Assembly (NCBI RefSeq): GCF_004363095.1
Contig: NZ_SNYO01000010.1
Span: 1-64,000, forward strand
DNA from: Actinomycetospora succinea
GTDB lineage: Bacteria > Actinomycetota > Actinomycetes > Mycobacteriales > Pseudonocardiaceae
DNA length: 64,000 bases
Direction of reading: 5' to 3'
The notes beneath the pieces were generated by a model. It was given only the letters and a program-made list of their open reading frames with translations. It ran no database searches and was not told the origin of the DNA. Positions 1 through 64,000 of the stretch are shown here, piece by piece. The position numbers and the translations under genes are program-made. Positions within the stretch are counted from its first letter, which is position 1; each line of letters opens with the position of its first letter.

Positions 1-1
1 G

Positions 2-1698
<1,697 letters not shown>

Positions 1699-1702
<4 letters not shown>

Positions 1703-2916
1703 GGCTCGCTCCGCAGCAAGTGCGGGTCGATGGCGCCACGGTAGGCCTCGAGGTTGCGGGCGGTCTCGCGCAGCGAGTCGCCGCCGAACTTCTCCAGCGC
1801 CGCGTCGGCCAGCACCAGCGCGACGAGGGCCTCGGCGACGACCCCGGCCGCGGGCACCGCGCAGACGTCGGAGCGCTGGTGGTGGGCGACGGCTGCCTCG
1901 CCGGTGGCGGTGTCGACGGTCGCGAGGGCCCGGGGCACCGTGGAGATCGGCTTCATCGCGACGCGCGCCCGCAGCGGCTCGCCGTTGGTCATGCCGCCCT
2001 CGATGCCGCCGGCGCGGTTGGAGGCGCGGCTGACGCCGGGCGCGGCGGCGTGCATCTCGTCGTGCGCGGCCGAGCCCCGCCGGCGGGCGGTGGTGAACCC
2101 GTCGCCGATCTCGACGCCCTTCATGGCCTGGATGCCCATGAGCGCGCCGGCGAGGCGGGCGTCGAGCCGCCGGTCGGCCTGCACGTAGGACCCGAGGCCC
2201 ACCGGCAGCCCGTGGGCGACGACCTCGACGACGCCGCCGAGAGTGTCGCCGTCCTCCTTGGCGGCGTCGACCTCGGCCACCATCGCCGCCGTCGAGGCCT
2301 CGTCGACGGCGCGCACCGGGCTCGCGTCGATGCGCTCGCCGTCGCCGGGCATGGGGATCGCGCCGGGCGTCGCGTCGGCGGTGCCCAGACTGATCACGTG
2401 CGAGAGCACCTCGACGCCCAGGGCCTGCGCCAGGAACGCCTTGGCGACCGCGCCGAGCGCCACCTTGGCGGCCGTCTCACGGGCGCTCGCGCGCTCGAGC
2501 ACCGGGCGGGCCTCGTCGAAGTCGTACTTCGTCATGCCCGCGAGGTCGGCGTGGCCGGGGCGGGGACGCGTGAGCGGGGCGTTGCGCGCCCGGCCCTCGA
2601 TCAGCGCGGGGTCGACGGGGTCGGCCGACATGACCGTCTCCCACTTCGGCCACTCGGAGTTGGCGATCCGGATGGCGACCGGGCTGCCGAGCGTCACGCC
2701 GTGGCGCAGGCCGCCGGACAGCTCGATCTCGTCGGCCTCGAACGCCATCCGCGCGCCGCGCCCGTAGCCCAGACGCCGCCGCGCCAGCTCGGCCGACACC
2801 TCCTTGGAGCTCACCGACACGCCCGCGACCATGCCCTCGAGCACGGCCGTGAGCGCCGCCCCGTGCGACTCTCCCGCCGTCAGCCACCGCAACACGGGTC
2901 CATCGTTCCACGTCAC
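1699..2916 (-). CDS. aroC: Chorismate synthase
   Basis: AroC makes chorismate from EPSP by an FMN-dependent anti-1,4-elimination, the last common step to the aromatic amino acids. Family signatures are the N-terminal [17 protein letters not shown], and a C-terminal block beginning [11 protein letters not shown] and running to GGMTNGEP. Two in-frame GTG codons are possible starts: 2916, which sits almost on a GGGGAGG stretch, and 2895, which begins [12 protein letters not shown] exactly like most homologues. The longer form is listed, but the shorter (398 aa) may be the real one. The prepilin peptidase gene lies six bases upstream on the same strand. Confidence 0.95.
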
Positions 2917-2922
2917 CTCCCC

Positions 2923-3540
2923 TCACCCGCCCGTCAGGGACACGGTGAGGATCACCCACGTCGCGACCAGCAGCGGAGGCCCGAACGGGACGCTCTGCGC
3001 CGGCCGCGCGAGACCGACCGCGAGCACGCCCAGGCAGGCGAGCACGACCGCGAGCACCGGGGCGGGCCACGCCGCGGCCGCGAGCGGGGCGCCGAGCGAC
3101 GGGGCGAGCTTGACGTCACCGGCACCGAGGGCGGTCGGGGCGGCGAGGTGGACCGCCGCGAGGACGCCGCCGAGCACCACGCCGCCCAGCAGGCCCGCGC
3201 CCAGCGTGAGCGGCGGGAGCGGGATCAGCGCGGCGAGCACGGCCAGCGCCGCCGGCCCCGTCAGCGCGTCCGGCAGGCGTCCGACGGCGAGGTCGACCGC
3301 GCTCCCGGCGACCACGAGCACGCCGAGCACCAGCTGGGCGGGCAGCCACACCGCGGGGACCCGGTGCGCGGCGACGAGGACGCACGCGACCGCCCAGAGC
3401 GCCGCGAGCAGGAGGGCACACGGTCCGACGGGCACGAGCGCGCCGCGTCGCATCCGCGCGAGCCACGCCCGGACCGCGAGGCCCGCGAGCGCGCCCGCTC
3501 CCCCGCCCGCCAGCCCGGCGAGCACCACGTCCCTGATCAC
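2923..3540 (-). CDS. Prepilin peptidase, A24 family (membrane aspartyl protease)
   Basis: This 205-residue, very hydrophobic protein has about six to seven membrane segments. It carries both catalytic aspartate motifs of the A24/TadV-PilD family: an Asp in AGSAVDLAVGRLPD and the GxGD motif in LGAGDVKLAP. The N-terminal cysteine-rich methylase domain of PilD is absent, as in TadV/CpaA-like forms. Such enzymes cleave the leader of type IV or Flp prepilins, but no pilin gene is in this window. Its position between aroE and aroC is common in actinobacteria. The start is followed upstream by a 261-base gap with a dispersed repeat. Confidence 0.85.
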   Translation of the reverse strand: MIRDVVLAGLAGGGAGALAGLAVRAWLARMRRGALVPVGPCALLLAALWAVACVLVAAHRVPAVWLPAQLVLGVLVVAGSAVDLAVGRLPDALTGPAALAVLAALIPLPPLTLGAGLLGGVVLGGVLAAVHLAAPTALGAGDVKLAPSLGAPLAAAAWPAPVLAVVLACLGVLAVGLARPAQSVPFGPPLLVATWVILTVSLTGG

Positions 3541-3650
3541 GTCGTCGAGCGTGTCCTGACCAGCACCGATCCGTCACGCACGACCTCGCGACCCTGTGGA
3601 CGCATCCGGCCGATGGGGACGGCGATCGGGCGAGCCGCGCACCTGCGAGG

Positions 3651-3705
3651 GATCGAGCGGGCGGACTTCCTGACGTTCAACGCGAGCATGGCCGCCAGGC
3701 TGAAA
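3651..3705 (+). repeat. Dispersed double-hairpin repeat, copy 1
   Basis: The block starts GATCGAGCGGGCGGACTTCC and continues through CTGACGTT-C-AACGCGAG and AGCATGGCCGCCAGGCT. It aligns over about 55 bases with the stretches at 27475-27530 (same strand) and 26260-26316 (opposite strand). The first stem is degraded here (two mismatches). The second, AGC-a-TGGC/GCCA-g-GCT, is kept apart from one A.G mismatch. It lies between the prepilin peptidase start and the aroE terminator. Confidence 0.8.
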
Positions 3706-3725
3706 CACGCCGGACGACGCGCGCC

Positions 3726-3790
3726 CCGGCGTGTCGCGCCGGCGAGGATGTGGCGATCCTGGCGATGAGCGCCAGCGATGCCGCATCGCT
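3726..3790 (-). terminator. Hairpin cluster downstream of aroE
   Basis: Right after the aroE stop come two compact stems: AGCGATG-CCG-CATCGCT (3774-3790) and CCGGCG-TGTCG-CGCCGG (3726-3742). No U-tract follows, as is usual for GC-rich actinobacteria. Factor-independent termination of the leftward mltG-aroE transcript is the likely role. Confidence 0.5.
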
Positions 3791-3801
3791 CGCACCCGGG
3801 A

Positions 3802-4701
3802 TCAGGCGAGCAGGGGCAGGAGCGGGGTGTCGGTGGTGGCCGCGAGGGCCCGGTGCATCGCCTCGCGCGGGGCCGCCATCCCCGTGAACTGCTCGACCTG
3901 GCCGAACGCCTGGTGCAGGAGCATGTCGAGGCCCGTCGCCACGGCGAGGCCGCGGGCGGCGGCCGCGGCGGCCAGGGGCGTCGGCCAGGGGTGGTAGACC
4001 GCGTCGAGCACGACCGCCCAGTCGGGCAGGGATGCCACCAGCCGACGAGCCAGGGCGTCGTCCACCGACCCCGCCGGCGTCGTGTTCACCAGCGCCTTGG
4101 CGTCCGCCAGGTCGCGGGGCGAGAGGTCCGCCCACGTCACCGCCCGCCGCGCGAACCCGAACTCCCGCGCGACGTCCAGCGTCCCGGCCGCGCGCTCGGG
4201 GTCCCGCACGACGAGGGTGACCCCCTCGCACCCGATCTCGTGGATCCCGCCCAGCGCCGCGCAGGCGGTCGCCCCGCTGCCCAGCACCACGGCGTCGGCC
4301 GCGAACACGGTCGGCGGGAAGTCGCGCACCCCCGCCGCACGCAGCGCCCCCGCGACGCCGTCGACGTCGGTGCAGTCCGCCGCCCAGCCGCCGTCGCGCC
4401 GGACCAGGGTGTTCGCCGCCCCCACCCGCCGGGCGCGCAGCGAGACCGACGACGCCGTCTCGAGCGCCGCGCGCTTGCCCGGCATCGTCACCGACAGACC
4501 GGCCCAGGACCCGTCGAGGCCCCGCACGAAGGACGGCAGCGCCTCGGCGGTGCACTCGACGGCCTCGTAGGTCCAGTCGTCGAGCCCGAGCGCGGCGTAG
4601 GCGGCGCGGTGCAGGACCGGCGAACGGGAATGTGTGACCGGCGAGCCCAGGACGGCGGCGCGTCGGGAGACGCAGCGGAGCGGAGCTCGACCCATCGACA
4701 C
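3802..4701 (-). CDS. aroE: Shikimate dehydrogenase
   Basis: AroE reduces 3-dehydroshikimate to shikimate with NADPH. The 299-residue product has the SxS substrate motif (SPVTHSRSPVLH, 20-31), catalytic Lys76 in VTMPGK, NTLV at 97-100 and the catalytic Asp112 in CTDVDG. The Rossmann stretch VVLGSGATACAAL follows. It is slightly longer than typical, and a start at the internal GTG before SRRAAVLG would give a more standard N-terminus. It lies five bases downstream of mltG on the same strand. Confidence 0.95.
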   Translation of the reverse strand: MSMGRAPLRCVSRRAAVLGSPVTHSRSPVLHRAAYAALGLDDWTYEAVECTAEALPSFVRGLDGSWAGLSVTMPGKRAALETASSVSLRARRVGAANTLVRRDGGWAADCTDVDGVAGALRAAGVRDFPPTVFAADAVVLGSGATACAALGGIHEIGCEGVTLVVRDPERAAGTLDVAREFGFARRAVTWADLSPRDLADAKALVNTTPAGSVDDALARRLVASLPDWAVVLDAVYHPWPTPLAAAAAARGLAVATGLDMLLHQAFGQVEQFTGMAAPREAMHRALAATTDTPLLPLLA

Positions 4702-4705
4702 GGCC

Positions 4706-6142
4706 TCAGTAGACCCCGCGCTCCTGGGCGAGGCGCCGGTTGGCGTCGTGCTCGGCGGGGGTCACCGCGAAGCACGAGATGCCGTCGGTCTGGCACTTCA
4801 CGAAGTACACCCACGGCCCCGGGTCGGGGTCGAGCGCGGCGCGCAGCGCGTCGGGGCTGACCGCGCCGATGGGGGTCGGGGTGAGCCCGAGGTTGAGGTA
4901 GGTGTTGTACGGGCCGGGGCGCGCCCGGTCGTACGGGTTGGTCAGCAGCGTCTGCCGGTCGAGCGGGTAGTTCACCGTCGAGTCGAACTGCAGGCGCATC
5001 GGGACCGCGAGCCGGTTGAGGATGACCCGCGTGACCTTGCCGAAGTCGGCCGGCACGCCCTCCCGCTCGGCGAGCGAGGCCAGGATCAGCGCGTCGTAGG
5101 GCTGCATCCCCGCGGCCTCGGCCTCGCTGACCAGCCCGCCCGCCTCGAGCCGCGGCGCCGACGCCCGGACGACGGCCTCGAGGGCCTCGCGGGCCCCCGT
5201 GCCGGGTGCGATGTCGTAGGTCCCGGGGGCGAGCAGGCCCTCGAGGCGCCGGTTCGGCTCGGCCCGTCGCACGCCGGCCTGCGCCCACGTGGGCACGCCG
5301 AGCTCGGCGGGGTCGGTGGTGGCCATCGCCGTGCGGAGCTCGTCGACCGAGGCGCAGCGCTCCGCGCCGGACTCGTCGACGGTGCACGTGGCGCGCGAGA
5401 TCAGCGACAGCACGCCGGGCACGATCGCCGTGCCGACGCCCGCGGTGTCGTCGAGCTGGACCCCGCTGCGGATGTCGAGGCGCCCGACGCGGCTCGCCGG
5501 GTCGAGCAGGGCCGTGACGGCGCCCGACGCCGACATCCGGTGCTGGAGCTCGTAGAAACCGGGCTGGATGCCCCGGCCGTTCGGGTTCTCCTCCGCCGCG
5601 TCGCCGAACGCCCGCGCCGAGGCGACGACGTCCGCGGCGACGAGCTCCTCGCCGATCGCGCGGGTCGACGAGCCGTCGGAGACCTCGACGACGACCCGGC
5701 CGTCGCCGGGGCCGTCGTAGTCGGGCGGGAACAGGATCGGCCACAGGTCGCGGGCGAAGAACACCCCGCCGACCAGCGCGAGCACCAGGACCGCGGCGAC
5801 CCCGGGCCAGAGCCAGCGGCGCCGGCGGGGACGCCGGCCCTGGGGCAGCGCCTCGGTGACCGAGTCGCCGCCGGGGTGCGCCTCGTCGTCCCCGAGCAGC
5901 CAGCCGGCGTCGGCCTCGGCGGGCTCGTCGGACGACTCCGACGACGAGGACGACGGCGGCGGCTCCGGCACCCGCCACGCCGCCGCGTAGTGCCGGTCGG
6001 TCTCGGCGTCGGGGTGCGCGACGTACCGGTCGCGCGGCACCGAGCTGAAGGACCGCCCGGTCGTCGCCGACATCCGGATCACCCGCCGCTCGGTGTGCGG
6101 GCGACTGTCGGGCCGGTGGGGCCCGGGGTGACGTCCGGTCAC
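4706..6142 (-). CDS. mltG: Endolytic murein transglycosylase MltG (YceG-like)
   Basis: MltG cleaves nascent peptidoglycan glycan strands at the membrane. This 478-residue protein has a cytoplasmic N-terminus rich in acidic residues, one membrane segment ([20 protein letters not shown], about residue 110-130), then the extracytoplasmic YceG domain. Family marks are ASLAEREGV with the catalytic Glu, [24 protein letters not shown] and a C-terminal WVYFV...FAVT...EHDANR. The start lies inside the 3' end of ruvX (four-base overlap). An internal ATG before SATTGRSF could also be the start. Confidence 0.93.
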
Positions 6143-6558
6143 GAGTCCTCCGCGCGGCCGGCGGCACGGCGTCGGTCGAGGTGGCCCTGCAGGATCTCGA
6201 CGGCCGCGGCCTGGTCGATCACGCGGCGCTGCTTGCGGCCCTTGACGCCCCGGTCGGACAGCGTCCGGGTCGCCGTCACCGTGGTGAGCCGTTCGTCGGA
6301 GAGCACCACCGGCACCGTGAGCCGCCCCGCGAGCGACTCGGCGTAGGCCCGCGCGGTCTGCGCGGCCGGGCCGTCGCGACCGGCGAGCGTCCGGGGAAGT
6401 CCCACGACCACCTCGACCACCTCGTGCTCGTCGACGAGCGCCACGAGCCGGTCCAGGTCGGTACCGGCCTCATCGTGATCGAGGGTAACGAGCGGGGTGG
6501 CGAGCACCCCCGCCGGATCCGAGAGCGCCACGCCCACCCGGACGCTGCCGACGTCCAC
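6139..6558 (-). CDS. ruvX: RuvX/YqgF-family pre-16S rRNA nuclease (putative Holliday junction resolvase)
   Basis: The 139-residue RNase H-fold protein begins [15 protein letters not shown] with the catalytic Asp in DVGS, has [14 protein letters not shown] in the middle and SDERLTT plus [11 protein letters not shown] with the later acidic residues. YqgF-type proteins mature 16S rRNA and have been proposed as Holliday junction resolvases. The GTG at 6558 is the only normal start codon in frame after the alaS stop, yet homologues carry a few more residues (RLGVDVG), so a non-standard upstream start is possible. It follows alaS at about 30 bases on the same strand. Confidence 0.92.
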
Positions 6559-6589
6559 CCCGAGACGTCGTCCGAGGTCAGGAGCGAGG

Positions 6590-9259
<2,670 letters not shown>

Positions 9260-9313
9260 GGTGTCCTGCTCAGGAGGAGGTGCGGATAGGGGGCGCGAGG
9301 CGCGGGGATGTGC

Positions 9314-9616
9314 TCAGCGGGCGTGCGAGCTTCCCCGCCGGGGCGCTCGCGCGTGGCGGGCCGACGGCGAGGGGTCGGGCCGCACCGGGATCTCCGTCGT
9401 GTCCTCCACCATCGCGTACAGCTCCTCGGAGCGTTCGTTCATTCCGGCGCGCACCTCCGCGCCGAACGCCCCGAGCCCGGCCCCGAGCTCGCGCAGCCCC
9501 TCGCCGAGGCTCGTGCCGACGCCGGCCGGCGTGGCCTTCTGCGTCAGCTCGTTGACCTTGCGGGTCGCGCTGACGCCCACCGCGACGCCGACGCCGACCC
9601 AGAACAGACGCCTCAT
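9314..9616 (-). CDS. Small membrane-anchored protein, DUF6167-like
   Basis: This 100-residue protein starts MRRLFWVGVGVAVGVSATRKV, one N-terminal membrane or signal-anchor segment, followed by a region FGAEVRAGMNERSEELYAMV and a basic tail. Proteins of this size and pattern sit between a DUF948 gene and alaS in many actinobacteria and are classed as DUF6167. The function is unknown. The start overlaps the stop of the DUF948 gene by four bases, so the two are probably coupled. Confidence 0.8.
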   Translation of the reverse strand: MRRLFWVGVGVAVGVSATRKVNELTQKATPAGVGTSLGEGLRELGAGLGAFGAEVRAGMNERSEELYAMVEDTTEIPVRPDPSPSARHARAPRRGSSHAR

Positions 9617-10014
9617 GCGCGCACGCTCCGCTTCGACTTGCGGCCCTTGGCCGGGGCTGAGTTCTTCAGCCGGCGCGCCTGCTGGGCCTTGCGCAGCCCG
9701 TAGGACAGGGCGGCGACCTTGACGAGCGGCCCGCCGAGCGTCGCCGTGAACAGCGTGCTCAGGGCCTTGGTGTTGGCCGCGACGGCCTGGGCGCTGGCGG
9801 TGACGCCGTCGACGCGCTCGAGCTGGGTGTTCACCGTGGTCAGCGTGACCCCGGCGTCGGAGAGCAGGGGCTCGGTGCCCTCGTGCGTCTTGCGGATCGC
9901 GATCGTCGCCTCGTCGAGCGTGCGCCCGAGCTTGATCAACGGGATGGCGAGCAGCACCACCAGGATCACGAACGCCACCGCGGCGACGATCGCCGCGATC
10001 TGGCCGACCGACAC
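9613..10014 (-). CDS. DUF948-domain membrane protein
   Basis: The 133-residue product begins SVGQIAAIVAAVAFVILVV, a single N-terminal membrane segment. It continues with a predicted helical region rich in Thr/Leu heptads and ends in a strongly basic tail (KGRKSKRSVRA). DUF948 proteins are of unknown function. I chose the GTG at 10014 because GAGGAGG lies five to six bases upstream; a longer frame upstream has no such site. It forms a pair with the DUF6167-like gene. Confidence 0.85.
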   Translation of the reverse strand: MSVGQIAAIVAAVAFVILVVLLAIPLIKLGRTLDEATIAIRKTHEGTEPLLSDAGVTLTTVNTQLERVDGVTASAQAVAANTKALSTLFTATLGGPLVKVAALSYGLRKAQQARRLKNSAPAKGRKSKRSVRA

Positions 10015-10159
10015 GGGTCCTCCTCGGGTGCTGGATGCGGTACAGGTCCCCGGACCGACGCCCGGCGACACCACCGCAGGGGCGGGGTCGCGGGCGACAC
10101 CTGGCGCAGGTGGCGGCAGGTTACCGTGCGCCGTTCGTCCCCCTCCCGCCCGCTCTTGA
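10015..10159 (-). promoter_or_regulatory. Leader and probable promoter of the DUF948/DUF6167/alaS group
   Basis: The stretch holds a -10-like TAACCT on the minus strand (10118-10123) and, just after the position where transcription would start, a stem CACCTG-GCG-CAGGTG (10098-10112). This predicts a leader of about 95 bases. The assignment is by eye only. Confidence 0.3.
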
Positions 10160-10948
10160 TCAGCAGGGGGGCAGTCCGAGCCCGCCCCGGTAGGACGGCG
10201 CGAGGTAGACCTCGGAGATGTAGCCGATGCGCCCGTCGGGGGCCCGGGCGCCCAGCCAGAGCTCGGAGACCGCGGCGTTCGGGTTCTGCCCGATGTTCGT
10301 CGACGTGACGTCGGCGTTGGTGATGACCTCGCCGGTGAGCTGGCAGACCGCCTCGAACGTGAAGCCGCTGCCGACCTCCGTCCCGGGGATCTTGCAGCCG
10401 GGGATGTTGGCGCACCGCGCGACCGGCCGGGCCGACAGGTACGACGGGCTGCGGTCCTCGACGAGCGCCGCGTCGCCGATCGCGACGCGGTTCTGGACGA
10501 CCACCGTGCGGTCGGCGGGCGGCTCCGGCGCGGCCGCGAGGACCAGGACGAGCGCGGTCGCGAGCCCCGCCACGAGCGAGACCAGCACGGTGAACGCGGC
10601 GATCTCCACGCGGCGCCGGGTGGAGCGGCGCGGCGCGGGCGGCGGCGTGGCGAGCGGGGCGGGCGGGTCGTCGCGCGCCACGTCGCCCTCGCGCAGCCGC
10701 GCGTGCCGGGCCCGCCAGGTCGCCACCTCGTCCGGCGAGAGCCCGACGGCGCCGAGCACGTCGGTCACGAGATCCGCGTTCGGCAGCCCCGGCCCGCGCG
10801 TCGCCGTGGCGATGGTCGACTTGCCCCACCCCGAGAGCTCCTCCGCGCGGCGGAACGACACGTCGCGGGCGCGCAGCGTGTCGCGGAAGTCCGCGCAGAA
10901 GCGCACCGGTGAGTCCCGGCCGCCGGGCTCCCCCGCCCGTGGTCCCAC
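10160..10948 (-). CDS. HTH-domain protein with a membrane segment and a small secreted C-terminal domain
   Basis: The protein has three parts. An N-terminal helix-turn-helix-like region is RFCADFRDTLRARDVSFRRAEELSGWGKSTIATATRGPGLP (shown by the pattern FRRAEEL...GKSTIA). A basic linker and one membrane segment (IAAFTVLVSLVAGLATALVL) follow, then an extracytoplasmic part with three cysteines (ARCANIPGCKIP, AVCQL), ELWLGARAPDGRIGYISEVYL reminiscent of an SH3-like fold, and a final Cys. The combination suggests a sensor that links outside to DNA, but this is inference. The start is uncertain: GTG codons at 10948 and 10906 both precede the HTH. The 287 bases upstream to rarA contain nothing I can name. 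Confidence 0.6.
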   Translation of the reverse strand: MGPRAGEPGGRDSPVRFCADFRDTLRARDVSFRRAEELSGWGKSTIATATRGPGLPNADLVTDVLGAVGLSPDEVATWRARHARLREGDVARDDPPAPLATPPPAPRRSTRRRVEIAAFTVLVSLVAGLATALVLVLAAAPEPPADRTVVVQNRVAIGDAALVEDRSPSYLSARPVARCANIPGCKIPGTEVGSGFTFEAVCQLTGEVITNADVTSTNIGQNPNAAVSELWLGARAPDGRIGYISEVYLAPSYRGGLGLPPC

Positions 10949-11235
10949 AGCCTCGCCGTCGATGACGTCCCCCTCAGGTACCCCTGTGGTCCCCCCGGAC
11001 CCCACGCGTGATCGTCCGGCACGGCGGGCCCGATGCCCAGCCGCCGTCCGGCCGCTGTCCGGGACGCCGCCCGGACGGCTCCCGGACGCCCGGGGACGCG
11101 TTCCGGGAAACCCCGTGGCGCGCGGCCGCGAAGATGCGGGCGAGGCCACCGGTCCGTCGGGGGCGGTGGCCCCGCGATCGAGGTGCCGCGGGCAGCCGGG
11201 GGGCGTGCCCGCGGCGCCTCACCCGCTCCTGCTGC

Positions 11236-12642
11236 TCACTCCCTGCTCCTGTCCCCCCGCACGACCTCCCGCAACCGCGCCAACCGCTCCGCGCGCTCCC
11301 GCTCGTCGCCGCGCCCGCCGGGCCGGTAGTAGTCGCGCCCGACGAGCTCGTCGGGCGGGTACTGCTGGGCGACGACCCCGGCACGGTCGTTGTGCGGGTA
11401 GACGTAGCCGACCGCGTTGCCCATGGCCTGGGCGCCCGCGTAGTGGCCGTCGCGCAGGTGGGGCGGGACGGGACCGGCGGCGCCGGTGCGCACGTCGCTC
11501 ATCGCCTCGTCGATCGCGGTGATCACCGCGTTGGACTTCGCCGCGGTCGCGAGGTGGATCGTCACCTGCGCCAGGTTGATCCGTGCCTCGGGCAGACCGA
11601 TGAGCTGCACGGCCTGGGCGGCGGCGACCGCGGCGGGCAGCGCGGTGGGATCGGCGAGGCCGATGTCCTCGCTGGCGTGGACCACGAGCCGGCGCGCGAT
11701 GAACCGCGGGTCCTCCCCCGCGACGATCATGCGGGCGAGGTAGTGCAGGGCGGCGTCCGGGTCGGAGCCGCGGATCGACTTGATGAACGCCGAGATGACG
11801 TCGTAGTGCTGGTCGCCGGCGCGGTCGTAGCGCACGGCGACCTCGTCGACGACCCGCTCGACGTCGGCGAGCGTGATCTCGCCGCGCCCGCCCACCGCGT
11901 CCGCGGCCGCCTCGAGCGCGGTCAGCGAGCGCCGCCCGTCGCCCGCGGCGAGCCGGACGAGGTGGGCGCGGGCGTCGGGATGGAGGGTGACGGAACCACC
12001 GAGCCCGCGGGGGTCGGCGACGGCGCGGTCGAGCAGCGTGCCGACCGCCTCGTCGTCGAGGGCGTGGAGCCCGAGCACCAGGGACCGCGACAGCAGGGGC
12101 GCCACGACGGAGAAGCTCGGGTTCTCGGTGGTCGCGCCGACGAGCAGCACGACCCGGTCCTCGACGGCGGCGAGCAGCGCGTCCTGCTGGGTGCGCGAGA
12201 ACCGGTGGATCTCGTCGATGAACAGCACCGTGCGCCGCGGCTCGGACGCGGCGAGGCGGCGGCGCGCGACCTCGATGACCCCGCGCACCTCCTTCACCCC
12301 GGCGTTCAGGGCGCTCAGGGCCTCGAACGCCCGGCCCGTGGCCTGCGAGATCAGGCGCGCCAGCGTGGTCTTCCCGGTACCCGGCGGGCCGTGGAGCAGG
12401 ACCGACGCCGGCGCCGCGCCCTCGACGAGACGGCGCAGCGGCGCGCCCGGGGCGAGCAGGTGGTCCTGCCCGACGACCTCGTCGATGCTCGCCGGCCGCA
12501 TCCGCACGGCCAACGGCGCGCCGACCCCGCTCGTCGGCGCGGGCCGGTCCTCCACCACCCCCCGCGTCACCGGACGGTCCGGGTCCGGGCCCTCGTGGAC
12601 GGGCTCCGGCGCCGCGACCTCGAACAGGCCCTCCTCGCTCAT
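11236..12642 (-). CDS. rarA: Replication-associated recombination protein A (AAA+ ATPase)
   Basis: RarA/MgsA acts at stalled replication forks. The 468-residue product has Walker [10 protein letters not shown], Walker [15 protein letters not shown], sensor 1 GATTENPSF, and the C-terminal tetramerisation region typified by [19 protein letters not shown] and [16 protein letters not shown]. The ATG at 12642 begins MSEEGLFE and overlaps the stop of the upstream CxxC gene as ATGA. A start 14 codons further upstream is possible but lies inside that gene. Confidence 0.95.
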
Positions 12643-13082
12643 GCCCCGAACGGTACTGACGCCCCCCGACGGGTGACGTTCCACTGTGCCGCGTCGACCG
12701 GGACGACGTCGATCGGCACGTCACCGTGGGCGAGCAGCCGACGCGCCGGACCGGGTTCGGGCCCGGCGAGGACGATCGGCGCGCGGTCGAGCAGGGCGGC
12801 GATCGAGACGCGGACGATCGCGTCGGCGAGGGTGTCCCCGTCGACCAGCGGCAGGGACCCGCCCGCCCGCGCCACCACCTCGTCGACGCTCCCGGCAGGC
12901 GGGAGCGCCCCGCACGGGCCGGTGAGCGTGTAGCCCCCGGACCACGCCGCCACCCGCCAGCGCCGCGGCGCGAGCCACCGGGTCAGGGCGGCCGCGCGGC
13001 GCCGGGCCGCGCCGGGGTCGGGCGGGCCGAGGGTGTCCTCCCACGGCGCGCGGACGCGGCCGGAGCCGCAGGCTCCGCACAC
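12639..13082 (-). CDS. Hypothetical CxxC protein coupled to rarA
   Basis: This 147-residue protein has no family I recognise. It starts with VCGACG, a single CxxC pair, then a basic stretch, [17 protein letters not shown] with a third cysteine, and a C-terminal half with alternating hydrophobics ([19 protein letters not shown]). The GTG start is two bases after the stop of the polysaccharide deacetylase gene, and its TGA overlaps the rarA ATG (ATGA), so it is very likely expressed between them. Codon use (third positions nearly all G/C) matches the neighbours. Confidence 0.7.
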
Positions 13083-13084
13083 GC

Positions 13085-13966
13085 TCAGGCCCTGCGCGGG
13101 TTCCGCGCGACGAAGTCCTGCGCGATCTCGTCGAACGTCGCCCAGCGGACCCCGTCGTGGCCGTTGATGTGCTCGATGAGCCGCTCGAGGGCGAGCAGGA
13201 CCTGCGGGCGCCCGGAGACGTCGGGGTGGATCGTCATCGTGAAGGCCGCGTAGTCGCACTCGCGGTGGGTCCAGTCGAACTGGTCGCGCCACATCTGCTC
13301 GATGTCGCGGGGGTTGACGAAGCCGTGGCTGTTCGGGCTGCCCTTGATGAACATCATCGGCGGGAGGTCGTCGAGGAACCAGTTCGCGGGGATCTCCACG
13401 AGGTCGGTCTCGGTGCCGCGCTCGAGCGGCTTCATCCAGGTCTCGGCCGGCTGGTCGTAGTCGATCGGCGTCCACGAGTCCCCGACGCGGACGTAGTACG
13501 GGGTGACGTCGCGGTGCATCAGCGAGTGGTCGTAGCGGATGCCGCGGTCGAGCAGGATCTCGTTGGTGACCCGGCTGAACTCCCACCACGGGGCGACGTA
13601 GCCGGTGGGCCGGGTCCCGCTGCGGCGCTCGATGAGGTCGACGCAGTAGTCGAGGATCGTCTCCTCCTGCTCGCGGCTCATCGCGAGCGGGTTCTCGTGG
13701 CTGTAGCCGTGCACGCCGGTCTCGTGCCCGGCCGCGACGCAGGCGTCGAACTCGGCGGGGAAGGTCTCGACGGAGTGGCCGGGCCAGAAGAAGGTCTGGG
13801 TCATCTCGTGGCGGCGGAAGAGCTCCAGCAGCCGCGGCACGCCGACCTCGCCGGCGAAGAGCCCGCGGGAGATGTCGTCGGGCGAGTCCTGCCCGCCGTA
13901 CGACCCGAGCCAGCCGGCGACGGCGTCCACGTCCACCCCGAACGCCACGAAGATCTCTTTGGCCAC
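13085..13966 (-). CDS. Polysaccharide deacetylase family protein, HpPgdA-like
   Basis: The 293-residue NodB-fold protein starts [25 protein letters not shown], very close to the Helicobacter PgdA / allantoinase-like branch. The metal site is visible as the Asp in GVDVD and the His pair in [20 protein letters not shown] near the end gives a further conserved His. The substrate could be peptidoglycan or a small amide; it lacks a signal peptide, which argues for a cytosolic substrate. GGGAGGAG six bases upstream fixes the GTG start. It is divergent from the Lrp regulator with 48 bases between. Confidence 0.88.
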
Positions 13967-14014
13967 GATCCGCTCCTCCCGACGACCCCCGCGTACGACG
14001 ACTAGGGTTCCCCC

Positions 14015-14494
14015 ATGCGCGAGATCCTGAGCGTGCTCGAGTCCGACGCCCGTGCGACACCCGACCGCATCGCGGCGCTCACCGGGATCGCGGAGGACGA
14101 GGTACGCGCGGCGATCGCGGCGTGGGAGGCCGAGGGCGTCATCCGGCGCTACAAGACGGTGATCGACCGCGACCGGCTCGGCGAGGACCGCGTCACCGCG
14201 TTCGTCGACGTCACCGTCGCCCCGGAGCGGGGCCGCGGGTTCGACGACACCGCCGAGCGGATCGCGCGGTTCCGCGAGATCCGGGCGGTGCACCTGGTCA
14301 GCGGGGCGCAGGACCTGCGCGTCGAGGTGGAGGGCGCCTCGATGAAGGAGGTCGCCGACTTCGTGGCCCAGAAGCTCTCCGGCGTCGACCGCGTCACGGC
14401 GACGAGCACCCACTTCCTGCTGCGGCGCTACAAGGACGACGGGCAGCTGCTCACCGACCCCGAGCCCGACCAGCGCCTCTCGGTGATGCCCTGA
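14015..14494 (+). CDS. Lrp/AsnC-family transcriptional regulator
   Basis: The 159-residue protein has an N-terminal winged HTH ([33 protein letters not shown]) and a C-terminal ligand-binding RAM domain ([16 protein letters not shown]). Its stop overlaps the start of the aminotransferase gene (TGATG). It most likely controls that aminotransferase and possibly the divergent deacetylase 48 bases away, responding to an amino acid. The ligand cannot be read from sequence. Confidence 0.92.
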
Positions 14495-15663
14495 TGGCCC
14501 CTCCCCGGAAGCCGCTGTCCCGGGTCGTCGAGGCCTGCCCGCCCTCGGGCATCCGGAAGTTCTTCGACCTCGCCCAGACCATGAAGGGCGTCATCACCCT
14601 CGGCGTCGGCGAGCCCGACTTCCCGACGCCGTGGGGCGTGCGCGAGTCGGCGATCCATGCCCTCACCCGCGGGGCGACGACGTACACCGGCAACTCGGGG
14701 CTGCTCGAGCTGCGCGAGCTGATCTGCGCCGACCTCGCCGCCCGCCACGGCATCACCTACCGCCCGGCCGACGAGTGCCTGGTGACCTCCGGGGTCTCCG
14801 AGGGGCTCGACCTGGCGCTGCGGGCCCTGGTCAACCCGGGCGACGAGGTGATCGTCCCCGAGCCGTCGTACGTGGCCTACCAGCCCTGCGTGGCGTTCGC
14901 GGGCGGTGTCGCGGTGTCGGTCGCGATGGACCCGGCGGAGGGCTACCGGCTCGACGCCGACCGCATCGCGGCCGCCGTGACGCCGCGGACCAAGGCGGTG
15001 CTGTTCGGCTCGCCGTCCAACCCGACGGGCGCGGCGCAGTCGGCCGAGGACCTCACGGCGCTGGCGGCCCTGGCCGAGCGCGAGGACTTCTGGCTGGTCA
15101 GCGACGAGATCTACGACCGGCTCACCTACACCGGCACGCACACCAGCACGGCCGCCGTCCCGGGCGCCTGGGACCGGACGGTGCTGCTCAATGGGTTCTC
15201 GAAGTCCTACGCGATGACCGGCTGGCGCGTGGGCTACGTCTGCGCGCCCGAGCCGCTCGCGGCGCTCATGCACCGCATCCACCAGTACACGATGCTCTGC
15301 GCCCCGCACGTCAGCCAGGTCGCGGCGATCGAGGCCCTGCGCAGCGCCGAGCCGGACGTCACCGAGATGGTCGCCGACTACGACCGGCGCCGGCGCCTGT
15401 TCGTCAAGGGGCTCGACGAGCTCGGGCTGACGTGCCCGGAGCCCGGCGGCGCGTTCTACGCGTTCCCGTCGATCCGGGCGAGCGGGCTGTCGTCGCAGGA
15501 CTTCGCCGAGCAGCTGCTCAACGAGCAGAAGGTGGCCGTCGTCCCGGGCAACGTGTTCGGGCCGTCCGGCGAGGGTCACGTCCGCTGCTCCTACGCGACC
15601 GCCCTCCCCCTCCTCGAGCAGGCCCTCGAGCGCATGGGCACCTTCCTGTCCTCCCGTATGTGA
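14494..15663 (+). CDS. PLP-dependent class I/II aminotransferase
   Basis: The 389-residue fold-type I enzyme has [10 protein letters not shown] at the N-terminus, the PLP-stacking region [25 protein letters not shown] and the PLP lysine in [13 protein letters not shown]. It resembles the PatA / aspartate aminotransferase-like group that acts on amino-acid substrates such as acetyl-diaminopimelate or aromatic amino acids. Its ATG shares a base with the Lrp stop, so the two form an operon. The last codons and stop lie in the arm of a 44-base palindrome that ends the transcript. Confidence 0.9.
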
Positions 15664-15701
15664 GTGCTTTCCGCCCCTATAGGGGCGGAAAGCACTCACA
15701 T
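15658..15701. terminator. Perfect 44-base palindrome between convergent genes
   Basis: Two 22-base arms abut without a loop. The left arm is ATGTGAGTGC followed by TTTCCGCCCCTA, and the right arm is its exact reverse complement. It holds the aminotransferase stop TGA (15661-15663) and ends eight bases before the stop of the convergent gene at 15709, so it can serve as a terminator for both strands. Confidence 0.85.
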
Positions 15702-15708
15702 GGGCACG

Positions 15709-16482
15709 TCAGTTCAGCTTGCGGGTGCCCTCGGGCAGGCCGCCGCCCGCGTAGGCGTCCTCGGCGAGCTTCGCCAGCGCCGTCAGCGCCACGTTCTGGC
15801 TCCACGGCCCGAACGAGCAGCGGGCCACACCCAGCTCCGCCAGGCGCGCGGTGCCCGGCATCCCGGGCACGCCGATGACGTTGACCGTGCGCTCGCCCAG
15901 CGCGGACACCAGCGCCCGGATCGTCTCCTCGGAGAGCTTGCCCGGCACGAAGAACGAGGTCGCGCCGGCCTCGAGGTAGGCGCGCCCGCGCTCGATCGCG
16001 TCGTCGAGGATGACCTGCGGGTCGCGGTCGCCCCCGCGGACCCAGGCGTCGGTGCGGGCGTTGAGGGCGAACGGCACGCCGGCCTTCTCCGCCGCCGCGA
16101 CGGCCGCCTCGACCGCCGCCACCGACTCGGACAGCGGCCTGAGCTGGTCCTCGAGGTTCGCGCCGACGATGCCGACGTCGATGGCGCGGGCGATCGTGCC
16201 GCCCGGGTCGCCGTAGCCGGCCTCGAGGTCGGCGGTGACCGGCAGGTCCGTCTGCCGGGCGATCAGGCCGACCTCGCTGATCATCTCGTCGCGCGGGATC
16301 ACCTCGCCGTCGGGGTAGCCGCGCGAGGCGGCGATGCCGTGGCTGGCGGTGGCGAGGGCCTTCGTACCGGGGGTGTTCGCGACCGTGGTCGCCGTGATCG
16401 CGTCCCACACGTTGACGACCACGAGCAGCTCGGGGGCCTCGTGGAGTCGGCGGAGTTCGGCGGCCTTGTCAGCGGTGCTCAT
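15709..16482 (-). CDS. Isocitrate lyase / PEP mutase family protein
   Basis: The 257-residue TIM-barrel protein carries the Mg-binding signature TADLEAGYGD, NLEDQ, and ALNARTDAW, as in the PEP mutase/ methylisocitrate lyase superfamily. The isocitrate-lyase catalytic loop KKCGH is absent, so C-C cleavage of isocitrate is unlikely. Related stand-alone actinobacterial enzymes are often only annotated as oxaloacetate decarboxylase-like. Substrate unknown. It is divergent from the DinB-like gene with 119 bases between them. Confidence 0.85.
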   Translation of the reverse strand: MSTADKAAELRRLHEAPELLVVVNVWDAITATTVANTPGTKALATASHGIAASRGYPDGEVIPRDEMISEVGLIARQTDLPVTADLEAGYGDPGGTIARAIDVGIVGANLEDQLRPLSESVAAVEAAVAAAEKAGVPFALNARTDAWVRGGDRDPQVILDDAIERGRAYLEAGATSFFVPGKLSEETIRALVSALGERTVNVIGVPGMPGTARLAELGVARCSFGPWSQNVALTALAKLAEDAYAGGGLPEGTRKLN

Positions 16483-16601
16483 GGCGATCTCCTACCCCGG
16501 GGCGGCGGCGCCGGCCACCCCGTCACCGGCGTGGTCGTTGCTGACTGTGTCGACGGTCACATATCGTCGCGGCACCAGGCGACCGACGGGCGGCGAGATC
16601 G

Positions 16602-17273
16602 ATGGACGACGCGACGCAGGCGGTGCTCGAGCTGTGGGACGTGGCCGAGGACGCCGTGGCCGGGCTGGACGCGGAGGACTGGACGCGTCCCGCCCCCGGA
16701 CCCGAACCGACGGTCGGCGACCTCGTCGCCCACCTCGCCGGGGAGCACGGCGGCACCCGGTTCGCGGGCCCCGAGCAGTTGCAGTCCTCCCTCGCCGGCG
16801 CGCGACGGCGCACCGCGCTGCGCCTCGACGGCCGTCCTCCCGGCGACCGCGAGCGCAGCGCCGACTGCCTCGACCTCTGCCTGCACGCCCACGACCTGAC
16901 GACCGCGCTGGCCGCTCCGGTCGACCTCGCCGACCACGCCGACGCCACCGTCGAGGCCTGCCGTCTGGTCATCGACATGGCGCCGCGGCTGCTCGTCGCC
17001 GCCCTGGGAGCCCGGGACGCGACCGTGCGCCTCGTGGTGCGCCGGCCCGACGCCGGGCGGACCGCGGCGCTCGAGCGCACCGTGCACGTCGTCGGCGGGC
17101 GCTGCACCGGCCCGACCGACGCGTTCCCGGACGTCGTCGAGATCGACGCCGACGCCCTGCTGCTCCTGCTCGCGGGCCGGCGGCGCGCCGAGGCGCTGGC
17201 CGCCGCGGGGTCGGCGACGTGGTCGGGCGAGGCGGCGGACGCGTTCGTCCACCGCGCCCGCCTCTCCGGCTAG
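16602..17273 (+). CDS. Maleylpyruvate isomerase / DinB-like mycothiol-dependent enzyme
   Basis: The 223-residue protein has the four-helix N-terminal domain of the mycothiol-dependent maleylpyruvate isomerase family. His44 and His49 (VAHLAGEH) and His95/His97 (CLHAHD) lie at the places of the family's metal-binding histidines. The C-terminal part, VEIDADALLLLLAGRR, is the usual SCP2-like tail of this group. Members use mycothiol or other thiols in isomerisation or transfer; the substrate here is unknown. Confidence 0.8.
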   Translation: MDDATQAVLELWDVAEDAVAGLDAEDWTRPAPGPEPTVGDLVAHLAGEHGGTRFAGPEQLQSSLAGARRRTALRLDGRPPGDRERSADCLDLCLHAHDLTTALAAPVDLADHADATVEACRLVIDMAPRLLVAALGARDATVRLVVRRPDAGRTAALERTVHVVGGRCTGPTDAFPDVVEIDADALLLLLAGRRRAEALAAAGSATWSGEAADAFVHRARLSG

Positions 17274-17276
17274 CCC

Positions 17277-18509
17277 TTAGGCGAAGGCGGGGAACGGCGG
17301 CAGCGCGACGTCGCCCCCGTGCCGTCCCAGGGCGCCGACGGTCGCCGCCGCCAGCTCGGCGGTCGCGACCCGGCCCGCACGCTCGGCGTCCACGCCCAGA
17401 CGGCGCCACAGGGCGCTGAGCACCGCCGGCGCGTCGGGCCCGGGGTCGGCGACGACCACGTGCGGACGGCGCGCCGACTCCTCGGCACCGACGACACCGG
17501 GCAGCAGCGCCCGGGTGGCGAGCCAGACCCACAGCACCTCGGCCTGCAGCAGGCGCTCGCGCAGGAGGTCGGGGTCGGCGAGGTCGGGCCACACGGGCGT
17601 CAGCTCGGCCTGCCAGGCGGCGACCATCGCCTCGGCCATCCCTGGTGGCTGGGCGTGCGCCGGCCCGCCGCTGGGCAGCGGCAGGCGCAGCGAGGCCCCG
17701 GTGAGCGCGACGTCGCGGAAGCAGGCCCACTCGAAGTCGAGGAACCGCGAGCCGCTGCCCGTCACGAGGCAGTTGTCCGGCCGGATCTCGGCGGGGCTGA
17801 ACGCCCGGAAGCCGGAGCCGCCGAGCAGGCGCGCCGCCCCGCGGGCCTCGGCCACCGCGGCGGGCGCCGCCTCGACGCGCAGGAGCTGGGCGAGCTGGTC
17901 GGGCACCTCGGCCAGCGCGGCGCGGGCGTCGTCGGCCAGCGGGTCGCGCCAGGTGCGCTCGCCGAACCGGCGCAGCAGGGCCCCGAAGTCGTCCTCGCGG
18001 CCCGCGGTCGACGCCTGCATCCGCCCGAGCGCGCGGGCCCAGCCGAGCAGCGCACGCTCCGCGGCCTTCGGGTCGCGCTCGTCGAGACGGTCGGCGAGCG
18101 TCGCGCAGCGCCCGAGGTCCTCGAGCACCAGCAGGCGCTGCGTCGGGTCCTGGGCGACGAGCATCGGGCTCGCGCGCTCCTCCGACGGCATCGCCGTGAG
18201 CAGCTGGCAGGACGCCGCCTCGTAGCTGAACCGCACCGCGCTGTGCCCGCCCGGCTCGTCGAGGTAGTGCTTGACGACGAGCGTGTGGGGCAGCGAGAAG
18301 GGGTTCTCGGCGACCCGGACGCGCACCACGAGCGAGCGCTCGCTGCCCCCGAGGTCGACCGCGTCGGCGAGCCGCACGGTGGCGCCGTGGCGCCGGGTGA
18401 GCAGCTCCTCGGCCAGCGCGACCAGCTCCGCCGTGCGGTCGGCCGAACCCGGAGCGCCGCCCGCCCGTCCGTCGGAGGTTCCTGCGTCGTCCGTCGTGAG
18501 GGAGGCCAT
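17277..18509 (-). CDS. Aminoglycoside-phosphotransferase-fold protein with altered catalytic loop
   Basis: The 410-residue protein has a kinase-like fold: VVRVRVAENPFSLPHTLVVKHYL gives the ATP-lysine strand and GSRFLDFEWA the metal-binding Asp. The catalytic loop, normally HGDLxxxN, reads SPAEIRPDN, so the base Asp is replaced by Glu and the preceding His by Pro. Related actinobacterial proteins commonly have TPGDxCPDN. The enzyme may have a different rate or be a pseudokinase. No partner gene is evident; it converges on the DinB-like gene with only three bases between. Confidence 0.75.
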   Translation of the reverse strand: MASLTTDDAGTSDGRAGGAPGSADRTAELVALAEELLTRRHGATVRLADAVDLGGSERSLVVRVRVAENPFSLPHTLVVKHYLDEPGGHSAVRFSYEAASCQLLTAMPSEERASPMLVAQDPTQRLLVLEDLGRCATLADRLDERDPKAAERALLGWARALGRMQASTAGREDDFGALLRRFGERTWRDPLADDARAALAEVPDQLAQLLRVEAAPAAVAEARGAARLLGGSGFRAFSPAEIRPDNCLVTGSGSRFLDFEWACFRDVALTGASLRLPLPSGGPAHAQPPGMAEAMVAAWQAELTPVWPDLADPDLLRERLLQAEVLWVWLATRALLPGVVGAEESARRPHVVVADPGPDAPAVLSALWRRLGVDAERAGRVATAELAAATVGALGRHGGDVALPPFPAFA

Positions 18510-18522
18510 CAGCCGGTGAACT

Positions 18523-19488
18523 CTACCCGCCCGTGCGGCCCGTCGGGACCCTTTCGGTGAGTCCGCGGCGCCGCCGCGAGGCCCGGACGATCACCAGGAC
18601 GATCACTCCGGCGAGCACGATCCCGGCCACGTTGAGGAGCAACTGGGCCAGTGAGCTGGCCGCGCGCGGCCAGTCGGCGAGCACGGCGGCGACCGCCGCG
18701 AAGCCGGCCGCGGGCACCGTGGTGACCGAGATGAACACGCCCACCAGCACGCCCGATCCCTCGCCCGCGATGAGCGCGACCATCCCGGCCACGCCGGCGA
18801 GCAGGGCGATGACCAGCGAGAACGGGCCGACCTGGTAGACGAACTCCACGCCCGACAGGTTCGTGAGCGTGTCGTCGGGGATCAGCTCGACCGCGTCGGC
18901 GAGGGCGGCGGCCAGCGCGGTGACGACGAGGGCGATGGCGAACCCCGCACCGAGGGCGAGGGCCGCGATCCGGGCCAGCGGGCCGTCGCGGCGCACCACC
19001 GCCACCGCGAGCGCGGCGAGCGGCCCGAACTCGGGGCCGAGGACCATCGCGCCGACGACCGTCACCGGCGAGTTGGTGACGACGCCGATCGCCCCGAGCA
19101 GGCACGCGATCGTCAGCATCACCACGAACGTCACCGACAGGCGCGCCTGCGAGCCGGTGCGCCCGAGCAGCTCGTCCCAGACCAGGGCGTCGACGCCCTC
19201 GCCGGGCGCCGCCTCCTCGGCCCGGTCGGCGGCCGCGGAGACCAGGGTGTCCAGCGTCTCGAGGACGATGCCGCCCCGGTCGGCGCACCCGAGTCCGCGC
19301 AGGGCGTCGAGCACCTCGTCGACGGACTCGCGGGCCAGGTCCGCCTCGACGACGTCCCCGGGCGGCACCACGGCCGCGCCCCGCATCCGCACCACGTGCA
19401 CCGCGCCGGGCTCCTCGCCGAGCACACGGAGGACGCGGCCGGCGAGGTCGTCGTCGCCGTCCGGGCACAGGACCCGGAGCCTGATCAC
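18523..19488 (-). CDS. DUF389-domain membrane protein
   Basis: The 321-residue product has a soluble N-terminal domain of about 110 residues and six or so membrane segments starting at SVTFVVMLTIACLLGAIGVV. The stretch SPVTVVGAMVLGPEFGPLAAL is the DUF389 signature. Function is unknown; a transport role has been suggested for the family. The GTG start lies seven bases after the aspS stop, so it is probably read through from aspS. Confidence 0.88.
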   Translation of the reverse strand: MIRLRVLCPDGDDDLAGRVLRVLGEEPGAVHVVRMRGAAVVPPGDVVEADLARESVDEVLDALRGLGCADRGGIVLETLDTLVSAAADRAEEAAPGEGVDALVWDELLGRTGSQARLSVTFVVMLTIACLLGAIGVVTNSPVTVVGAMVLGPEFGPLAALAVAVVRRDGPLARIAALALGAGFAIALVVTALAAALADAVELIPDDTLTNLSGVEFVYQVGPFSLVIALLAGVAGMVALIAGEGSGVLVGVFISVTTVPAAGFAAVAAVLADWPRAASSLAQLLLNVAGIVLAGVIVLVIVRASRRRRGLTERVPTGRTGG

Positions 19489-19495
19489 CGCGCGG

Positions 19496-21313
19496 TCACT
19501 GGACGGGGCGCTCCTGCGGCTTGACGGGCGCGGCGGGCTGGGTCTCCGGCTTCTTGGGGGCCTGGGCGTCCACCCCGGCCTCCTTGCGCTGCAGCGCCGT
19601 GATGGGCGCGGGGGCGGCCGTCAGCGGGTCGTAGCCGCCACCGGTCTTCGGGAAGGCGATGACCTCGCGGATCGAGTCGAGCCCGGCGAGCAGGGCGCAG
19701 ATGCGGTCCCAGCCGAACGCGATGCCGCCGTGCGGCGGCGGGCCGTAGGCGAACGCGTCGAGCAGGAAGCCGAACTTCTCCTCCTGCTGCTCCGGGGTCA
19801 GGCCCATGAGCGAGAACACCCGCTGCTGGACGTCCTTGCGGTGGATACGGATGGACCCCCCGCCGATCTCGTTGCCGTTGCAGACGAGGTCGTAGGCGTA
19901 GGCCAGCGCGTGCTCGGGATCCTGCTCGAAGGAGTCGATCCAGTCGGGGTTGGGCGAGGTGAACGCGTGGTGCACCGCGGTCCACTGCCCCGAGCCGACG
20001 GCGACGTCGTCGGTGCTGCCGGCCGCCTCGAACAGCGGCGCGTCGACGACCCACACGAACGACCAGGAGCCCTCGGGGACGAGGTCGAGGCGCCGGGCGA
20101 TCTCGCCGCGCGTGGCGCCGAGCAGGGCGCGCCCCTCGGCGGGCGTGCCCGCGCCGAAGAAGATGCAGTCGCCGGGGTTGGCGCCGGCGGCCTTGGCGAG
20201 GCCCTCGCGCTCGGCCTCGCTGATGTTCTTGGCGACCGGCCCGGTGAGCGTGCCGTCCTCGCCGACCAGCACGTAGGCGAGGCCCTTGGCGCCGCGCTGC
20301 TTCGCCCAGTCCTGCCAGCCGTCGAGGGTGCGGCGGGGCTGCGAGGCCCCGCCCGGCATGACGACCGCACCGACGTAGGGCGCCTGGAACACGCGGAACG
20401 GGGTGTCGGCGAAGTAGTCGGTGAGCTCGACCAGCTCGATGTCGAAGCGCAGGTCCGGCTTGTCCGAGCCGTAGCGCGCCATCGCCTCGAGGTAGGGGAT
20501 CCGCGGGATCGGGGTGTCGATGGTGTGGGCGGCGAGCTCGGACCACAGCGCCGTCACGATCGCCTCGCCGAGCGCGATGACGTCGTCCTGGTCGACGAAG
20601 CTCGCCTCGATGTCGAGCTGGGTGAACTCGGGCTGGCGGTCGGCGCGGAAGTCCTCGTCGCGGTAGCAGCGCGCGATCTGGAAGTAGCGCTCGAGCCCGG
20701 ACACCATGAGCAGCTGCTTGAACAGCTGCGGCGACTGCGGGAGCGCGTACCAGCTGCCGGGCTTGAGCCGGGCCGGCACGAGGAAGTCGCGCGCACCCTC
20801 GGGCGTGGACCGGGTCAGGGTCGGCGTCTCGATCTCGACGAAGTCGCGGTCGGTCAGCACGTCGCGCGCGATCTTGTTGGCCCGGCTGCGCAGGCGGATC
20901 GCCGACGCCGGGCCCTCGCGGCGCAGGTCGAGGTAGCGGTAGCGGAACCGGGCGTCCTCGCCGACGTCACCGTGCTCGTCGAGCTGGAAGGGCAGCGGCG
21001 CCGACTCGGAGAGCACCGTGAGCGACGTGGCACTGACCTCGACCGCGCCGGTCGCGAGGTCGGCGTTCTCGCTGCCCGCCGGGCGCTGCTCGACGACGCC
21101 CGTGATCTGCACGCAGAACTCGGAGCGCAGCCGGTGGGACTCCTCGGCCACCTCGCCCAGGCGGAACACCACCTGGACGACGCCCGACGCGTCGCGCAGG
21201 TCGATGAACACCACGCCGCCGTGATCGCGCCGGCGGGCCACCCAGCCGGCGAGGGTGACCGTGGCGCCGACGTTCTCGGCGCGCAGCGTGCCGGCGGAGT
21301 GCGAGCGCATCAT
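19496..21313 (-). CDS. aspS: Aspartyl-tRNA synthetase
   Basis: The 605-residue bacterial-type enzyme starts with an OB-fold anticodon domain ([19 protein letters not shown]), then the class II core with motif 2 [20 protein letters not shown], the bacterial GAD insertion ([16 protein letters not shown]) and motif 3 [10 protein letters not shown]. Whether it also charges tRNA-Asn cannot be decided here. Two consecutive ATG codons are possible starts; AGGAGC lies about 11 bases upstream. A -10-like TAGCCT is near 21360 on the minus strand. Confidence 0.96.
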
Positions 21314-21387
21314 CTGGGGTGGTGCTCCTGGGTTCGGACGGGACGGGACGTCCCCCCGAGGCTATCGACGCCCGCACCCGCGGTGCT

Positions 21388-21747
21388 TCACGGACCCTCC
21401 ACCGTGATGCCCGGCGTCTGGACCCGGTCGAGCATCCCGTCGACGTCGGGCATCGACAGGTAGACGATCGCCGCGATCACCAGCGGCACGACGCACGTGG
21501 CGAAGACGATGGCGCCGATCACGACGTTCGAGACCCGGCTGCTCAGGCGCCGCACACCCCCGCCCGCCACGCTCATGACCACGGCGCCGTCGCCGCCGTA
21601 CGGGTCGTGGGGCGCCGCCACGACGTACGCGGGGTGCGCAGCGGCATACGGCGGCCGCGGACCCGGGGTGCCCAGCCCGCCCCGCACCCGGGGGCCGGGC
21701 GCTCCGGCGACGGGACGGCGCTGGTCGTACGGGCTCTCGGTGGTCAT
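21388..21747 (-). CDS. Small proline-rich single-pass membrane protein
   Basis: The 119-residue protein has a Pro/Gly/Tyr-rich N-terminus (GLGTPGPRPPYAAAHPAYV) and one membrane segment near the end (VVIGAIVFATCVVPLVIAAIV), with a short tail outside. I recognise no family. It is upstream of aspS on the same strand, 74 bases away. Confidence 0.6.
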   Translation of the reverse strand: MTTESPYDQRRPVAGAPGPRVRGGLGTPGPRPPYAAAHPAYVVAAPHDPYGGDGAVVMSVAGGGVRRLSSRVSNVVIGAIVFATCVVPLVIAAIVYLSMPDVDGMLDRVQTPGITVEGP

Positions 21748-21849
21748 CTCGCGCTCCTCGACTGTCCCGGCGCCACCCTGCGTGACGTCCCGGCGGTGAT
21801 CGGAACGCTATGACCAGCGACGACACCGTTGAAGGCCGTGAGCAGCAGA

Positions 21850-21895
21850 GGAGTAGTCACGGAGCGCAGAGGAGTACCCGCGCGCCGACTACTCC
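21850..21895 (-). terminator. Hairpin downstream of the PPOX gene
   Basis: Arms GGAGTAGTC (21850-21858) and GACTACTCC (21887-21895) pair perfectly across 28 bases. It begins 12 bases after the PPOX stop on the minus strand. Termination is the simplest role. Confidence 0.5.
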
Positions 21896-21906
21896 CCCGG
21901 GACCGG

Positions 21907-22317
21907 TCAGCCGCTGCGGTCCGGGCCCGCCCGGTCGAGGTGCACGCGCAGCAGCACGCGGCGCTCGCGGCGCATCGCCTCGTCGTAGTCGTCCCAGTCG
22001 GGGTGCTCGCCGGAGACCTGCCGGTAGTAGGCGCGGAGGCCCTCGAGGGCGTCGGGCAGCTCGACGATCTCGACGTCCCCCTCGACCTGGATCCACCGCC
22101 CGAAGAAGCCGTCGGGCAGGACGCAGAGCCAGGCACGGGGCTCGCGGCGCAGGTTCGTGGTCTTGAGGGCGGTCTCGCGGGTGCTGACGACCGCCGCGCC
22201 GTCGTCGTCCACCGCCACGGCGACCGGCGACATCTGCGGGCCGCCGTCCCGACGGCGGGTGGCCAGCACCGCATGGTGCTGCTCGCGCATCACGTCTCGT
22301 GCCTCGTCCAGGTCCAT
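21907..22317 (-). CDS. PPOX-class F420-dependent oxidoreductase
   Basis: This 136-residue split-barrel flavin/deazaflavin protein begins MDLDEARDVMREQHHAVLAT and has QMSPVAVAVDDDGAAVVST and RWIQVEGDVEIVELPDA, the pattern of Rv1155-like F420 enzymes. They reduce or bind small substrates with F420H2 in the cytosol; the substrate here is unknown. It is 23 bases downstream of the radical SAM gene on the same strand. Confidence 0.88.
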   Translation of the reverse strand: MDLDEARDVMREQHHAVLATRRRDGGPQMSPVAVAVDDDGAAVVSTRETALKTTNLRREPRAWLCVLPDGFFGRWIQVEGDVEIVELPDALEGLRAYYRQVSGEHPDWDDYDEAMRRERRVLLRVHLDRAGPDRSG

Positions 22318-22340
22318 GACCGCAGGCTAGGGGCCCCACC

Positions 22341-23933
22341 TCAGAGCAGGGAGAGCTGTTCGGGCGGGGCCGTGACGACCTCCTCGGGCACGGTGGGCGG
22401 CGGCGGGACCGCCCCGTCGGGCCAGCCACCCTTGCCCTCGAGGCCGTCCCGGCGCTCGCCGTGGCCCTGCCGCCCGCCCATGGCGTGCCCGCCGCCGGCG
22501 AGCCCGTGGCGCTCGAGCATCGGGCCGACGCGGGCCGCCAGGTCGCGCCGGTAGGCGGCGTCGACGTACGCGCCGCGGCGGTAGAGCTCCGCGTAGCGCT
22601 CGACGAGCCCCGGGTGCTCCCGCGCCAGCCAGGCGTGGAACCACTCGCGCGTCCCCGGGCGCAGGTGCAGCGCGAGCACGCTGGCCCCGCTCGCTCCCGC
22701 GCCGGCGATCTCGTCGAGCAGGGCGTCGAGCGCCTCGTCGGTGTCGGTGAGCCCGGGCAGCACCGGGGCCACGAACACCCCGCACGGCAGCCCGGCGTCG
22801 CGGATGCGGCGCACGAGGTCGAGCCGCGCGCGCGGCGTCGGCGTGCCGGGCTCGACGCGCCGGTGCAGCTCGGGGTCGATGAGCGCGAGCGAGACCCCGA
22901 CGCCGATCGGGACGTCGCGCGCCGCGGCCGTGAGCTCCGGCAGGTCGCGGGCGAGCAGCGTGCCCTTGGTGAGGATCGAGAACGGCGTCCCCGAGCCGCC
23001 GAGCGCCCGGATGATGCCGGGCATCAGCGCGTAGCGGCCCTCGGCGCGCTGGTAGGGGTCGGTGTTGGTGCCCATCGCCACGTGCTCGCGGGTCCAGCGC
23101 GGCGCCCGGAGCTCGCGGGCCAGCACCTCGGGCACGTTGAGCTTCACGACCACCTGGCGGTCGAAGTCGTCGCCCGCGTCGAGGTCGAGGTAGGTGTGGG
23201 TGTTGCGGGCGAAGCAGTTGTGGCTGATCACCCCGTCGGCCACGAAGTCGCCCGTGCCGGTGGTGAGGTCGGCCAGCGCGTGCTCGCCGGGCAGCTCCTC
23301 GACCGCCGTGACGACGCGTCCGCCCGCGACGTCGCCCGGCGGGGCGGGCGCCACGGGCGGCGTGCCCGGACGCCGGAACGCCTCGTCGGCCAGCGTCTCG
23401 GCGCCGACCAGGGCGTCGCCCACCCGCAGGTGCGGGCGCTCGGTGCCCTCGCAGCCCTCGGGGCGCACGTGCACCCAGCCGCGCGGGGTGAGGAACCGGT
23501 GGTCGGCGCTCGCCACCAGCGTGGTGCCGTCGAGCAGGCGCACCCGCCAGGCCGGCTTCGTGGTGGTCCAGGCGTCGTGCACGGGCGTCGGGACCAGGCT
23601 GCGGGCGCCGCCGCGCATCGCCGTGCCCACCACGAGGTCGCCCACGCGGACGTCGGCGAGCCGCACGCTCGTGCCGTCGACCATGAGGATCGGCGTGTCC
23701 GGCGACAAGCAGTAGGTGCACGCGTGGCTGCAACCCCGGTAGGGGTTCACCGTCCAGGAGAACGGCATCGGCGAGGCACCCGGCACCCGGTTGAGCACCG
23801 AGCGCGCCCGGACCTCGTGGAACGTGATGCCGGCGAACTCGGGCGTCCGGACGCTGCGCACCAGCCCCTTGAGCGCGGGCATGCCCGGCAGTTCCTCGGG
23901 TCCCCCGGCGACCTTCTGCGCTTCCCACCGCAC
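22341..23933 (-). CDS. Rv2578c-family radical SAM protein interrupted by a mini-intein
   Basis: The exteins together (365 residues) match the Rv2578c family of SPL-like radical SAM proteins: VRWEAQKVAGG at the start, GLVRSVRTPEFAGITFHEV, the cluster motif CSHACTYC-FARNTH, VALGTNTDPYQRAEGRYALMPG (split in homologues), ILTKGTLL and a C-terminal RYAELYRRGAYV. The 4Fe-4S CxxxCxxC motif is split: the intein lies between Tyr and the third Cys. Splicing should restore the intact motif. GTG at 23933 matches the Rv2578c N-terminus. A perfect LexA box lies eight bases upstream, so SOS control is likely. The substrate is unknown; DNA lesion repair is suggested by family and regulation. Confidence 0.93.
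   Translation of the reverse strand: MRWEAQKVAGGPEELPGMPALKGLVRSVRTPEFAGITFHEVRARSVLNRVPGASPMPFSWTVNPYRGCSHACTYCLSPDTPILMVDGTSVRLADVRVGDLVVGTAMRGGARSLVPTPVHDAWTTTKPAWRVRLLDGTTLVASADHRFLTPRGWVHVRPEGCEGTERPHLRVGDALVGAETLADEAFRRPGTPPVAPAPPGDVAGGRVVTAVEELPGEHALADLTTGTGDFVADGVISHNCFARNTHTYLDLDAGDDFDRQVVVKLNVPEVLARELRAPRWTREHVAMGTNTDPYQRAEGRYALMPGIIRALGGSGTPFSILTKGTLLARDLPELTAAARDVPIGVGVSLALIDPELHRRVEPGTPTPRARLDLVRRIRDAGLPCGVFVAPVLPGLTDTDEALDALLDEIAGAGASGASVLALHLRPGTREWFHAWLAREHPGLVERYAELYRRGAYVDAAYRRDLAARVGPMLERHGLAGGGHAMGGRQGHGERRDGLEGKGGWPDGAVPPPPTVPEEVVTAPPEQLSLL
23217..23711 (-). mobile_element. Mini-intein (165 residues) in the radical SAM gene
   Basis: The intein begins with Cys1 in CLSPDTPIL (block A), has VASADHRFLTPRGW with the block B histidine, and ends ADLTTGTGDFVADGVISHN (blocks F and G) before extein Cys+1 (CFARNTH). 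At 165 residues it has only the splicing (HINT) domain; no LAGLIDADG endonuclease motif is present, so it can splice but not home. All catalytic residues I would look for are intact (Cys1, block B His, penultimate His, terminal Asn, Cys+1). Confidence 0.95.
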
Positions 23934-23941
23934 CCGGTCAT

Positions 23942-23957
23942 TCGAACACGTGTTCGA
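23942..23957. promoter_or_regulatory. LexA (SOS) box
   Basis: TCGAACACGTGTTCGA is a perfect 16-base palindrome and a full match to the actinobacterial LexA consensus TCGAAC-N4-GTTCGA. It lies 8 bases upstream of the radical SAM GTG and 37 bases upstream of the divergent GTG at 23995, and could repress both. Confidence 0.92.
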
Positions 23958-23994
23958 TGTCGGGGCAACCGCTGTCCGGGCCACCATCCTCGCC

Positions 23995-24831
23995 GTGGAT
24001 GACGCCCGCCGCCTGTGGACCTTGCTCGAGCCGCTGCACGCCGTCACGTACTTCGCCCCCGAGGCCCGGGAGGCCGCCGACGCGGTGGGCCTGCGCGGGT
24101 TCTGGATGGGCTACGTGGCCCAGCGCGCCGCCCCGCTCGGCGCCGTCGGCCCGGACGCCGTGTGGGCCTGCTTCCACGGCTTCCACCGGGAGCGCATCAC
24201 GCGCGCCCTGCCCGACGCCTGGGGGTTCGCGGACCCCGCGACGTGCCTCGCGGCGCGGCTCGACGGCGCCGACCGGGCGCTGCGGCGGCTGCTGGGCGAC
24301 GTCGAGGGGCCCGCCGTCGCCGAGGCCGCCGACCTCGCCTGGGCGGCCGCCGCGGCCGCGGACACGCAGGGCCGGGTCCTCGCGGCCGCCAACCAGGGCC
24401 TGCCGCGGCCGGACGCGCCGCACCTCGCGCTCTGGCAGGCGGCGACGACCCTGCGCGAGCACCGGGGCGACGGCCACGTCGCCGTGCTCGTCACCCACGG
24501 CGTGGGCCCGGTGTCGGCGCACCGGCTCAAGACCGCGGCCGGGGAGTCGGGCTCGCTGCAGGAGTCGCGCCGGCTCGACGACGCGGTGTGGGCGTCGGCG
24601 GGCGAGGGCCTGCTCGCGCGGGGCTGGCTCGACGGCGACGGGGCGCTGACCGACGCGGGCCGGGAGGCGCGCGACGCGATCGAGCGCGACACCGACCGCG
24701 TCGCCGCCGGGCCGTGGCGCGCACTCGGGGGCACGGCCACCGACCGTCTGGCCGAACTGCTGCGCCCGCTCGCCCTCTCCGCCGCGGACGCGCTCCCCTT
24801 CCCGAACCCGATCGGCCTCCCGCGCCCGTGA
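23995..24831 (+). CDS. SCO6745-family protein
   Basis: The 278-residue protein begins ARRLWTLLEPLHAVTYFAPEA and has GFWMGYVAQRAAPLG, HALPDAWGF-like RALPDAWGF and a C-terminal winged-helix-like part (LLARGWLDGDGALTDAGREARD). This is the pattern of the SCO6745 family, of unknown function, found only in actinobacteria. The GTG at 23995 is the best start by homology although no clear ribosome-binding site precedes it. It is divergent from the radical SAM gene and shares its LexA-box region. Confidence 0.8.
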   Translation: MDDARRLWTLLEPLHAVTYFAPEAREAADAVGLRGFWMGYVAQRAAPLGAVGPDAVWACFHGFHRERITRALPDAWGFADPATCLAARLDGADRALRRLLGDVEGPAVAEAADLAWAAAAAADTQGRVLAAANQGLPRPDAPHLALWQAATTLREHRGDGHVAVLVTHGVGPVSAHRLKTAAGESGSLQESRRLDDAVWASAGEGLLARGWLDGDGALTDAGREARDAIERDTDRVAAGPWRALGGTATDRLAELLRPLALSAADALPFPNPIGLPRP

Positions 24832-24837
24832 CGTTTC

Positions 24838-24859
24838 GGTACCGCCGGTACGCGGTACC
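24838..24859. promoter_or_regulatory. Operator-like inverted repeat before the acyl-CoA dehydrogenase gene
   Basis: GGTACCGC and GCGGTACC are perfect inverted repeats separated by CGGTAC, with a nested TACCG-C-CGGTA. It lies 27 bases before the ATG at 24887. The symmetry and position suit a TetR-family operator; no regulator gene is adjacent. Confidence 0.55.
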
Positions 24860-24886
24860 AGGGGTCAACAGCAGATCGGAGCGTCG

Positions 24887-26257
24887 ATGAGTGCCTTCAC
24901 CCTCGAACTGACCCCGGCCCACCACGAGCTGGTCCGGCGTGCCCACGCGTTCGCCGAGGACGTCGTCCGTCCCGCCGCGGCGCACTACGACGCCGTCGAG
25001 GAGTGCCCCTGGGAGATCGTCGACCGGGCCGCGCAGGAGGGCTTCTACAACGCGCTCTTCTACGCCGACCTGATCGCCGACCCGACCGGTCTCTCGCTCC
25101 CGCTCTTCCTCGAGGAGATGTTCTGGGGCTGCGCGGGGATCGGGCTGACCGTGGTCCTGCCCGCGCTGGCGCTCTCGGCGCTGAACCAGGCGGGGACGCC
25201 GGAGCAGGTCGCGCGGTGGGCGCCCGAGATGTTCGGCGAGCCCGGCGACATCAAGCTCGCGGCGCTCGCCGTCTCCGAGCCGCAGGGCGGCAGCGACGTC
25301 GCCAACCTGCAGACGCGCGCCCGCAAGGACGGCGACGACTGGGTGCTCGACGGCGAGAAGATCTGGATCGGCAACGGCGGGATCGCCGACGTCACGATCG
25401 TCAACGCCGTCGTCGACCCGTCGCTCGGCACCAAGGGCCAGGCGATGTTCGTCGTCCCGAAGGACACGCCCGGGATGGAGCAGGTCCGGCGGCTGCGCAA
25501 GCTCGGGCACCGCGCGTCGCACACCGCGGAGCTGTCGTTCACGGGCTGCCGCATCCCCGGCGAGAACCTCCTCGGCGGCGAGGACAAGCTCGAGCACAAG
25601 CTGGAGAAGGCCCGACGCGGCGAGGGGAAGCCGGCGGCGCTCGGGACGTTCGAGCAGACGCGGCCGATGGTCGCGGCGATGGCGCTGGGCGTGGCGCGGG
25701 CGTCCTTCGAGTACGCGTGTGCGTACGCCCGCGAGCGCGAGGCGTTCGGCGGCCCGATCCTCGACAACCAGGGCGTCGCGTTCCCGCTCGCCGACCTCGC
25801 CGCCGACATCGACGCCGCGCGGCTGCTGTGCTGGCGGGCGTCGTGGATGGCGGCGAACGGGGTCCCGTTCCGGCTCGGCGAGGGCTCGATGTCGAAGCTC
25901 AAGGCCTCCGAGGTCGCGATGCGCGCCGCGGAGCAGGCGGTGCAGACCTGCGGCGGCTGGGGCTACGTCGACGACCTGCCCGTCGAGAAGTGGTTCCGCG
26001 ACGCGAAGCTCTACACGATCTTCGAGGGCACCAGCGAGATCCAGCGCATGGTCATCGGCCGCTCGCTGGGCGACCCCGAGGCGACCGCGACCCCGCTGCA
26101 CCACCACCTGCCCGGCGACCACGGCGGCTTGCGCCGGACCTTCGGCCACGGCTCGCTCGCCCGCGCCCGCGCCGGGGAGACCTTCCTGCGCCTGGCGAAG
26201 AAGGCGCCGGACTCGGTGCTGCGCCTCGGGGGTCGCCTCGCCTCCCCCGGCGCCTGA
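24887..26257 (+). CDS. Acyl-CoA dehydrogenase family protein
   Basis: The 456-residue flavoenzyme has the N-terminal helical domain, the FAD/substrate stretch LAVSEPQGGSDVANLQTRAR, and the C-terminal signature GGWGYVDDLPVEKWFRDAK followed by IFEGTSEIQR with the catalytic Glu. It oxidises an acyl-CoA at the alpha-beta bond; chain length is not readable. It is longer than usual (about 390) because of a C-terminal extension LHHHLPGDHGGLRRTF to the end. It is monocistronic, behind an operator-like palindrome, and converges on the alcohol dehydrogenase gene across a repeat. Confidence 0.92.
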   Translation: MSAFTLELTPAHHELVRRAHAFAEDVVRPAAAHYDAVEECPWEIVDRAAQEGFYNALFYADLIADPTGLSLPLFLEEMFWGCAGIGLTVVLPALALSALNQAGTPEQVARWAPEMFGEPGDIKLAALAVSEPQGGSDVANLQTRARKDGDDWVLDGEKIWIGNGGIADVTIVNAVVDPSLGTKGQAMFVVPKDTPGMEQVRRLRKLGHRASHTAELSFTGCRIPGENLLGGEDKLEHKLEKARRGEGKPAALGTFEQTRPMVAAMALGVARASFEYACAYAREREAFGGPILDNQGVAFPLADLAADIDAARLLCWRASWMAANGVPFRLGEGSMSKLKASEVAMRAAEQAVQTCGGWGYVDDLPVEKWFRDAKLYTIFEGTSEIQRMVIGRSLGDPEATATPLHHHLPGDHGGLRRTFGHGSLARARAGETFLRLAKKAPDSVLRLGGRLASPGA

Positions 26258-26259
26258 GG

Positions 26260-26316
26260 TGTGTCAGCGTGGCGGCCACGCTCACGTTCAGCGTGAGGAA
26301 ATCCGCCCGCTCACGG
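26260..26316 (-). repeat. Dispersed double-hairpin repeat, copy 2 (terminator position)
   Basis: Read on the minus strand it begins GTGAGCGGGCGGATTTCC and continues with CTCACGCTGAACGTGAG and AGCGTGGC-C-GCCACGCT. The second stem is perfect (8 bp). In the first stem the CTcACG/CGTgAG arms differ from CTgACG/CGTcAG of copy 3 by a compensating pair. It fills the gap between two convergent genes and includes the stop codon of the alcohol dehydrogenase, so it may end both transcripts. Confidence 0.85.
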
Positions 26317-27327
26317 CACGACGACGACGACCTCGCCCGGCACCGGCGGCGTCGCGAGCGCGCCCGGCGCGTCGTCGAGCCCGATCCGCCGGGTCGCGAG
26401 CGCGGCGACGTCGAGGCGGCCGCTCGCGACCAGTTCCATCAGCCGCGGATAGTCGGCGGCGGCCATGCCGTGGCTGCCGAGCAGGTGGAGCTCGCGGGCG
26501 ATGACCTCGGGCACCGGCACGGTCGGCTCGCTCGCCAGCAGCCCGACCTGCACGAGCGTGCCCTGCGTGCGCAGCGCACGGACCCCGAGCGCGAGCGAGT
26601 CGGCGCGCCCGGCCGCCTCGACGGCCACCCGCGCGCCGCCGCCCCCGAGCGCGTCGCGCAGGCCGTCGGGCCCGAGCGACGGGTCGAGCGCCGCCTGCGC
26701 GCCCAGCGCGAGGGCCCGCCGGCGCGCCTCCGGCGCCGGGTCCACGACGACGGCCTCGGCGTCCAGCGCGCGGGCGACCAGCACCGCGGCGAGTCCCACC
26801 CCGCCGGCGCCCAGGACCAGGAGGCGCTCCCCGGCGCGCAGACCGCCGCGGTCGACGACGGCGCGGAACGCGGTGGCCACCCGGCACCCGAGCAGCGCCG
26901 CGGCGCCGGCGTCGAGGTCGTCGGGCACCGCGACGAGGTTGGTGTCGGCGTGGCGCAGGGCCACGAGCTCGGCGAACGACCCGTCGTGCGTGAACCCGGG
27001 CTGCTCCTGGTCCGGGCAGACCTGCGCCTGGCCCGCCGCGCACGCCGCGCAGCGCCCGCAGCCCTGGACGAACGGGGTGATGACGCGGTCGCCGGGGCGG
27101 GCGCCGCGCACCTCGGCGCCGACCGCCACGACCCGCCCGACGAGCTCGTGCCCCGGGACGAACGGCGTGACGACCCCGGCATCGTGCCCGCGCCAGGCGA
27201 AGCGGTCGCTCGCGCAGAGCCCGGTGGCCTCGACGGCCACGACGACGCCGTCGGGCGCCGGGACCGGGTCGGGCCGGTCGACGACGGTCGGTTCGACCCC
27301 GAACTCCTCGATCACCACGGCGCGCAC
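26311..27327 (-). CDS. Zinc-dependent medium-chain alcohol dehydrogenase
   Basis: The 338-residue MDR enzyme has the catalytic-zinc region TGLCASDRF and PGHELVGRV, the structural-zinc cysteines CGRCAACAAGQAQVC, and the Rossmann motif VLGAGGVGLAAV. It oxidises an alcohol or polyol with NAD(P)+. GTG at 27327 is chosen because GGGGGAG lies about nine bases upstream. It diverges from the YibE/F gene by 54 bases. Its stop codon lies in a dispersed repeat. Confidence 0.9.
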   Translation of the reverse strand: MRAVVIEEFGVEPTVVDRPDPVPAPDGVVVAVEATGLCASDRFAWRGHDAGVVTPFVPGHELVGRVVAVGAEVRGARPGDRVITPFVQGCGRCAACAAGQAQVCPDQEQPGFTHDGSFAELVALRHADTNLVAVPDDLDAGAAALLGCRVATAFRAVVDRGGLRAGERLLVLGAGGVGLAAVLVARALDAEAVVVDPAPEARRRALALGAQAALDPSLGPDGLRDALGGGGARVAVEAAGRADSLALGVRALRTQGTLVQVGLLASEPTVPVPEVIARELHLLGSHGMAAADYPRLMELVASGRLDVAALATRRIGLDDAPGALATPPVPGEVVVVVP

Positions 27328-27381
27328 GGGTCGAGTCTCCCCCCGCGTCCGGTTCGGCACGGTCCCGGCGATGATGACCGG

Positions 27382-28827
27382 GTGACGTCCTCCCGCCCGC
27401 CGGCGCGCCGCGCGCGCGCCGGCGCGACCGCGGAGGACGACGACGCGCCGACGGGGCCGATCCGGGTCGAGCGCGATCGAGCGGGCGGATTTTCTGACGT
27501 TCAACGTCAGCGTGGACGCCAGGCTGACAAACCCACCGGTCGGCGGCGGCGCGCGGACCCGCCGGCGCCGAGCGGGCACGGCCACGGGCACGGGCACGGC
27601 GGCGGGGACCTCGAGGGCGTGTCCGGGCGCCGGGTCCGGTGGGTGCTCGCGGCGCTGCTGGCGCCGTGCGCGCTCGCGGTGCTCGTCGGGCTGGTGGTGC
27701 TCGCGCCGTCGCCGGGCGAGTACGCGCAGGTCGCCGCGGGCGCCGCGACCGGGCAGGGCGCGCCGGGCCTCGGCTCGCAGACCCCCGTCGACGCCGAGGT
27801 CGTCCGCGCGGCCGGCGAGTCCGACTGCACCGACCCCAACCTGCCCTCCCCCGGTCCCGGCGAGGGCTGCGTGGCCGTGACGCTGCGGCTCGGCGAGGGC
27901 CCGGCCGCCGGCAGCACGATCGTCAGCCTCGCCCCGGCCACCCCCGGCTCGCCGCGGTTCGCCGTCGGCGACCCGGTGGTGCTCGGCTGGGCGGGCGGCG
28001 ACCCCGCCGACCCCCTGACCTACACGATCGTCGACTTCCAGCGCGGCCCGCCGCTGCTCGTGCTCGGCGGCGCGTTCGCGCTCGCGGTGCTGCTGCTGGG
28101 GCGCTGGCAGGGCCTCGCCGCCCTGGTCGCGCTCGGCGTGACCCTGGGCGTGCTGGCGCTGTTCGTCCTGCCGGCGCTGGCGACGGGGTCCTCGCCCGTC
28201 CCGGTGGCGCTCACCGCGTCGGGGCTGATCGTGGGCGTGGTCCTCCCGCTGACCCACGGCGTCTCGGCGCGCACGGCCACCGCAGCTCTGGGCACGCTCG
28301 CGAGCCTCGGGCTCATCGGCGTGCTCGCGGTGCTGTTCGCCGCGACCTCGCGGCTGACCGGGCTCGGTGAGGAGGCCTCGGAGCTCGCCGGGGTGCTCGG
28401 GCCGGGGCTGGACCTGCGCGGGCTGCTGCTCGCCGGCGTGATCATCGGCGCGCTCGGGGTGCTCGACGACGTCACCGTCACCCAGACCAGCGCCGTCTGG
28501 GAGCTGCACCGCGCTGACCCGGCCACGCGGCTCGCCGACCTCTATGGTGCCGCCATGCGCGTCGGCCGTGATCACGTCGCTTCGGCGGTGAACACGCTCG
28601 TGCTCGCCTACGCCGGGGCGGCGCTGCCCCTGTTGCTGCTGTTCGCCCTGGCGGGGCGGGGTCTCGGCGACCTGCTGACCGCCGAGGACGTGGCGCAGGA
28701 GGTCGTGCGGACCCTGGTCGGCAGCATCGGGCTCGTCGCCTCGGTGCCGCTGACCACGGTCCTCGCCGCCGTCGTCGTCCGCGCCGTCCGCAGTAGCAGC
28801 ACCGAGTCCCGGGGTGAGCCCGCATGA
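27382..28827 (+). CDS. YibE/F-family membrane protein with a repeat insertion in its N-terminus
   Basis: The 481-residue protein has a cytoplasmic, charged N-terminus with a histidine run (GHGHGHGHGGG), one membrane segment, an extracytoplasmic part (STIVSLAPATPGSPRF), then about seven membrane segments ending with MRVGRDHVASAVNTLVLAY, the YibE/F mark. Members are predicted transporters or channels of unknown substrate. Residues about 32-50 are encoded by a dispersed repeat, kept in frame. GTG at 27382 is the likely start; a later GTG (27619) would drop both repeat and histidine run. The stop overlaps the next gene as ATGA. Confidence 0.8.
   Translation: MTSSRPPARRARAGATAEDDDAPTGPIRVERDRAGGFSDVQRQRGRQADKPTGRRRRADPPAPSGHGHGHGHGGGDLEGVSGRRVRWVLAALLAPCALAVLVGLVVLAPSPGEYAQVAAGAATGQGAPGLGSQTPVDAEVVRAAGESDCTDPNLPSPGPGEGCVAVTLRLGEGPAAGSTIVSLAPATPGSPRFAVGDPVVLGWAGGDPADPLTYTIVDFQRGPPLLVLGGAFALAVLLLGRWQGLAALVALGVTLGVLALFVLPALATGSSPVPVALTASGLIVGVVLPLTHGVSARTATAALGTLASLGLIGVLAVLFAATSRLTGLGEEASELAGVLGPGLDLRGLLLAGVIIGALGVLDDVTVTQTSAVWELHRADPATRLADLYGAAMRVGRDHVASAVNTLVLAYAGAALPLLLLFALAGRGLGDLLTAEDVAQEVVRTLVGSIGLVASVPLTTVLAAVVVRAVRSSSTESRGEPA
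27475..27530 (+). repeat. Dispersed double-hairpin repeat, copy 3 (inside a coding region)
   Basis: It begins GATCGAGCGGGCGGATTTTC, then has the palindrome CTGACGTT-C-AACGTCAG (8-bp arms) and the hairpin GTCAGC-g-TGG-ACG-CCA-g-GCTGAC. It shows clear alignment with copies 1 and 2, but lies inside the reading frame of the YibE/F gene, in the part that encodes a disordered Arg/Gln-rich stretch. Confidence 0.85.
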
Positions 28828-30374
28828 GCCGACCCGCCCTCCCGCGCTCCGTCGAGAGCCCTCCGAGCGGCGTCCTCGACACCGCGCGCGCCCTCGTCGT
28901 CGCGTCGACCCGCACGGCCGTCGAGCTCACGCTGCACGGCCCGGCGATCGTGCGCGGCATCGCCGACATCGCCACCCAGGGCGCGCGCAGCACCGCCGAC
29001 CTGAGCCCGCTCGTCGCCGACGCGCTGCGGGCCGTGCCTCGGCTGGTGTCGTCGCTCGAGCAGCTGCTCCCCGTCGCGTCCGGGCTGCAGCACACGCTCG
29101 ACGAGCTCGCGCCCGACCTGACCCGCCTGTCCTACGCGACCGACGCGCTCGACCGCCTCGCCGGCGCCGTCGACGACCTCCACGCCCTCGCCCGCGCGGT
29201 GCCGACCCTCGAGCGGATCGCCGGCGCCGCGCCCGCCCTCGACCGCCTCGCCGACGCCGCCCCCGCGCTGACGCGCCTCGGCGACGCCACCGACGACCTC
29301 CACGCCCTGGCCGGGGCGGTGCCGGCGCTGGAGGCGATCGCCGGCGCGGCGCCCGCGATCACCGCCCTCACCGAGGCGGTGCCGGCGCTGCAGCAGATCG
29401 GCGAGGCCCGCGGCGACATCGCCACGCTCGCCGAGGCCGTGCCCGCCCTCCAGCAGATCGGCGAGGCCCGCGGCGACATCGCCGCCCTCGCCGGCGCGGT
29501 GCCCGCGCTGCAGGCGATCGCGGGGGCCGCCCCCGACATCCACAGGCTCAGCGAGGCCGTGCCCGCGCTGCAGGCGATCGCCGGGGCCGCCCCCGACATC
29601 CACACGCTCAGCGAGGCCGTGCCCGCCCTCCAGCAGATCGGCGAGGCCCGCGGGGACATCGCGGCCCTCGCCGGCGCGGTCCCGGCGCTCCGGCAGCTCG
29701 GCGAGGCGGCACCGATGCTCGAGCAGCTGGCGGGCGCCGCGCCGGCGCTGCAGCAGCTCGGCGAGGCCGCACCGCACCTCGAGGAGCTCGCCGGCGCGGT
29801 CCCGACCCTCCAGCGCATCGCCGGCGCCGTCGACGACCTCGGGACGCTCGCCGGCGCGACCGGCTCCGTCGCGCAGATCGCCCACGGCGTGCCCGCGGTG
29901 GGTCGTCTCGCCGACGCCGTGCCCACCGTCGCGGCCCTCGCCGACGCCGTCCCGACCATCGCCCGGCTGGCCGAGGCGGTGCCGACGATCGCGGCGCTGG
30001 CCGAGGCGGTCGACGACCTGCACGCCCTCACCCGCAGCCTCGACGACCTGCACTCGCTCGCCGACGCCGCCCCCGCGCTGACGCAGATCGCGGGTGCGGT
30101 GGACCACGTGCAGACGCTCGCCCGGCACGCCGACACGACCTTCCCCGACGTCCCCGCGCGTTTGAGCACGCTGGACACCTCGCTGACGACGGCGGCCGGC
30201 GAGCTGCAGAAGGTCAGCCCGGACCTGCGCACCCTCGCCGGGCGCATCGACAACCTCGACGAGGAGATCAAGGTCCTCGCGGACGCCCTCGCCCCGCTGC
30301 AGGGCACCACCGAACGCCTCGGGCGCCTCGTCGACCGCCTCCCCGCGGGCCGCAAGGGGCGGTCGGGCGAGTAG
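28824..30374 (+). CDS. Decapeptide-repeat protein coupled to YibE/F
   Basis: The 516-residue protein has no family I can name. Residues 1-102 are helical-looking without a signal or membrane segment. Residues about 103-432 are 33 tandem ten-residue units of the form A-x-A-V-P-x-L-x-x-[IL], for example AEAVPALQQI and AGAAPDIHTL. The last 84 residues (VSPDLRTLAGRIDNLDEEIKV) look like coiled coil. The ATG overlaps the YibE/F stop, so the two are co-translated. A stalk or scaffold role near the membrane partner is a guess. Codon use is normal for the region. Confidence 0.8.
   Translation: MSRPALPRSVESPPSGVLDTARALVVASTRTAVELTLHGPAIVRGIADIATQGARSTADLSPLVADALRAVPRLVSSLEQLLPVASGLQHTLDELAPDLTRLSYATDALDRLAGAVDDLHALARAVPTLERIAGAAPALDRLADAAPALTRLGDATDDLHALAGAVPALEAIAGAAPAITALTEAVPALQQIGEARGDIATLAEAVPALQQIGEARGDIAALAGAVPALQAIAGAAPDIHRLSEAVPALQAIAGAAPDIHTLSEAVPALQQIGEARGDIAALAGAVPALRQLGEAAPMLEQLAGAAPALQQLGEAAPHLEELAGAVPTLQRIAGAVDDLGTLAGATGSVAQIAHGVPAVGRLADAVPTVAALADAVPTIARLAEAVPTIAALAEAVDDLHALTRSLDDLHSLADAAPALTQIAGAVDHVQTLARHADTTFPDVPARLSTLDTSLTTAAGELQKVSPDLRTLAGRIDNLDEEIKVLADALAPLQGTTERLGRLVDRLPAGRKGRSGE
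29130..30119 (+). repeat. 33 tandem 30-base units encoding decapeptides
   Basis: Counting from SYATDALDRL to AGAVDHVQTL gives 33 ten-residue units with no insertion or loss. Conserved positions are Ala3, Val/Ala4, Pro/Asp5, Leu/Ile7 and Ile/Leu10. Some units repeat nearly base for base at a 60-base period, notably around 29398, 29458 and 29638, and around 29518 and 29578, which points to recent duplication. Confidence 0.9.
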
Positions 30375-30385
30375 CGCGACGCCCT

Positions 30386-30439
30386 ACGCAGCGAACGACG
30401 CCCTCGCTGCGTCGGAGGGCAGCGAGGGCGTCGTTCGCT
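30386..30439. terminator. Strong hairpin between convergent genes, with an alternative pairing
   Basis: Arms 30390-30410 and 30419-30439 are exact 21-base reverse complements (AGCGAACGACG... / ...CGTCGTTCGCT) around GTCGGAGG. A competing stem ACGCAGCGA (30386-30394) with TCGCTGCGT (30404-30412) uses part of the same left arm. It starts 11 bases after the decapeptide gene stop and ends 31 bases before the stop of the opposing gene. Confidence 0.8.
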
Positions 30440-30469
30440 CGTCACGGGTGGGACCGCGACGCTGTGGGG

Positions 30470-31483
30470 TTACGAGCAGGCCGGGGGCTCGTGCCCGCCG
30501 TCGTCGGGCTGCTCCTGGTCGTCGGGCTGCTCGTGGCCGCCGTCGCTCGGCTGCTCGTGCCCGCCGTTGTCGGGCTTCTCGTGGCCCTGGTCCTCGTGGC
30601 CGCCGTTGGTGCCGCCGTCCTCGTGGCCGCCGTTCTCGTGGCCGTCCTCGCCCCACTCACCGCCGCCGGGGTGGGCCGGGGTGGTCGGCTCCTCGCAGGG
30701 CTTCGTGGTCGGCAGCGTCGGCACCTCGGGCTTCGTGAGCTCGAAGTCGTAGATCGTGCTCGGCGTGCTGACCAGGTCGACCGCCGCGTCGAGGCCCGGG
30801 TTGCCGCTGCCCTGGTTGATGATCACGCCGGTGACGACGATGTTCGGCTGCGCCGTGGTGAAGTCCGAGAGCGGCTTGGTGGCGTTGCACCGCCGCTCGT
30901 CCTCGGTGATGACGCCCGGGATCGGCTGCGTCGAGCACCAGCGGCCCGCTCCGGCCTGGTAGCGGTGCCAGACTCCGGCCTCGGTGCTGTCCGTGGTGGG
31001 GTTGTAGACCGGCTCGTACCCGAGCGTCGAGAAGCCACCGGGGGTGTCCAGCCCGTTGTAGTCGACCTCGAGCTGGAGGCTCGGGAACTGGACCGGGACG
31101 GTCGCAGCGCCCTGGTACGCCGAATAGGCGGCGGTCGGGATGAACGCCGCGAGCGGCTTGCCGGCGTCCTCGCGGCTCACGATCGAGGCCTTCGCCGTGC
31201 CGTCGGGCGTCTGCAGGCGCAGGGACGCCTCGCCGCCGCCGGTGGGTGCGCCGAACTCGTCGTCGACCTCGGCGGTGCCCGGAGCACGCGTGTCGAGCGT
31301 CTTGAACGGCAACAGATCCGGCAGCACGTACGTCGTCCCGACCACGGGCGCCGGTACCGGCAGCACCGGGTCCGCGTTGCTCGTCCCGACCATCGCGGCC
31401 GCGCCGCCGCCCACGATCAGGGCCCCGGCTGCCGCCAGCGCGGCCACCCCCCGACGTCCGAGCTTTGCCCTGTGAAGACCCAT
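30470..31483 (-). CDS. Secreted protein with a Gly-His-Glu-rich tail
   Basis: The 337-residue product has a signal peptide (KLGRRGVAALAAAGALIVGGG, cleaved near SNADPV). A globular part with two cysteines follows (GRWCSTQPIPG, ERRCNATKP), and after a Pro/Thr linker with one more cysteine (TTKPCEEPTTP) comes a 55-residue tail of GGHE-type units (ENGGHEDGGTNGGHEDQGHE and similar) ending in PPACS. The tail could bind metal ions or the wall; no sortase motif is seen. No known family is recognised. ATG at 31483 is preferred because it begins the signal peptide; an upstream ATG would add 13 polar residues. Confidence 0.75.
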   Translation of the reverse strand: MGLHRAKLGRRGVAALAAAGALIVGGGAAAMVGTSNADPVLPVPAPVVGTTYVLPDLLPFKTLDTRAPGTAEVDDEFGAPTGGGEASLRLQTPDGTAKASIVSREDAGKPLAAFIPTAAYSAYQGAATVPVQFPSLQLEVDYNGLDTPGGFSTLGYEPVYNPTTDSTEAGVWHRYQAGAGRWCSTQPIPGVITEDERRCNATKPLSDFTTAQPNIVVTGVIINQGSGNPGLDAAVDLVSTPSTIYDFELTKPEVPTLPTTKPCEEPTTPAHPGGGEWGEDGHENGGHEDGGTNGGHEDQGHEKPDNGGHEQPSDGGHEQPDDQEQPDDGGHEPPACS

Positions 31484-31629
31484 GCGTGTGGTGTCCTTCC
31501 GCCCCTTGGATGACGTGGCCACCAGCGGTGACCACGATCAGGTAACGAAAAGCACACAGAGGGGTGACGGACGGATTCATCCGAATGGTGGCTCTAGATC
31601 AGCCGTTGGGACGCCGACAGGACGAGCGG
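31484..31629 (-). promoter_or_regulatory. Upstream region of the secreted-protein gene
   Basis: This 146-base region lies between the eutC stop and the secreted-protein start. On the minus strand a stem GTGGTCACC-GCT-GGTGGCCAC (one T.G pair) sits about 40 bases before the ATG and may be in the 5' leader. GGAAGGA about 11 bases before the ATG is the likely ribosome-binding site. I see no clear eut terminator. Confidence 0.35.
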
Positions 31630-32355
31630 TCAGCCCGCGGCGGGCGGGAGAGCCGCCCCCGTGTCCTTGAGCTCGACGCCCGAGAGCTGCCGGCGGAAGG
31701 ACTCGGTGAGCAACGCGGCGAGCACCTCGGCCGCCGCGTCGTAGGTCAGGCCGTCGGGCGGGCGGATGTTGGAGACGCAGTTGCGCTCCGAGTCGACGCG
31801 CCCCGGCCGCGGGCCGAACGTCAGGTACGCGCCGAGGGAGTCGGGCGCGGACATCCCGGGCCTTTCGCCGATGAGCACGAGCACCATCGACGCGCCGAGC
31901 GCCGCGGCGATCTCGTCGCCCAACGCCACGCGCGCCTGCTCGGCCACCACGACCGGCGCCACCGCCCACCCCTCCAGCCGCGGCACGAGGGCGTCGACGA
32001 CCGCGGCGGCGTGCTCGTGCACCGCCGTCGCCGAGAGCCCGTCGGCCACGACCACCGCGAGGTCGAACTCCCCGGACGACAGCCCGTGATCGGAGGACAG
32101 CCGCCGCCCCAGGTCCGGACGCTGCAGGTACTCCGTGCGGTCGGCGACCTGCGAGCGCACCACCGGCCCCGCCCGCTCCCCCAGCGCGGCGACGACCGCG
32201 TCGGCGTCGAGCGGCGTGTGGACGGCGTCGCGGGCCTGAGCGTGGGCCGCGGCGAGGCGCAGGTTCTCGGCCGTCGACAGCCCGTCGCCGGCGCGTCCGA
32301 GCCCCACTCGCGCGCGGGTGGCGGCGCGGAGCGTCTCCCAGGGATCGGCGCTCAC
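31630..32355 (-). CDS. eutC: Ethanolamine ammonia-lyase, small subunit
   Basis: EutC pairs with EutB to split ethanolamine into acetaldehyde and ammonia with adenosylcobalamin. The 241-residue protein has the family pattern: GLGRAGDGLSTAENLRLAAAHAQARDAVH-type start, FDLAVVVADGLSATAVH, LIGERPGMSAPDSLGAYLTFGP and RNCVSNIRPPDGL with the B12-site cysteine. Its GTG overlaps the eutB stop (GTGA). Confidence 0.96.
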   Translation of the reverse strand: MSADPWETLRAATRARVGLGRAGDGLSTAENLRLAAAHAQARDAVHTPLDADAVVAALGERAGPVVRSQVADRTEYLQRPDLGRRLSSDHGLSSGEFDLAVVVADGLSATAVHEHAAAVVDALVPRLEGWAVAPVVVAEQARVALGDEIAAALGASMVLVLIGERPGMSAPDSLGAYLTFGPRPGRVDSERNCVSNIRPPDGLTYDAAAEVLAALLTESFRRQLSGVELKDTGAALPPAAG

Positions 32356-33725
32356 GACATCAGCGCCCGGATCGGCTCCGGCACCAGCTGCGGCACGCGC
32401 CCGGCGTCGTCGAGCAGCCCTACCGAGCCCAGCCACGCCTCGAACTCCGGCGCGGGTCGCAGCCCGAGGGTCTGGCGGACCTGCAGCACGTCCTGGAACG
32501 ACAGCGACTGGTAGTTGAGCATGATGTCGTCGCCGCCCGGCACCGTGATCACGAACCCGCACCCGGCGGCGCCGAGCGTGAGCAGCAGGGTGTCGGTGTC
32601 GTCGGCGTCGGCCTCGGCGTGGTTGGTGTAGCAGACGTCGACGCCCATCGGGACGCCGAGCAGCTTGCCGCAGAGGTGGTCCTCGAGCCCGGCGCGCAGG
32701 ATCTGCTTGCCGTCGTAGAGGTACTCGGGGCCGATGAAGCCGACGACGGTGTTGACCAGCAGCGGGTCGAACGCCCGGCACACCGCGTAGGCCCGCGCCT
32801 CGAGCGTCTGCTCGTCGACGCCGTGGTGCGCGTCCGCCGACAGCGCCGAGCCCTGCCCGGTCTCGAAGTACGTCACGTTGTCGCCGACGGTGCCGCGGTG
32901 CAGCTCGGAAGCGGCGGCGTGGGCCTCGCGGAGCTGGTCCAGCGTCACCCCGAAGCCCCGGTTCGCCGCCTGGGTGCCGGCGACGGACTGGAACACCAGG
33001 TCGACCGGCGCACCCTGCTCCAGGAGCTCGAGGGTCGTCGTGACGTGGGTGAGCACGCAGGACTGGATGGGCGCGTCGAGACGCCGGCGGGCGTCGTCGA
33101 CGAGCTCGAGCAGCGCCAGCACCGTCGAGGGCCGGTCGGTGGCCGGGTTGATGCCGACGACCGCGTCGCCCGCGCCGTGCAGCAGCCCGTCGACGAGCGA
33201 GGCGGTGATGCCGACGGCGTCGTCGGTCGGGTGGTTGGGCTGCAGGCGGGTCGCGAGCCGTCCCTCGAGGCCGATCGTGGTGCGCAGCCCGGTGACGACG
33301 CGGGTCTTGCGGGCGACCGCGACGAGGTCGCCGACGCGCATCAGCTTGCTGGCCGCGGCCACCATCTCCGGGGTCAGGCCGGGCGCGAGCGCGCTCAGCG
33401 TGGCGGTGTCCGCCTCCCAGGACAGCAGCCAGTCGCGGAACCCGCCGACGGTCAGCGAGCGCACCGGGGCGAACGCGTCGGCGTCGTGCGAGTCCATGAT
33501 CAGGCGGGTGACGTCGTCGTCCTCGTAGGGCACGACGGCCTCGTCGAGGAAGTGCTGGAGCGGGAGATCGGCGAGCACCGTCTGGGCGGCGACCCGCTCC
33601 GCCGCCGACTCCGCCGCCACGCCGGCGAGCACGTCGCCGGAGCGCAGCGGGGTGGACCTCGCGAGCAGGTCGCGCAGGTCGGCGAACCGGTACGAGTGCC
33701 CGCCCAGCGTCGTCGTCCAGCTCAT
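32352..33725 (-). CDS. eutB: Ethanolamine ammonia-lyase, large subunit
   Basis: EutB carries the active site of the cobalamin-dependent lyase. The 457-residue TIM barrel has QPNHPTDDAVGI, GDAVVGINPATDR, LVFQSVAGTQAANRGFGV, YFETGQGSALSADAHHGVDEQT and GVDVCYTNHAEADADD, all family signatures. It lies between the permease (ATGA overlap) and eutC. There are no shell, EutA, EutE or alcohol dehydrogenase partners in the window, so this is a compact non-microcompartment pathway. Confidence 0.97.
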   Translation of the reverse strand: MSWTTTLGGHSYRFADLRDLLARSTPLRSGDVLAGVAAESAAERVAAQTVLADLPLQHFLDEAVVPYEDDDVTRLIMDSHDADAFAPVRSLTVGGFRDWLLSWEADTATLSALAPGLTPEMVAAASKLMRVGDLVAVARKTRVVTGLRTTIGLEGRLATRLQPNHPTDDAVGITASLVDGLLHGAGDAVVGINPATDRPSTVLALLELVDDARRRLDAPIQSCVLTHVTTTLELLEQGAPVDLVFQSVAGTQAANRGFGVTLDQLREAHAAASELHRGTVGDNVTYFETGQGSALSADAHHGVDEQTLEARAYAVCRAFDPLLVNTVVGFIGPEYLYDGKQILRAGLEDHLCGKLLGVPMGVDVCYTNHAEADADDTDTLLLTLGAAGCGFVITVPGGDDIMLNYQSLSFQDVLQVRQTLGLRPAPEFEAWLGSVGLLDDAGRVPQLVPEPIRALMS

Positions 33726-35152
33726 TCGAGCTCCTCCTCGGCCTTCGCGAGCGCGGCGAACTCCTCGTCGGGCGCGGCCGCGACGAGGTGGTGCCGCGAG
33801 TAGAACCCGAACCAGGCCATGAGTACCGCGAACGCCCCCAGCGCGCACAGGGCCGCGACGACGTCGACGAGGAACGTCGCCACGACCGCGGCGAGCGCCA
33901 GGACCAGAGCGACGCCGGTGGTGATCCGCCCGCCCGGCGTGCGGTAGGGCCGCTCCAGCTCCGGGTGGCGGGCCCGCAGCACCTGGTGGGCGACCATCAT
34001 GAGGACGTAGGACAGGGTCGCGCCGAAGACGGCCAGGTTGATCAGGATGTCGCCGTTGCCGGTGGCGGCGAGCACGAAGCCGATGATCGCGGGCACGACC
34101 AGCGCGAGGGTCGGGGCCTTGCGGCGGTTGGTCTTCGACAGCGCGCGGGGCAGGTAGCCCGCCCGCGAGAGCGCGAACGTCTGCCGCGAGTAGGCGTAGA
34201 TGATCGAGAAGAAGCTCGCGACGAGACCCAGCAGGCCGATGTAGTTCACGGTCGTCGAGAGCCAGGAGGGTCCGCCGAGCCCGACCTCGAGGGCGCTGAC
34301 CAGTGGGTTCTCGCTCTCCGACAGTGCCTGCGCGCCCTGGGCGCCGGGGGCGAGCAGCAGCACGGCCGTCGCCGAGACGACCAGCACGGCCATCGCGACG
34401 ATGATGCCGCGCGGCACGGCCCGGACCGGGTCGCGCGCCTCCTCGGCGGCCAGCGGGACGCCCTCGACGGCGAGGAAGAACCAGATCGCGAACGGGAAGC
34501 TCGCCCACACCCCGACGATGCCGAACGGCAGGAACGGCGACGCGCCGGCCGCGTCGGTGGGCGCGATGTCGAAGAGGTTGGCGGCGTCGAACGCGGCGAT
34601 CCCGCCGATCGCGAACAGGACCAGCCCGACCATCGCGATCGCGGCGATGACGAAGCAGGCCTTGAGGGCCTCGCCGACGCCGAGCAGGTGGATGCCGACG
34701 AAGATCACGTAGCAGGCGAGGTAGACCCACCAGCCGTCGGTGATCCCGAACAGCCCGAGCGACTCGACGTAGCCGCCGATGAACGTGGCGATCGCGGCCG
34801 GGGCGACCGCGTACTCGAGCAGGATCGCCGCGCCGGTCGCGAAGCCGCCCCACGGGCCCATGGCCACGCGGGCGAACGTGTAGCCGCCGCCCGCGGCCGG
34901 GAGCGCGGAGGACATCTCGGCGAGGCCGAGGACCATGCACGTGTACATGACGGCCATGAGGACCGCGGCGACGGCGAGGCCGCCCCAGCCGCCCTGGGCG
35001 AGCCCGAAGTGCCAGCCGGCGTAGTCGCCGGACACCACGTACGCGACGCCCAGCCCGGCCAGGAGCACCCAGCTCGCCGACCCGGCCTTGAGCTGGCGGG
35101 CAGCGAGGTAGTCGCTGCCCGCTCCGCGAGTGGAGTCCACCTGATCCGCCAT
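33722..35152 (-). CDS. eat: Ethanolamine permease (APC superfamily)
   Basis: The 476-residue protein has twelve membrane segments and the APC pattern: YVVSGDYAGWHFGLAQGGWGG, EMSSALPAAGGGYTFARVAMGPWGG, LEYAVAPAAIATF and FSIIYAYSRQTFALSRAGYLP. It is close to the Eat family importing ethanolamine, and linkage to eutBC supports the substrate. ATG at 35152 has AAGGGG eight bases upstream. A C-terminal acidic tail follows the last helix. It begins the eat-eutB-eutC operon. Confidence 0.93.
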   Translation of the reverse strand: MADQVDSTRGAGSDYLAARQLKAGSASWVLLAGLGVAYVVSGDYAGWHFGLAQGGWGGLAVAAVLMAVMYTCMVLGLAEMSSALPAAGGGYTFARVAMGPWGGFATGAAILLEYAVAPAAIATFIGGYVESLGLFGITDGWWVYLACYVIFVGIHLLGVGEALKACFVIAAIAMVGLVLFAIGGIAAFDAANLFDIAPTDAAGASPFLPFGIVGVWASFPFAIWFFLAVEGVPLAAEEARDPVRAVPRGIIVAMAVLVVSATAVLLLAPGAQGAQALSESENPLVSALEVGLGGPSWLSTTVNYIGLLGLVASFFSIIYAYSRQTFALSRAGYLPRALSKTNRRKAPTLALVVPAIIGFVLAATGNGDILINLAVFGATLSYVLMMVAHQVLRARHPELERPYRTPGGRITTGVALVLALAAVVATFLVDVVAALCALGAFAVLMAWFGFYSRHHLVAAAPDEEFAALAKAEEELE

Positions 35153-35210
35153 CCGCGTCCCCTTCCGCTCCCCACCGGACGCCATAGCGTGAGCCCGCTG
35201 TGAAGTGAGT

Positions 35211-35232
35211 GGGTGACGATCGGGTGACGATC
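35211..35232. promoter_or_regulatory. Tandem 11-base direct repeats upstream of eat
   Basis: GGGTGACGATC occurs twice without a gap (35211-35221 and 35222-35232), one helical turn apart, about 60 bases before the eat ATG. The arrangement suits a regulator binding side by side on one face of the helix, upstream of the eat-eutBC promoter. Confidence 0.5.
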
Positions 35233-35241
35233 GCCGACTGC

Positions 35242-35285
35242 ATGTGAGCGAACGTTGGTGCCATAGCCCCGAAGTCCGCTCACAT
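35242..35285 (-). terminator. Hairpin downstream of the MarR gene
   Basis: Arms ATGTGAGCGAAC (35242-35253) and GTCCGCTCACAT (35274-35285) pair over 12 positions. The one DNA mismatch becomes a G.U pair in RNA from the minus strand, the strand on which MarR is read. It lies eight bases after the MarR stop. Confidence 0.65.
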
Positions 35286-35292
35286 AGGCCGT

Positions 35293-35736
35293 TCAGACCA
35301 AGTTCGTCCGGCACTGGTTGAGCAGGGTGCGCAGGGCGGCGCGCTGGTCGGGGTCGAGGCCGGTGACCATCCGTTCCTCGACCTCCGCCGCGCCCGGCGC
35401 CACGTTGGCGAGCAGCACCCGACCCTCCTCGGAGAGCCCGATGAGCACCCGACGCTTGTGGGTCGGGTCCGGGGTGCGCGTGATCCAGCGGCCGCGCTCG
35501 AGGGCGGCGAGCAGGTCCCCCATCGCCTGCGGGCTGACGAAGGCGTTGCGCGCCAGGTCGGCGCCCGTCTGCCCCTCGCGGCGGGCGAGGACGGTCAGCG
35601 CCGTCCACTGCGGCACGGTGATGCCGGTCGTGCGCAGGAGGTCGTCGAGGCGGGCGCGGACCGCGAGCTCGACCTGCTTGACCGCGTAGAGCAGCGACGG
35701 GCCGTCGCTGGTCCGTCCGGGTCCCTGAACCGCCAC
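35293..35736 (-). CDS. MarR-family transcriptional regulator
   Basis: The 147-residue winged-helix protein has LLRTTGITVPQWTALTVLAR, the recognition helix region FVSPQAMGDLLAALE and the wing DPTHKRRVLIGLSEEG. It is divergent from the CoA-thioester operon with 76 bases to the leader ORF, the usual arrangement for a MarR repressor whose inducer is a substrate or CoA-thioester of that pathway. Start is GTG. It also lies upstream of eat on the same strand but is separated by a terminator. Confidence 0.92.
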   Translation of the reverse strand: MAVQGPGRTSDGPSLLYAVKQVELAVRARLDDLLRTTGITVPQWTALTVLARREGQTGADLARNAFVSPQAMGDLLAALERGRWITRTPDPTHKRRVLIGLSEEGRVLLANVAPGAAEVEERMVTGLDPDQRAALRTLLNQCRTNLV

Positions 35737-35812
35737 CGTCGTTCCCCCTCGTCCCCTACCGTCGGCGCCCGAGCGGCCCTAGTCTCAAGGTTCCTGATAA
35801 CGAAGGAGCATC

Positions 35813-35866
35813 ATGAGCGCGACGTCACGCGGCGCCATGGTCCCGCGTCCGGGACGAGCCCGGTGA
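35813..35866 (+). CDS. Seventeen-codon leader ORF before the crotonase gene
   Basis: ATG at 35813 follows AAGGAG at the ideal distance and encodes MSATSRGAMVPRPGRAR. Its TGA overlaps the GTG of the crotonase gene (GTGA). The crotonase GTG itself has no good ribosome-binding site, so the short frame probably loads ribosomes by coupling. The peptide is Arg-rich and unlike any family I know. Confidence 0.6.
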   Translation: MSATSRGAMVPRPGRAR

Positions 35867-36636
35867 GCGACCTCCCGCCGTCCCTGGTCCTCGACCGCGA
35901 CGGGCCGGTCGCCGTCCTGCGCCTCGCCCGTCCGGCCAAGCGCAACGCCCTCGACGACGCCACGGTCCTCGGGCTCGAGGCCTTCTTCACCGCGCCGCCC
36001 GACGACGTGCGCGCCGTGGTCCTCGACGCCGAGGGCGAGCACTTCAGCGCCGGCCTCGACCTCGCCGAGCTCGGCGCGACCGACGCCGTCGAGGGCATGG
36101 AGCACTCCCGGTTCTGGCACCGCGCCTTCACGCGCATGGAGCAGGGCCGCCTGCCCGTCGTCAGCGTGCTCAAGGGCGCGGTCGTCGGCGGCGGCCTGGA
36201 GCTCGCCGCCGCCACCCACGTCCGCGTCGCCGAGCCCAGCGCCTTCTACGCCCTGCCCGAGCCCCGCCACGGGCTGTTCGTCGGCGGGGGCGGCTCGGTG
36301 CGCATCCCGCGCCTCGTCGGGGTGCCGCGGATGACCGACATGATGCTGACCGGCCGCGTCCTCGACGCCGACGAGGGCCAGCAGCTGGGGATCTCCACCT
36401 ACCTCACCGACCCCGGCGGCGGCTTCCCGAAGGCCCTCGAGCTGGCCCACCGCGCCGCGCAGAACCCGCCGATCAGCAACTACGCCGTCCTGCAGGCGCT
36501 GCCGCGCATCGCCGCGGCGCGCGACGAGGACGGCCTGTTCCTGGAGTCGCTCATGGCGGCGATCTCGTCGAGCAGCGCCGAGGCCCAGGACCGGATGAGC
36601 GCGTTCCTCGACGGGCGCGCGGGCAAGGTCCGCTGA
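35863..36636 (+). CDS. Enoyl-CoA hydratase/isomerase (crotonase) family protein
   Basis: The 257-residue crotonase has RPAKRNALDD, the oxyanion-hole stretch GEHFSAGLDLAELG, GAVVGGGLELAAATHVR and YALPEPRHGLFVGGGGS. The two glutamates of hydratases (in GGLELA and LPEP) are both present, which favours hydration of an enoyl-CoA. It begins a four-gene operon in which all neighbours overlap by one to four bases. The start GTG overlaps a leader ORF. Confidence 0.9.
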   Translation: MSDLPPSLVLDRDGPVAVLRLARPAKRNALDDATVLGLEAFFTAPPDDVRAVVLDAEGEHFSAGLDLAELGATDAVEGMEHSRFWHRAFTRMEQGRLPVVSVLKGAVVGGGLELAAATHVRVAEPSAFYALPEPRHGLFVGGGGSVRIPRLVGVPRMTDMMLTGRVLDADEGQQLGISTYLTDPGGGFPKALELAHRAAQNPPISNYAVLQALPRIAAARDEDGLFLESLMAAISSSSAEAQDRMSAFLDGRAGKVR

Positions 36637-38540
36637 TGGGCGCGCCGCCGGAGGGCACCGTCACCGCCGCGTTCGTCGACTGGCTCGCCCGCGAGCGCGA
36701 CCTGCGCTTCGATGACTACGACGCCCTGCAGCGCTGGTCGGTCACCGACCTCGATGGCTTCTGGTCGGCGATCGCGGCGTTCTTCGGGGTGCCGTTCCAC
36801 GAGGCCGCGCGCACCGTCCTCGAGGAGCGCGTCATGCCCGGCGCGGTCTGGTTCCCGGGCGCGACGCTGAACTACGCCGAGCGTGCCGTCGAGGGGCCCG
36901 CCGGGACCGCCGACGACGACACCGCGCTGCTGGCGTACTCGCAGACCCGGGAGCACCAGCGCTGGACCCGCGGCGAGCTGCGCGACGCCGTCGCCCGCGC
37001 CCGGGCGGGCCTGCAGCGCCTGGGTGTGCGGCGCGGCGACCGCGTCGTCGCCTACGCCCCGAACATCCCCGAGACCGTGATCGCCCACCTCGCCGCCGCG
37101 AGCCTCGGCGCGGTGTGGGCGTCGTGCGCGCCGGAGTTCGGCGCGCGCAGCGTCGTCGACCGCTTCGCCCAGATCGAGCCGACGGTCCTGCTCGCGGTCG
37201 GCGGCTACGTCTTCGGCGACAAGCCCATCGACCGCACCGACGAGGTCGCCGCCGTGCGCGCCGCCCTGCCGACCCTGCACCACGTCGTCGAGGTCCCCTA
37301 CGGTCCGGGCACCGTCCCCGACGCGACGCCGTGGTCCGCGCTCGTCGGCACCCCCGCCGCGCCGGCCTACGACCCGGTGCCCTTCGACCACCCGCTGGTC
37401 GTGCTCTTCTCCTCGGGCACCACGGGGCCGCCGAAGGCGATCGTCCACGGGCACGGCGGCATCACCGTCGAGCACCTCAAGAACCACGGCCTCGCATGGG
37501 ACGTCCGGCCCGGCGACCGCATGCTCTGGTTCACCACCACGGCCTGGATGATGTGGAACGCGCTGGTCAGCGGCCTGCTGCACGGCGCCGCGCTGATCCT
37601 CGTCGACGGCAACCCGCTGCACCCCGACCTCGGCTGGCAGTGGCGCGTCGCCGCCGACGCCCGCGCCACGCACTTCGGGGCCTCGCCGGGCTTCCTCATG
37701 GCGTGCCGCGCCGAGGGCATCCACCCCGCGCGCGACCAGGATCTCGCGCCGCTGCGCCAGATCTGCGTGGCCGGGAGCCCGCTGCCGCCCGAGGGCTACC
37801 GGTGGGTGGCCGCCGAGTTCGGGCCGGGCGTCCTGCTGCTCGTGGGCAGCGGCGGCACCGACGTCTGCACCGGGATCGTCCAGGGCGGCCCGTGGCAGGA
37901 GGTGGTCGAGGGCGAGATCTCCGGGCGCGAGCTCGGCGTCGACACCGCCGCGTTCGACGAGGACGGGAACGAGGTCGTCGGCGAGCGCGGCGAGCTGGTC
38001 ATCCGCTCGCCCATGCCGTCGATGCCGCTGTTCTTCTGGGGTGACGACGCCGCCGGCACCCGCCTGCGCGCGACGTACTACGACGTCTACCCCGGCGTGT
38101 GGCGCCACGGCGACTGGGTCCGGTTCGCGCCGGGCGGGTCGGTCGTGGTGTCCGGGCGCTCGGACGCGACGCTGAACCGGGGCGGCGTCCGGCTCGGGAC
38201 CGCCGAGTTCTACACCGTGGTCGAGGAGATGCCCGAGGTCGCCGACAGCCTCGTCGTGCACCTCGAGGCCTCCGACGAGCTCGTGCTGTTCGTGGTGCCC
38301 GCGCCGGGCCGGCGCATCGACGAGGCCCGCATCCGCGCCGAGCTCCGCGCCGCGCTCTCCCCGCGCCACGTCCCGGACCGGATCCACGAGATCGCCGCCG
38401 TGCCCCGCACCCGGACCGGCAAGAAGCTCGAGGTGCCGGCCAAGCGGATCCTGCTCGGCGCCGACCCGGACACCGTTGCCTCGCGCGACTCGCTGGTCGA
38501 CCCGACCGCGCTGGAGCCGTTCGTGGGATACGCCCGATGA
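36636..38540 (+). CDS. Acyl-CoA synthetase, acetoacetyl-CoA synthetase type
   Basis: The 634-residue ANL-superfamily ligase has the N-terminal ACS domain (WFPGATLNYAERA), the P-loop FSSGTTGPPKAIVHGHGG, GSGGTDVCTGIV and the C-terminal catalytic lysine in RTRTGKKLEVPAK. It matches acetoacetate-CoA ligases most closely. In this operon it may activate a beta-keto or aryl-substituted acid rather than acetoacetate itself, a point the sequence cannot settle. ATG overlaps the crotonase stop (TGATG). Confidence 0.88.
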   Translation: MGAPPEGTVTAAFVDWLARERDLRFDDYDALQRWSVTDLDGFWSAIAAFFGVPFHEAARTVLEERVMPGAVWFPGATLNYAERAVEGPAGTADDDTALLAYSQTREHQRWTRGELRDAVARARAGLQRLGVRRGDRVVAYAPNIPETVIAHLAAASLGAVWASCAPEFGARSVVDRFAQIEPTVLLAVGGYVFGDKPIDRTDEVAAVRAALPTLHHVVEVPYGPGTVPDATPWSALVGTPAAPAYDPVPFDHPLVVLFSSGTTGPPKAIVHGHGGITVEHLKNHGLAWDVRPGDRMLWFTTTAWMMWNALVSGLLHGAALILVDGNPLHPDLGWQWRVAADARATHFGASPGFLMACRAEGIHPARDQDLAPLRQICVAGSPLPPEGYRWVAAEFGPGVLLLVGSGGTDVCTGIVQGGPWQEVVEGEISGRELGVDTAAFDEDGNEVVGERGELVIRSPMPSMPLFFWGDDAAGTRLRATYYDVYPGVWRHGDWVRFAPGGSVVVSGRSDATLNRGGVRLGTAEFYTVVEEMPEVADSLVVHLEASDELVLFVVPAPGRRIDEARIRAELRAALSPRHVPDRIHEIAAVPRTRTGKKLEVPAKRILLGADPDTVASRDSLVDPTALEPFVGYAR

Positions 38541-39367
38541 AGATCGCGGTGATCGGGACCGGGGTGATCGGCGAGAGCTGGATCCGGCTCTTCCTCGCCC
38601 ACGGCCACGACGTCGTCGCCGTCGACCCCGCCCCGGGACCGCTCCCCGACGGGGTGACCGTCACCGACGACCCCGCCGAGGCCGTCGCCGGCGCCGACTT
38701 CGTCCAGGAGAACGGGCCCGAGCGCCTCGACGTCAAGCACGAACTGCTCGCCGTCCTCGACGCCGCGGCCCGGCCCGACGTCGTCATCGCCAGCAGCTCC
38801 TCGACGCTGCGCCCCACCGACCTCGCCCGCGGCGCGCCGCACCACCCCGAGCGCGTGCTCGTCGGGCACCCGTTCAACCCGCCGCACCTCGTCCCGCTGG
38901 TCGAGGTCGTGCCCGGCGAGGCGACGTCGGAGGCGGCCGTCGACGCGGCCATGGCCTTCTACGCCGGGGTCGGCCGCACGCCCCTGCGCCTGCACGCCGA
39001 GCTCCCGGGCCACCTCGCCAACCGCCTCCAGGCCGCCCTGTGGCGCGAGGCGTACTCGCTGGTCGAGCGGGGTGTCGCGACCGTCGCCGACATCGACACC
39101 GCGATCACCGAGGGCCCCGGCCTGCGGTGGGCCGGCGTGGGGCCGATCGCCGGCCAGCACCTCTCCGGCGGCGCCGGCGGGCTCCGGCACGTCCTCGAGC
39201 ACCTCGGACCGGGCACCGAGGCGCTGTGGGCCGACCTCGGGTCGCCGACGATGACCCCGGAGCTCGTCGACCGCCTCGTCACGCAGGTCGCGGGCACCGA
39301 CACCGACGCCCTCCTCGCCCGCCGCGACGCGGTGATCCGGGCCGTCCTGACCGCCAGGGAGCAGTGA
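38537..39367 (+). CDS. 3-hydroxyacyl-CoA dehydrogenase family NAD-binding protein
   Basis: The 276-residue protein has the Rossmann motif GTGVIGESWIRLFLAHGH at residues 7-24, FVQENGPERLDVK, ASSSSTLRPTD and GHPFNPPHLVPLVEVV, as in 3-hydroxyacyl-CoA, L-carnitine and lambda-crystallin-type dehydrogenases. Only one short C-terminal domain is present. In the operon it should oxidise the hydroxyacyl-CoA produced by the crotonase. ATG overlaps the ligase stop (ATGA). Confidence 0.88.
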   Translation: MKIAVIGTGVIGESWIRLFLAHGHDVVAVDPAPGPLPDGVTVTDDPAEAVAGADFVQENGPERLDVKHELLAVLDAAARPDVVIASSSSTLRPTDLARGAPHHPERVLVGHPFNPPHLVPLVEVVPGEATSEAAVDAAMAFYAGVGRTPLRLHAELPGHLANRLQAALWREAYSLVERGVATVADIDTAITEGPGLRWAGVGPIAGQHLSGGAGGLRHVLEHLGPGTEALWADLGSPTMTPELVDRLVTQVAGTDTDALLARRDAVIRAVLTAREQ

Positions 39368-40230
39368 TGGATCTCGACGCGCTCACCGCCATCGACGTCC
39401 ACACCCACGTCGAGCAGGACGCCCACGGGTGCTTCGCGCTGACCGACGAGCTGCTCGACGCCTCGGCGCAGTACTTCCGCAGCGACCAGGACCGCACGCC
39501 CACGGTCGAGGCGATCGCCACGCACTACCGGGAACGATCGATGGCCGCGGTCGTCTTCACCGTCGACGCGCCCGCCGCGACCGGGCACCCGCCGCTGTCG
39601 AGCGAGGAGATCGTCGAGCGCGCGGCGGCGTTCCCCGACGTGCTCATCCCCTTCGGGTCGGTGGACCCGCACGGCGGGCGGGCGGCGGTCGCCCGGGTCC
39701 GGCGGCTCGTCGAGCAGGGGGCCCGCGGGTTCAAGTTCCACCCCACGCTGCAGGGGTTCGAGCCGAACGACCGGGCGTTCTACCCGCTCTACGCGGCCAT
39801 CGCCGAGGCCGGCGTGCCCGCGCTCTTCCACACCGGGCAGACCGGGATCGGCGCCGGCCTGCCCGGCGGCGCGGGGCTGAAGCTGCGCTACTCCGACCCG
39901 ATGCTGCTCGACGACGTCGCCGCCGACTTCCCCGAGCTCACGATGATCTTCGCGCACCCCTCGGTGCCGTGGCAGGACGCGGCGATCTCGATCGCGGGGC
40001 ACAAGGCGAACGTGTACATCGACCTCTCGGGCTGGGCGCCGAAGTACTTCCCGCCCCAGCTGGTCCGGGCCGCGTCGCGCCAGCTGCGCGAGAAGGTCCT
40101 CTTCGGGTCGGACTTCCCCGTCATCACGCCGGACCGCTGGCTGCGGGACTTCGCGGATCTGGACATCCCCGACGACGTCCGGCCGGCGATCCTCAAGGAC
40201 AACGCCGCGAGGGTGCTCGGCCTGGCCTGA
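39367..40230 (+). CDS. Amidohydrolase-family (ACMSD-like) metal hydrolase
   Basis: The 287-residue TIM-barrel protein has the metal-binding HTH pair in IDVHTHVEQDAHG, a mid-barrel FKFHPTLQGF, ALFHTGQTG, IFAHPSVPW and the final Asp in LFGSDFPVI. This is the amidohydrolase-2 pattern. In p-hydroxycinnamate catabolism of Rhodococcus, an enzyme of this type (CouO) cleaves an aryl beta-ketoacyl-CoA; the operon context here makes a similar role plausible. ATG overlaps the dehydrogenase stop (TGATG). Confidence 0.85.
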   Translation: MDLDALTAIDVHTHVEQDAHGCFALTDELLDASAQYFRSDQDRTPTVEAIATHYRERSMAAVVFTVDAPAATGHPPLSSEEIVERAAAFPDVLIPFGSVDPHGGRAAVARVRRLVEQGARGFKFHPTLQGFEPNDRAFYPLYAAIAEAGVPALFHTGQTGIGAGLPGGAGLKLRYSDPMLLDDVAADFPELTMIFAHPSVPWQDAAISIAGHKANVYIDLSGWAPKYFPPQLVRAASRQLREKVLFGSDFPVITPDRWLRDFADLDIPDDVRPAILKDNAARVLGLA

Positions 40231-40241
40231 CCTCGCCCGAC

Positions 40242-40293
40242 GGCAGCGAACGGGCGGTTCGCTGCCTCTACGCGTCCGAACTCCCCGTTCGCT
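40242..40293 (+). terminator. Competing hairpins after the CoA-thioester operon
   Basis: GGCAGCGAAC (40242-40251) pairs with GTTCGCTGCC (40257-40266). Alternatively AGCGAACGGG (40245-40254) pairs with CCCGTTCGCT (40284-40293). Both stems are ten base pairs and mutually exclusive. The element begins 11 bases after the amidohydrolase stop and 72 bases before the DoxX start. Confidence 0.65.
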
Positions 40294-40364
40294 CCGGTCA
40301 CATCTGCGGGCTCCCGCGGGTCTCCACGTCGACGACCCCGCACCGACCCGACAGGGAGCCCACC

Positions 40365-40769
40365 ATGGACGTCCGCACCCTCACCTACCGCGCTTCGACC
40401 GGCGTCACCGCGTTCGTCCTGCTCTCGGGCGGGGTGGCCGACCTGCTCGGCGCGGAGTGGGCCGTCGCCGGGATCGTGGCGCTGGGCTTCCCGGCCTACC
40501 TCGCCACGATCCTGGGCGTCTGGAAGATCCTCGGTGCCGTCGCGATCACGGTGCCCGGCTACCCGCGGCTCAAGGAGTGGGCCTACGCCGGCACGGTCTT
40601 CGACCTCAGCGGCGCCTTCGTGTCCCACCTCGTGTCGGGGAGCCCGTGGTTCCACCTCGCGACGACCTCGACCCTGCTCGCCGTCGCCGTCGCCTCGTGG
40701 GCGACCCGCCCGGTCTCGCGGCGGCTCGTCACCGCCGTGACGCCGGCGCGAGAGTCCGTCGCCGTCTAG
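40365..40769 (+). CDS. DoxX-like family membrane protein
   Basis: The 134-residue protein has four membrane segments ([33 protein letters not shown] and two later) and the DoxX-like stretch [20 protein letters not shown]. Function is unknown; small DoxX proteins are tied to redox or thiol metabolism. AGGGAG lies before the ATG. Its TAG shares a CTAG with the hisS stop on the other strand. Confidence 0.82.
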
Positions 40770-42040
40770 CCCTCGTGCAGCGCCCGGTCCACCGCGGCCG
40801 CCGCGTCGTCCAGGGCGACCGCGGTCTGGCTGCCGTCGGCGAGGTCCTTGACCTGGATCTCGCCGGCCTCCAGGTCGCGGTCGCCGAGCACGAGCGCGAA
40901 GCGGGCGCCGGACCGGTCCGCGGCCTTCATCGCGCCCTTGAGGCCGCGGTTGCCGTAGGCCAGGTCGGCGCGGATGCCCGCCCGCCGCAGGGACCCGACG
41001 ATGCCGACGAGGCGCTCCTTCGCGGCGTCGCCCAGCGGCACCCCGAAGACCTCCACGCGCCCGGCGGCGTCGTGGCCGGCCTCCTCGACACGGCACGCGA
41101 GCAGCGCACGGTCGACGCCGAGACCGAAGCCGACCCCGGACAGCGCCTGCCCGCCGAGCTCGGCCATGAGCCCGTCGTAGCGCCCGCCGCCGCCGATGCC
41201 CGACTGCGAGCCGAGGCCGTCGTGGACGAACTCGAAGGTCGTCTTCGTGTAGTAGTCGAGCCCGCGCACCATCCACGGGTTCTCGACGTAGGCGACGCCG
41301 AGGTCGTCGAGGTAGCGCTTCACCGCCGCGTGGTGCGCGGCCGCCTCGTCGGAGAGGTGGTCGATCATCAGCGGCGCGCCGTCGAGCTGGGCGCGGACCT
41401 CGGGGCGCTTGTCGTCGAGCACCCGCAGCGGGTTGATGCGGGCGCGCTCGCGGGTGGCCTCGTCGAGGTCGAGCTTCTCGAGGAAGCGGGTCAGCTCGGC
41501 GCGGTACTGCGGCCGCGTGGTCGCGTCGCCGAGGCTCGTGATCTCCAACCGGTAGCCGCGCAGCCCGAGGGCGCGGAACCCGGCATCGGCGACGGCGAGG
41601 ACCTCGGCGTCGAGCGCGGGGTCGTCGACGCCGATCGCCTCGACGCCGACCTGCTGCAGCTGGCGGAAGCGGCCGGCCTGCGGGCGCTCGTAGCGGAAGA
41701 ACGGCCCGGTGTAGCGCAGCTTGACCGGCAGCCCGCCCCGGTCGAGCCCGTGCTCGATGACGGAACGGACGACGCCCGCCGTGCCCTCGGGGCGCAGGGT
41801 CACCGACCGGCCGCCGCGGTCGTCGAACGAGTACATCTCCTTGGAGACGACGTCGGTCGACTCGCCCACGCCGCGGGCGTAGAGCGCGGTGTCCTCGAAG
41901 ACCGGCAGCTCGATGTGCGCGTAGCCGGCGCGGTCGGCCTCGCGGACCAGGGTGTCGCGGACCGTCGTGAACTCCGGCCCGACGTACTCCGGGATGCCCT
42001 TGGGCGCGGCGAAGCCGCCGGCCGGGACCGACGCGCTCAC
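40766..42040 (-). CDS. hisS: Histidyl-tRNA synthetase
   Basis: The 424-residue class II enzyme has motif 1 region [16 protein letters not shown], motif 2 with [19 protein letters not shown], the histidine-binding [15 protein letters not shown] and [10 protein letters not shown], and a C-terminal anticodon domain. The GTG start overlaps the stop of the MBL-hydrolase gene by four bases. Its stop is shared with DoxX through CTAG. The order PPIase / MBL / hisS is usual in actinobacteria. Confidence 0.96.
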
Positions 42041-42729
42041 AGGTGACGCCCGGGCGCGCTCGTCAGGCCCTGCACGAACGGGTTGGACGCGCGCTCCTGG
42101 CCGACGGTCGTCATCGGCCCGTGGCCGGGCAGGACGGCGGTCTCCTCGGGCAGCGAGAGGATCTTGTCGCGGAGCGAGGCCATCATCTCGTCGGTGTCGC
42201 CGCCGGGCAGGTCGGTGCGCCCGATGCCGCCCTGGAAGAGCGTGTCACCGGCCAGCAGGAACGGCTGGCCCTCCTCGGTGGCCGAGCGGAACACGACCGA
42301 GCCGCGGGTGTGGCCCGGGGTGTGGTCGACGGTGAGGCGCAGCCCGGCGAGCTCGAGCTCGGCGCCGTCGGCGAGCACCTCGACCGAGCGCGGCTCGCGG
42401 AACTCCAGCCCCGGGTACATCGCGGCGATCTGCTGGCCCATCGGCCCGACCGAGCCGAGCGGGTCGGCGAGCATGTGCCGGTCCTCGGGGTGGATCCAGG
42501 CGGGGATGTCGTCGCCGTCGCACACCGGCGTCACCGACCACATGTGGTCCATGTGCCCGTGGGTGAGCAGCACCGCCACGGGCGTCAGCTTGTGACGCGC
42601 GAGCACCTCGCGCAGCCCCTCCTCGGCGTCCTGGCCCGGGTCCACCACGACGGCGGACTCCCCGGGGCCGGGAGCGACCACGTAGCAGTTGGTCTGGAAC
42701 ACCCCGGCCGCGAAGGCCTCGACCAGCAC
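42037..42729 (-). CDS. MBL-fold metallohydrolase, glyoxalase II-like
   Basis: The 230-residue protein has the metal signature [34 protein letters not shown] and [11 protein letters not shown], the glyoxalase II/ hydroxyacylglutathione-hydrolase-like pattern. The substrate may be a mycothiol or other thioester; not decidable. I chose the GTG at 42729 because it gives [18 protein letters not shown], the family N-terminus, with GAGGA upstream. It reads into hisS with a four-base overlap and diverges from the cyclophilin gene. Confidence 0.88.
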
Positions 42730-42811
42730 GTCCTCGTCCTCCTCAGCGGAATCGGCGACCCGGCCAGCGTAGTCGAGACCCTCACGAGGACCGTCCGGCG
42801 CGGTTCCTACG

Positions 42812-43636
42812 ATGTCGGCCGTGCCGACGAACGAGCAGCGCCGGAAGGCCGCCAAGCGCAAGCTGGAACGCCAGATCGAACGGCGGGCCGAGCGCTCCCG
42901 ACGCCGGCGCCAGCGGCTGACCCTGATCTCGGTGGTGGCGGTCGTCGCGGTCCTCGCCGTCGGCGCGGGGGTCTACTTCGTGGTGACGGGGTCCGACGAG
43001 CCCACACCGGAGGCCGCACCCCCCTCGACCTGCACGTACAACCCGTCGGAGCCGGCCTCCAAGCCGAACACGCCGCCCGACGGGAACCCGCCGACGACCG
43101 GCATCGTCGACGTCACCCTGCAGACCTCCCAGGGCGCGATCCCCCTGGTGCTCGACCGCGCGTCGGCGCCCTGCGCGGTCAACGCCGTGGTCAGCCTCGC
43201 GTCGCAGGGCTTCTACGACGACACCCCGTGCCCGCGGCTCGTCACCAGCGCGGGCAGCCTGCAGGTGCTCCAGTGCGGCGACCCGACGGGCTCCGGCTCC
43301 GGCGGCCCCGGCTACCAGTACGCCGAGGAGCCCCCGCAGGGCCTGCCGCCGTTCCCGGGCGCCGAGGGCCAGGCCTCGACCTACGCCCGCGGCCTGATCG
43401 CCATGGCCAAGAGCAGCCAGCCCGGGACCACCGGCAGCCAGTTCTTCCTCGTCTACGGCGACTCGGCGCTCCCGCCGGAGTACTCGGTGATCGGCCGGAT
43501 CGGCGGCGACGGGCTCGGCGTGCTCGACCGGATCGCCCAGGGCGGCGACGACGGCTCCAACCAGGCCGGCGGCGGCGCCCCGCGGACCCCGGTGCAGATC
43601 CAGCGCGCGGTCGTCGCGGCGCCGCCCGCACCCTGA
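42812..43636 (+). CDS. Membrane-anchored/secreted peptidyl-prolyl cis-trans isomerase (cyclophilin)
   Basis: The 274-residue protein has a very basic cytoplasmic N-terminus (RRKAAKRKLERQIERR), one membrane anchor (ISVVAVVAVLAVGAGVYFVV), a Pro-rich linker and a cyclophilin domain. The latter shows GFYDDTPCPRLV, AMAKSSQPGTTGSQFFLVYGD and YSVIGRI; the active-site Arg is kept in PCPRLV. It acts outside the membrane in protein folding. It is divergent from the MBL gene. Confidence 0.92.
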   Translation: MSAVPTNEQRRKAAKRKLERQIERRAERSRRRRQRLTLISVVAVVAVLAVGAGVYFVVTGSDEPTPEAAPPSTCTYNPSEPASKPNTPPDGNPPTTGIVDVTLQTSQGAIPLVLDRASAPCAVNAVVSLASQGFYDDTPCPRLVTSAGSLQVLQCGDPTGSGSGGPGYQYAEEPPQGLPPFPGAEGQASTYARGLIAMAKSSQPGTTGSQFFLVYGDSALPPEYSVIGRIGGDGLGVLDRIAQGGDDGSNQAGGGAPRTPVQIQRAVVAAPPAP

Positions 43637-43726
43637 CCGCCCAGACCCTGACCGGCAGCGGACCGGCAGCGCCCTGACAGCGGGGCGCGCCACCGTCGGG
43701 CCACACCCCGACGACAGGACCGCACC

Positions 43727-44530
43727 ATGGCCACCTTCCCCGGCTCCGCCGGCACCGTCTTCCACGACCGCTGGCTGCCGCAGACCCCGGTCCGCGGCAC
43801 CGTCGTCCTGCTGCACGGTTACGGCGAGCACCTCGGTCTGTACGACGCCCTCGCGCGCCGGCTCGCGGCGCAAGGGCAGGCCGTCCACGCCCTCGACGCC
43901 GTCGGGCACGGGCGGAGCGACGGCGAGCGCGCGCTCATCGCGTCGTGGGACCTGCTGGTCGACGACGCGCGGACGCTCGCGGGGATCGCGTGCGCCGAGG
44001 ACCCCGGCGTGCCGCTGACCCTGATCGGCCACTCCGGCGGGGCGCTCGCCGCGCTCCTGCTGGCGCTGCGGTCCCCCGGGATCGCGGACGCGCTCGTGCT
44101 CTCGGGCGCGCCGATACGGTCGCAGGAGTGGATCCACGAGTGGCTCGCGCTCGGCGAGGCGGAGCTGCCCGTCGACGACCCCCGGGACCTGCTGAGCACG
44201 CACCCGGAGTACGTCGACGCCCTGCTCCACGACCCGCTGACCCACCACGGCGGCTTCCGGCGGGACACGCTGCAGGCCGTCGCGGACACCTGGCCGGAGG
44301 TCGCCGCCGGGCTCGCCGCCGGGCGGCCCGCCGTCCCGGTCCTGCTGGTGCACGGGGAGGCGGACCCGCTCGTCCCGGTCGAGCACGCCCGGCTGACCGC
44401 CGACCAGCTCCCGGACGCCGGGGTCGTGACGTTCCCCGGCGACCTGCACGACGTCCTCAACGAGCACGACCGCGACGCCGTGCACGACGTCGTGGCCGAG
44501 TTCGTGGCCCGGGAGCTCGCCGTCACGTGA
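43727..44530 (+). CDS. Alpha/beta hydrolase, monoacylglycerol-lipase-like
   Basis: The 267-residue protein has VVLLHGYGEHLGLYD, DAVGHGRSDG and the nucleophile elbow GHSGGA. The acid (HGEADPLVP) and histidine (GDLHDVLNE) complete the triad. It resembles bacterial monoacylglycerol lipases and lysophospholipases. No signal peptide is seen. Its 3' end overlaps the convergent SDR gene by eight bases. The 90 bases upstream hold short direct repeats (ACCGGCAGCG twice) and nothing else clear. Confidence 0.88.
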   Translation: MATFPGSAGTVFHDRWLPQTPVRGTVVLLHGYGEHLGLYDALARRLAAQGQAVHALDAVGHGRSDGERALIASWDLLVDDARTLAGIACAEDPGVPLTLIGHSGGALAALLLALRSPGIADALVLSGAPIRSQEWIHEWLALGEAELPVDDPRDLLSTHPEYVDALLHDPLTHHGGFRRDTLQAVADTWPEVAAGLAAGRPAVPVLLVHGEADPLVPVEHARLTADQLPDAGVVTFPGDLHDVLNEHDRDAVHDVVAEFVARELAVT

Positions 44531-45290
44531 GCCCACCGTCGGCGCGGAGGTTCGCCCCGGTGAGCCAGCCCGCCTCGGGCCGGCACAGGAGCCCCACGAC
44601 GTCGGCGACGTCGCGGGGCTCGCCGATCCGGCCCAGCGCGGTCAGGGCTGCGGCGCCGGCGAGGGCCTCGGGCGGGGCGCCGGCGCGCAGGAGGTCGGTG
44701 TCGGTGGGCCCGGCGGACACGGTGTTCACGGTGATGCCGCGCCCGCCGAGCTCCCGGGACGCGACGCGGACGATCTGCTCGACCGCGGCCTTGCTCGCGG
44801 CGTAGACCGTCTCGCCCGGGCTGGGCCAGGCCGTCCCCACGGTGGAGACGGCGACGATCCGGCCGCCGTCGACCATCCGGGCGGCGGCGTGCTGGACCGC
44901 CAGCAGCACGCCACGGGCGTTGACGGGCATGACCCGGTCCCACGTCGCGACATCCACCGCGGCGAGGGGCTGGTGCGCGGCGATCCCGGCGTCGGCGACC
45001 AGCACGCCGAGCCCGCGCGCGCCCGCCTCGGCGTAGAAGGCCTGCGCGGCGCCGACCACCGGCCCGAACCCGGCGGGGTCGGCGACGTCGAGGCGGAACG
45101 CGCGGGCCGTCCCGCCGTCGGCGCCGATCGCGGCCACGACGTCGGCAGCGGCCCGCTCGTGCTCGACGAAGGTCAGCGCGACCGCGGCGCCGTCACGGGC
45201 CAACCGGCGCGCGACCGCGGCGCCGATCCCGCGGGAGCCGCCGGTCACGAGGGCGCCGAGGCCGGCGAGGGGGCGATCCGGAGGTGTCAT
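44523..45290 (-). CDS. Short-chain dehydrogenase/reductase
   Basis: The 255-residue classical SDR has the cofactor motif TGGSRGIGAAVARRL, DAGIAAH, the catalytic YAASK and GPTDTDLLRAG, and ends LTGANLRADGGLT. The usual Asn-Asn-Ala-Gly is changed to ADAG, common among actinobacterial SDRs. Substrate unknown. It is divergent from the WYL regulator with 61 bases between starts, and so is its likely target. Confidence 0.9.
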   Translation of the reverse strand: MTPPDRPLAGLGALVTGGSRGIGAAVARRLARDGAAVALTFVEHERAAADVVAAIGADGGTARAFRLDVADPAGFGPVVGAAQAFYAEAGARGLGVLVADAGIAAHQPLAAVDVATWDRVMPVNARGVLLAVQHAAARMVDGGRIVAVSTVGTAWPSPGETVYAASKAAVEQIVRVASRELGGRGITVNTVSAGPTDTDLLRAGAPPEALAGAAALTALGRIGEPRDVADVVGLLCRPEAGWLTGANLRADGGLT

Positions 45291-45313
45291 GGCGCCGACC
45301 GTGCCGGGCGTTG

Positions 45314-45330
45314 CGGAAGGGATCGTTCCG
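45314..45330. promoter_or_regulatory. Small inverted repeat between the SDR and WYL genes
   Basis: CGGAA and TTCCG are inverted repeats seven bases apart in the divergent region. It may be the WYL regulator's own operator. Weak evidence only. Confidence 0.3.
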
Positions 45331-45351
45331 CCACCCGGTCATGCTGGGTCC

Positions 45352-46347
45352 GTGCCCGACACCGCGTCCCGGCTGCTGCGCCTGCTGACCCTGCTCCAGA
45401 GCCGGCCGCGCTGGACGGCCGCGGAGCTCGCCGACCAGCTCGCGGTCAGCACCCGGACGGTGCGGGCGGACGTCGAGCGGGTGCGGGGGCTGGGCTACGA
45501 CGTCGACGCCACCACCGGCACCGGCGGCGGCTACACGCTGCGCCCCGGCGGGGTGCTCCCGCCCGTGAGCTTCACCGACGACGAGGCGCTCGCCATCGCC
45601 GTCGCCCTGCAGACCGTGAGCGCCTCCGGGCTCGCCGACGCCGCCGAGGCTACCGCGAGCGCGGCCGCCAAGCTCGACCGGCTCCTGCCGTCGCACCTGC
45701 GCCACCAGGTCGCGACGCTCTCCGCCGTCGCCGACACCGTGGACCCCGCGCGCGACCCCGTTCCCACGGACACCTTCGCCGCCGTCGCCCGGGCCTGCCG
45801 CGAGCACGCGACCCTGCGGTGCACCTACCGCGCCCGCGACGGGGCCGCGAGCGAGCGCCGCGTCGAGCCCCACCGCCTGGTCCACGTCAGCGGGCGCTGG
45901 TACCTCGTCGGCCACGACCTCGACCGCGACGACTGGCGCAGCTTCCGCCTCGACCGCCTCACCCCGCGCGTCCCCACCGGACCCCGCTTCGTGCCGCGCG
46001 AGCCGCCCGAGGGCGGCTGGGAGCGCCTGGTGGTCCGGGGCCGGATGCGCGCGCTGTGGCACCACCGGGCGCGGGTCGTCGTCCACGCCGACGCGGCGAC
46101 GGTCGCCGCGCGGGTGCCGATCGGGAGCTGGAGCGTCGAGCCGCGGACCGCCGGGACGTGCTGGCTGGACGCCGGCGCCCAGAGCGCGGCCCTGCTCGCG
46201 GTCTACCTCGGCGCCCTCGACCTCCCCCTCACGATCGACCCCGGCACCGCGCCGGAACTGCACCGCGCCGCGCGGGAGCTCGCCGACCGGTACGCGGCCG
46301 CGACCGGTTCCGATTCGTCCAAGTCATCCGGGTCGACCCCGGCATAG
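45352..46347 (+). CDS. HTH- and WYL-domain transcriptional regulator (YafY type)
   Basis: The 331-residue protein has an N-terminal HTH (TAAELADQLAVSTRTVRADVERVRGLGY), a middle part, and a WYL domain with HVSGRWYLVGHD and SFRLDRLTP. A C-terminal WCX-like part follows. WYL domains sense ligands such as nucleic acids. The GTG at 45352 gives VPDTASRLLRLLTLLQ, the family N-terminus. An earlier ATG would overlap the divergent SDR. Confidence 0.9.
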   Translation: MPDTASRLLRLLTLLQSRPRWTAAELADQLAVSTRTVRADVERVRGLGYDVDATTGTGGGYTLRPGGVLPPVSFTDDEALAIAVALQTVSASGLADAAEATASAAAKLDRLLPSHLRHQVATLSAVADTVDPARDPVPTDTFAAVARACREHATLRCTYRARDGAASERRVEPHRLVHVSGRWYLVGHDLDRDDWRSFRLDRLTPRVPTGPRFVPREPPEGGWERLVVRGRMRALWHHRARVVVHADAATVAARVPIGSWSVEPRTAGTCWLDAGAQSAALLAVYLGALDLPLTIDPGTAPELHRAARELADRYAAATGSDSSKSSGSTPA

Positions 46348-46357
46348 CGTGCCGGCC

Positions 46358-46738
46358 ATGACGACAGACACCCTCGAGCAGGAGCTCGTCGATCTCCTCG
46401 ACGACTGGGGCCGCGCGATCGTCTCCGACGACGCCGACCGCATCGCCGCGTTCATGGACGACGACTGGGCCATCGTCTCGTGGACGGGCATCACGTCCCG
46501 CGACGACTTCCTGGCCGTCGTGCGCTCTGGCGCGCTGGGGCACACGCGGATGGAGGGCGTCGGCGAGCGCCGAGTGCGGGTGCTCGGCGACGTCGCCTGG
46601 CTCAGCGTGCGCGTCCTGAGCACCGCGCAGTACGGCGGCCGGGACATCGACGCCGACGAGTGGACCACCGACGTGTTCGCCCGGCGCCCCGACGGCTGGC
46701 GGTGCGTGCTGACGCACATCACGCCCGCCGCGGACTGA
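46358..46738 (+). CDS. NTF2-like (DUF4440/SnoaL) protein
   Basis: The 126-residue protein is a small alpha+beta cone: DWGRAIVSDDADRIAAFMDDDWAIVS at the start and VFARRPDGWRCVLTHITP at the end, typical of DUF4440. These are often enzymes or ligand-binding partners of unknown substrate. ATG at 46358 lies 11 bases after the WYL stop, so it may be in one transcript with it. Confidence 0.82.
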   Translation: MTTDTLEQELVDLLDDWGRAIVSDDADRIAAFMDDDWAIVSWTGITSRDDFLAVVRSGALGHTRMEGVGERRVRVLGDVAWLSVRVLSTAQYGGRDIDADEWTTDVFARRPDGWRCVLTHITPAAD

Positions 46739-46745
46739 GCGGGAC

Positions 46746-48257
46746 TCAGGCCGGACTCAAGGGCACCGCGCCGGGGTGCAGGGGCGCGGGGAGGTCCGTG
46801 GTGCCGTCGGGGTCGAGGTAGCTGTCGACGGCCGCGGCCGCGGACCGGCCCTCGGCGATGGCCCACACGATGAGCGAGGCGCCGCGGTGGGCGTCGCCGC
46901 AGACGAACACGCCGGGGGCGTCGGTCTGCCAGTCCGAGCCGCAGCCGATCGAGCCCTTCGGGTTCCGCTCGAGCCCCAGGGCCGGCAGCAGCGCCATGTC
47001 GTCGGGGCCGGTGAACCCGATCGAGAACAGCACGAGGTCCGCGGGCATCTCGTGGACCTCCTCGGTGGTCGGCACGACCTCGCGGCGCCCGTCGGCGTCG
47101 CGGCGGACCTCCACCGACACGAGCTCGACCGCCCGCACGTGACCCTCGTCGTCGCCGACGAACCGGCGCACGGCGGTGGCGAACAGGCGCTCGCCGCCCT
47201 CCTCCAGCGCGGGCGGCGTGCGGAACACGTAGGGCCAGGTCGGCCACGGCGACGACGACTCCTGGCGCGTCCGCGGCGGGGGCGGGTACTGGTCGAGCTG
47301 GTGCAGCCCGACCGCCCCCTGGCGCATGGCGGTGCCGTAGCAGTCGGCGCCGGTGTCCCCGCCCCCGATCACCACGACGTGCTTGCCGTGGGCGTTGATG
47401 GGCGACGGCCCGTCCCCCTCGCACTCGCGGTTGGCCGGCACGAGGTAGTCCATGGCGAGGTGGACGCCCTCGAGGTCGCGGCCCTCGATGGTGCGGTCGT
47501 CGCGCCCGGCCAGGGCGCCGACGGCGAGCACCACGGCGTCGTGCTCGGCGCGCAGCCGCTCGACGGGCAGGTCCGCTCCCCCGACCTCGCAGTCGACGAC
47601 GAACCGGGTGCCCTCGGCGCGCATCTGCTCGAGGCGCCGGTCGATCTCCCACTTCTCGAACTTGAACTCGGGGATCCCGTAGCGCAGCAGCCCGCCGAGG
47701 CGGTCGTCGCGCTCGTACACCGTCACGTCGTGGCCGGCGCGGGTGAGCTGCTGGGCCGCGGCGAGCCCGGCGGGTCCGGAGCCGACGACCGCGACCCGCT
47801 TGCCGGTGCGGTTGCTCGGCGGCTGCGGGCCGACGAGACCGTCGGCCCACCCGTTCTCGGCGATCGACCACTCGACGCGCTTGATCGCGACGGGCCCGGG
47901 CTGGCTGGTGATCGACAGGACGCACGCCGCCTCGCACGGTGCCGGGCACAGCGCGCCGGTGAACTCCGGGAAGTTGTTGGTCGCGTGCAGCCGCTCGGTG
48001 GCCCGCCCCCACTCGCCGCGGCGCACGTGGTCGTTCCACTCCGGGATGAGGTTGCCCAGCGGGCAGCCCGCCCCGCCCGAGTGGCAGAACGGGATGCCGC
48101 AGTCCATGCACCGCGCGGCCTGGTGCGTCGTGCCCTCGCGGACCACCGGGTCGGTCAGCGGCGCGTAGAGCTCGTGCCAGTCGGTGCGGCGCTCCTCGAT
48201 CGGGCGCTTGGGGTTGTCCTGCCGCTCGTAGCGGAGGAACCCACGCGGGTCAGCCAC
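46746..48257 (-). CDS. gltD: Glutamate synthase (NADPH), small subunit
   Basis: GltD feeds electrons from NADPH to GltB. The 503-residue protein has the N-terminal cluster-binding cysteines [17 protein letters not shown] and [11 protein letters not shown], the FAD motif [13 protein letters not shown] and the NADPH motif [12 protein letters not shown]. It overlaps the gltB 3' end by eight bases. Confidence 0.97.
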
Positions 48258-51200
48258 CGGCCGCCACCTCCATGATCACCTCGTCGGGGTCGCGGCCCTC
48301 GGCCTGGGCGCGCTGCGTCGCGTCGAGCACGCGGCGGAAGTCGTCGGGCATGACCTTCGTGAACCGCCGGACCGCGTCGTCCCAGTCGGCGAGCAGGTGC
48401 GCGGCCCGGGGCGACCCGGTGAGCTCGCGGTGGCGCTCGACGACGCTGTGCAGCCAGTCGGCGTCCTCGTCGTCGGGGGCCTCGAGGGAGACCATCTCCG
48501 GGTTCACCCGGACCGCCGGCAGGTCGAGCACGAACGCGACGCCCCCGGACATGCCCGCGCCCAGGTTGCGCCCGGTGGTGCCGAGCACGACGACCCGCCC
48601 GCCGGTCATGTACTCGCAGGCGTGGTCGCCGGTGCCCTCGACGACCGCGAGCGCCCCGGAGTTGCGGACGCAGAAGCGCTCGCCGACCTGGCCCCGCAGG
48701 AACACCTCGCCGCCGGTGGCCCCGTAGGCGATGACGTTGCCGGCGATGACGTGCTGCTCGTCGGGCCCGCCCGTGAAGGGCGCGTCCGGGTGCGGGCGGG
48801 CGATGACCCGCCCGCCGGAGAGCCCCTTGGCCAGGTAGTCGTTGGCGTCGCCGACCAGGTCGAGCGTCATGCCCGGCGGCAGGAACGCGCCGAACGACTG
48901 GCCCGCCGAGCCGGTCAGCTCGACGTGCAGGGTGTCGTCGGGGAGCCCGGCGTCGCCGTGCCGGCGCGTGATCTCGGCGCCGGTGAGCGTCCCGACGGTG
49001 CGGTTGACGTTGCGCACCGGCAGCTCCAGGCGCACCGGGTCGCCGTCGGCGATCGCGCCCTCGGCGAGCTGCATCAGCGTGCGGTCCAGCGCCCGGTCGA
49101 GTCCGTGGTCCTGCGGGCGGGTGCGGATGCGGTCGGTCGGCGCGCCCTCCGGGACGTCGGGGACGGCGAACAGCGGCGTCAGGTCGATGCCGCGGGCCTT
49201 CCAGTTCTCGATCGCCTCGCCGCCGTCGATCAGCTCCGCGTGCCCGATGGCCTCGTCGAGCGAGCGGAAGCCCAGCGCGGCCAGGTGCTCGCGGACCTCC
49301 TCGGCGATGAACCAGAAGAAGTTCTCGACGAACTCGGGCTTGCCGGTGTAGCGCTTGCGCAGCTCCGGGTTCTGCGTGGCCACGCCGACCGGGCAGGTGT
49401 CGAGGTGGCAGACGCGCATCATGATGCAGCCGTTGACGACCAGGGGCGCCGTCGAGAAGCCGTACTCCTCGGCCCCGAGCAGGGCACCGATGATCACGTC
49501 GCGGCCGGTCTTCATCTGGCCGTCGACCTGGACGGTGATCCGGTCGCGCAGGCCGTTGATCATCAACGTCTGCTGGGTGTCGGCCAGGCCGATCTCCCAC
49601 GGGCTTCCGGCGTGCTTGAGCGAGGTCAGCGGCGCGGCGCCGGTGCCGCCCTCGTAGCCGGAGATGAGCACGACGTCGCTGTGCGCCTTGGCCACGCCGG
49701 CGGCCACGGTGCCCACGCCCACCGACGACACGAGCTTGACGTGGATGCGCGCGTGCTCGTTGGCGTTCTTGAGGTCGTGGATGAGCTGCTTGAGGTCCTC
49801 GATGGAGTAGATGTCGTGGTGCGGCGGCGGTGAGATCAGCCCGACGCCCGGCGTCGAGTACCGGACCTCGGCGATCCACGGGTAGACCTTCTGGCCCGCC
49901 AGCTGGCCGCCCTCGCCGGGCTTGGCGCCCTGGGCCATCTTGATCTGGATGTCGGTGGCGTTGACCAGGTACTCGCTGGTCACGCCGAAGCGCCCAGACG
50001 CGACCTGCTTGATCGATGAGCGCTTCGACGGGTCGTGCAGGCGCACCGGGTCCTCGCCGCCCTCGCCGGTGTTCGACTTGCCGCCGACGTTGTTCATGGC
50101 GATCGCGAGGTCGGTGTGCGCCTCGGCCGAGATCGAGCCGTAGGACATGGCGCCGGTGGCGAAGCGCTTCACGATCTCGGTGGCCGGCTCGACCTCCTCG
50201 AGCGGCACCGGGACGCGGTCCTCGGTCCGCAGCCGGAACATCCCGCGCAGCGCCCCGCCCTCCGCGATCAGCCGGTCGGCCTCGGCGGTGTAGCGCTGGA
50301 ACATGTCCCACTGCTTCGTGCGCGTGGAGTGCTGCAGCAGGAACACCGTCTCGGGGCTGAACAGGTGCAGCTCGCCCTCGCGCCGGTAGGCGTACTCGCC
50401 GCCGACCTCGAGCTTGCGGTGCGTGCGCTCCCCCGGGTTGTCCGGGTAGGCCCGGCGATGCCGCTCGGCGGCCTCGCGGGCCACGAGGTCGAGGCCACCC
50501 CCGCCGAGCTTCGACGAGGTGCCGGTGAAGAACTCGTCGACGAAGTCCTGCGAGAGCCCCAGGGCCTCGAAGGCCTGCGCGGCGGTGTAGCCGGAGACCG
50601 TGGAGATGCCCATCTTCGACATCACCTTGCGGACGCCCTTGACCAGCGCGCCGACGTAGCGCGCGATCGCCTCGGCGACCTCGACGCCCTGCATCCAGCC
50701 GTTGCCGATCATGTCCTCGATCGACTCGAACGCCAGGTACGGGTTGACCGCGGCGGCGCCGTACCCGAGCAGCAGCGCGACGTGGTGGACCTCGCGGGCG
50801 TCGCCGGTCTCGGCGACCAGCGCGACCTGGGTGCGCTCCCGGGTGGCGACGAGGTGGTGGTGCACCGCCGAGACCAGCAGGAGCGCGGGGATCGGCGCCC
50901 GCGCCTCGTCGGAGTCGCGGTCGGAGAGCACGAGGATTCGCCGGCCCGCCGCGATGGCCTCCGAGGACTCGCGGCGCACCCGGTCGAGCGCGGCGCGCAG
51001 CGCCTGCTCGCCCCCGTCGACCTCGTACAGGCCGGAGATCACCGTGGCGGCGAAGCCGGGCATGTCGCCGTCGTCGTCGATGTGGACGAGCTTGGCCAGC
51101 TCGTCGTTGTCGATCACCGGCTCGGGCAGCACGACCTGGCGGCAGGACGCGGGCCCCGGGTGGAACAGGTTCTGCTCCGGCCCGATCGCGCGGGCCATCG

Positions 51201-52836
51201 AGGTGACGAGCTCCTCGCGGATCGCATCGAGCGGCGGGTTGGTGACCTGCGCGAACAGCTGGACGAAGTAGTCGTAGAGCAGGCGGGCGCGCCGCGAGAG
51301 CGCCGCGACGGGCGTGTCCGTGCCCATCGAGCCGAGCGGCTCGGCGCCCGTCGTGGCCATCGGCGCGAGGAGGATGCGCTGCTCCTCCTCGGTGTAGCCG
51401 AAGATCTGCTGGCGGCGCATCACCGAGTCGTGGGTGTGCACCACGTGCTCGCGCGCGGGCAGCTCGTCGAGGCGGATCAGGCCGGCGTGCAGCCACTCGC
51501 CGTAGGGCTCGGCCGCGGCGAGCTCGCTCTTGTACGCGTCGTCGTCGACGACCTCCCCGCGCCGGGTGTCCACGAGGAACATCCGACCCGGGCGCAGCCG
51601 GCCCTTGGCCAGCACCTGGTCGGGCGGGATGTCGAGGACCCCGGACTCGCTGGCCAGCACCACCCGGTCGTCGGCGAGCTGCCACCAGCGCGCCGGGCGC
51701 AGCCCGTTGCGGTCGAGGGTGGCGCCCATGACGGTGCCGTCGGTGAACACGACGGCGGCCGGCCCGTCCCACGGCTCCATGAGCGTCGCGTGGAACCGGT
51801 AGAAGTCCCGCTGGTCGGCCGGCATCTCGGCGTGGTTCTCCCACGCCTCCGGCATCATCATCATCACCGCGTGCGGCAGCGGGCGGCCGCCGAGCGCGAG
51901 CAGCTCGAGCACCTCGTCGAAGCTCGCCGAGTCCGACACGTCGTCCGGGCAGACCGGCATGGCCCGCTGCAGGTCGCCGGGGAAGAGGTCGGTGCCCAGC
52001 AGGGCCTCGCGGGCGCGCATCCGGTTGCGGTTGCCGCGGATCGTGTTGATCTCCCCGTTGTGCGCCATGCACCGGTACGGGTGCGCGAGCGGCCAGCTCG
52101 GGAAGGTGTTCGTGGAGAACCGGCTGTGCACGACCGCAATGGCGCTGACGAGGCGTTCGTCGCGCAGGTCGGGGAAGAACAGGGGCAGCTGGTCGGTGGT
52201 CAGCATGCCCTTGTAGGTCATGGTCCGGCTCGAGAGCGAGGCGATGTAGACCCCGTGGCCCTCGTCCTGCGACTGCCGCTCGACACGCTTGCGCAGGATC
52301 CAGGCGAGGCGGTCGAGCGCGATCCCGGCCACCGAGCGGTCGGGGGTCGCCACGACGAGCTGGGCGAAGTGCGGCATCGCGCCGCGGGCGACCGAGCCCA
52401 CGTCGGCGCCCTCGGGGTCGACGGGGACCTCGCGCCACCCGAGGACCTCGAGCCCCTCCTCGCCGGCGACGCGCTCGAGCAGCGACACCGCCTTCGCGCG
52501 CCGGTCGGGGTCGGCGGGCAGGAAGGCGAGGCCGGTGGCGTAGGCGAGCACCGGCGCGCCGCCGTCGGGCGAGGGCACCGGCTGCGGGAGCGCGAACTCG
52601 ACGCTCGCCCGCAGCAGCGCGTCGGGCACCTGGACGAGGATCCCGGCGCCGTCACCGCTGGTCGGCTCGCTGCCGGCGGCGCCACGGTGGTCGAGGTTGT
52701 GGAGCACGGTGAGCGCGTCGCGCACGATGCCGTGGCTCTGCTCGCCGCGGGCGTGGGCGACCGCGCCGACGCCGCAGGCGTCGTGCTCGTAGGCGGGGTC
52801 GTAGAGACCCTGCGGACGTGCGGGTGCCACGGACAT
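48250..52836 (-). CDS. gltB: Glutamate synthase, large subunit
   Basis: GltB makes two glutamates from glutamine and 2-oxoglutarate. The 1528-residue protein has a 20-residue propeptide before the nucleophile Cys21 in [10 protein letters not shown], the glutaminase domain, the central domain, the FMN barrel ([31 protein letters not shown]), the 3Fe-4S cysteines in [15 protein letters not shown], and the C-terminal GxGxG beta-helix. ATG at 52836 has AGGAGG six bases upstream. 235 bases separate it from lgt; that gap holds the lgt terminator and probably the gltB promoter. Confidence 0.97.
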
Positions 52837-53013
52837 CCGGCGCCTCCTGGTCGTCACGCGGGCGGGGGGTGGGACCCGGGGACGGCGGTGGCCCAGGAAG
52901 GGTGTCGCGGACGGTCCCGCCGCCGCGCGTCGGTGCACGGCGGGTGTGGTCCGACCCGCGGAGAGGGGCGCGCGCGGGACTCCGACGGCCGGCGCGGCGC
53001 CCTGTCGATGCTA

Positions 53014-53049
53014 GTCCGTCACGGGCCCGTCAGCAGGGCCGTGACGGAC
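53014..53049 (-). terminator. Hairpin downstream of lgt
   Basis: GTCCGTCACGG (53014-53024) pairs with CCGTGACGGAC (53039-53049), and the stem extends inward with CCC/GGG past one bulged G. It lies 23 bases after the lgt stop on the minus strand and about 180 bases before gltB, which suggests that trp-lgt transcription ends here. Confidence 0.7.
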
Positions 53050-53071
53050 GGTGTCACGAGCTCGCGGGCCG

Positions 53072-54202
53072 TCAGCTCTTGGCGGCCGACGGGGGCTCCG
53101 CCGGCGCGTCCTCCTCGCGCTCCTGCGCAGGGTCGGCGGGTGCCGCGTCGACGCTGCTCGCGCTCGCCGACCCGCCTCCGCCGCCGGCCTCGGCGGCCGG
53201 CGACTTCTCGTCCCGACGCGCCTCGACCTCGTTGCGCGCGCGCTCGTCCTCGGTGCTGTCCCCGGTGCTCTTGTCGGCCACGGAGCCGGGCGTACCCGGG
53301 GCCTCGTCGCCCGAACCCGCCTCGTCGGCGGCGCGGCCGAAGACCTCCCGGGGACGGCCGCGGAACACGACCATGTAGGCCACGGCCCCGAGGAACACGA
53401 CGGCCGAGACGACCACGTTGATCCGGACGTCGCCGAAGACGCGGGTCGCCGGGTCGGTGCGCATGAGCTCGATGACGAAGCGCCCGGCGGTGTAGCCCGC
53501 GACGTAGAGCGCGAACGCCCGCCCGTGCGAGAGCCGGAAGCGCCGGTCGGCCCACACGACGAGCGCGGCCACCGCGAGGTTCCAGAGCAGCTCGTAGAGG
53601 AACGTGGGGTGCACGATCGCGATCGGCGTGGGGTCGACGGCGACGCCGGTGAGGTTGTCGGGCACGCCCGTCGCCGGGTCGACCCGGCGGTAGATCTCGA
53701 GACCCCACGGCATCGTCGTCGGGGCGCCGTAGAGCTCCTGGTTGAACCAGTTGCCCAGCCGCCCGATCGCCTGCGCGGTGACGATCCCGGGCGCGGCCGC
53801 GTCGGCGAACGCCGTGAGCGGGATCCCGCGGCGCCGGCACCCGATCCAGGCGCCGACCCCGCCGAGCGCGATCGCGCCCCAGATGCCGAGCCCGCCCTGC
53901 CAGATGTAGAGCGCCGCGACCGGGTTGCCGCCGGGGCCGAAGTAGGTCGGCCAGTCGGTGGCGACGTGGTAGAGCCGCCCGCCGATCAGGCCGAACGGCA
54001 CCGCGAACACGGCGATGTCGGTGACCGTGCCGGGCTCGCCGCCGCGGGCGACGAAGCGGCGTTCGGTCCACAGGATCGCGACGACGATCCCGGCGATGAT
54101 GCAGAGCGCGTACGCCCGCAGCGGGACCGGGCCGAGCTCCCAGACGCCCCGGGGCGGGCTGGGGAGGTAGGTGGGCAAGACCGCGGCGAGCACGACGGCC
54201 AC
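53072..54202 (-). CDS. lgt: Prolipoprotein diacylglyceryl transferase
   Basis: Lgt adds diacylglycerol to the lipobox cysteine of prolipoproteins in the membrane. The 376-residue protein has seven membrane segments, the LGT signature GRLGNWFNQELYG, VHPTFLYELLWN and GRFVIELMRTDPA. The last 100 residues are an acidic disordered tail (GSGDEAPGTPGS, STEDERAR), a feature common in actinobacterial Lgt. Its start is 15 bases after the trpA stop. Confidence 0.96.
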   Translation of the reverse strand: MAVVLAAVLPTYLPSPPRGVWELGPVPLRAYALCIIAGIVVAILWTERRFVARGGEPGTVTDIAVFAVPFGLIGGRLYHVATDWPTYFGPGGNPVAALYIWQGGLGIWGAIALGGVGAWIGCRRRGIPLTAFADAAAPGIVTAQAIGRLGNWFNQELYGAPTTMPWGLEIYRRVDPATGVPDNLTGVAVDPTPIAIVHPTFLYELLWNLAVAALVVWADRRFRLSHGRAFALYVAGYTAGRFVIELMRTDPATRVFGDVRINVVVSAVVFLGAVAYMVVFRGRPREVFGRAADEAGSGDEAPGTPGSVADKSTGDSTEDERARNEVEARRDEKSPAAEAGGGGGSASASSVDAAPADPAQEREEDAPAEPPSAAKS

Positions 54203-54217
54203 GCTATCTCCCGGCGG

Positions 54218-55033
54218 TCAGCGCCCGGTGTGCTGGCCCCGCACGCCGGCCGCGAGCTCGGTGGTGAGCCGCGCGATCGCCGCGCGGCCGTGCTCCGCGG
54301 CGCTCACGAGGGCCGACCCGACGATGACGCCGTCGGCGAAGCTCGCGACCTCGCCCGCCTGCGCCCCGTTGCGGACCCCGAGACCGACGCCGATCGGGAG
54401 GTCGGTGTGGCTCCGGGCGCGGTCGACCAGCGTGGTCGCGGTGTCCGAGACGGCGTCGCGGGCGCCCGTGACGCCCATGGTCGACGCGGCGTAGAGGAAG
54501 CCGCGGGTGGCCGCCGTGGTGGCGGCGATGCGCTCGTCGGTGGACGACGGGGCGACGAGGAAGATCGGCGCCAGGCCCTCGCGCCCGGCGGCGGCGAGCC
54601 ACCCCGCACCCTCGTCCGGGACCAGGTCCGGGGTGATGACACCCAGCCCGCCGGCCGCCGCGAGGTCGCGGGCGAAGGCGTCGACGCCGTAGCGCAGCAC
54701 CGGGTTCCAGTAGGTCATCACGACCGCGCGCCCGCCCCGGGCGGCGAGCTGCTCGACGACCTCGAGGGTGTCGCGCACCCGGACCCCGCCACGCAGCGCG
54801 GTGTCGACGGCGTGCTGGATCACCGGGCCGTCGAGGACCGGGTCGGAGTAGGGCAGGCCGACCTCGACGAGGTCCGCGCCCGCGTCGAGGGCCTGGGTGA
54901 GCATGCCCAGCGAGCCCTTGACCGTCGGGTAGCCCGCGGGCAGGTAGGCGATGAGGGCGGCGCGGTCCTCGGCCTTCGCGGTGGTGAAGACCTCGCCGAG
55001 GCGGTCGATCCCGGTGGTGGGTGTGGTCGTCAC
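54218..55033 (-). CDS. trpA: Tryptophan synthase alpha chain
   Basis: TrpA splits indole-3-glycerol phosphate to indole and G3P. The 271-residue barrel has [20 protein letters not shown] with the catalytic Glu and Asp, and the phosphate site [11 protein letters not shown] and GVIVGSALV. The GTG start overlaps the trpB stop as GTGA. Confidence 0.97.
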
Positions 55034-56316
55034 AGCTCCCGCTCCCCGCTCGCCGCGTCCTGGTCCTCGGGCGCCTCGGTGGGCAGGGCCTCGGGGTCGA
55101 CCACCCCGAACCAGCGCGCGGCGGTGTCGACGTCCTTGTCGCCGCGGCCCGAGAGGTTCACCAGGATCGTGGCGTCCGGGCCGAGGGTCGTCCCGAGCCG
55201 CAGGGCGCCGGCGATCGCGTGGGCCGACTCGATCGCGGGGATGATGCCCTCGGTGCGGCAGAGCAGGCGGAACGCCTCCATCGCCTCGGCGTCGGTGACC
55301 GGCTCGTAGGTCGCGCGGCCCGCGTCCGCGAGGAACGCGTGCTCGGGGCCGACGCCCGGGTAGTCGAGGCCCGCCGAGATGGAGTGCGTCTCGAGGGTCT
55401 GCCCGTCGGAGTCCTGGAGCAGGTACGACATCGCGCCGTGCAGCGCGCCGGGCGTGCCGCCGGTGATCGACGCGGCGTGCCGGCCCGTCTCGACGCCGTC
55501 GCCCGCGGCCTCGTAGCCGACGAGCCGGACGCCGGCGTCGTCGAGGAACGGGTGGAAGATCCCGATGGCGTTCGAGCCGCCGCCGACGCAGGCCACCACG
55601 GCGTCGGGCAGCTGCCCGTAGGCCGCGAGGACCTGCTCGCGCGCCTCCAGGCCGATGACGCGGTGGAAGTCGCGCACCATCTTCGGGAACGGGTGCGGGC
55701 CCGCGGCGGTGCCGAGGATGTAGTGGGTGTGGCCGACGGTGGACACCCAGTCGCGGTAGGCCTCGTTGAGGGCGTCCTTGAGGGTGCGCGACCCGGTGGT
55801 CACCGGCACGACCTCGGCGCCCAGCAGGCGCATGCGGGCCACGTTGAGCGCCTGGCGCTCGGTGTCGACCTCGCCCATGTAGACCATGCACTCGAGGCCC
55901 AGGAGCGCCGCCGCCGTCGCGGTGGCCACGCCGTGCTGGCCCGCGCCGGTCTCGGCGATCACCCGGGTCTTGCCCATGCGCTGGGTGAGCAGCGCCTGCC
56001 CGAGCACATTGTTGATCTTGTGTGAACCGGTGTGGTTGAGGTCCTCGCGCTTGAGCAGGATGCGCGCGCCGCCCGCGTGCTCCGAGAGCCGCCGCGCGTC
56101 GGTGACCGGGGAGGGCCGGCCGGCGTAGTCGCGCTGCAGGCGGTCGAGCTCGGCGAGGAACTCGGGGTCGTGGCGCGCCTTCTCGTACTCGGCGGCGACC
56201 TCGTCGACCGCGGCGATGAGCGCCTCTGGCATGAACCGCCCGCCGTAGGGACCGAAGTGGCCCCGCTCGTCGGGTTCGTGCGTGGTCCCGGCGAGACCCT
56301 GGCTGGCCGACGTCAT
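55030..56316 (-). CDS. trpB: Tryptophan synthase beta chain
   Basis: TrpB joins indole and serine with PLP. The 428-residue protein has the PLP lysine in [10 protein letters not shown], the [10 protein letters not shown] stretch, [12 protein letters not shown] phosphate loop and [12 protein letters not shown]. The short acidic C-terminal tail is extra. ATG at 56316 is chosen; AGGAAG lies upstream, and a GTG three codons earlier is a minor alternative. 77 bases separate it from trpC. Confidence 0.97.
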
Positions 56317-56393
56317 CTCACGTACTTCTTCCTGCGCAGGCGGACGGGTCGCCGACGATGCTACGAGGTGCGGCGAGTGTCTTTCGGGGTGTG

Positions 56394-57203
56394 CTAGCGG
56401 GCCGGCTTCGGGCACGCCGGGTGCGACCCGGCCGTGACGAGCTGGCGCACCGCGGCGCGGGGGTCCTCGGCCGTGGCCATCGACTCGCCGACGAGCACCG
56501 CGTCGGCGCCGTGGCCCGCGTAGGTCATGAGGTCGCCCGGACCGCGGACGCCCGACTCGGCCACCCGCAGCACCTCGCCGGGCAGGCCCGGGGCGATGCG
56601 GCTGAACACCGAGCGGTCGACCTCGAGGGTGTGGAGGTCGCGCGCGTTGATGCCGACGAGCTTGGCGCCGGCCCGCAGCGCCATGTCGGCCTCCTCCTCG
56701 TTGTGCACCTCGACCAGGGCGGTCATCCCGAGGGAGTGGACCCGGTCGACGAGCGCGTCGAGGGCGTTCTGCTCGAGCACCGAGCACATGAGGAGCACCA
56801 GGTCGGCGCCGTGGGCCCGCGCCTCGTGCACCTGGTAGGTGCCGACCACGAAGTCCTTGCGCAGGACCGGGATGTCGACCGCGGCGCGCACCTTGTCGAG
56901 GTCGTCGAGCGAGCCGCCGAAGAAGCGCTGCTCGGTGAGCACGCTGATGACGCGGGCGCCGCCGTCGACGTACCGGCCGGCGAGCCACGCCGGGTCGGGG
57001 ATGTCGACCATGTGGCCCTTCGACGGGCTCGCGCGCTTGACCTCCGCGATGACCCCGATGCCGGGGCCCTGGAGGGCGGCGAGCGCGTCGCGGGCCGGCG
57101 GCGCCGAGGCCGCCTTGTCCTTGATGACGTCGAAGGGAACGGCGGCTTCCCGGGCGGTGAGGTCGGCCCGGACCCCTTCGAGGATCTGCTCCAGGACGCT
57201 CAC
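56394..57203 (-). CDS. trpC: Indole-3-glycerol phosphate synthase
   Basis: TrpC closes the indole ring of CdRP. The 269-residue barrel has [13 protein letters not shown] with catalytic Glu and Lys, [20 protein letters not shown] and VAESGV. The GTG start follows AAAGGGG. A TAACAT at about 57242-57247 on the minus strand could be a -10 for an internal promoter. Confidence 0.97.
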
Positions 57204-57243
57204 GCCGGGTCTGCCCCTTTCCCCCGTCCGAGTTCGCTCCATG

Positions 57244-57927
57244 TTAACCCGCCCCTCCTCCGGTCCTGCCCACCCCGTCGGAGGGTCCGGTCCTTGGTCG
57301 TTCGGGAGGATCCGCGTCCGACTCCCCTGGGGGATCACCGGTGGGGTCCCGGCCCTCGTCAAGGGCCTCCCAGAGCGCCTTGTCCGGGTCGGCGGGCTTC
57401 GGTCGCTCGGTGCGCGCCCCCGGCGCGTCGTACTGCGCGCCCATCCGCGGCAGCACCGCGGCCCAGCGCACCGTCAGCAGCCCCGCGGCGAGCATGACGA
57501 GCGCGCCGAGCAGGCCGAGCAGCGGCCCGCCCACGACGGCCTCGGCCGGCAGCGGGCGGTCGCCGGGACGGACCCCCACCGGCAGCGCCTCCGACGCCGG
57601 CGCGAGCAGCCCGCTGGCCGCCCGCAGCAGCGCCCAGAGCCCCGCGACGGCCACGAGCGTGCCGACGACCCGGCGCCCCCAGCCCGCCGTGGCGACGAGG
57701 CCGCCGATCGCGGCGAGGCACAGCAGCGCCCACGGCACGAGGATCGGCTCCGCGGTGGCCCCGTCGGCGGTGTTCGTGCGCGGTCCCGGGATGCCGTCGA
57801 CGACCTGGCTGACCCAGGTGAGCCGCGAGGCCCCCCACAGCACCACCGCCGCCAGCGCCAGCAGCGCGGCGACGATCCCGAGCAGGCGCGCGGGCGGGGC
57901 GGACGGCACCCGCGGGACGCCGGTCAC
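57244..57927 (-). CDS. Trp-operon-associated membrane protein
   Basis: The 227-residue protein has four membrane segments ([67 protein letters not shown]) and a hydrophilic C-terminus rich in Pro, Asp and Arg. This fits the Trp_oprn_chp family found between trpE and trpC in actinobacteria; its role is unknown. The GTG start overlaps the trpE stop as GTGA. Confidence 0.88.
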
Positions 57928-59552
57928 GGCACGACCGGCACGGGAGCAGCGGACCCGTTCTCGTCGGCGTGCACGCCCGAGACCGTGGCCGGAGCGGCGA
58001 CGGTGTCGGCGGCGGCCACCGCGGCGAGGACGGCGCGCGCCTTGTTGACGCACTCCGTGTCCTCGGCCTCGGGGTCGGAGTCGGCCACGATGCCGCCGCC
58101 GGACTGCACGTAGGCGACGCCGTCGCGCAGCAGCCCGGTGCGGATCGCGATCGCCGTGTCGGCGTCGCCCGCGAAGTCGAGGTAGCCGACGATGCCGCCG
58201 TAGAGCCCGCGCCGGGTGGGCTCGAGCTCCTCGATAATCTGCAGCGCCATCGGCTTGGGCGCGCCGGAGAGCGTCCCCGCCGGGAAGCAGGCCGTCACCG
58301 CGTCGAAGGCCGTGCGGTCGGCCGCGAGGCGCCCGCTGACCGTGCTGACCAGGTGCATCACGTGGCTGTAGCGCTCGATCTCGAAGAACCGGCGCACGGT
58401 GACGGTGCCCGGCACGCAGACGCGGCCGAGGTCGTTGCGCCCGAGGTCGACGAGCATGAGGTGCTCGGCGCGCTCCTTCTCGTCGGCGAGCAGGTCCTTC
58501 GCGAGGAGGGTGTCCTCCTCCTCGTCGGCGCCGCGCCAGCGGGTGCCGGCGATCGGGTGGGTGGTGGCCACCCCGTCCCGCACCGTCACCAGCGCCTCGG
58601 GGCTGGAGCCGACGATCTCGAAGGGCCGCCCGTCGGCGTCGGCGAGCCGCAGCAGGTACATGTACGGGCTGGGGTTGGTCATCCGCAGGACCCGGTAGAT
58701 CTCGAGCGCGTCGGCCGTCGTGTCGGCCTCGAAGCGCTGGGACACGACCACCTGGAACGCGTCGCCCGCCCGGATCCGCTCCTTGGCGACCTCGATGGCC
58801 GCGTGGTGCTCCTCGGGCGAGCGGCGCCGGCGCACCGTGCCGCCACCCTCCGGGCGCTGCGCGGTCGCGACCGTGGACGGGGCGGGCGCCGCGAGCTCGG
58901 CGGCCATCCGGTCGAGGCGCGCGAGCGCGTCGTCGTAGGCGGCGTCGGCGCGCTCCGGGCTGTCGTCCCAGTTCACGGCGTTGGCGATGAGCGTGACCGT
59001 GCCCTCGTGGTGGTCGAGCGCGGCCACGTCGGTGGCGAGCAGCATGACCATCTCGGGAATGTGCAGGTCGTCCGTCGCGTGCTCGCCCACCCGCTCGAGC
59101 CGGCGCACCGCGTCGTAGCCGACGTAGCCGACGAGCCCGCCGGTGAGCGGCGGCAGCCCGGGCAGCGGGTCGGTGCGCAGGCGCTGGAGCGTCTCACGCA
59201 GGACCACCAGCGGGTCGTCCCACGTCTGCTCGTCGTCCGGGCCGCCGGGCAGACCGACCGGGACCTGACCGGTCCACGCCGCGCGCCCGTCCTGCTCGGT
59301 GAGCGTGGCCGCGCTGCGCGCCCCGACGAAGCTCCACCGCGACCAGGACTCGCCGTGCGCCGCCGACTCGAGCAGGAAGGTGCCGGGGCGCCGGCCGGCG
59401 AGCTTGCGGTAGAGCCCGACGGGCGTCTCCCCGTCGGCCAGCAGCCGCCGCGTCACCGGGATGACGCGGTGGTGGGCGGCCAGGGCGTGGAAGCCCGCGC
59501 GATCGGGCACGACCGCGCCGAGCGGTGCGGTGGAGGCGTCGGACGGGGACAC
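57924..59552 (-). CDS. trpE: Anthranilate synthase component I
   Basis: TrpE makes anthranilate from chorismate with ammonia from a TrpG partner that is not in this window. The 542-residue protein has the feedback-site motif [10 protein letters not shown] near the N-terminus, then [39 protein letters not shown] and [11 protein letters not shown], all hallmarks. GTG at 59552 gives [11 protein letters not shown]; longer in-frame starts exist up to 59654. Feedback inhibition by tryptophan is expected from the LLES motif. Confidence 0.95.
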
Positions 59553-59603
59553 GACCTCATTGTGGCCCCCTCCCCCGACAGGGCTCCCCCACCGGGTCGG
59601 CGA

Positions 59604-59626
59604 GATCCGCGGCGAACACGCGGATC
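59604..59626 (-). promoter_or_regulatory. Hairpin in the trpE leader region
   Basis: GATCCGCG and CGCGGATC form a perfect stem over a seven-base loop, about 55 bases before the trpE start on the minus strand. I see no leader peptide with adjacent Trp codons, so attenuation of the usual type is not supported. The hairpin may be structural or an operator. Confidence 0.35.
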
Positions 59627-59697
59627 GCTGCGTCGACGCCTGCGGAGCCACCATTGATCACCGTGGCGGCGGGGTCGACCGCCGGCAAACCCCCGGA

Positions 59698-59758
59698 GAT
59701 CAGGGGCGACGCCAGGCACCCGGGACCGCTCGCAAGGTGCACCACGACGCCCCTGATC
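59698..59758 (-). terminator. Compound hairpin at the end of the EamA gene
   Basis: GATCAGGGGCG (59698-59708) pairs with CGCCCCTGATC (59748-59758), which includes part of the EamA stop codon. Inside, GCACC (59716-59720) pairs with GGTGC (59736-59740). The form suggests a terminator separating EamA from trpE. Confidence 0.55.
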
Positions 59759-60749
59759 ACCCCCGCGGCGGGGTCGGCTCCTCGACCGCCGGCTCGCCGG
59801 CCGGTTCGGGTGCCGGCGCGGCGCGGGTCCGGGCGGCGACGGCGACCGCGCCGAGCACCACGAGACAGCCGAGCAGCTGCAGCACGCCCGGCACCTCGCC
59901 GAGCACCAGCGCGCCGAGCAGGACCGCGCCGACCGGCTGGAGCAGCAGGATCGAGGCGCCGGTCGCCGACGCGAGGCGCGGGAGCGCCGAGGCGATGAGC
60001 ACCCAGCCGATCACCTGCCCGACGATCGCGAGCGTGATCAGCCAGCCCAGCGCGGGCCAGCCCGGCGCGAGGTCGACGCCCTGCCAGAACGAGCCGACGA
60101 CGAACGAGGTGATCGCGGCGCCGAGGGTGGCGATCGCGACCGGGGTGAACCGCTGCCCCGGCCCGGCGCCGAGGCGCACGAAGAGCAGGTAGCCGGCGTA
60201 GGCGACCGCGGCGATCAGGGCGGTGATCGTGCCGCGCACCGGCGCGGGCGCCGACACGGCGTCGCTTCCGCCGACCAGCCCGCCGGCCAGCGCGACGCCG
60301 ACGAGCATCACCGGCACCGCGAGCACGAACGTGCGCCGCACCCGCTCGCCCAGGACGAGGAACGCCAGCAGCGGCAGGATCACGACCTGCGCGTTGACCA
60401 CGACGGTCGACACGCCCGCGCCGACCGCGCGCACCGACTCCGCCCACAGCGTCATGTCGAGGCCCAGCAGCGCGCCGCCGACCAGCAGCACGACCGGGCG
60501 GTTCCCGGTGCTCGCCGCGACACGGCGCCGGCGACGCCACTCCAGGAAGGCCAGCGGGGCCAGGATCGGCAGCGCCAGCGCGCAGCGGAAGAACGTCGCC
60601 GTCCCGGGGCTGACGTCGGCGAGCGCGATGAAGATCGGCGAGAACGCGATGCACAGGCTCCCGGCCACCGCGACGAGGCGCGCGTCGAGGCGGACGCGGG
60701 GGCCGGCGTCGGACGGGGTGGGCGCGGGGCGGGCGAGGGAGCGCGTCAC
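59757..60749 (-). CDS. EamA/DMT-family transporter
   Basis: The 330-residue protein has ten membrane segments as two EamA repeats; FSPIFIALADVSPGTATFFRCALALPIL is typical of the first and ASATGASILLLQPVGAVLLGALVLGE of the second. Such carriers often export amino acids or metabolites. GTG at 60749 is the best start. It diverges from a LysR gene with a LysR-type box between, so it is the likely target. Nothing fixes its substrate; the trp/his neighbourhood only suggests an amino acid. Confidence 0.88.
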   Translation of the reverse strand: MTRSLARPAPTPSDAGPRVRLDARLVAVAGSLCIAFSPIFIALADVSPGTATFFRCALALPILAPLAFLEWRRRRRVAASTGNRPVVLLVGGALLGLDMTLWAESVRAVGAGVSTVVVNAQVVILPLLAFLVLGERVRRTFVLAVPVMLVGVALAGGLVGGSDAVSAPAPVRGTITALIAAVAYAGYLLFVRLGAGPGQRFTPVAIATLGAAITSFVVGSFWQGVDLAPGWPALGWLITLAIVGQVIGWVLIASALPRLASATGASILLLQPVGAVLLGALVLGEVPGVLQLLGCLVVLGAVAVAARTRAAPAPEPAGEPAVEEPTPPRG

Positions 60750-60757
60750 GCGGACAA

Positions 60758-60774
60758 TGTTGCGTTCGCCAACA
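60758..60774. promoter_or_regulatory. LysR-type operator between EamA and LysR genes
   Basis: TGTTG-CGTTCGC-CAACA is a perfect inverted repeat with the T-N11-A form of LysR-family boxes. It lies 9 bases upstream of the EamA GTG and about 50 bases upstream of the LysR start. Confidence 0.75.
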
Positions 60775-60823
60775 GTTGAGCACCAGCGAGCTTTTCTGCA
60801 CCCCACCCGTTACGTTCTCTGAT

Positions 60824-61768
60824 GTGTTCGCCCTCGACCGCCTCCGCGCCCTCGACGCGCTGGCGGACCGGGGCTCGATCGCCGGCGCGGCCACGGCCCT
60901 GCACCTCACGCCGTCCGCGGTGTCCCAGCAGCTCGCGAAGCTCGAGCGGGAGGCCGGCGCCCCGCTCACCGAGCCCGCGGGGCGCGGGCTGCGCCTCACC
61001 GCCGCCGGGCGGATGCTCGCCGAGCACGCCGCGGACATCCTCGCTCGCGTCGCCGCCGCCCGGCTCGACCTCGACCGCCTGCGCGACGAGGTGGTCGGCG
61101 AGCTGCGCATCGGCGCCATCCAGACCTCGGTGCACGCCCTCGCCCCGCCGACGCTGGCGCGCCTGCGCCTCGCCCACCCCGGCCTGCGCGTGGCGCTGGC
61201 CGACGGGGAGGCCGAGGAGACGCTGCCCGCGGTGCTCGCCGGCGACCTCGACATCGCGGTGGTCGAGAACTGGGAGGGCTCGCCGGCGCCGATCCCGGCC
61301 GGCACCTCGCGGGCACGGCTCTGCGACGACGTCATCGACCTGCTCCTGCCCGCCGGCCACCGTCTCGCCGGGCGGAGCTCGGTCACGCTGGCCGAGGTCG
61401 ACGACCTCGACTGGGTCGCCGACGGCGTCCACACCCGCGCGGGCGCCTGGCTGCTGCACACCCTGCGCGCCCAGGGGCTCGAGCCGCGGGTGACGTGCCA
61501 GGTCTGTGGCTTCGGGATGCACGTCGAGCTCGCGGCGGGCATCGGGGTCGCGGCGCTGGTCCCCCGCCTCGCCCGGCCCCCGCTGCCGGCCGGGGTCGTC
61601 GCGGTGACGACCGACCCGCCGATGCACCGCAGCATCGACGCGGTGTGGCGCACCGACCGGGGCACCGCGGCCGTCCGCGCGGCCGTCGAGATGTTCACCG
61701 CCGTCGCGGCCGAGCGCGACGCCGTCGCGGCCGGGTCGCCGGGCCGGACGAACCCCGACCCCGGCTAG
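60824..61768 (+). CDS. LysR-family transcriptional regulator
   Basis: The 314-residue protein has the LysR HTH ([36 protein letters not shown]) and an effector domain ([24 protein letters not shown]). It should control the divergent EamA transporter. GTG at 60824 is preferred: TACGTT seven bases before it would give a leaderless message. Its TAG shares a CTAG with the hisI stop on the other strand. Confidence 0.92.
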
Positions 61769-62118
61769 GCCTCGCCGGGCAGCAGGACGTCGGCGTCGAA
61801 GCAGGTGCGGTCGCCGGTGTGGCAGGCGGCGCCGGACTGGTCGACGAGCACCAGCACGGTGTCGCCGTCGCAGTCCAGGCGGACCTCGACGACCTTCTGC
61901 ACGTGGCCCGAGGTCGCGCCCTTGATCCAGAGCTCGTTCCGCGACCGCGACCAGTACGTCCCCTCGCGCGTGGCGAGCGTGCGGGCCAGGGCCTCGTCGG
62001 ACATCCACGCGACCATGAGGACCTCGTGGGTGTCGTACTGCTGCACCACGGCGCAGACGAGGCCGTCGGAGGTGCGCTTGAGCCGGGAGGCGATCGCGGG
62101 GTCCAGGGGGAAGCTCAC
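61765..62118 (-). CDS. hisI: Phosphoribosyl-AMP cyclohydrolase
   Basis: HisI opens the ring of PR-AMP in histidine synthesis. The 117-residue protein has [46 protein letters not shown] and the zinc-binding cysteines in [10 protein letters not shown]. The PRATP pyrophosphatase domain is absent and must be encoded elsewhere (hisE). The GTG overlaps the hisF stop. Confidence 0.96.
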
Positions 62119-62888
62119 CGGATCTCCACCCCGTCCGCGCGCAACGCGTCCTTGACCTCGCCGATCCGCATGATCCCGAAGTGGAACACGCTGGCCGCGA
62201 GCACCGCGTCGGCCCCGGCCGCGACGGCCGGCGGGAAGTGCTCGACCTCGCCCGCGCCGCCGCTCGCGATCACGGGCACGTCGACGAGCGCGCGCACCTT
62301 GGTGATCATGTCGATGTCGAAGCCGGCCTTCGTGCCGTCGGCGTCCATCGAGTTCAGCAGGATCTCCCCGACGCCGAGCTCCTGGCCGCGCTGGGCCCAC
62401 TCGAGCGCGTCGATGCCCGTCCCGCGGCGCCCGCCGTGGGTGGTGACCTCGAACCCCGACGGCGTCGGCTGCCCGTCCGCGGGCACGCGCCGGGCGTCGA
62501 CGGACAGGACGATGCACTGGGACCCGTACCGGCGGCTGGCCTCGCCCAGGAACTCCGGGCGGGCGATCGCCGCGGTGTTGATGCCGACCTTGTCCGCGCC
62601 CGCGCGCAGGAGCTTGTCGATGTCCTCGTTCGTCCGCACGCCGCCCCCGACGGTCAGCGGGATGAACACCTGCTCGGCCGTGCGCCGCACGACGTCGTAG
62701 GTGGTCTCGCGCTCGCCCGAGGACGCGCTGACGTCGAGGAACGTGAGCTCGTCGGCGCCCTCGGCGTCGTAGAGCCGGGCCATCTCGACGGGGTCGCCGG
62801 CGTCGCGCAGGTCGACGAAGTTGACGCCCTTCACCACCCTGCCGGCGTCCACGTCCAGGCAGGGGATCACACGGACGGCGACACCCAT
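62115..62888 (-). CDS. hisF: Imidazole glycerol phosphate synthase, cyclase subunit
   Basis: HisF with HisH makes IGP and AICAR. The 257-residue barrel begins [20 protein letters not shown] with catalytic Asp, and has [20 protein letters not shown]-like [25 protein letters not shown] with the second Asp, and ASGGAG. HisH is not in this window. It lies 10 bases after priA. Confidence 0.97.
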
Positions 62889-62898
62889 ACCGGAAAGC

Positions 62899-63642
62899 CT
62901 AACCGCGCTCGTCGCGCGTGATCGCCAGCGCCTCCGGCAGGGTGAAGTTGCCCGCGTACAGGGCCTTGCCGACGATCGCGCCCTCGACGCCCTGCGGGGC
63001 CAGCGCGGACAGGACACGCAGGTCGTCCAGCGACGACACCCCGCCCGAGGCCACCACGGGCCGGTCGGTGCGCGCGCAGACCGCCTCGAGCAGCTCGGTG
63101 TTCGGACCGGTCAGCGTGCCGTCGCGCCCGACGTCGGTGACGACGTAGCGCGCGCAGCCCTCGGCGTCGAGGCGGGCGAGCACGCTCCACAGGTCCCCGC
63201 CGTCGGACACCCAGCCCCGCGCGGCGAGGCGGTGCCGTCCCTCGGTGATCTTGACGTCGAGCCCGACGGCCACCCGGTCGCCGAACTCGGCGATCGCCTT
63301 CGCGCACCACTCGGGGTCCTCGAGCGCGGCGGTGCCGATGTTCACGCGCCGGCAGCCGGTGGCCAGGGCCCGGCGCAGCGAGGCGTCGTCGCGGATGCCG
63401 CCGGAGAGCTCGACGGCGATGTCGGTCTGGTCGACGACGCGCGCGAGCAGCTCGGCGTTGGACCCGCGCCCGAACGCGGCGTCGAGGTCCACCAGGTGCA
63501 GCCACTCCGCGCCGTCGTCGGCCCAGGCGCGGGCCGCGTCGAGGGGGTCGCCGTAGCCGGTCTCGGTGCCGGCGCGGCCCTGGACGAGGCGGACGGCCTG
63601 GCCGTCCACGACGTCCACGGCGGGGAGGAGGTCGATGGTCAC
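62899..63642 (-). CDS. priA: PriA: bifunctional HisA/TrpF isomerase
   Basis: In actinobacteria this barrel isomerises both ProFAR (histidine) and PRA (tryptophan). The 247-residue protein has [18 protein letters not shown] with the catalytic Asp in [37 protein letters not shown] with the second Asp and [10 protein letters not shown]. Absence of a trpF in the trp gene group here supports the dual role. It starts the leftward priA-hisF-hisI unit. Confidence 0.93.
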
Positions 63643-63657
63643 GGCGCGCGATCGTAA

Positions 63658-64000
63658 CTACGCGCCGGTGAGCAGCGACCGGCGACGCTCCAGCAGCTCC
63701 CGCTCGGCCACCGTGCGCACCAGCTCCAGCGCCCGGTCGATCTCGCCGACGGCCTCGTCGACGCGGCCCAGCGTGGTGAGCATGTCGGCGCGCACCGCCG
63801 GCAGCAGGTGGTAGCCGGCGAGCGTCCGGTCGTCCCGCAGCGGCTCGAGCACGGCGAGCCCCGCCTCCGGTCCCTCGGCGCGCGCCACCGCGACGGCGCG
63901 GTTCAGCTCGACCACCGGCGACGGCGCGAGTGCCGCCAGCTCGGCGTAGAGCGCGGCGATCGCGGCCCAGTCGGTGGCGTCGGTCGAGCGGGCGCGGGCG
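63658..64000 (-). CDS. ECF-type RNA polymerase sigma factor, C-terminal part (partial)
   Basis: About 113 codons are visible, reading TDWAAIAALYAELAALAPS, VVELNRAVAVARAEGPEAGL, GYHLLPAVRADML and ERELLERRRSLL. This is the C-terminal TPR-like extension (DUF6596) of the large ECF sigma factors, often next to a YCII-domain gene. The sigma2/sigma4 regions lie beyond the window. It ends 16 bases before priA on the same strand. Confidence 0.85.
   Translation of the reverse strand, partial: ARARSTDATDWAAIAALYAELAALAPSPVVELNRAVAVARAEGPEAGLAVLEPLRDDRTLAGYHLLPAVRADMLTTLGRVDEAVGEIDRALELVRTVAERELLERRRSLLTGA

What the first reader, a model, noticed from the sequence alone, without database searches (positions are those of the whole stretch)
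28824..30374. Unknown protein made of 33 tandem decapeptides, co-translated with YibE/F
Units of the form A-x-A-V-P-x-L-x-x-[IL] run for 330 residues with no break. A ten-residue period with hydrophobics at 4, 7, 10 and Pro at 5 is not a heptad or pentapeptide repeat and may form a new solenoid or rod. ATGA coupling to a membrane protein suggests a partner. This is the strongest candidate here for an undescribed system.
Basis: partly seen in the sequence, partly recalled or inferred. Interest (0 to 1): 0.75.

Follow-up and report, generated by a model that had tools for sequence, protein, structure and literature searches.

The report
Length-variable ten-residue-repeat helical protein
A soil actinomycete gene encodes a protein that is two-thirds ten-residue repeats; it looks like a grown-up form of a small helical protein found next to the membrane protein YibE/F in related genera, but in the species that have the repeats its steadiest neighbour is an acyl-CoA dehydrogenase.

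Summary
ORF 28824-30374 (516 aa, Actinomycetospora) has 33 unbroken decads (residues 104-433) and starts in an ATGA overlap with a YibE/F gene. Hydrophobics are spaced 3-3-4, period 3.33. All 18 genomes of the genus searched carry the gene; the 16 full copies have 16-39 decads, with length changing only in steps of ten within each of two lineages. No known family could be accepted. It is an array-expanded form of a small helical protein that lies downstream of YibE/F in 37 of 38 short-homolog loci examined, in a block that is syntenic as a whole. A second genus (12 of 62 genomes) also has the array, with proline shifted or absent. YibE/F is not the constant partner: adjacent in 9 of 18 Actinomycetospora genomes and in 0 of 4 tested in the second genus. 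One acyl-CoA dehydrogenase tracks the array: upstream in 16 of 16 readable Actinomycetospora loci, and within about 7 kb in 12 of 12 array genomes of the second genus, against 1 of its other 50. Best reading: a cytosolic, length-variable helical rod or scaffold tied to acyl-CoA metabolism. Fold unresolved; function inferred from gene context only.

The parts
28824..30374 (+). decad-repeat protein gene, 516 aa
   Evidence: homologs in 18 of 18 genomes of the genus searched (two are partial copies at contig ends)
28824..29132 (+). N-terminal region, residues 1-103; outside the strict array
   Evidence: conserved among 7 aligned copies; dN/dS 0.04-0.29; hydrophobic period about 3.54
29133..30122 (+). 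decapeptide array, residues 104-433, 33 unbroken units, hydrophobic spacing 3-3-4
30123..30371 (+). C-terminal region, residues 434-516; heptad-like period 3.48 (residues 434-508) and a LAPLQGTTERLGRLVDRLP motif shared with the nearest short homologs
27382..28827 (+). YibE/F gene (PF07907, 239.1 bits, E 6.6e-71); the GTG start is my choice; overlaps the next gene by ATGA
26311..27327 (-). zinc-type alcohol dehydrogenase-like gene (name by my own reading, start approximate), between the acyl-CoA dehydrogenase and YibE/F in the window and one relative (L040) only
24887..26257 (+). acyl-CoA dehydrogenase, the neighbour that tracks the array across two genera
   Evidence: Pfam; synteny; co-occurrence
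30390..30439 (.). 21-bp inverted repeat with 8-nt loop just after the stop, between convergent genes; no T-tract
   Evidence: -58.8 kcal/mol, z -6.9 (for 30372-30450)

Best explanation
The gene encodes a soluble, cytosolic, almost wholly helical protein whose middle is a length-variable rod of ten-residue units (three hydrophobics per ten residues). It arose when a small (very roughly 80-230 aa) helical protein, encoded next to YibE/F in many Pseudonocardiaceae, gained an array between its N- and C-terminal parts. SHOWN: the array, its register, the shared C-terminal motif, array length differing by whole units, separation from YibE/F in array-bearing lineages, and tight linkage to one acyl-CoA dehydrogenase. 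INFERRED: the conserved ends carry the binding sites; the array is a spacer or multivalent scaffold whose helices associate through a strongly left-handed 3-3-4 stripe, with Pro/Gly near positions 4-5 acting as hinges or kinks; and the scaffold organises acyl-CoA dehydrogenase (and, in the second genus, an SCP2-type lipid carrier) at the membrane or at a lipid inclusion, with YibE/F as an older, dispensable neighbour.
For: One long in-register run in each full copy: 16-39 units in 16 Actinomycetospora copies and 9-41 units in 12 of the second genus by a pattern count. Anchor-to-anchor length is 3 mod 10 in 9 of 9 copies of one Actinomycetospora lineage and 6 mod 10 in 7 of 7 of the other, over 186-413 residues. 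Same C-terminal motif in the nearest short homologs. No transmembrane or signal segment seen by eye (no predictor was run). Helix predicted. Acyl-CoA dehydrogenase upstream on the same strand in 16 of 16 Actinomycetospora loci with enough sequence, out of 18 genomes. In the second genus the same subfamily (49-52% identity, E 1e-125 to 1e-129; the next hits in the list are 36-41%) occurs in 12 of 12 array genomes, 1.7-7.1 kb away, and in 1 of 50 others (Fisher p 6e-12, which ignores relatedness; the cut at E 1e-120 was chosen after seeing the gap in the list). An SCP2-family gene lies 22 bp upstream of it in L193.
Against: No direct evidence of any function or interaction. The linkage may be inheritance by descent: the second-genus array genomes may be one clade, which I did not test. 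One genome of the second genus (G710) has the dehydrogenase and its SCP2-like neighbour without any array gene within the 20 kb read; G023, of another genus, has the dehydrogenase on a different contig from its short homolog; G025 has a short homolog and no such dehydrogenase. In the second genus two to eight genes lie between array gene and dehydrogenase in the three loci listed, and the order is reversed relative to Actinomycetospora. In the second genus anchor distances are not constant mod 10 (3, 0 and 5 in 4, 2 and 2 of the 8 that could be measured), because a non-repeat linker after the array varies. A period of 3.33 is taken as the lower limit for coiled coils (PMC4786415, passages read), so a long continuous decad coiled coil is physically strained. 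The full-length model has pLDDT 42.
Confidence: 0.4

Rival explanations
1. Cytosolic partner of YibE/F: the protein binds the cytosolic face of the YibE/F membrane protein, and the array sets its reach.
For: ATGA overlap in 9 of 9 loci where the two are adjacent; short homolog downstream of YibE/F in 37 of 38 short-homolog loci, in 12 genera.
Against: Pair separated in 6 of 18 Actinomycetospora genomes and in 4 of 4 tested second-genus genomes; YibE/F not found in G010 (97% complete) although its array gene is full length. Two genomes of genus g63 have a short homolog and no YibE/F match. Other genes of the block are conserved as well.
Confidence: 0.25
2. The array is an alpha-solenoid or zig-zag of helices of about 9 residues, each beginning at Pro/Asp near positions 4-5, not a continuous helix.
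For: Of the units that contain Pro, 263 of 265 in Actinomycetospora have it at position 4 and 130 of 156 in the second genus at position 5, before the central Leu, where helices tend to start (recalled); Gly is common at positions 1 and 4. In the low-confidence full-length model 7 of the 12 helix breaks in the array fall on position 2 of Pro-containing units, and three helices are 9 residues long.
Against: The 100-residue fragment with 47 aligned rows is one helix over residues 2-99 at mean pLDDT 88; but the other four models of that run scored 76, 67, 56 and 50.
Confidence: 0.35
3. Surface-active coat, analogous to phasins, perilipins or apolipoproteins, on lipid or polyester inclusions.
For: Ala/Leu/Val-rich amphipathic units and acyl-CoA dehydrogenase and SCP2 neighbours.
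Against: On a straight alpha-helix the stripe does not stay on one face: the mean hydrophobic moment at 100 degrees falls from 0.41 (11 residues) to 0.09 (60 residues). No match to such a coat family was listed by Pfam or NCBIfam.
Confidence: 0.2
4. Array length is a neutral by-product of slippage or recombination between 30-bp DNA units; only the ends matter.
For: Unequal exchange between 30-bp units would by itself give steps of ten residues; length varies from 16 to 39 units within one genus.
Against: Each of the 16 full Actinomycetospora copies keeps one long in-register run, none lacks an array, and array dN/dS is below 1 in 6 of 6 comparisons.
Confidence: 0.2

Closest known systems
Stammer/decad segments in coiled coils (PMC4786415; PMC9369452, PDB 3aqb)
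   Same: Ten residues with hydrophobic spacing 3-3-4 (10/3 = 3.33).
   Different: In the passages read decads are local strained segments; here 16 or more follow one another in every full Actinomycetospora copy.
Nonad alpha/beta coiled coils, Tcar0761 (PMC4786415)
   Same: Long run (14) of near-identical short repeats of unusual period in a bacterial helical protein.
   Different: Nine-residue period with beta-layers and an [aliphatic]-A-T-K-[polar]-[DE] motif; period and motif differ here.
p180/RRBP1 decapeptide repeats (PMC8732269)
   Same: Tens of tandem decapeptides in one protein (41 in that paper).
   Different: Positively charged, ribosome- and microtubule-binding, eukaryotic (passages read); lacks the hydrophobic 3-3-4 pattern (recalled).
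YibE/F family, PF07907, TC 9.B.141
   Same: Adjacent gene, ATGA overlap.
   Different: A different protein, a membrane family without known function (TC number from PMC3924187, passage read).

Membership tests
Canonical heptad coiled coil | Hydrophobic period of 3.5 | tested here: not met
   Array power 16.2 at 3.33 against 0.05 at 3.5; the C-terminal region does show 3.48
Hendecad (11/3) or apolipoprotein-like helix | Period 3.67 | tested here: not met
   Power about 0 at 3.67
Decad (10/3) coiled coil | 3-3-4 hydrophobic spacing | tested here: met
Decad (10/3) coiled coil | Two or more helices packed together | not testable with these tools
   Only single chains can be predicted; the fragment comes out as one helix
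PF11075 DUF2780 | Match across the family domain, shared by homologs | tested here: not met
   40.9 bits (cut-off 27.5), but over 68 of 176 profile positions, inside the array. The one second-genus array scanned instead passes the cut-offs of Spectrin_Anc-1 (53.8 bits) and T6SS_VipA (26.2 bits), and does not list DUF2780. I read these as repeat-driven matches
PF25472 DUF7902 | Match across the family domain, shared by homologs | tested here: not met
   34.6 bits (cut-off 26), 50 of 85 positions, inside the array; not listed for the second-genus array
Bacterial leucine-rich repeat (YopM/SspH type) | LxxLxLxxN-type repeat (motif recalled) | tested here: not met
   phmmer hit to YopM E 4.3e-11, but the array contains no Asn at all (composition)
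YibE/F operon partner | Conserved adjacency | tested here: inconclusive
   9 of 18 in the genus, 37 of 38 short-homolog loci in other genera, 0 of 4 in the second array genus
MCE helical region | TIGR00996 match above cut-off | tested here: not met
   Two short homologs 17.7 and 16.1 bits against cut-off 140.5; the window protein itself did not list it

The most novel reading that the evidence does not exclude
A natural protein built of up to about 40 consecutive 10/3 decads, either the first continuous decad coiled-coil rod (at the lower period limit stated for coiled coils) or a proline-hinged solenoid of nine-residue helices, that serves as a tunable-length scaffold for acyl-CoA metabolism in actinomycetes.
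Probability: 0.3. Interest if true: 0.7.

Novelty: new variant of a known kind. Interest (0 to 1): 0.5.

Why it matters
Coiled-coil theory places 3.33 residues per turn at the strained edge of what helices tolerate, seen as isolated stammers (PMC4786415, passages read). Long, natural, length-variable arrays of this period in two genera, with proline at different places and in about half of the units, are a ready test of whether a continuous decad rod can exist or whether such sequences must break into short helices. The gene context also points to an undescribed helical companion of an acyl-CoA dehydrogenase, and gives a small uncharacterised protein family a defined place beside YibE/F, itself of unknown function.

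Tried and rejected
Known-family filing: Pfam DUF2780 and DUF7902 pass their cut-offs but only inside the array, and the one homologous array scanned hits other families. NCBIfam gave nothing near a cut-off. YopM/SspH leucine-rich repeats were rejected for lack of Asn. PDB hits of the short-family profile look like generic coiled coils, apart from YopM; the decad profile listed only 3jqh, E 0.0014, up to E 0.01. YibE/F has no solved relative up to E 1. The full-length AlphaFold model was too poor to use, and I ran no fold search because the good fragment is a single helix. YibE/F as obligate partner was weakened by synteny and absence.

Decad arrays elsewhere: profile A4, at E <= 1e-8, matched only the own genome among 296 phylum genomes, and the own genome and one second-genus genome among 249 order genomes; only some first-look candidates per genome were scored, and sparse or diverged arrays would be missed. 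The wider-phylum search with profile A1 gave 4 weak hits besides the own genome in 296 genomes, which I did not follow. Of 63 family genomes with an A1 hit up to E 1e-3, 10 are Actinomycetospora, 42 were examined and 11, most of them weak, were not examined there; one of these (G114) was read later.

Paper searches: YibE/F terms, decad or decapeptide repeats, stammers, Actinomycetospora with repeat protein. Judged from the listings, none describes this protein; only the best-ranked papers were listed, and the library holds open-licence papers only. Papers seen: passages of PMC4786415, PMC9369452, PMC3924187, PMC13227979 and PMC8732269; search listings only for the rest.

That raised the dehydrogenase count from 15 of 15 to 16 of 16, confirmed the G710 exception, and added the second-genus anchor result.
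Full report
What is there. The ORF 28824-30374 (+) encodes 516 residues. Residues 104-433 are 33 ten-residue units without a break of register. Their hydrophobic residues recur mostly at 3-3-4, a spectral period of 3.33 with near-zero power at 3.5 and 3.67. Self-identity at lags 10 and 20 lies 15 and 23 standard deviations above 5000 shuffles. The N-terminal 103 residues and the region after residue 433 lie outside the strict array; the C-terminal region has an ordinary heptad-like period of 3.48. The gene begins in an ATGA overlap with a YibE/F gene (PF07907, E 6.6e-71).

Where it occurs. The organism belongs to Actinomycetospora: the six named loci L080-L085 are homologs, and their contig lengths equal those of six genomes of the window's own genus group. 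All 18 genomes of that genus searched carry the gene, two as partial copies at contig ends. The 16 full copies have 16-39 units in their longest in-register run. The distance between flanking anchors is 3 mod 10 in 9 of 9 copies of one lineage and 6 mod 10 in 7 of 7 of the other, for distances of 186 to 413 residues. Exchange between 30-bp DNA units would favour such steps, so this shows kept register, not by itself selection on length. Array dN/dS of 0.17-0.61 in six comparisons shows selection on sequence.

Origin. A profile of the C-terminal region and short homologs (A1) matched 63 of 200 genomes of the family at E <= 1e-3, in 21 of 46 genera, some weakly; in 296 genomes of the phylum it gave four weak matches besides the own genome. 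I examined 42 loci outside Actinomycetospora: 38 hold a short homolog and 4 an array of the second genus. In 37 of the 38 the short gene lies downstream of YibE/F on the same strand, in 12 genera; starts were chosen by script, so lengths (about 80-230 aa) are approximate. Neighbouring genes of these loci are conserved too, so the adjacency may reflect an old syntenic block and not only function. The array thus lies between the two ends of a small helical protein.

A second array lineage. Another genus of the family, unnamed here (group g5; perhaps Pseudonocardia, a guess from recall), has the same C-terminal motif and an array in 12 of 62 genomes. Its units keep the 3-3-4 pattern (spectral peak 3.33-3.34 in the two tested), but proline is mostly at position 5 instead of 4; 265 of 484 Actinomycetospora units contain Pro, 156 of 327 in g5. 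So the period, not the proline, is the constant feature. Against strict spacing: anchor distances in g5 fall in three classes mod 10 (3, 0, 5 in 4, 2 and 2 of 8 measurable copies), because a linker after the array varies. The decad profile A4 matched no further genome in 296 phylum and 249 order genomes at E <= 1e-8 beyond the own one and one of g5.

Partners. In Actinomycetospora YibE/F is adjacent in 9 of 18 genomes, elsewhere in 6, and not found in 3, of which one is 97% complete and two are fragmentary. A YibE/F tree with 9 adjacent copies and 5 of the 6 relocated ones puts them as sister groups within one fully supported genus clade, so position changed and the gene was not replaced. In g5, 4 of 4 tested array genomes have YibE/F elsewhere. 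By contrast the acyl-CoA dehydrogenase at 24887-26257 has its counterpart upstream, on the same strand, in 16 of 16 Actinomycetospora loci with enough sequence: acyl-CoA dehydrogenase, YibE/F, array gene in one lineage; acyl-CoA dehydrogenase, array gene in the other (counting the window). In the window and one relative an opposite-strand gene lies in between. In g5 the same subfamily (49-52% identity, against 36-41% for the next hits) is present in 13 of 62 genomes: in 12 of 12 with the array, at 1.7-7.1 kb between match starts, and in 1 of 50 without. That one, G710, has no array gene in the 20 kb around it. Fisher's p of 6e-12 ignores relatedness. In L193 an SCP2-family gene sits 22 bp upstream of the dehydrogenase.

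Structure. The full-length AlphaFold model is helical but unreliable (mean pLDDT 42); 7 of its 12 helix breaks in the array fall on position 2 of a unit with proline at position 4. A 100-residue array fragment aligned with 46 further pieces from the window and six named relatives gives a single helix at pLDDT 88, with the other four models at 76, 67, 56 and 50. A continuous helix with this stripe would need a left-handed supercoil of about 45 residues per turn (108 minus 100 degrees per residue; my arithmetic), much tighter than a heptad coil. PMC4786415 (passages read) takes 3.33 as the lower limit of coiled-coil periodicity and reports that stammers are absorbed by a short 3-10 segment. Hence either this is a very strained rod eased by Pro/Gly kinks, or a chain of helices of about nine residues. 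I cannot decide.

Mechanism. I think it most likely that the protein is a cytosolic helical spacer or scaffold: the conserved ends bind, the array sets reach or offers repeated docking faces, and the working context is acyl-CoA or lipid metabolism with the linked dehydrogenase. Only the sequence anatomy and the linkage are shown. YibE/F partnership, a lipid-inclusion coat, and neutral array growth remain open.

Known kinds. No family membership is accepted: two Pfam DUFs pass their cut-off only within the array and are not listed for the homologous array scanned. It works like a coiled-coil or helical-repeat spacer, but with a decad period for which my searches turned up only local precedents.

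Noticed in passing
window 30470-31522 (-): Protein with an apparent N-terminal signal segment (by eye) and a C-terminal His/Glu/Asp/Gly-rich low-complexity tail, convergent with the array gene; counterpart in 7 of 8 fetched loci of the YibE/F-adjacent lineage (not in L005) and in 0 of 7 of the other lineage; no Pfam family above cut-off.
   Followed up: partly
window 27382-27620: The YibE/F protein has an N-terminal His/Gly run (GHGHGHGHGGG) before its first apparent transmembrane segment, possibly metal-binding.
   Followed up: no
window 30390-30439: A 21-bp perfect inverted repeat with 8-nt loop between convergent genes, without a T-tract; fold z -6.9.
   Followed up: partly
window 26311-27327 (-): An alcohol dehydrogenase-like gene on the opposite strand between the acyl-CoA dehydrogenase and YibE/F, in the window and one relative (L040) only.
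   Followed up: partly
L185 (second genus, G743), near a contig end: A 602-residue open frame that starts with a long run of HRLEHLT/HRLEDLT-type heptads; it matched profile A1 (E 1.4e-7), which I took for a generic coiled-coil match; a striking near-perfect heptad frame.
   Followed up: no
L193 6789-7671 (-) and similar second-genus loci: One or two small, apparently secreted proteins (Ser/Thr/Gln/Asn-rich) between the array gene and the dehydrogenase cluster.
   Followed up: no
SAUSA300_0442-0443, from PMC13227979: Two YibE/F-like genes are listed in a table of staphylococcal genes with decreased fitness in blood (passage read): one of few functional hints for this family.
   Followed up: no
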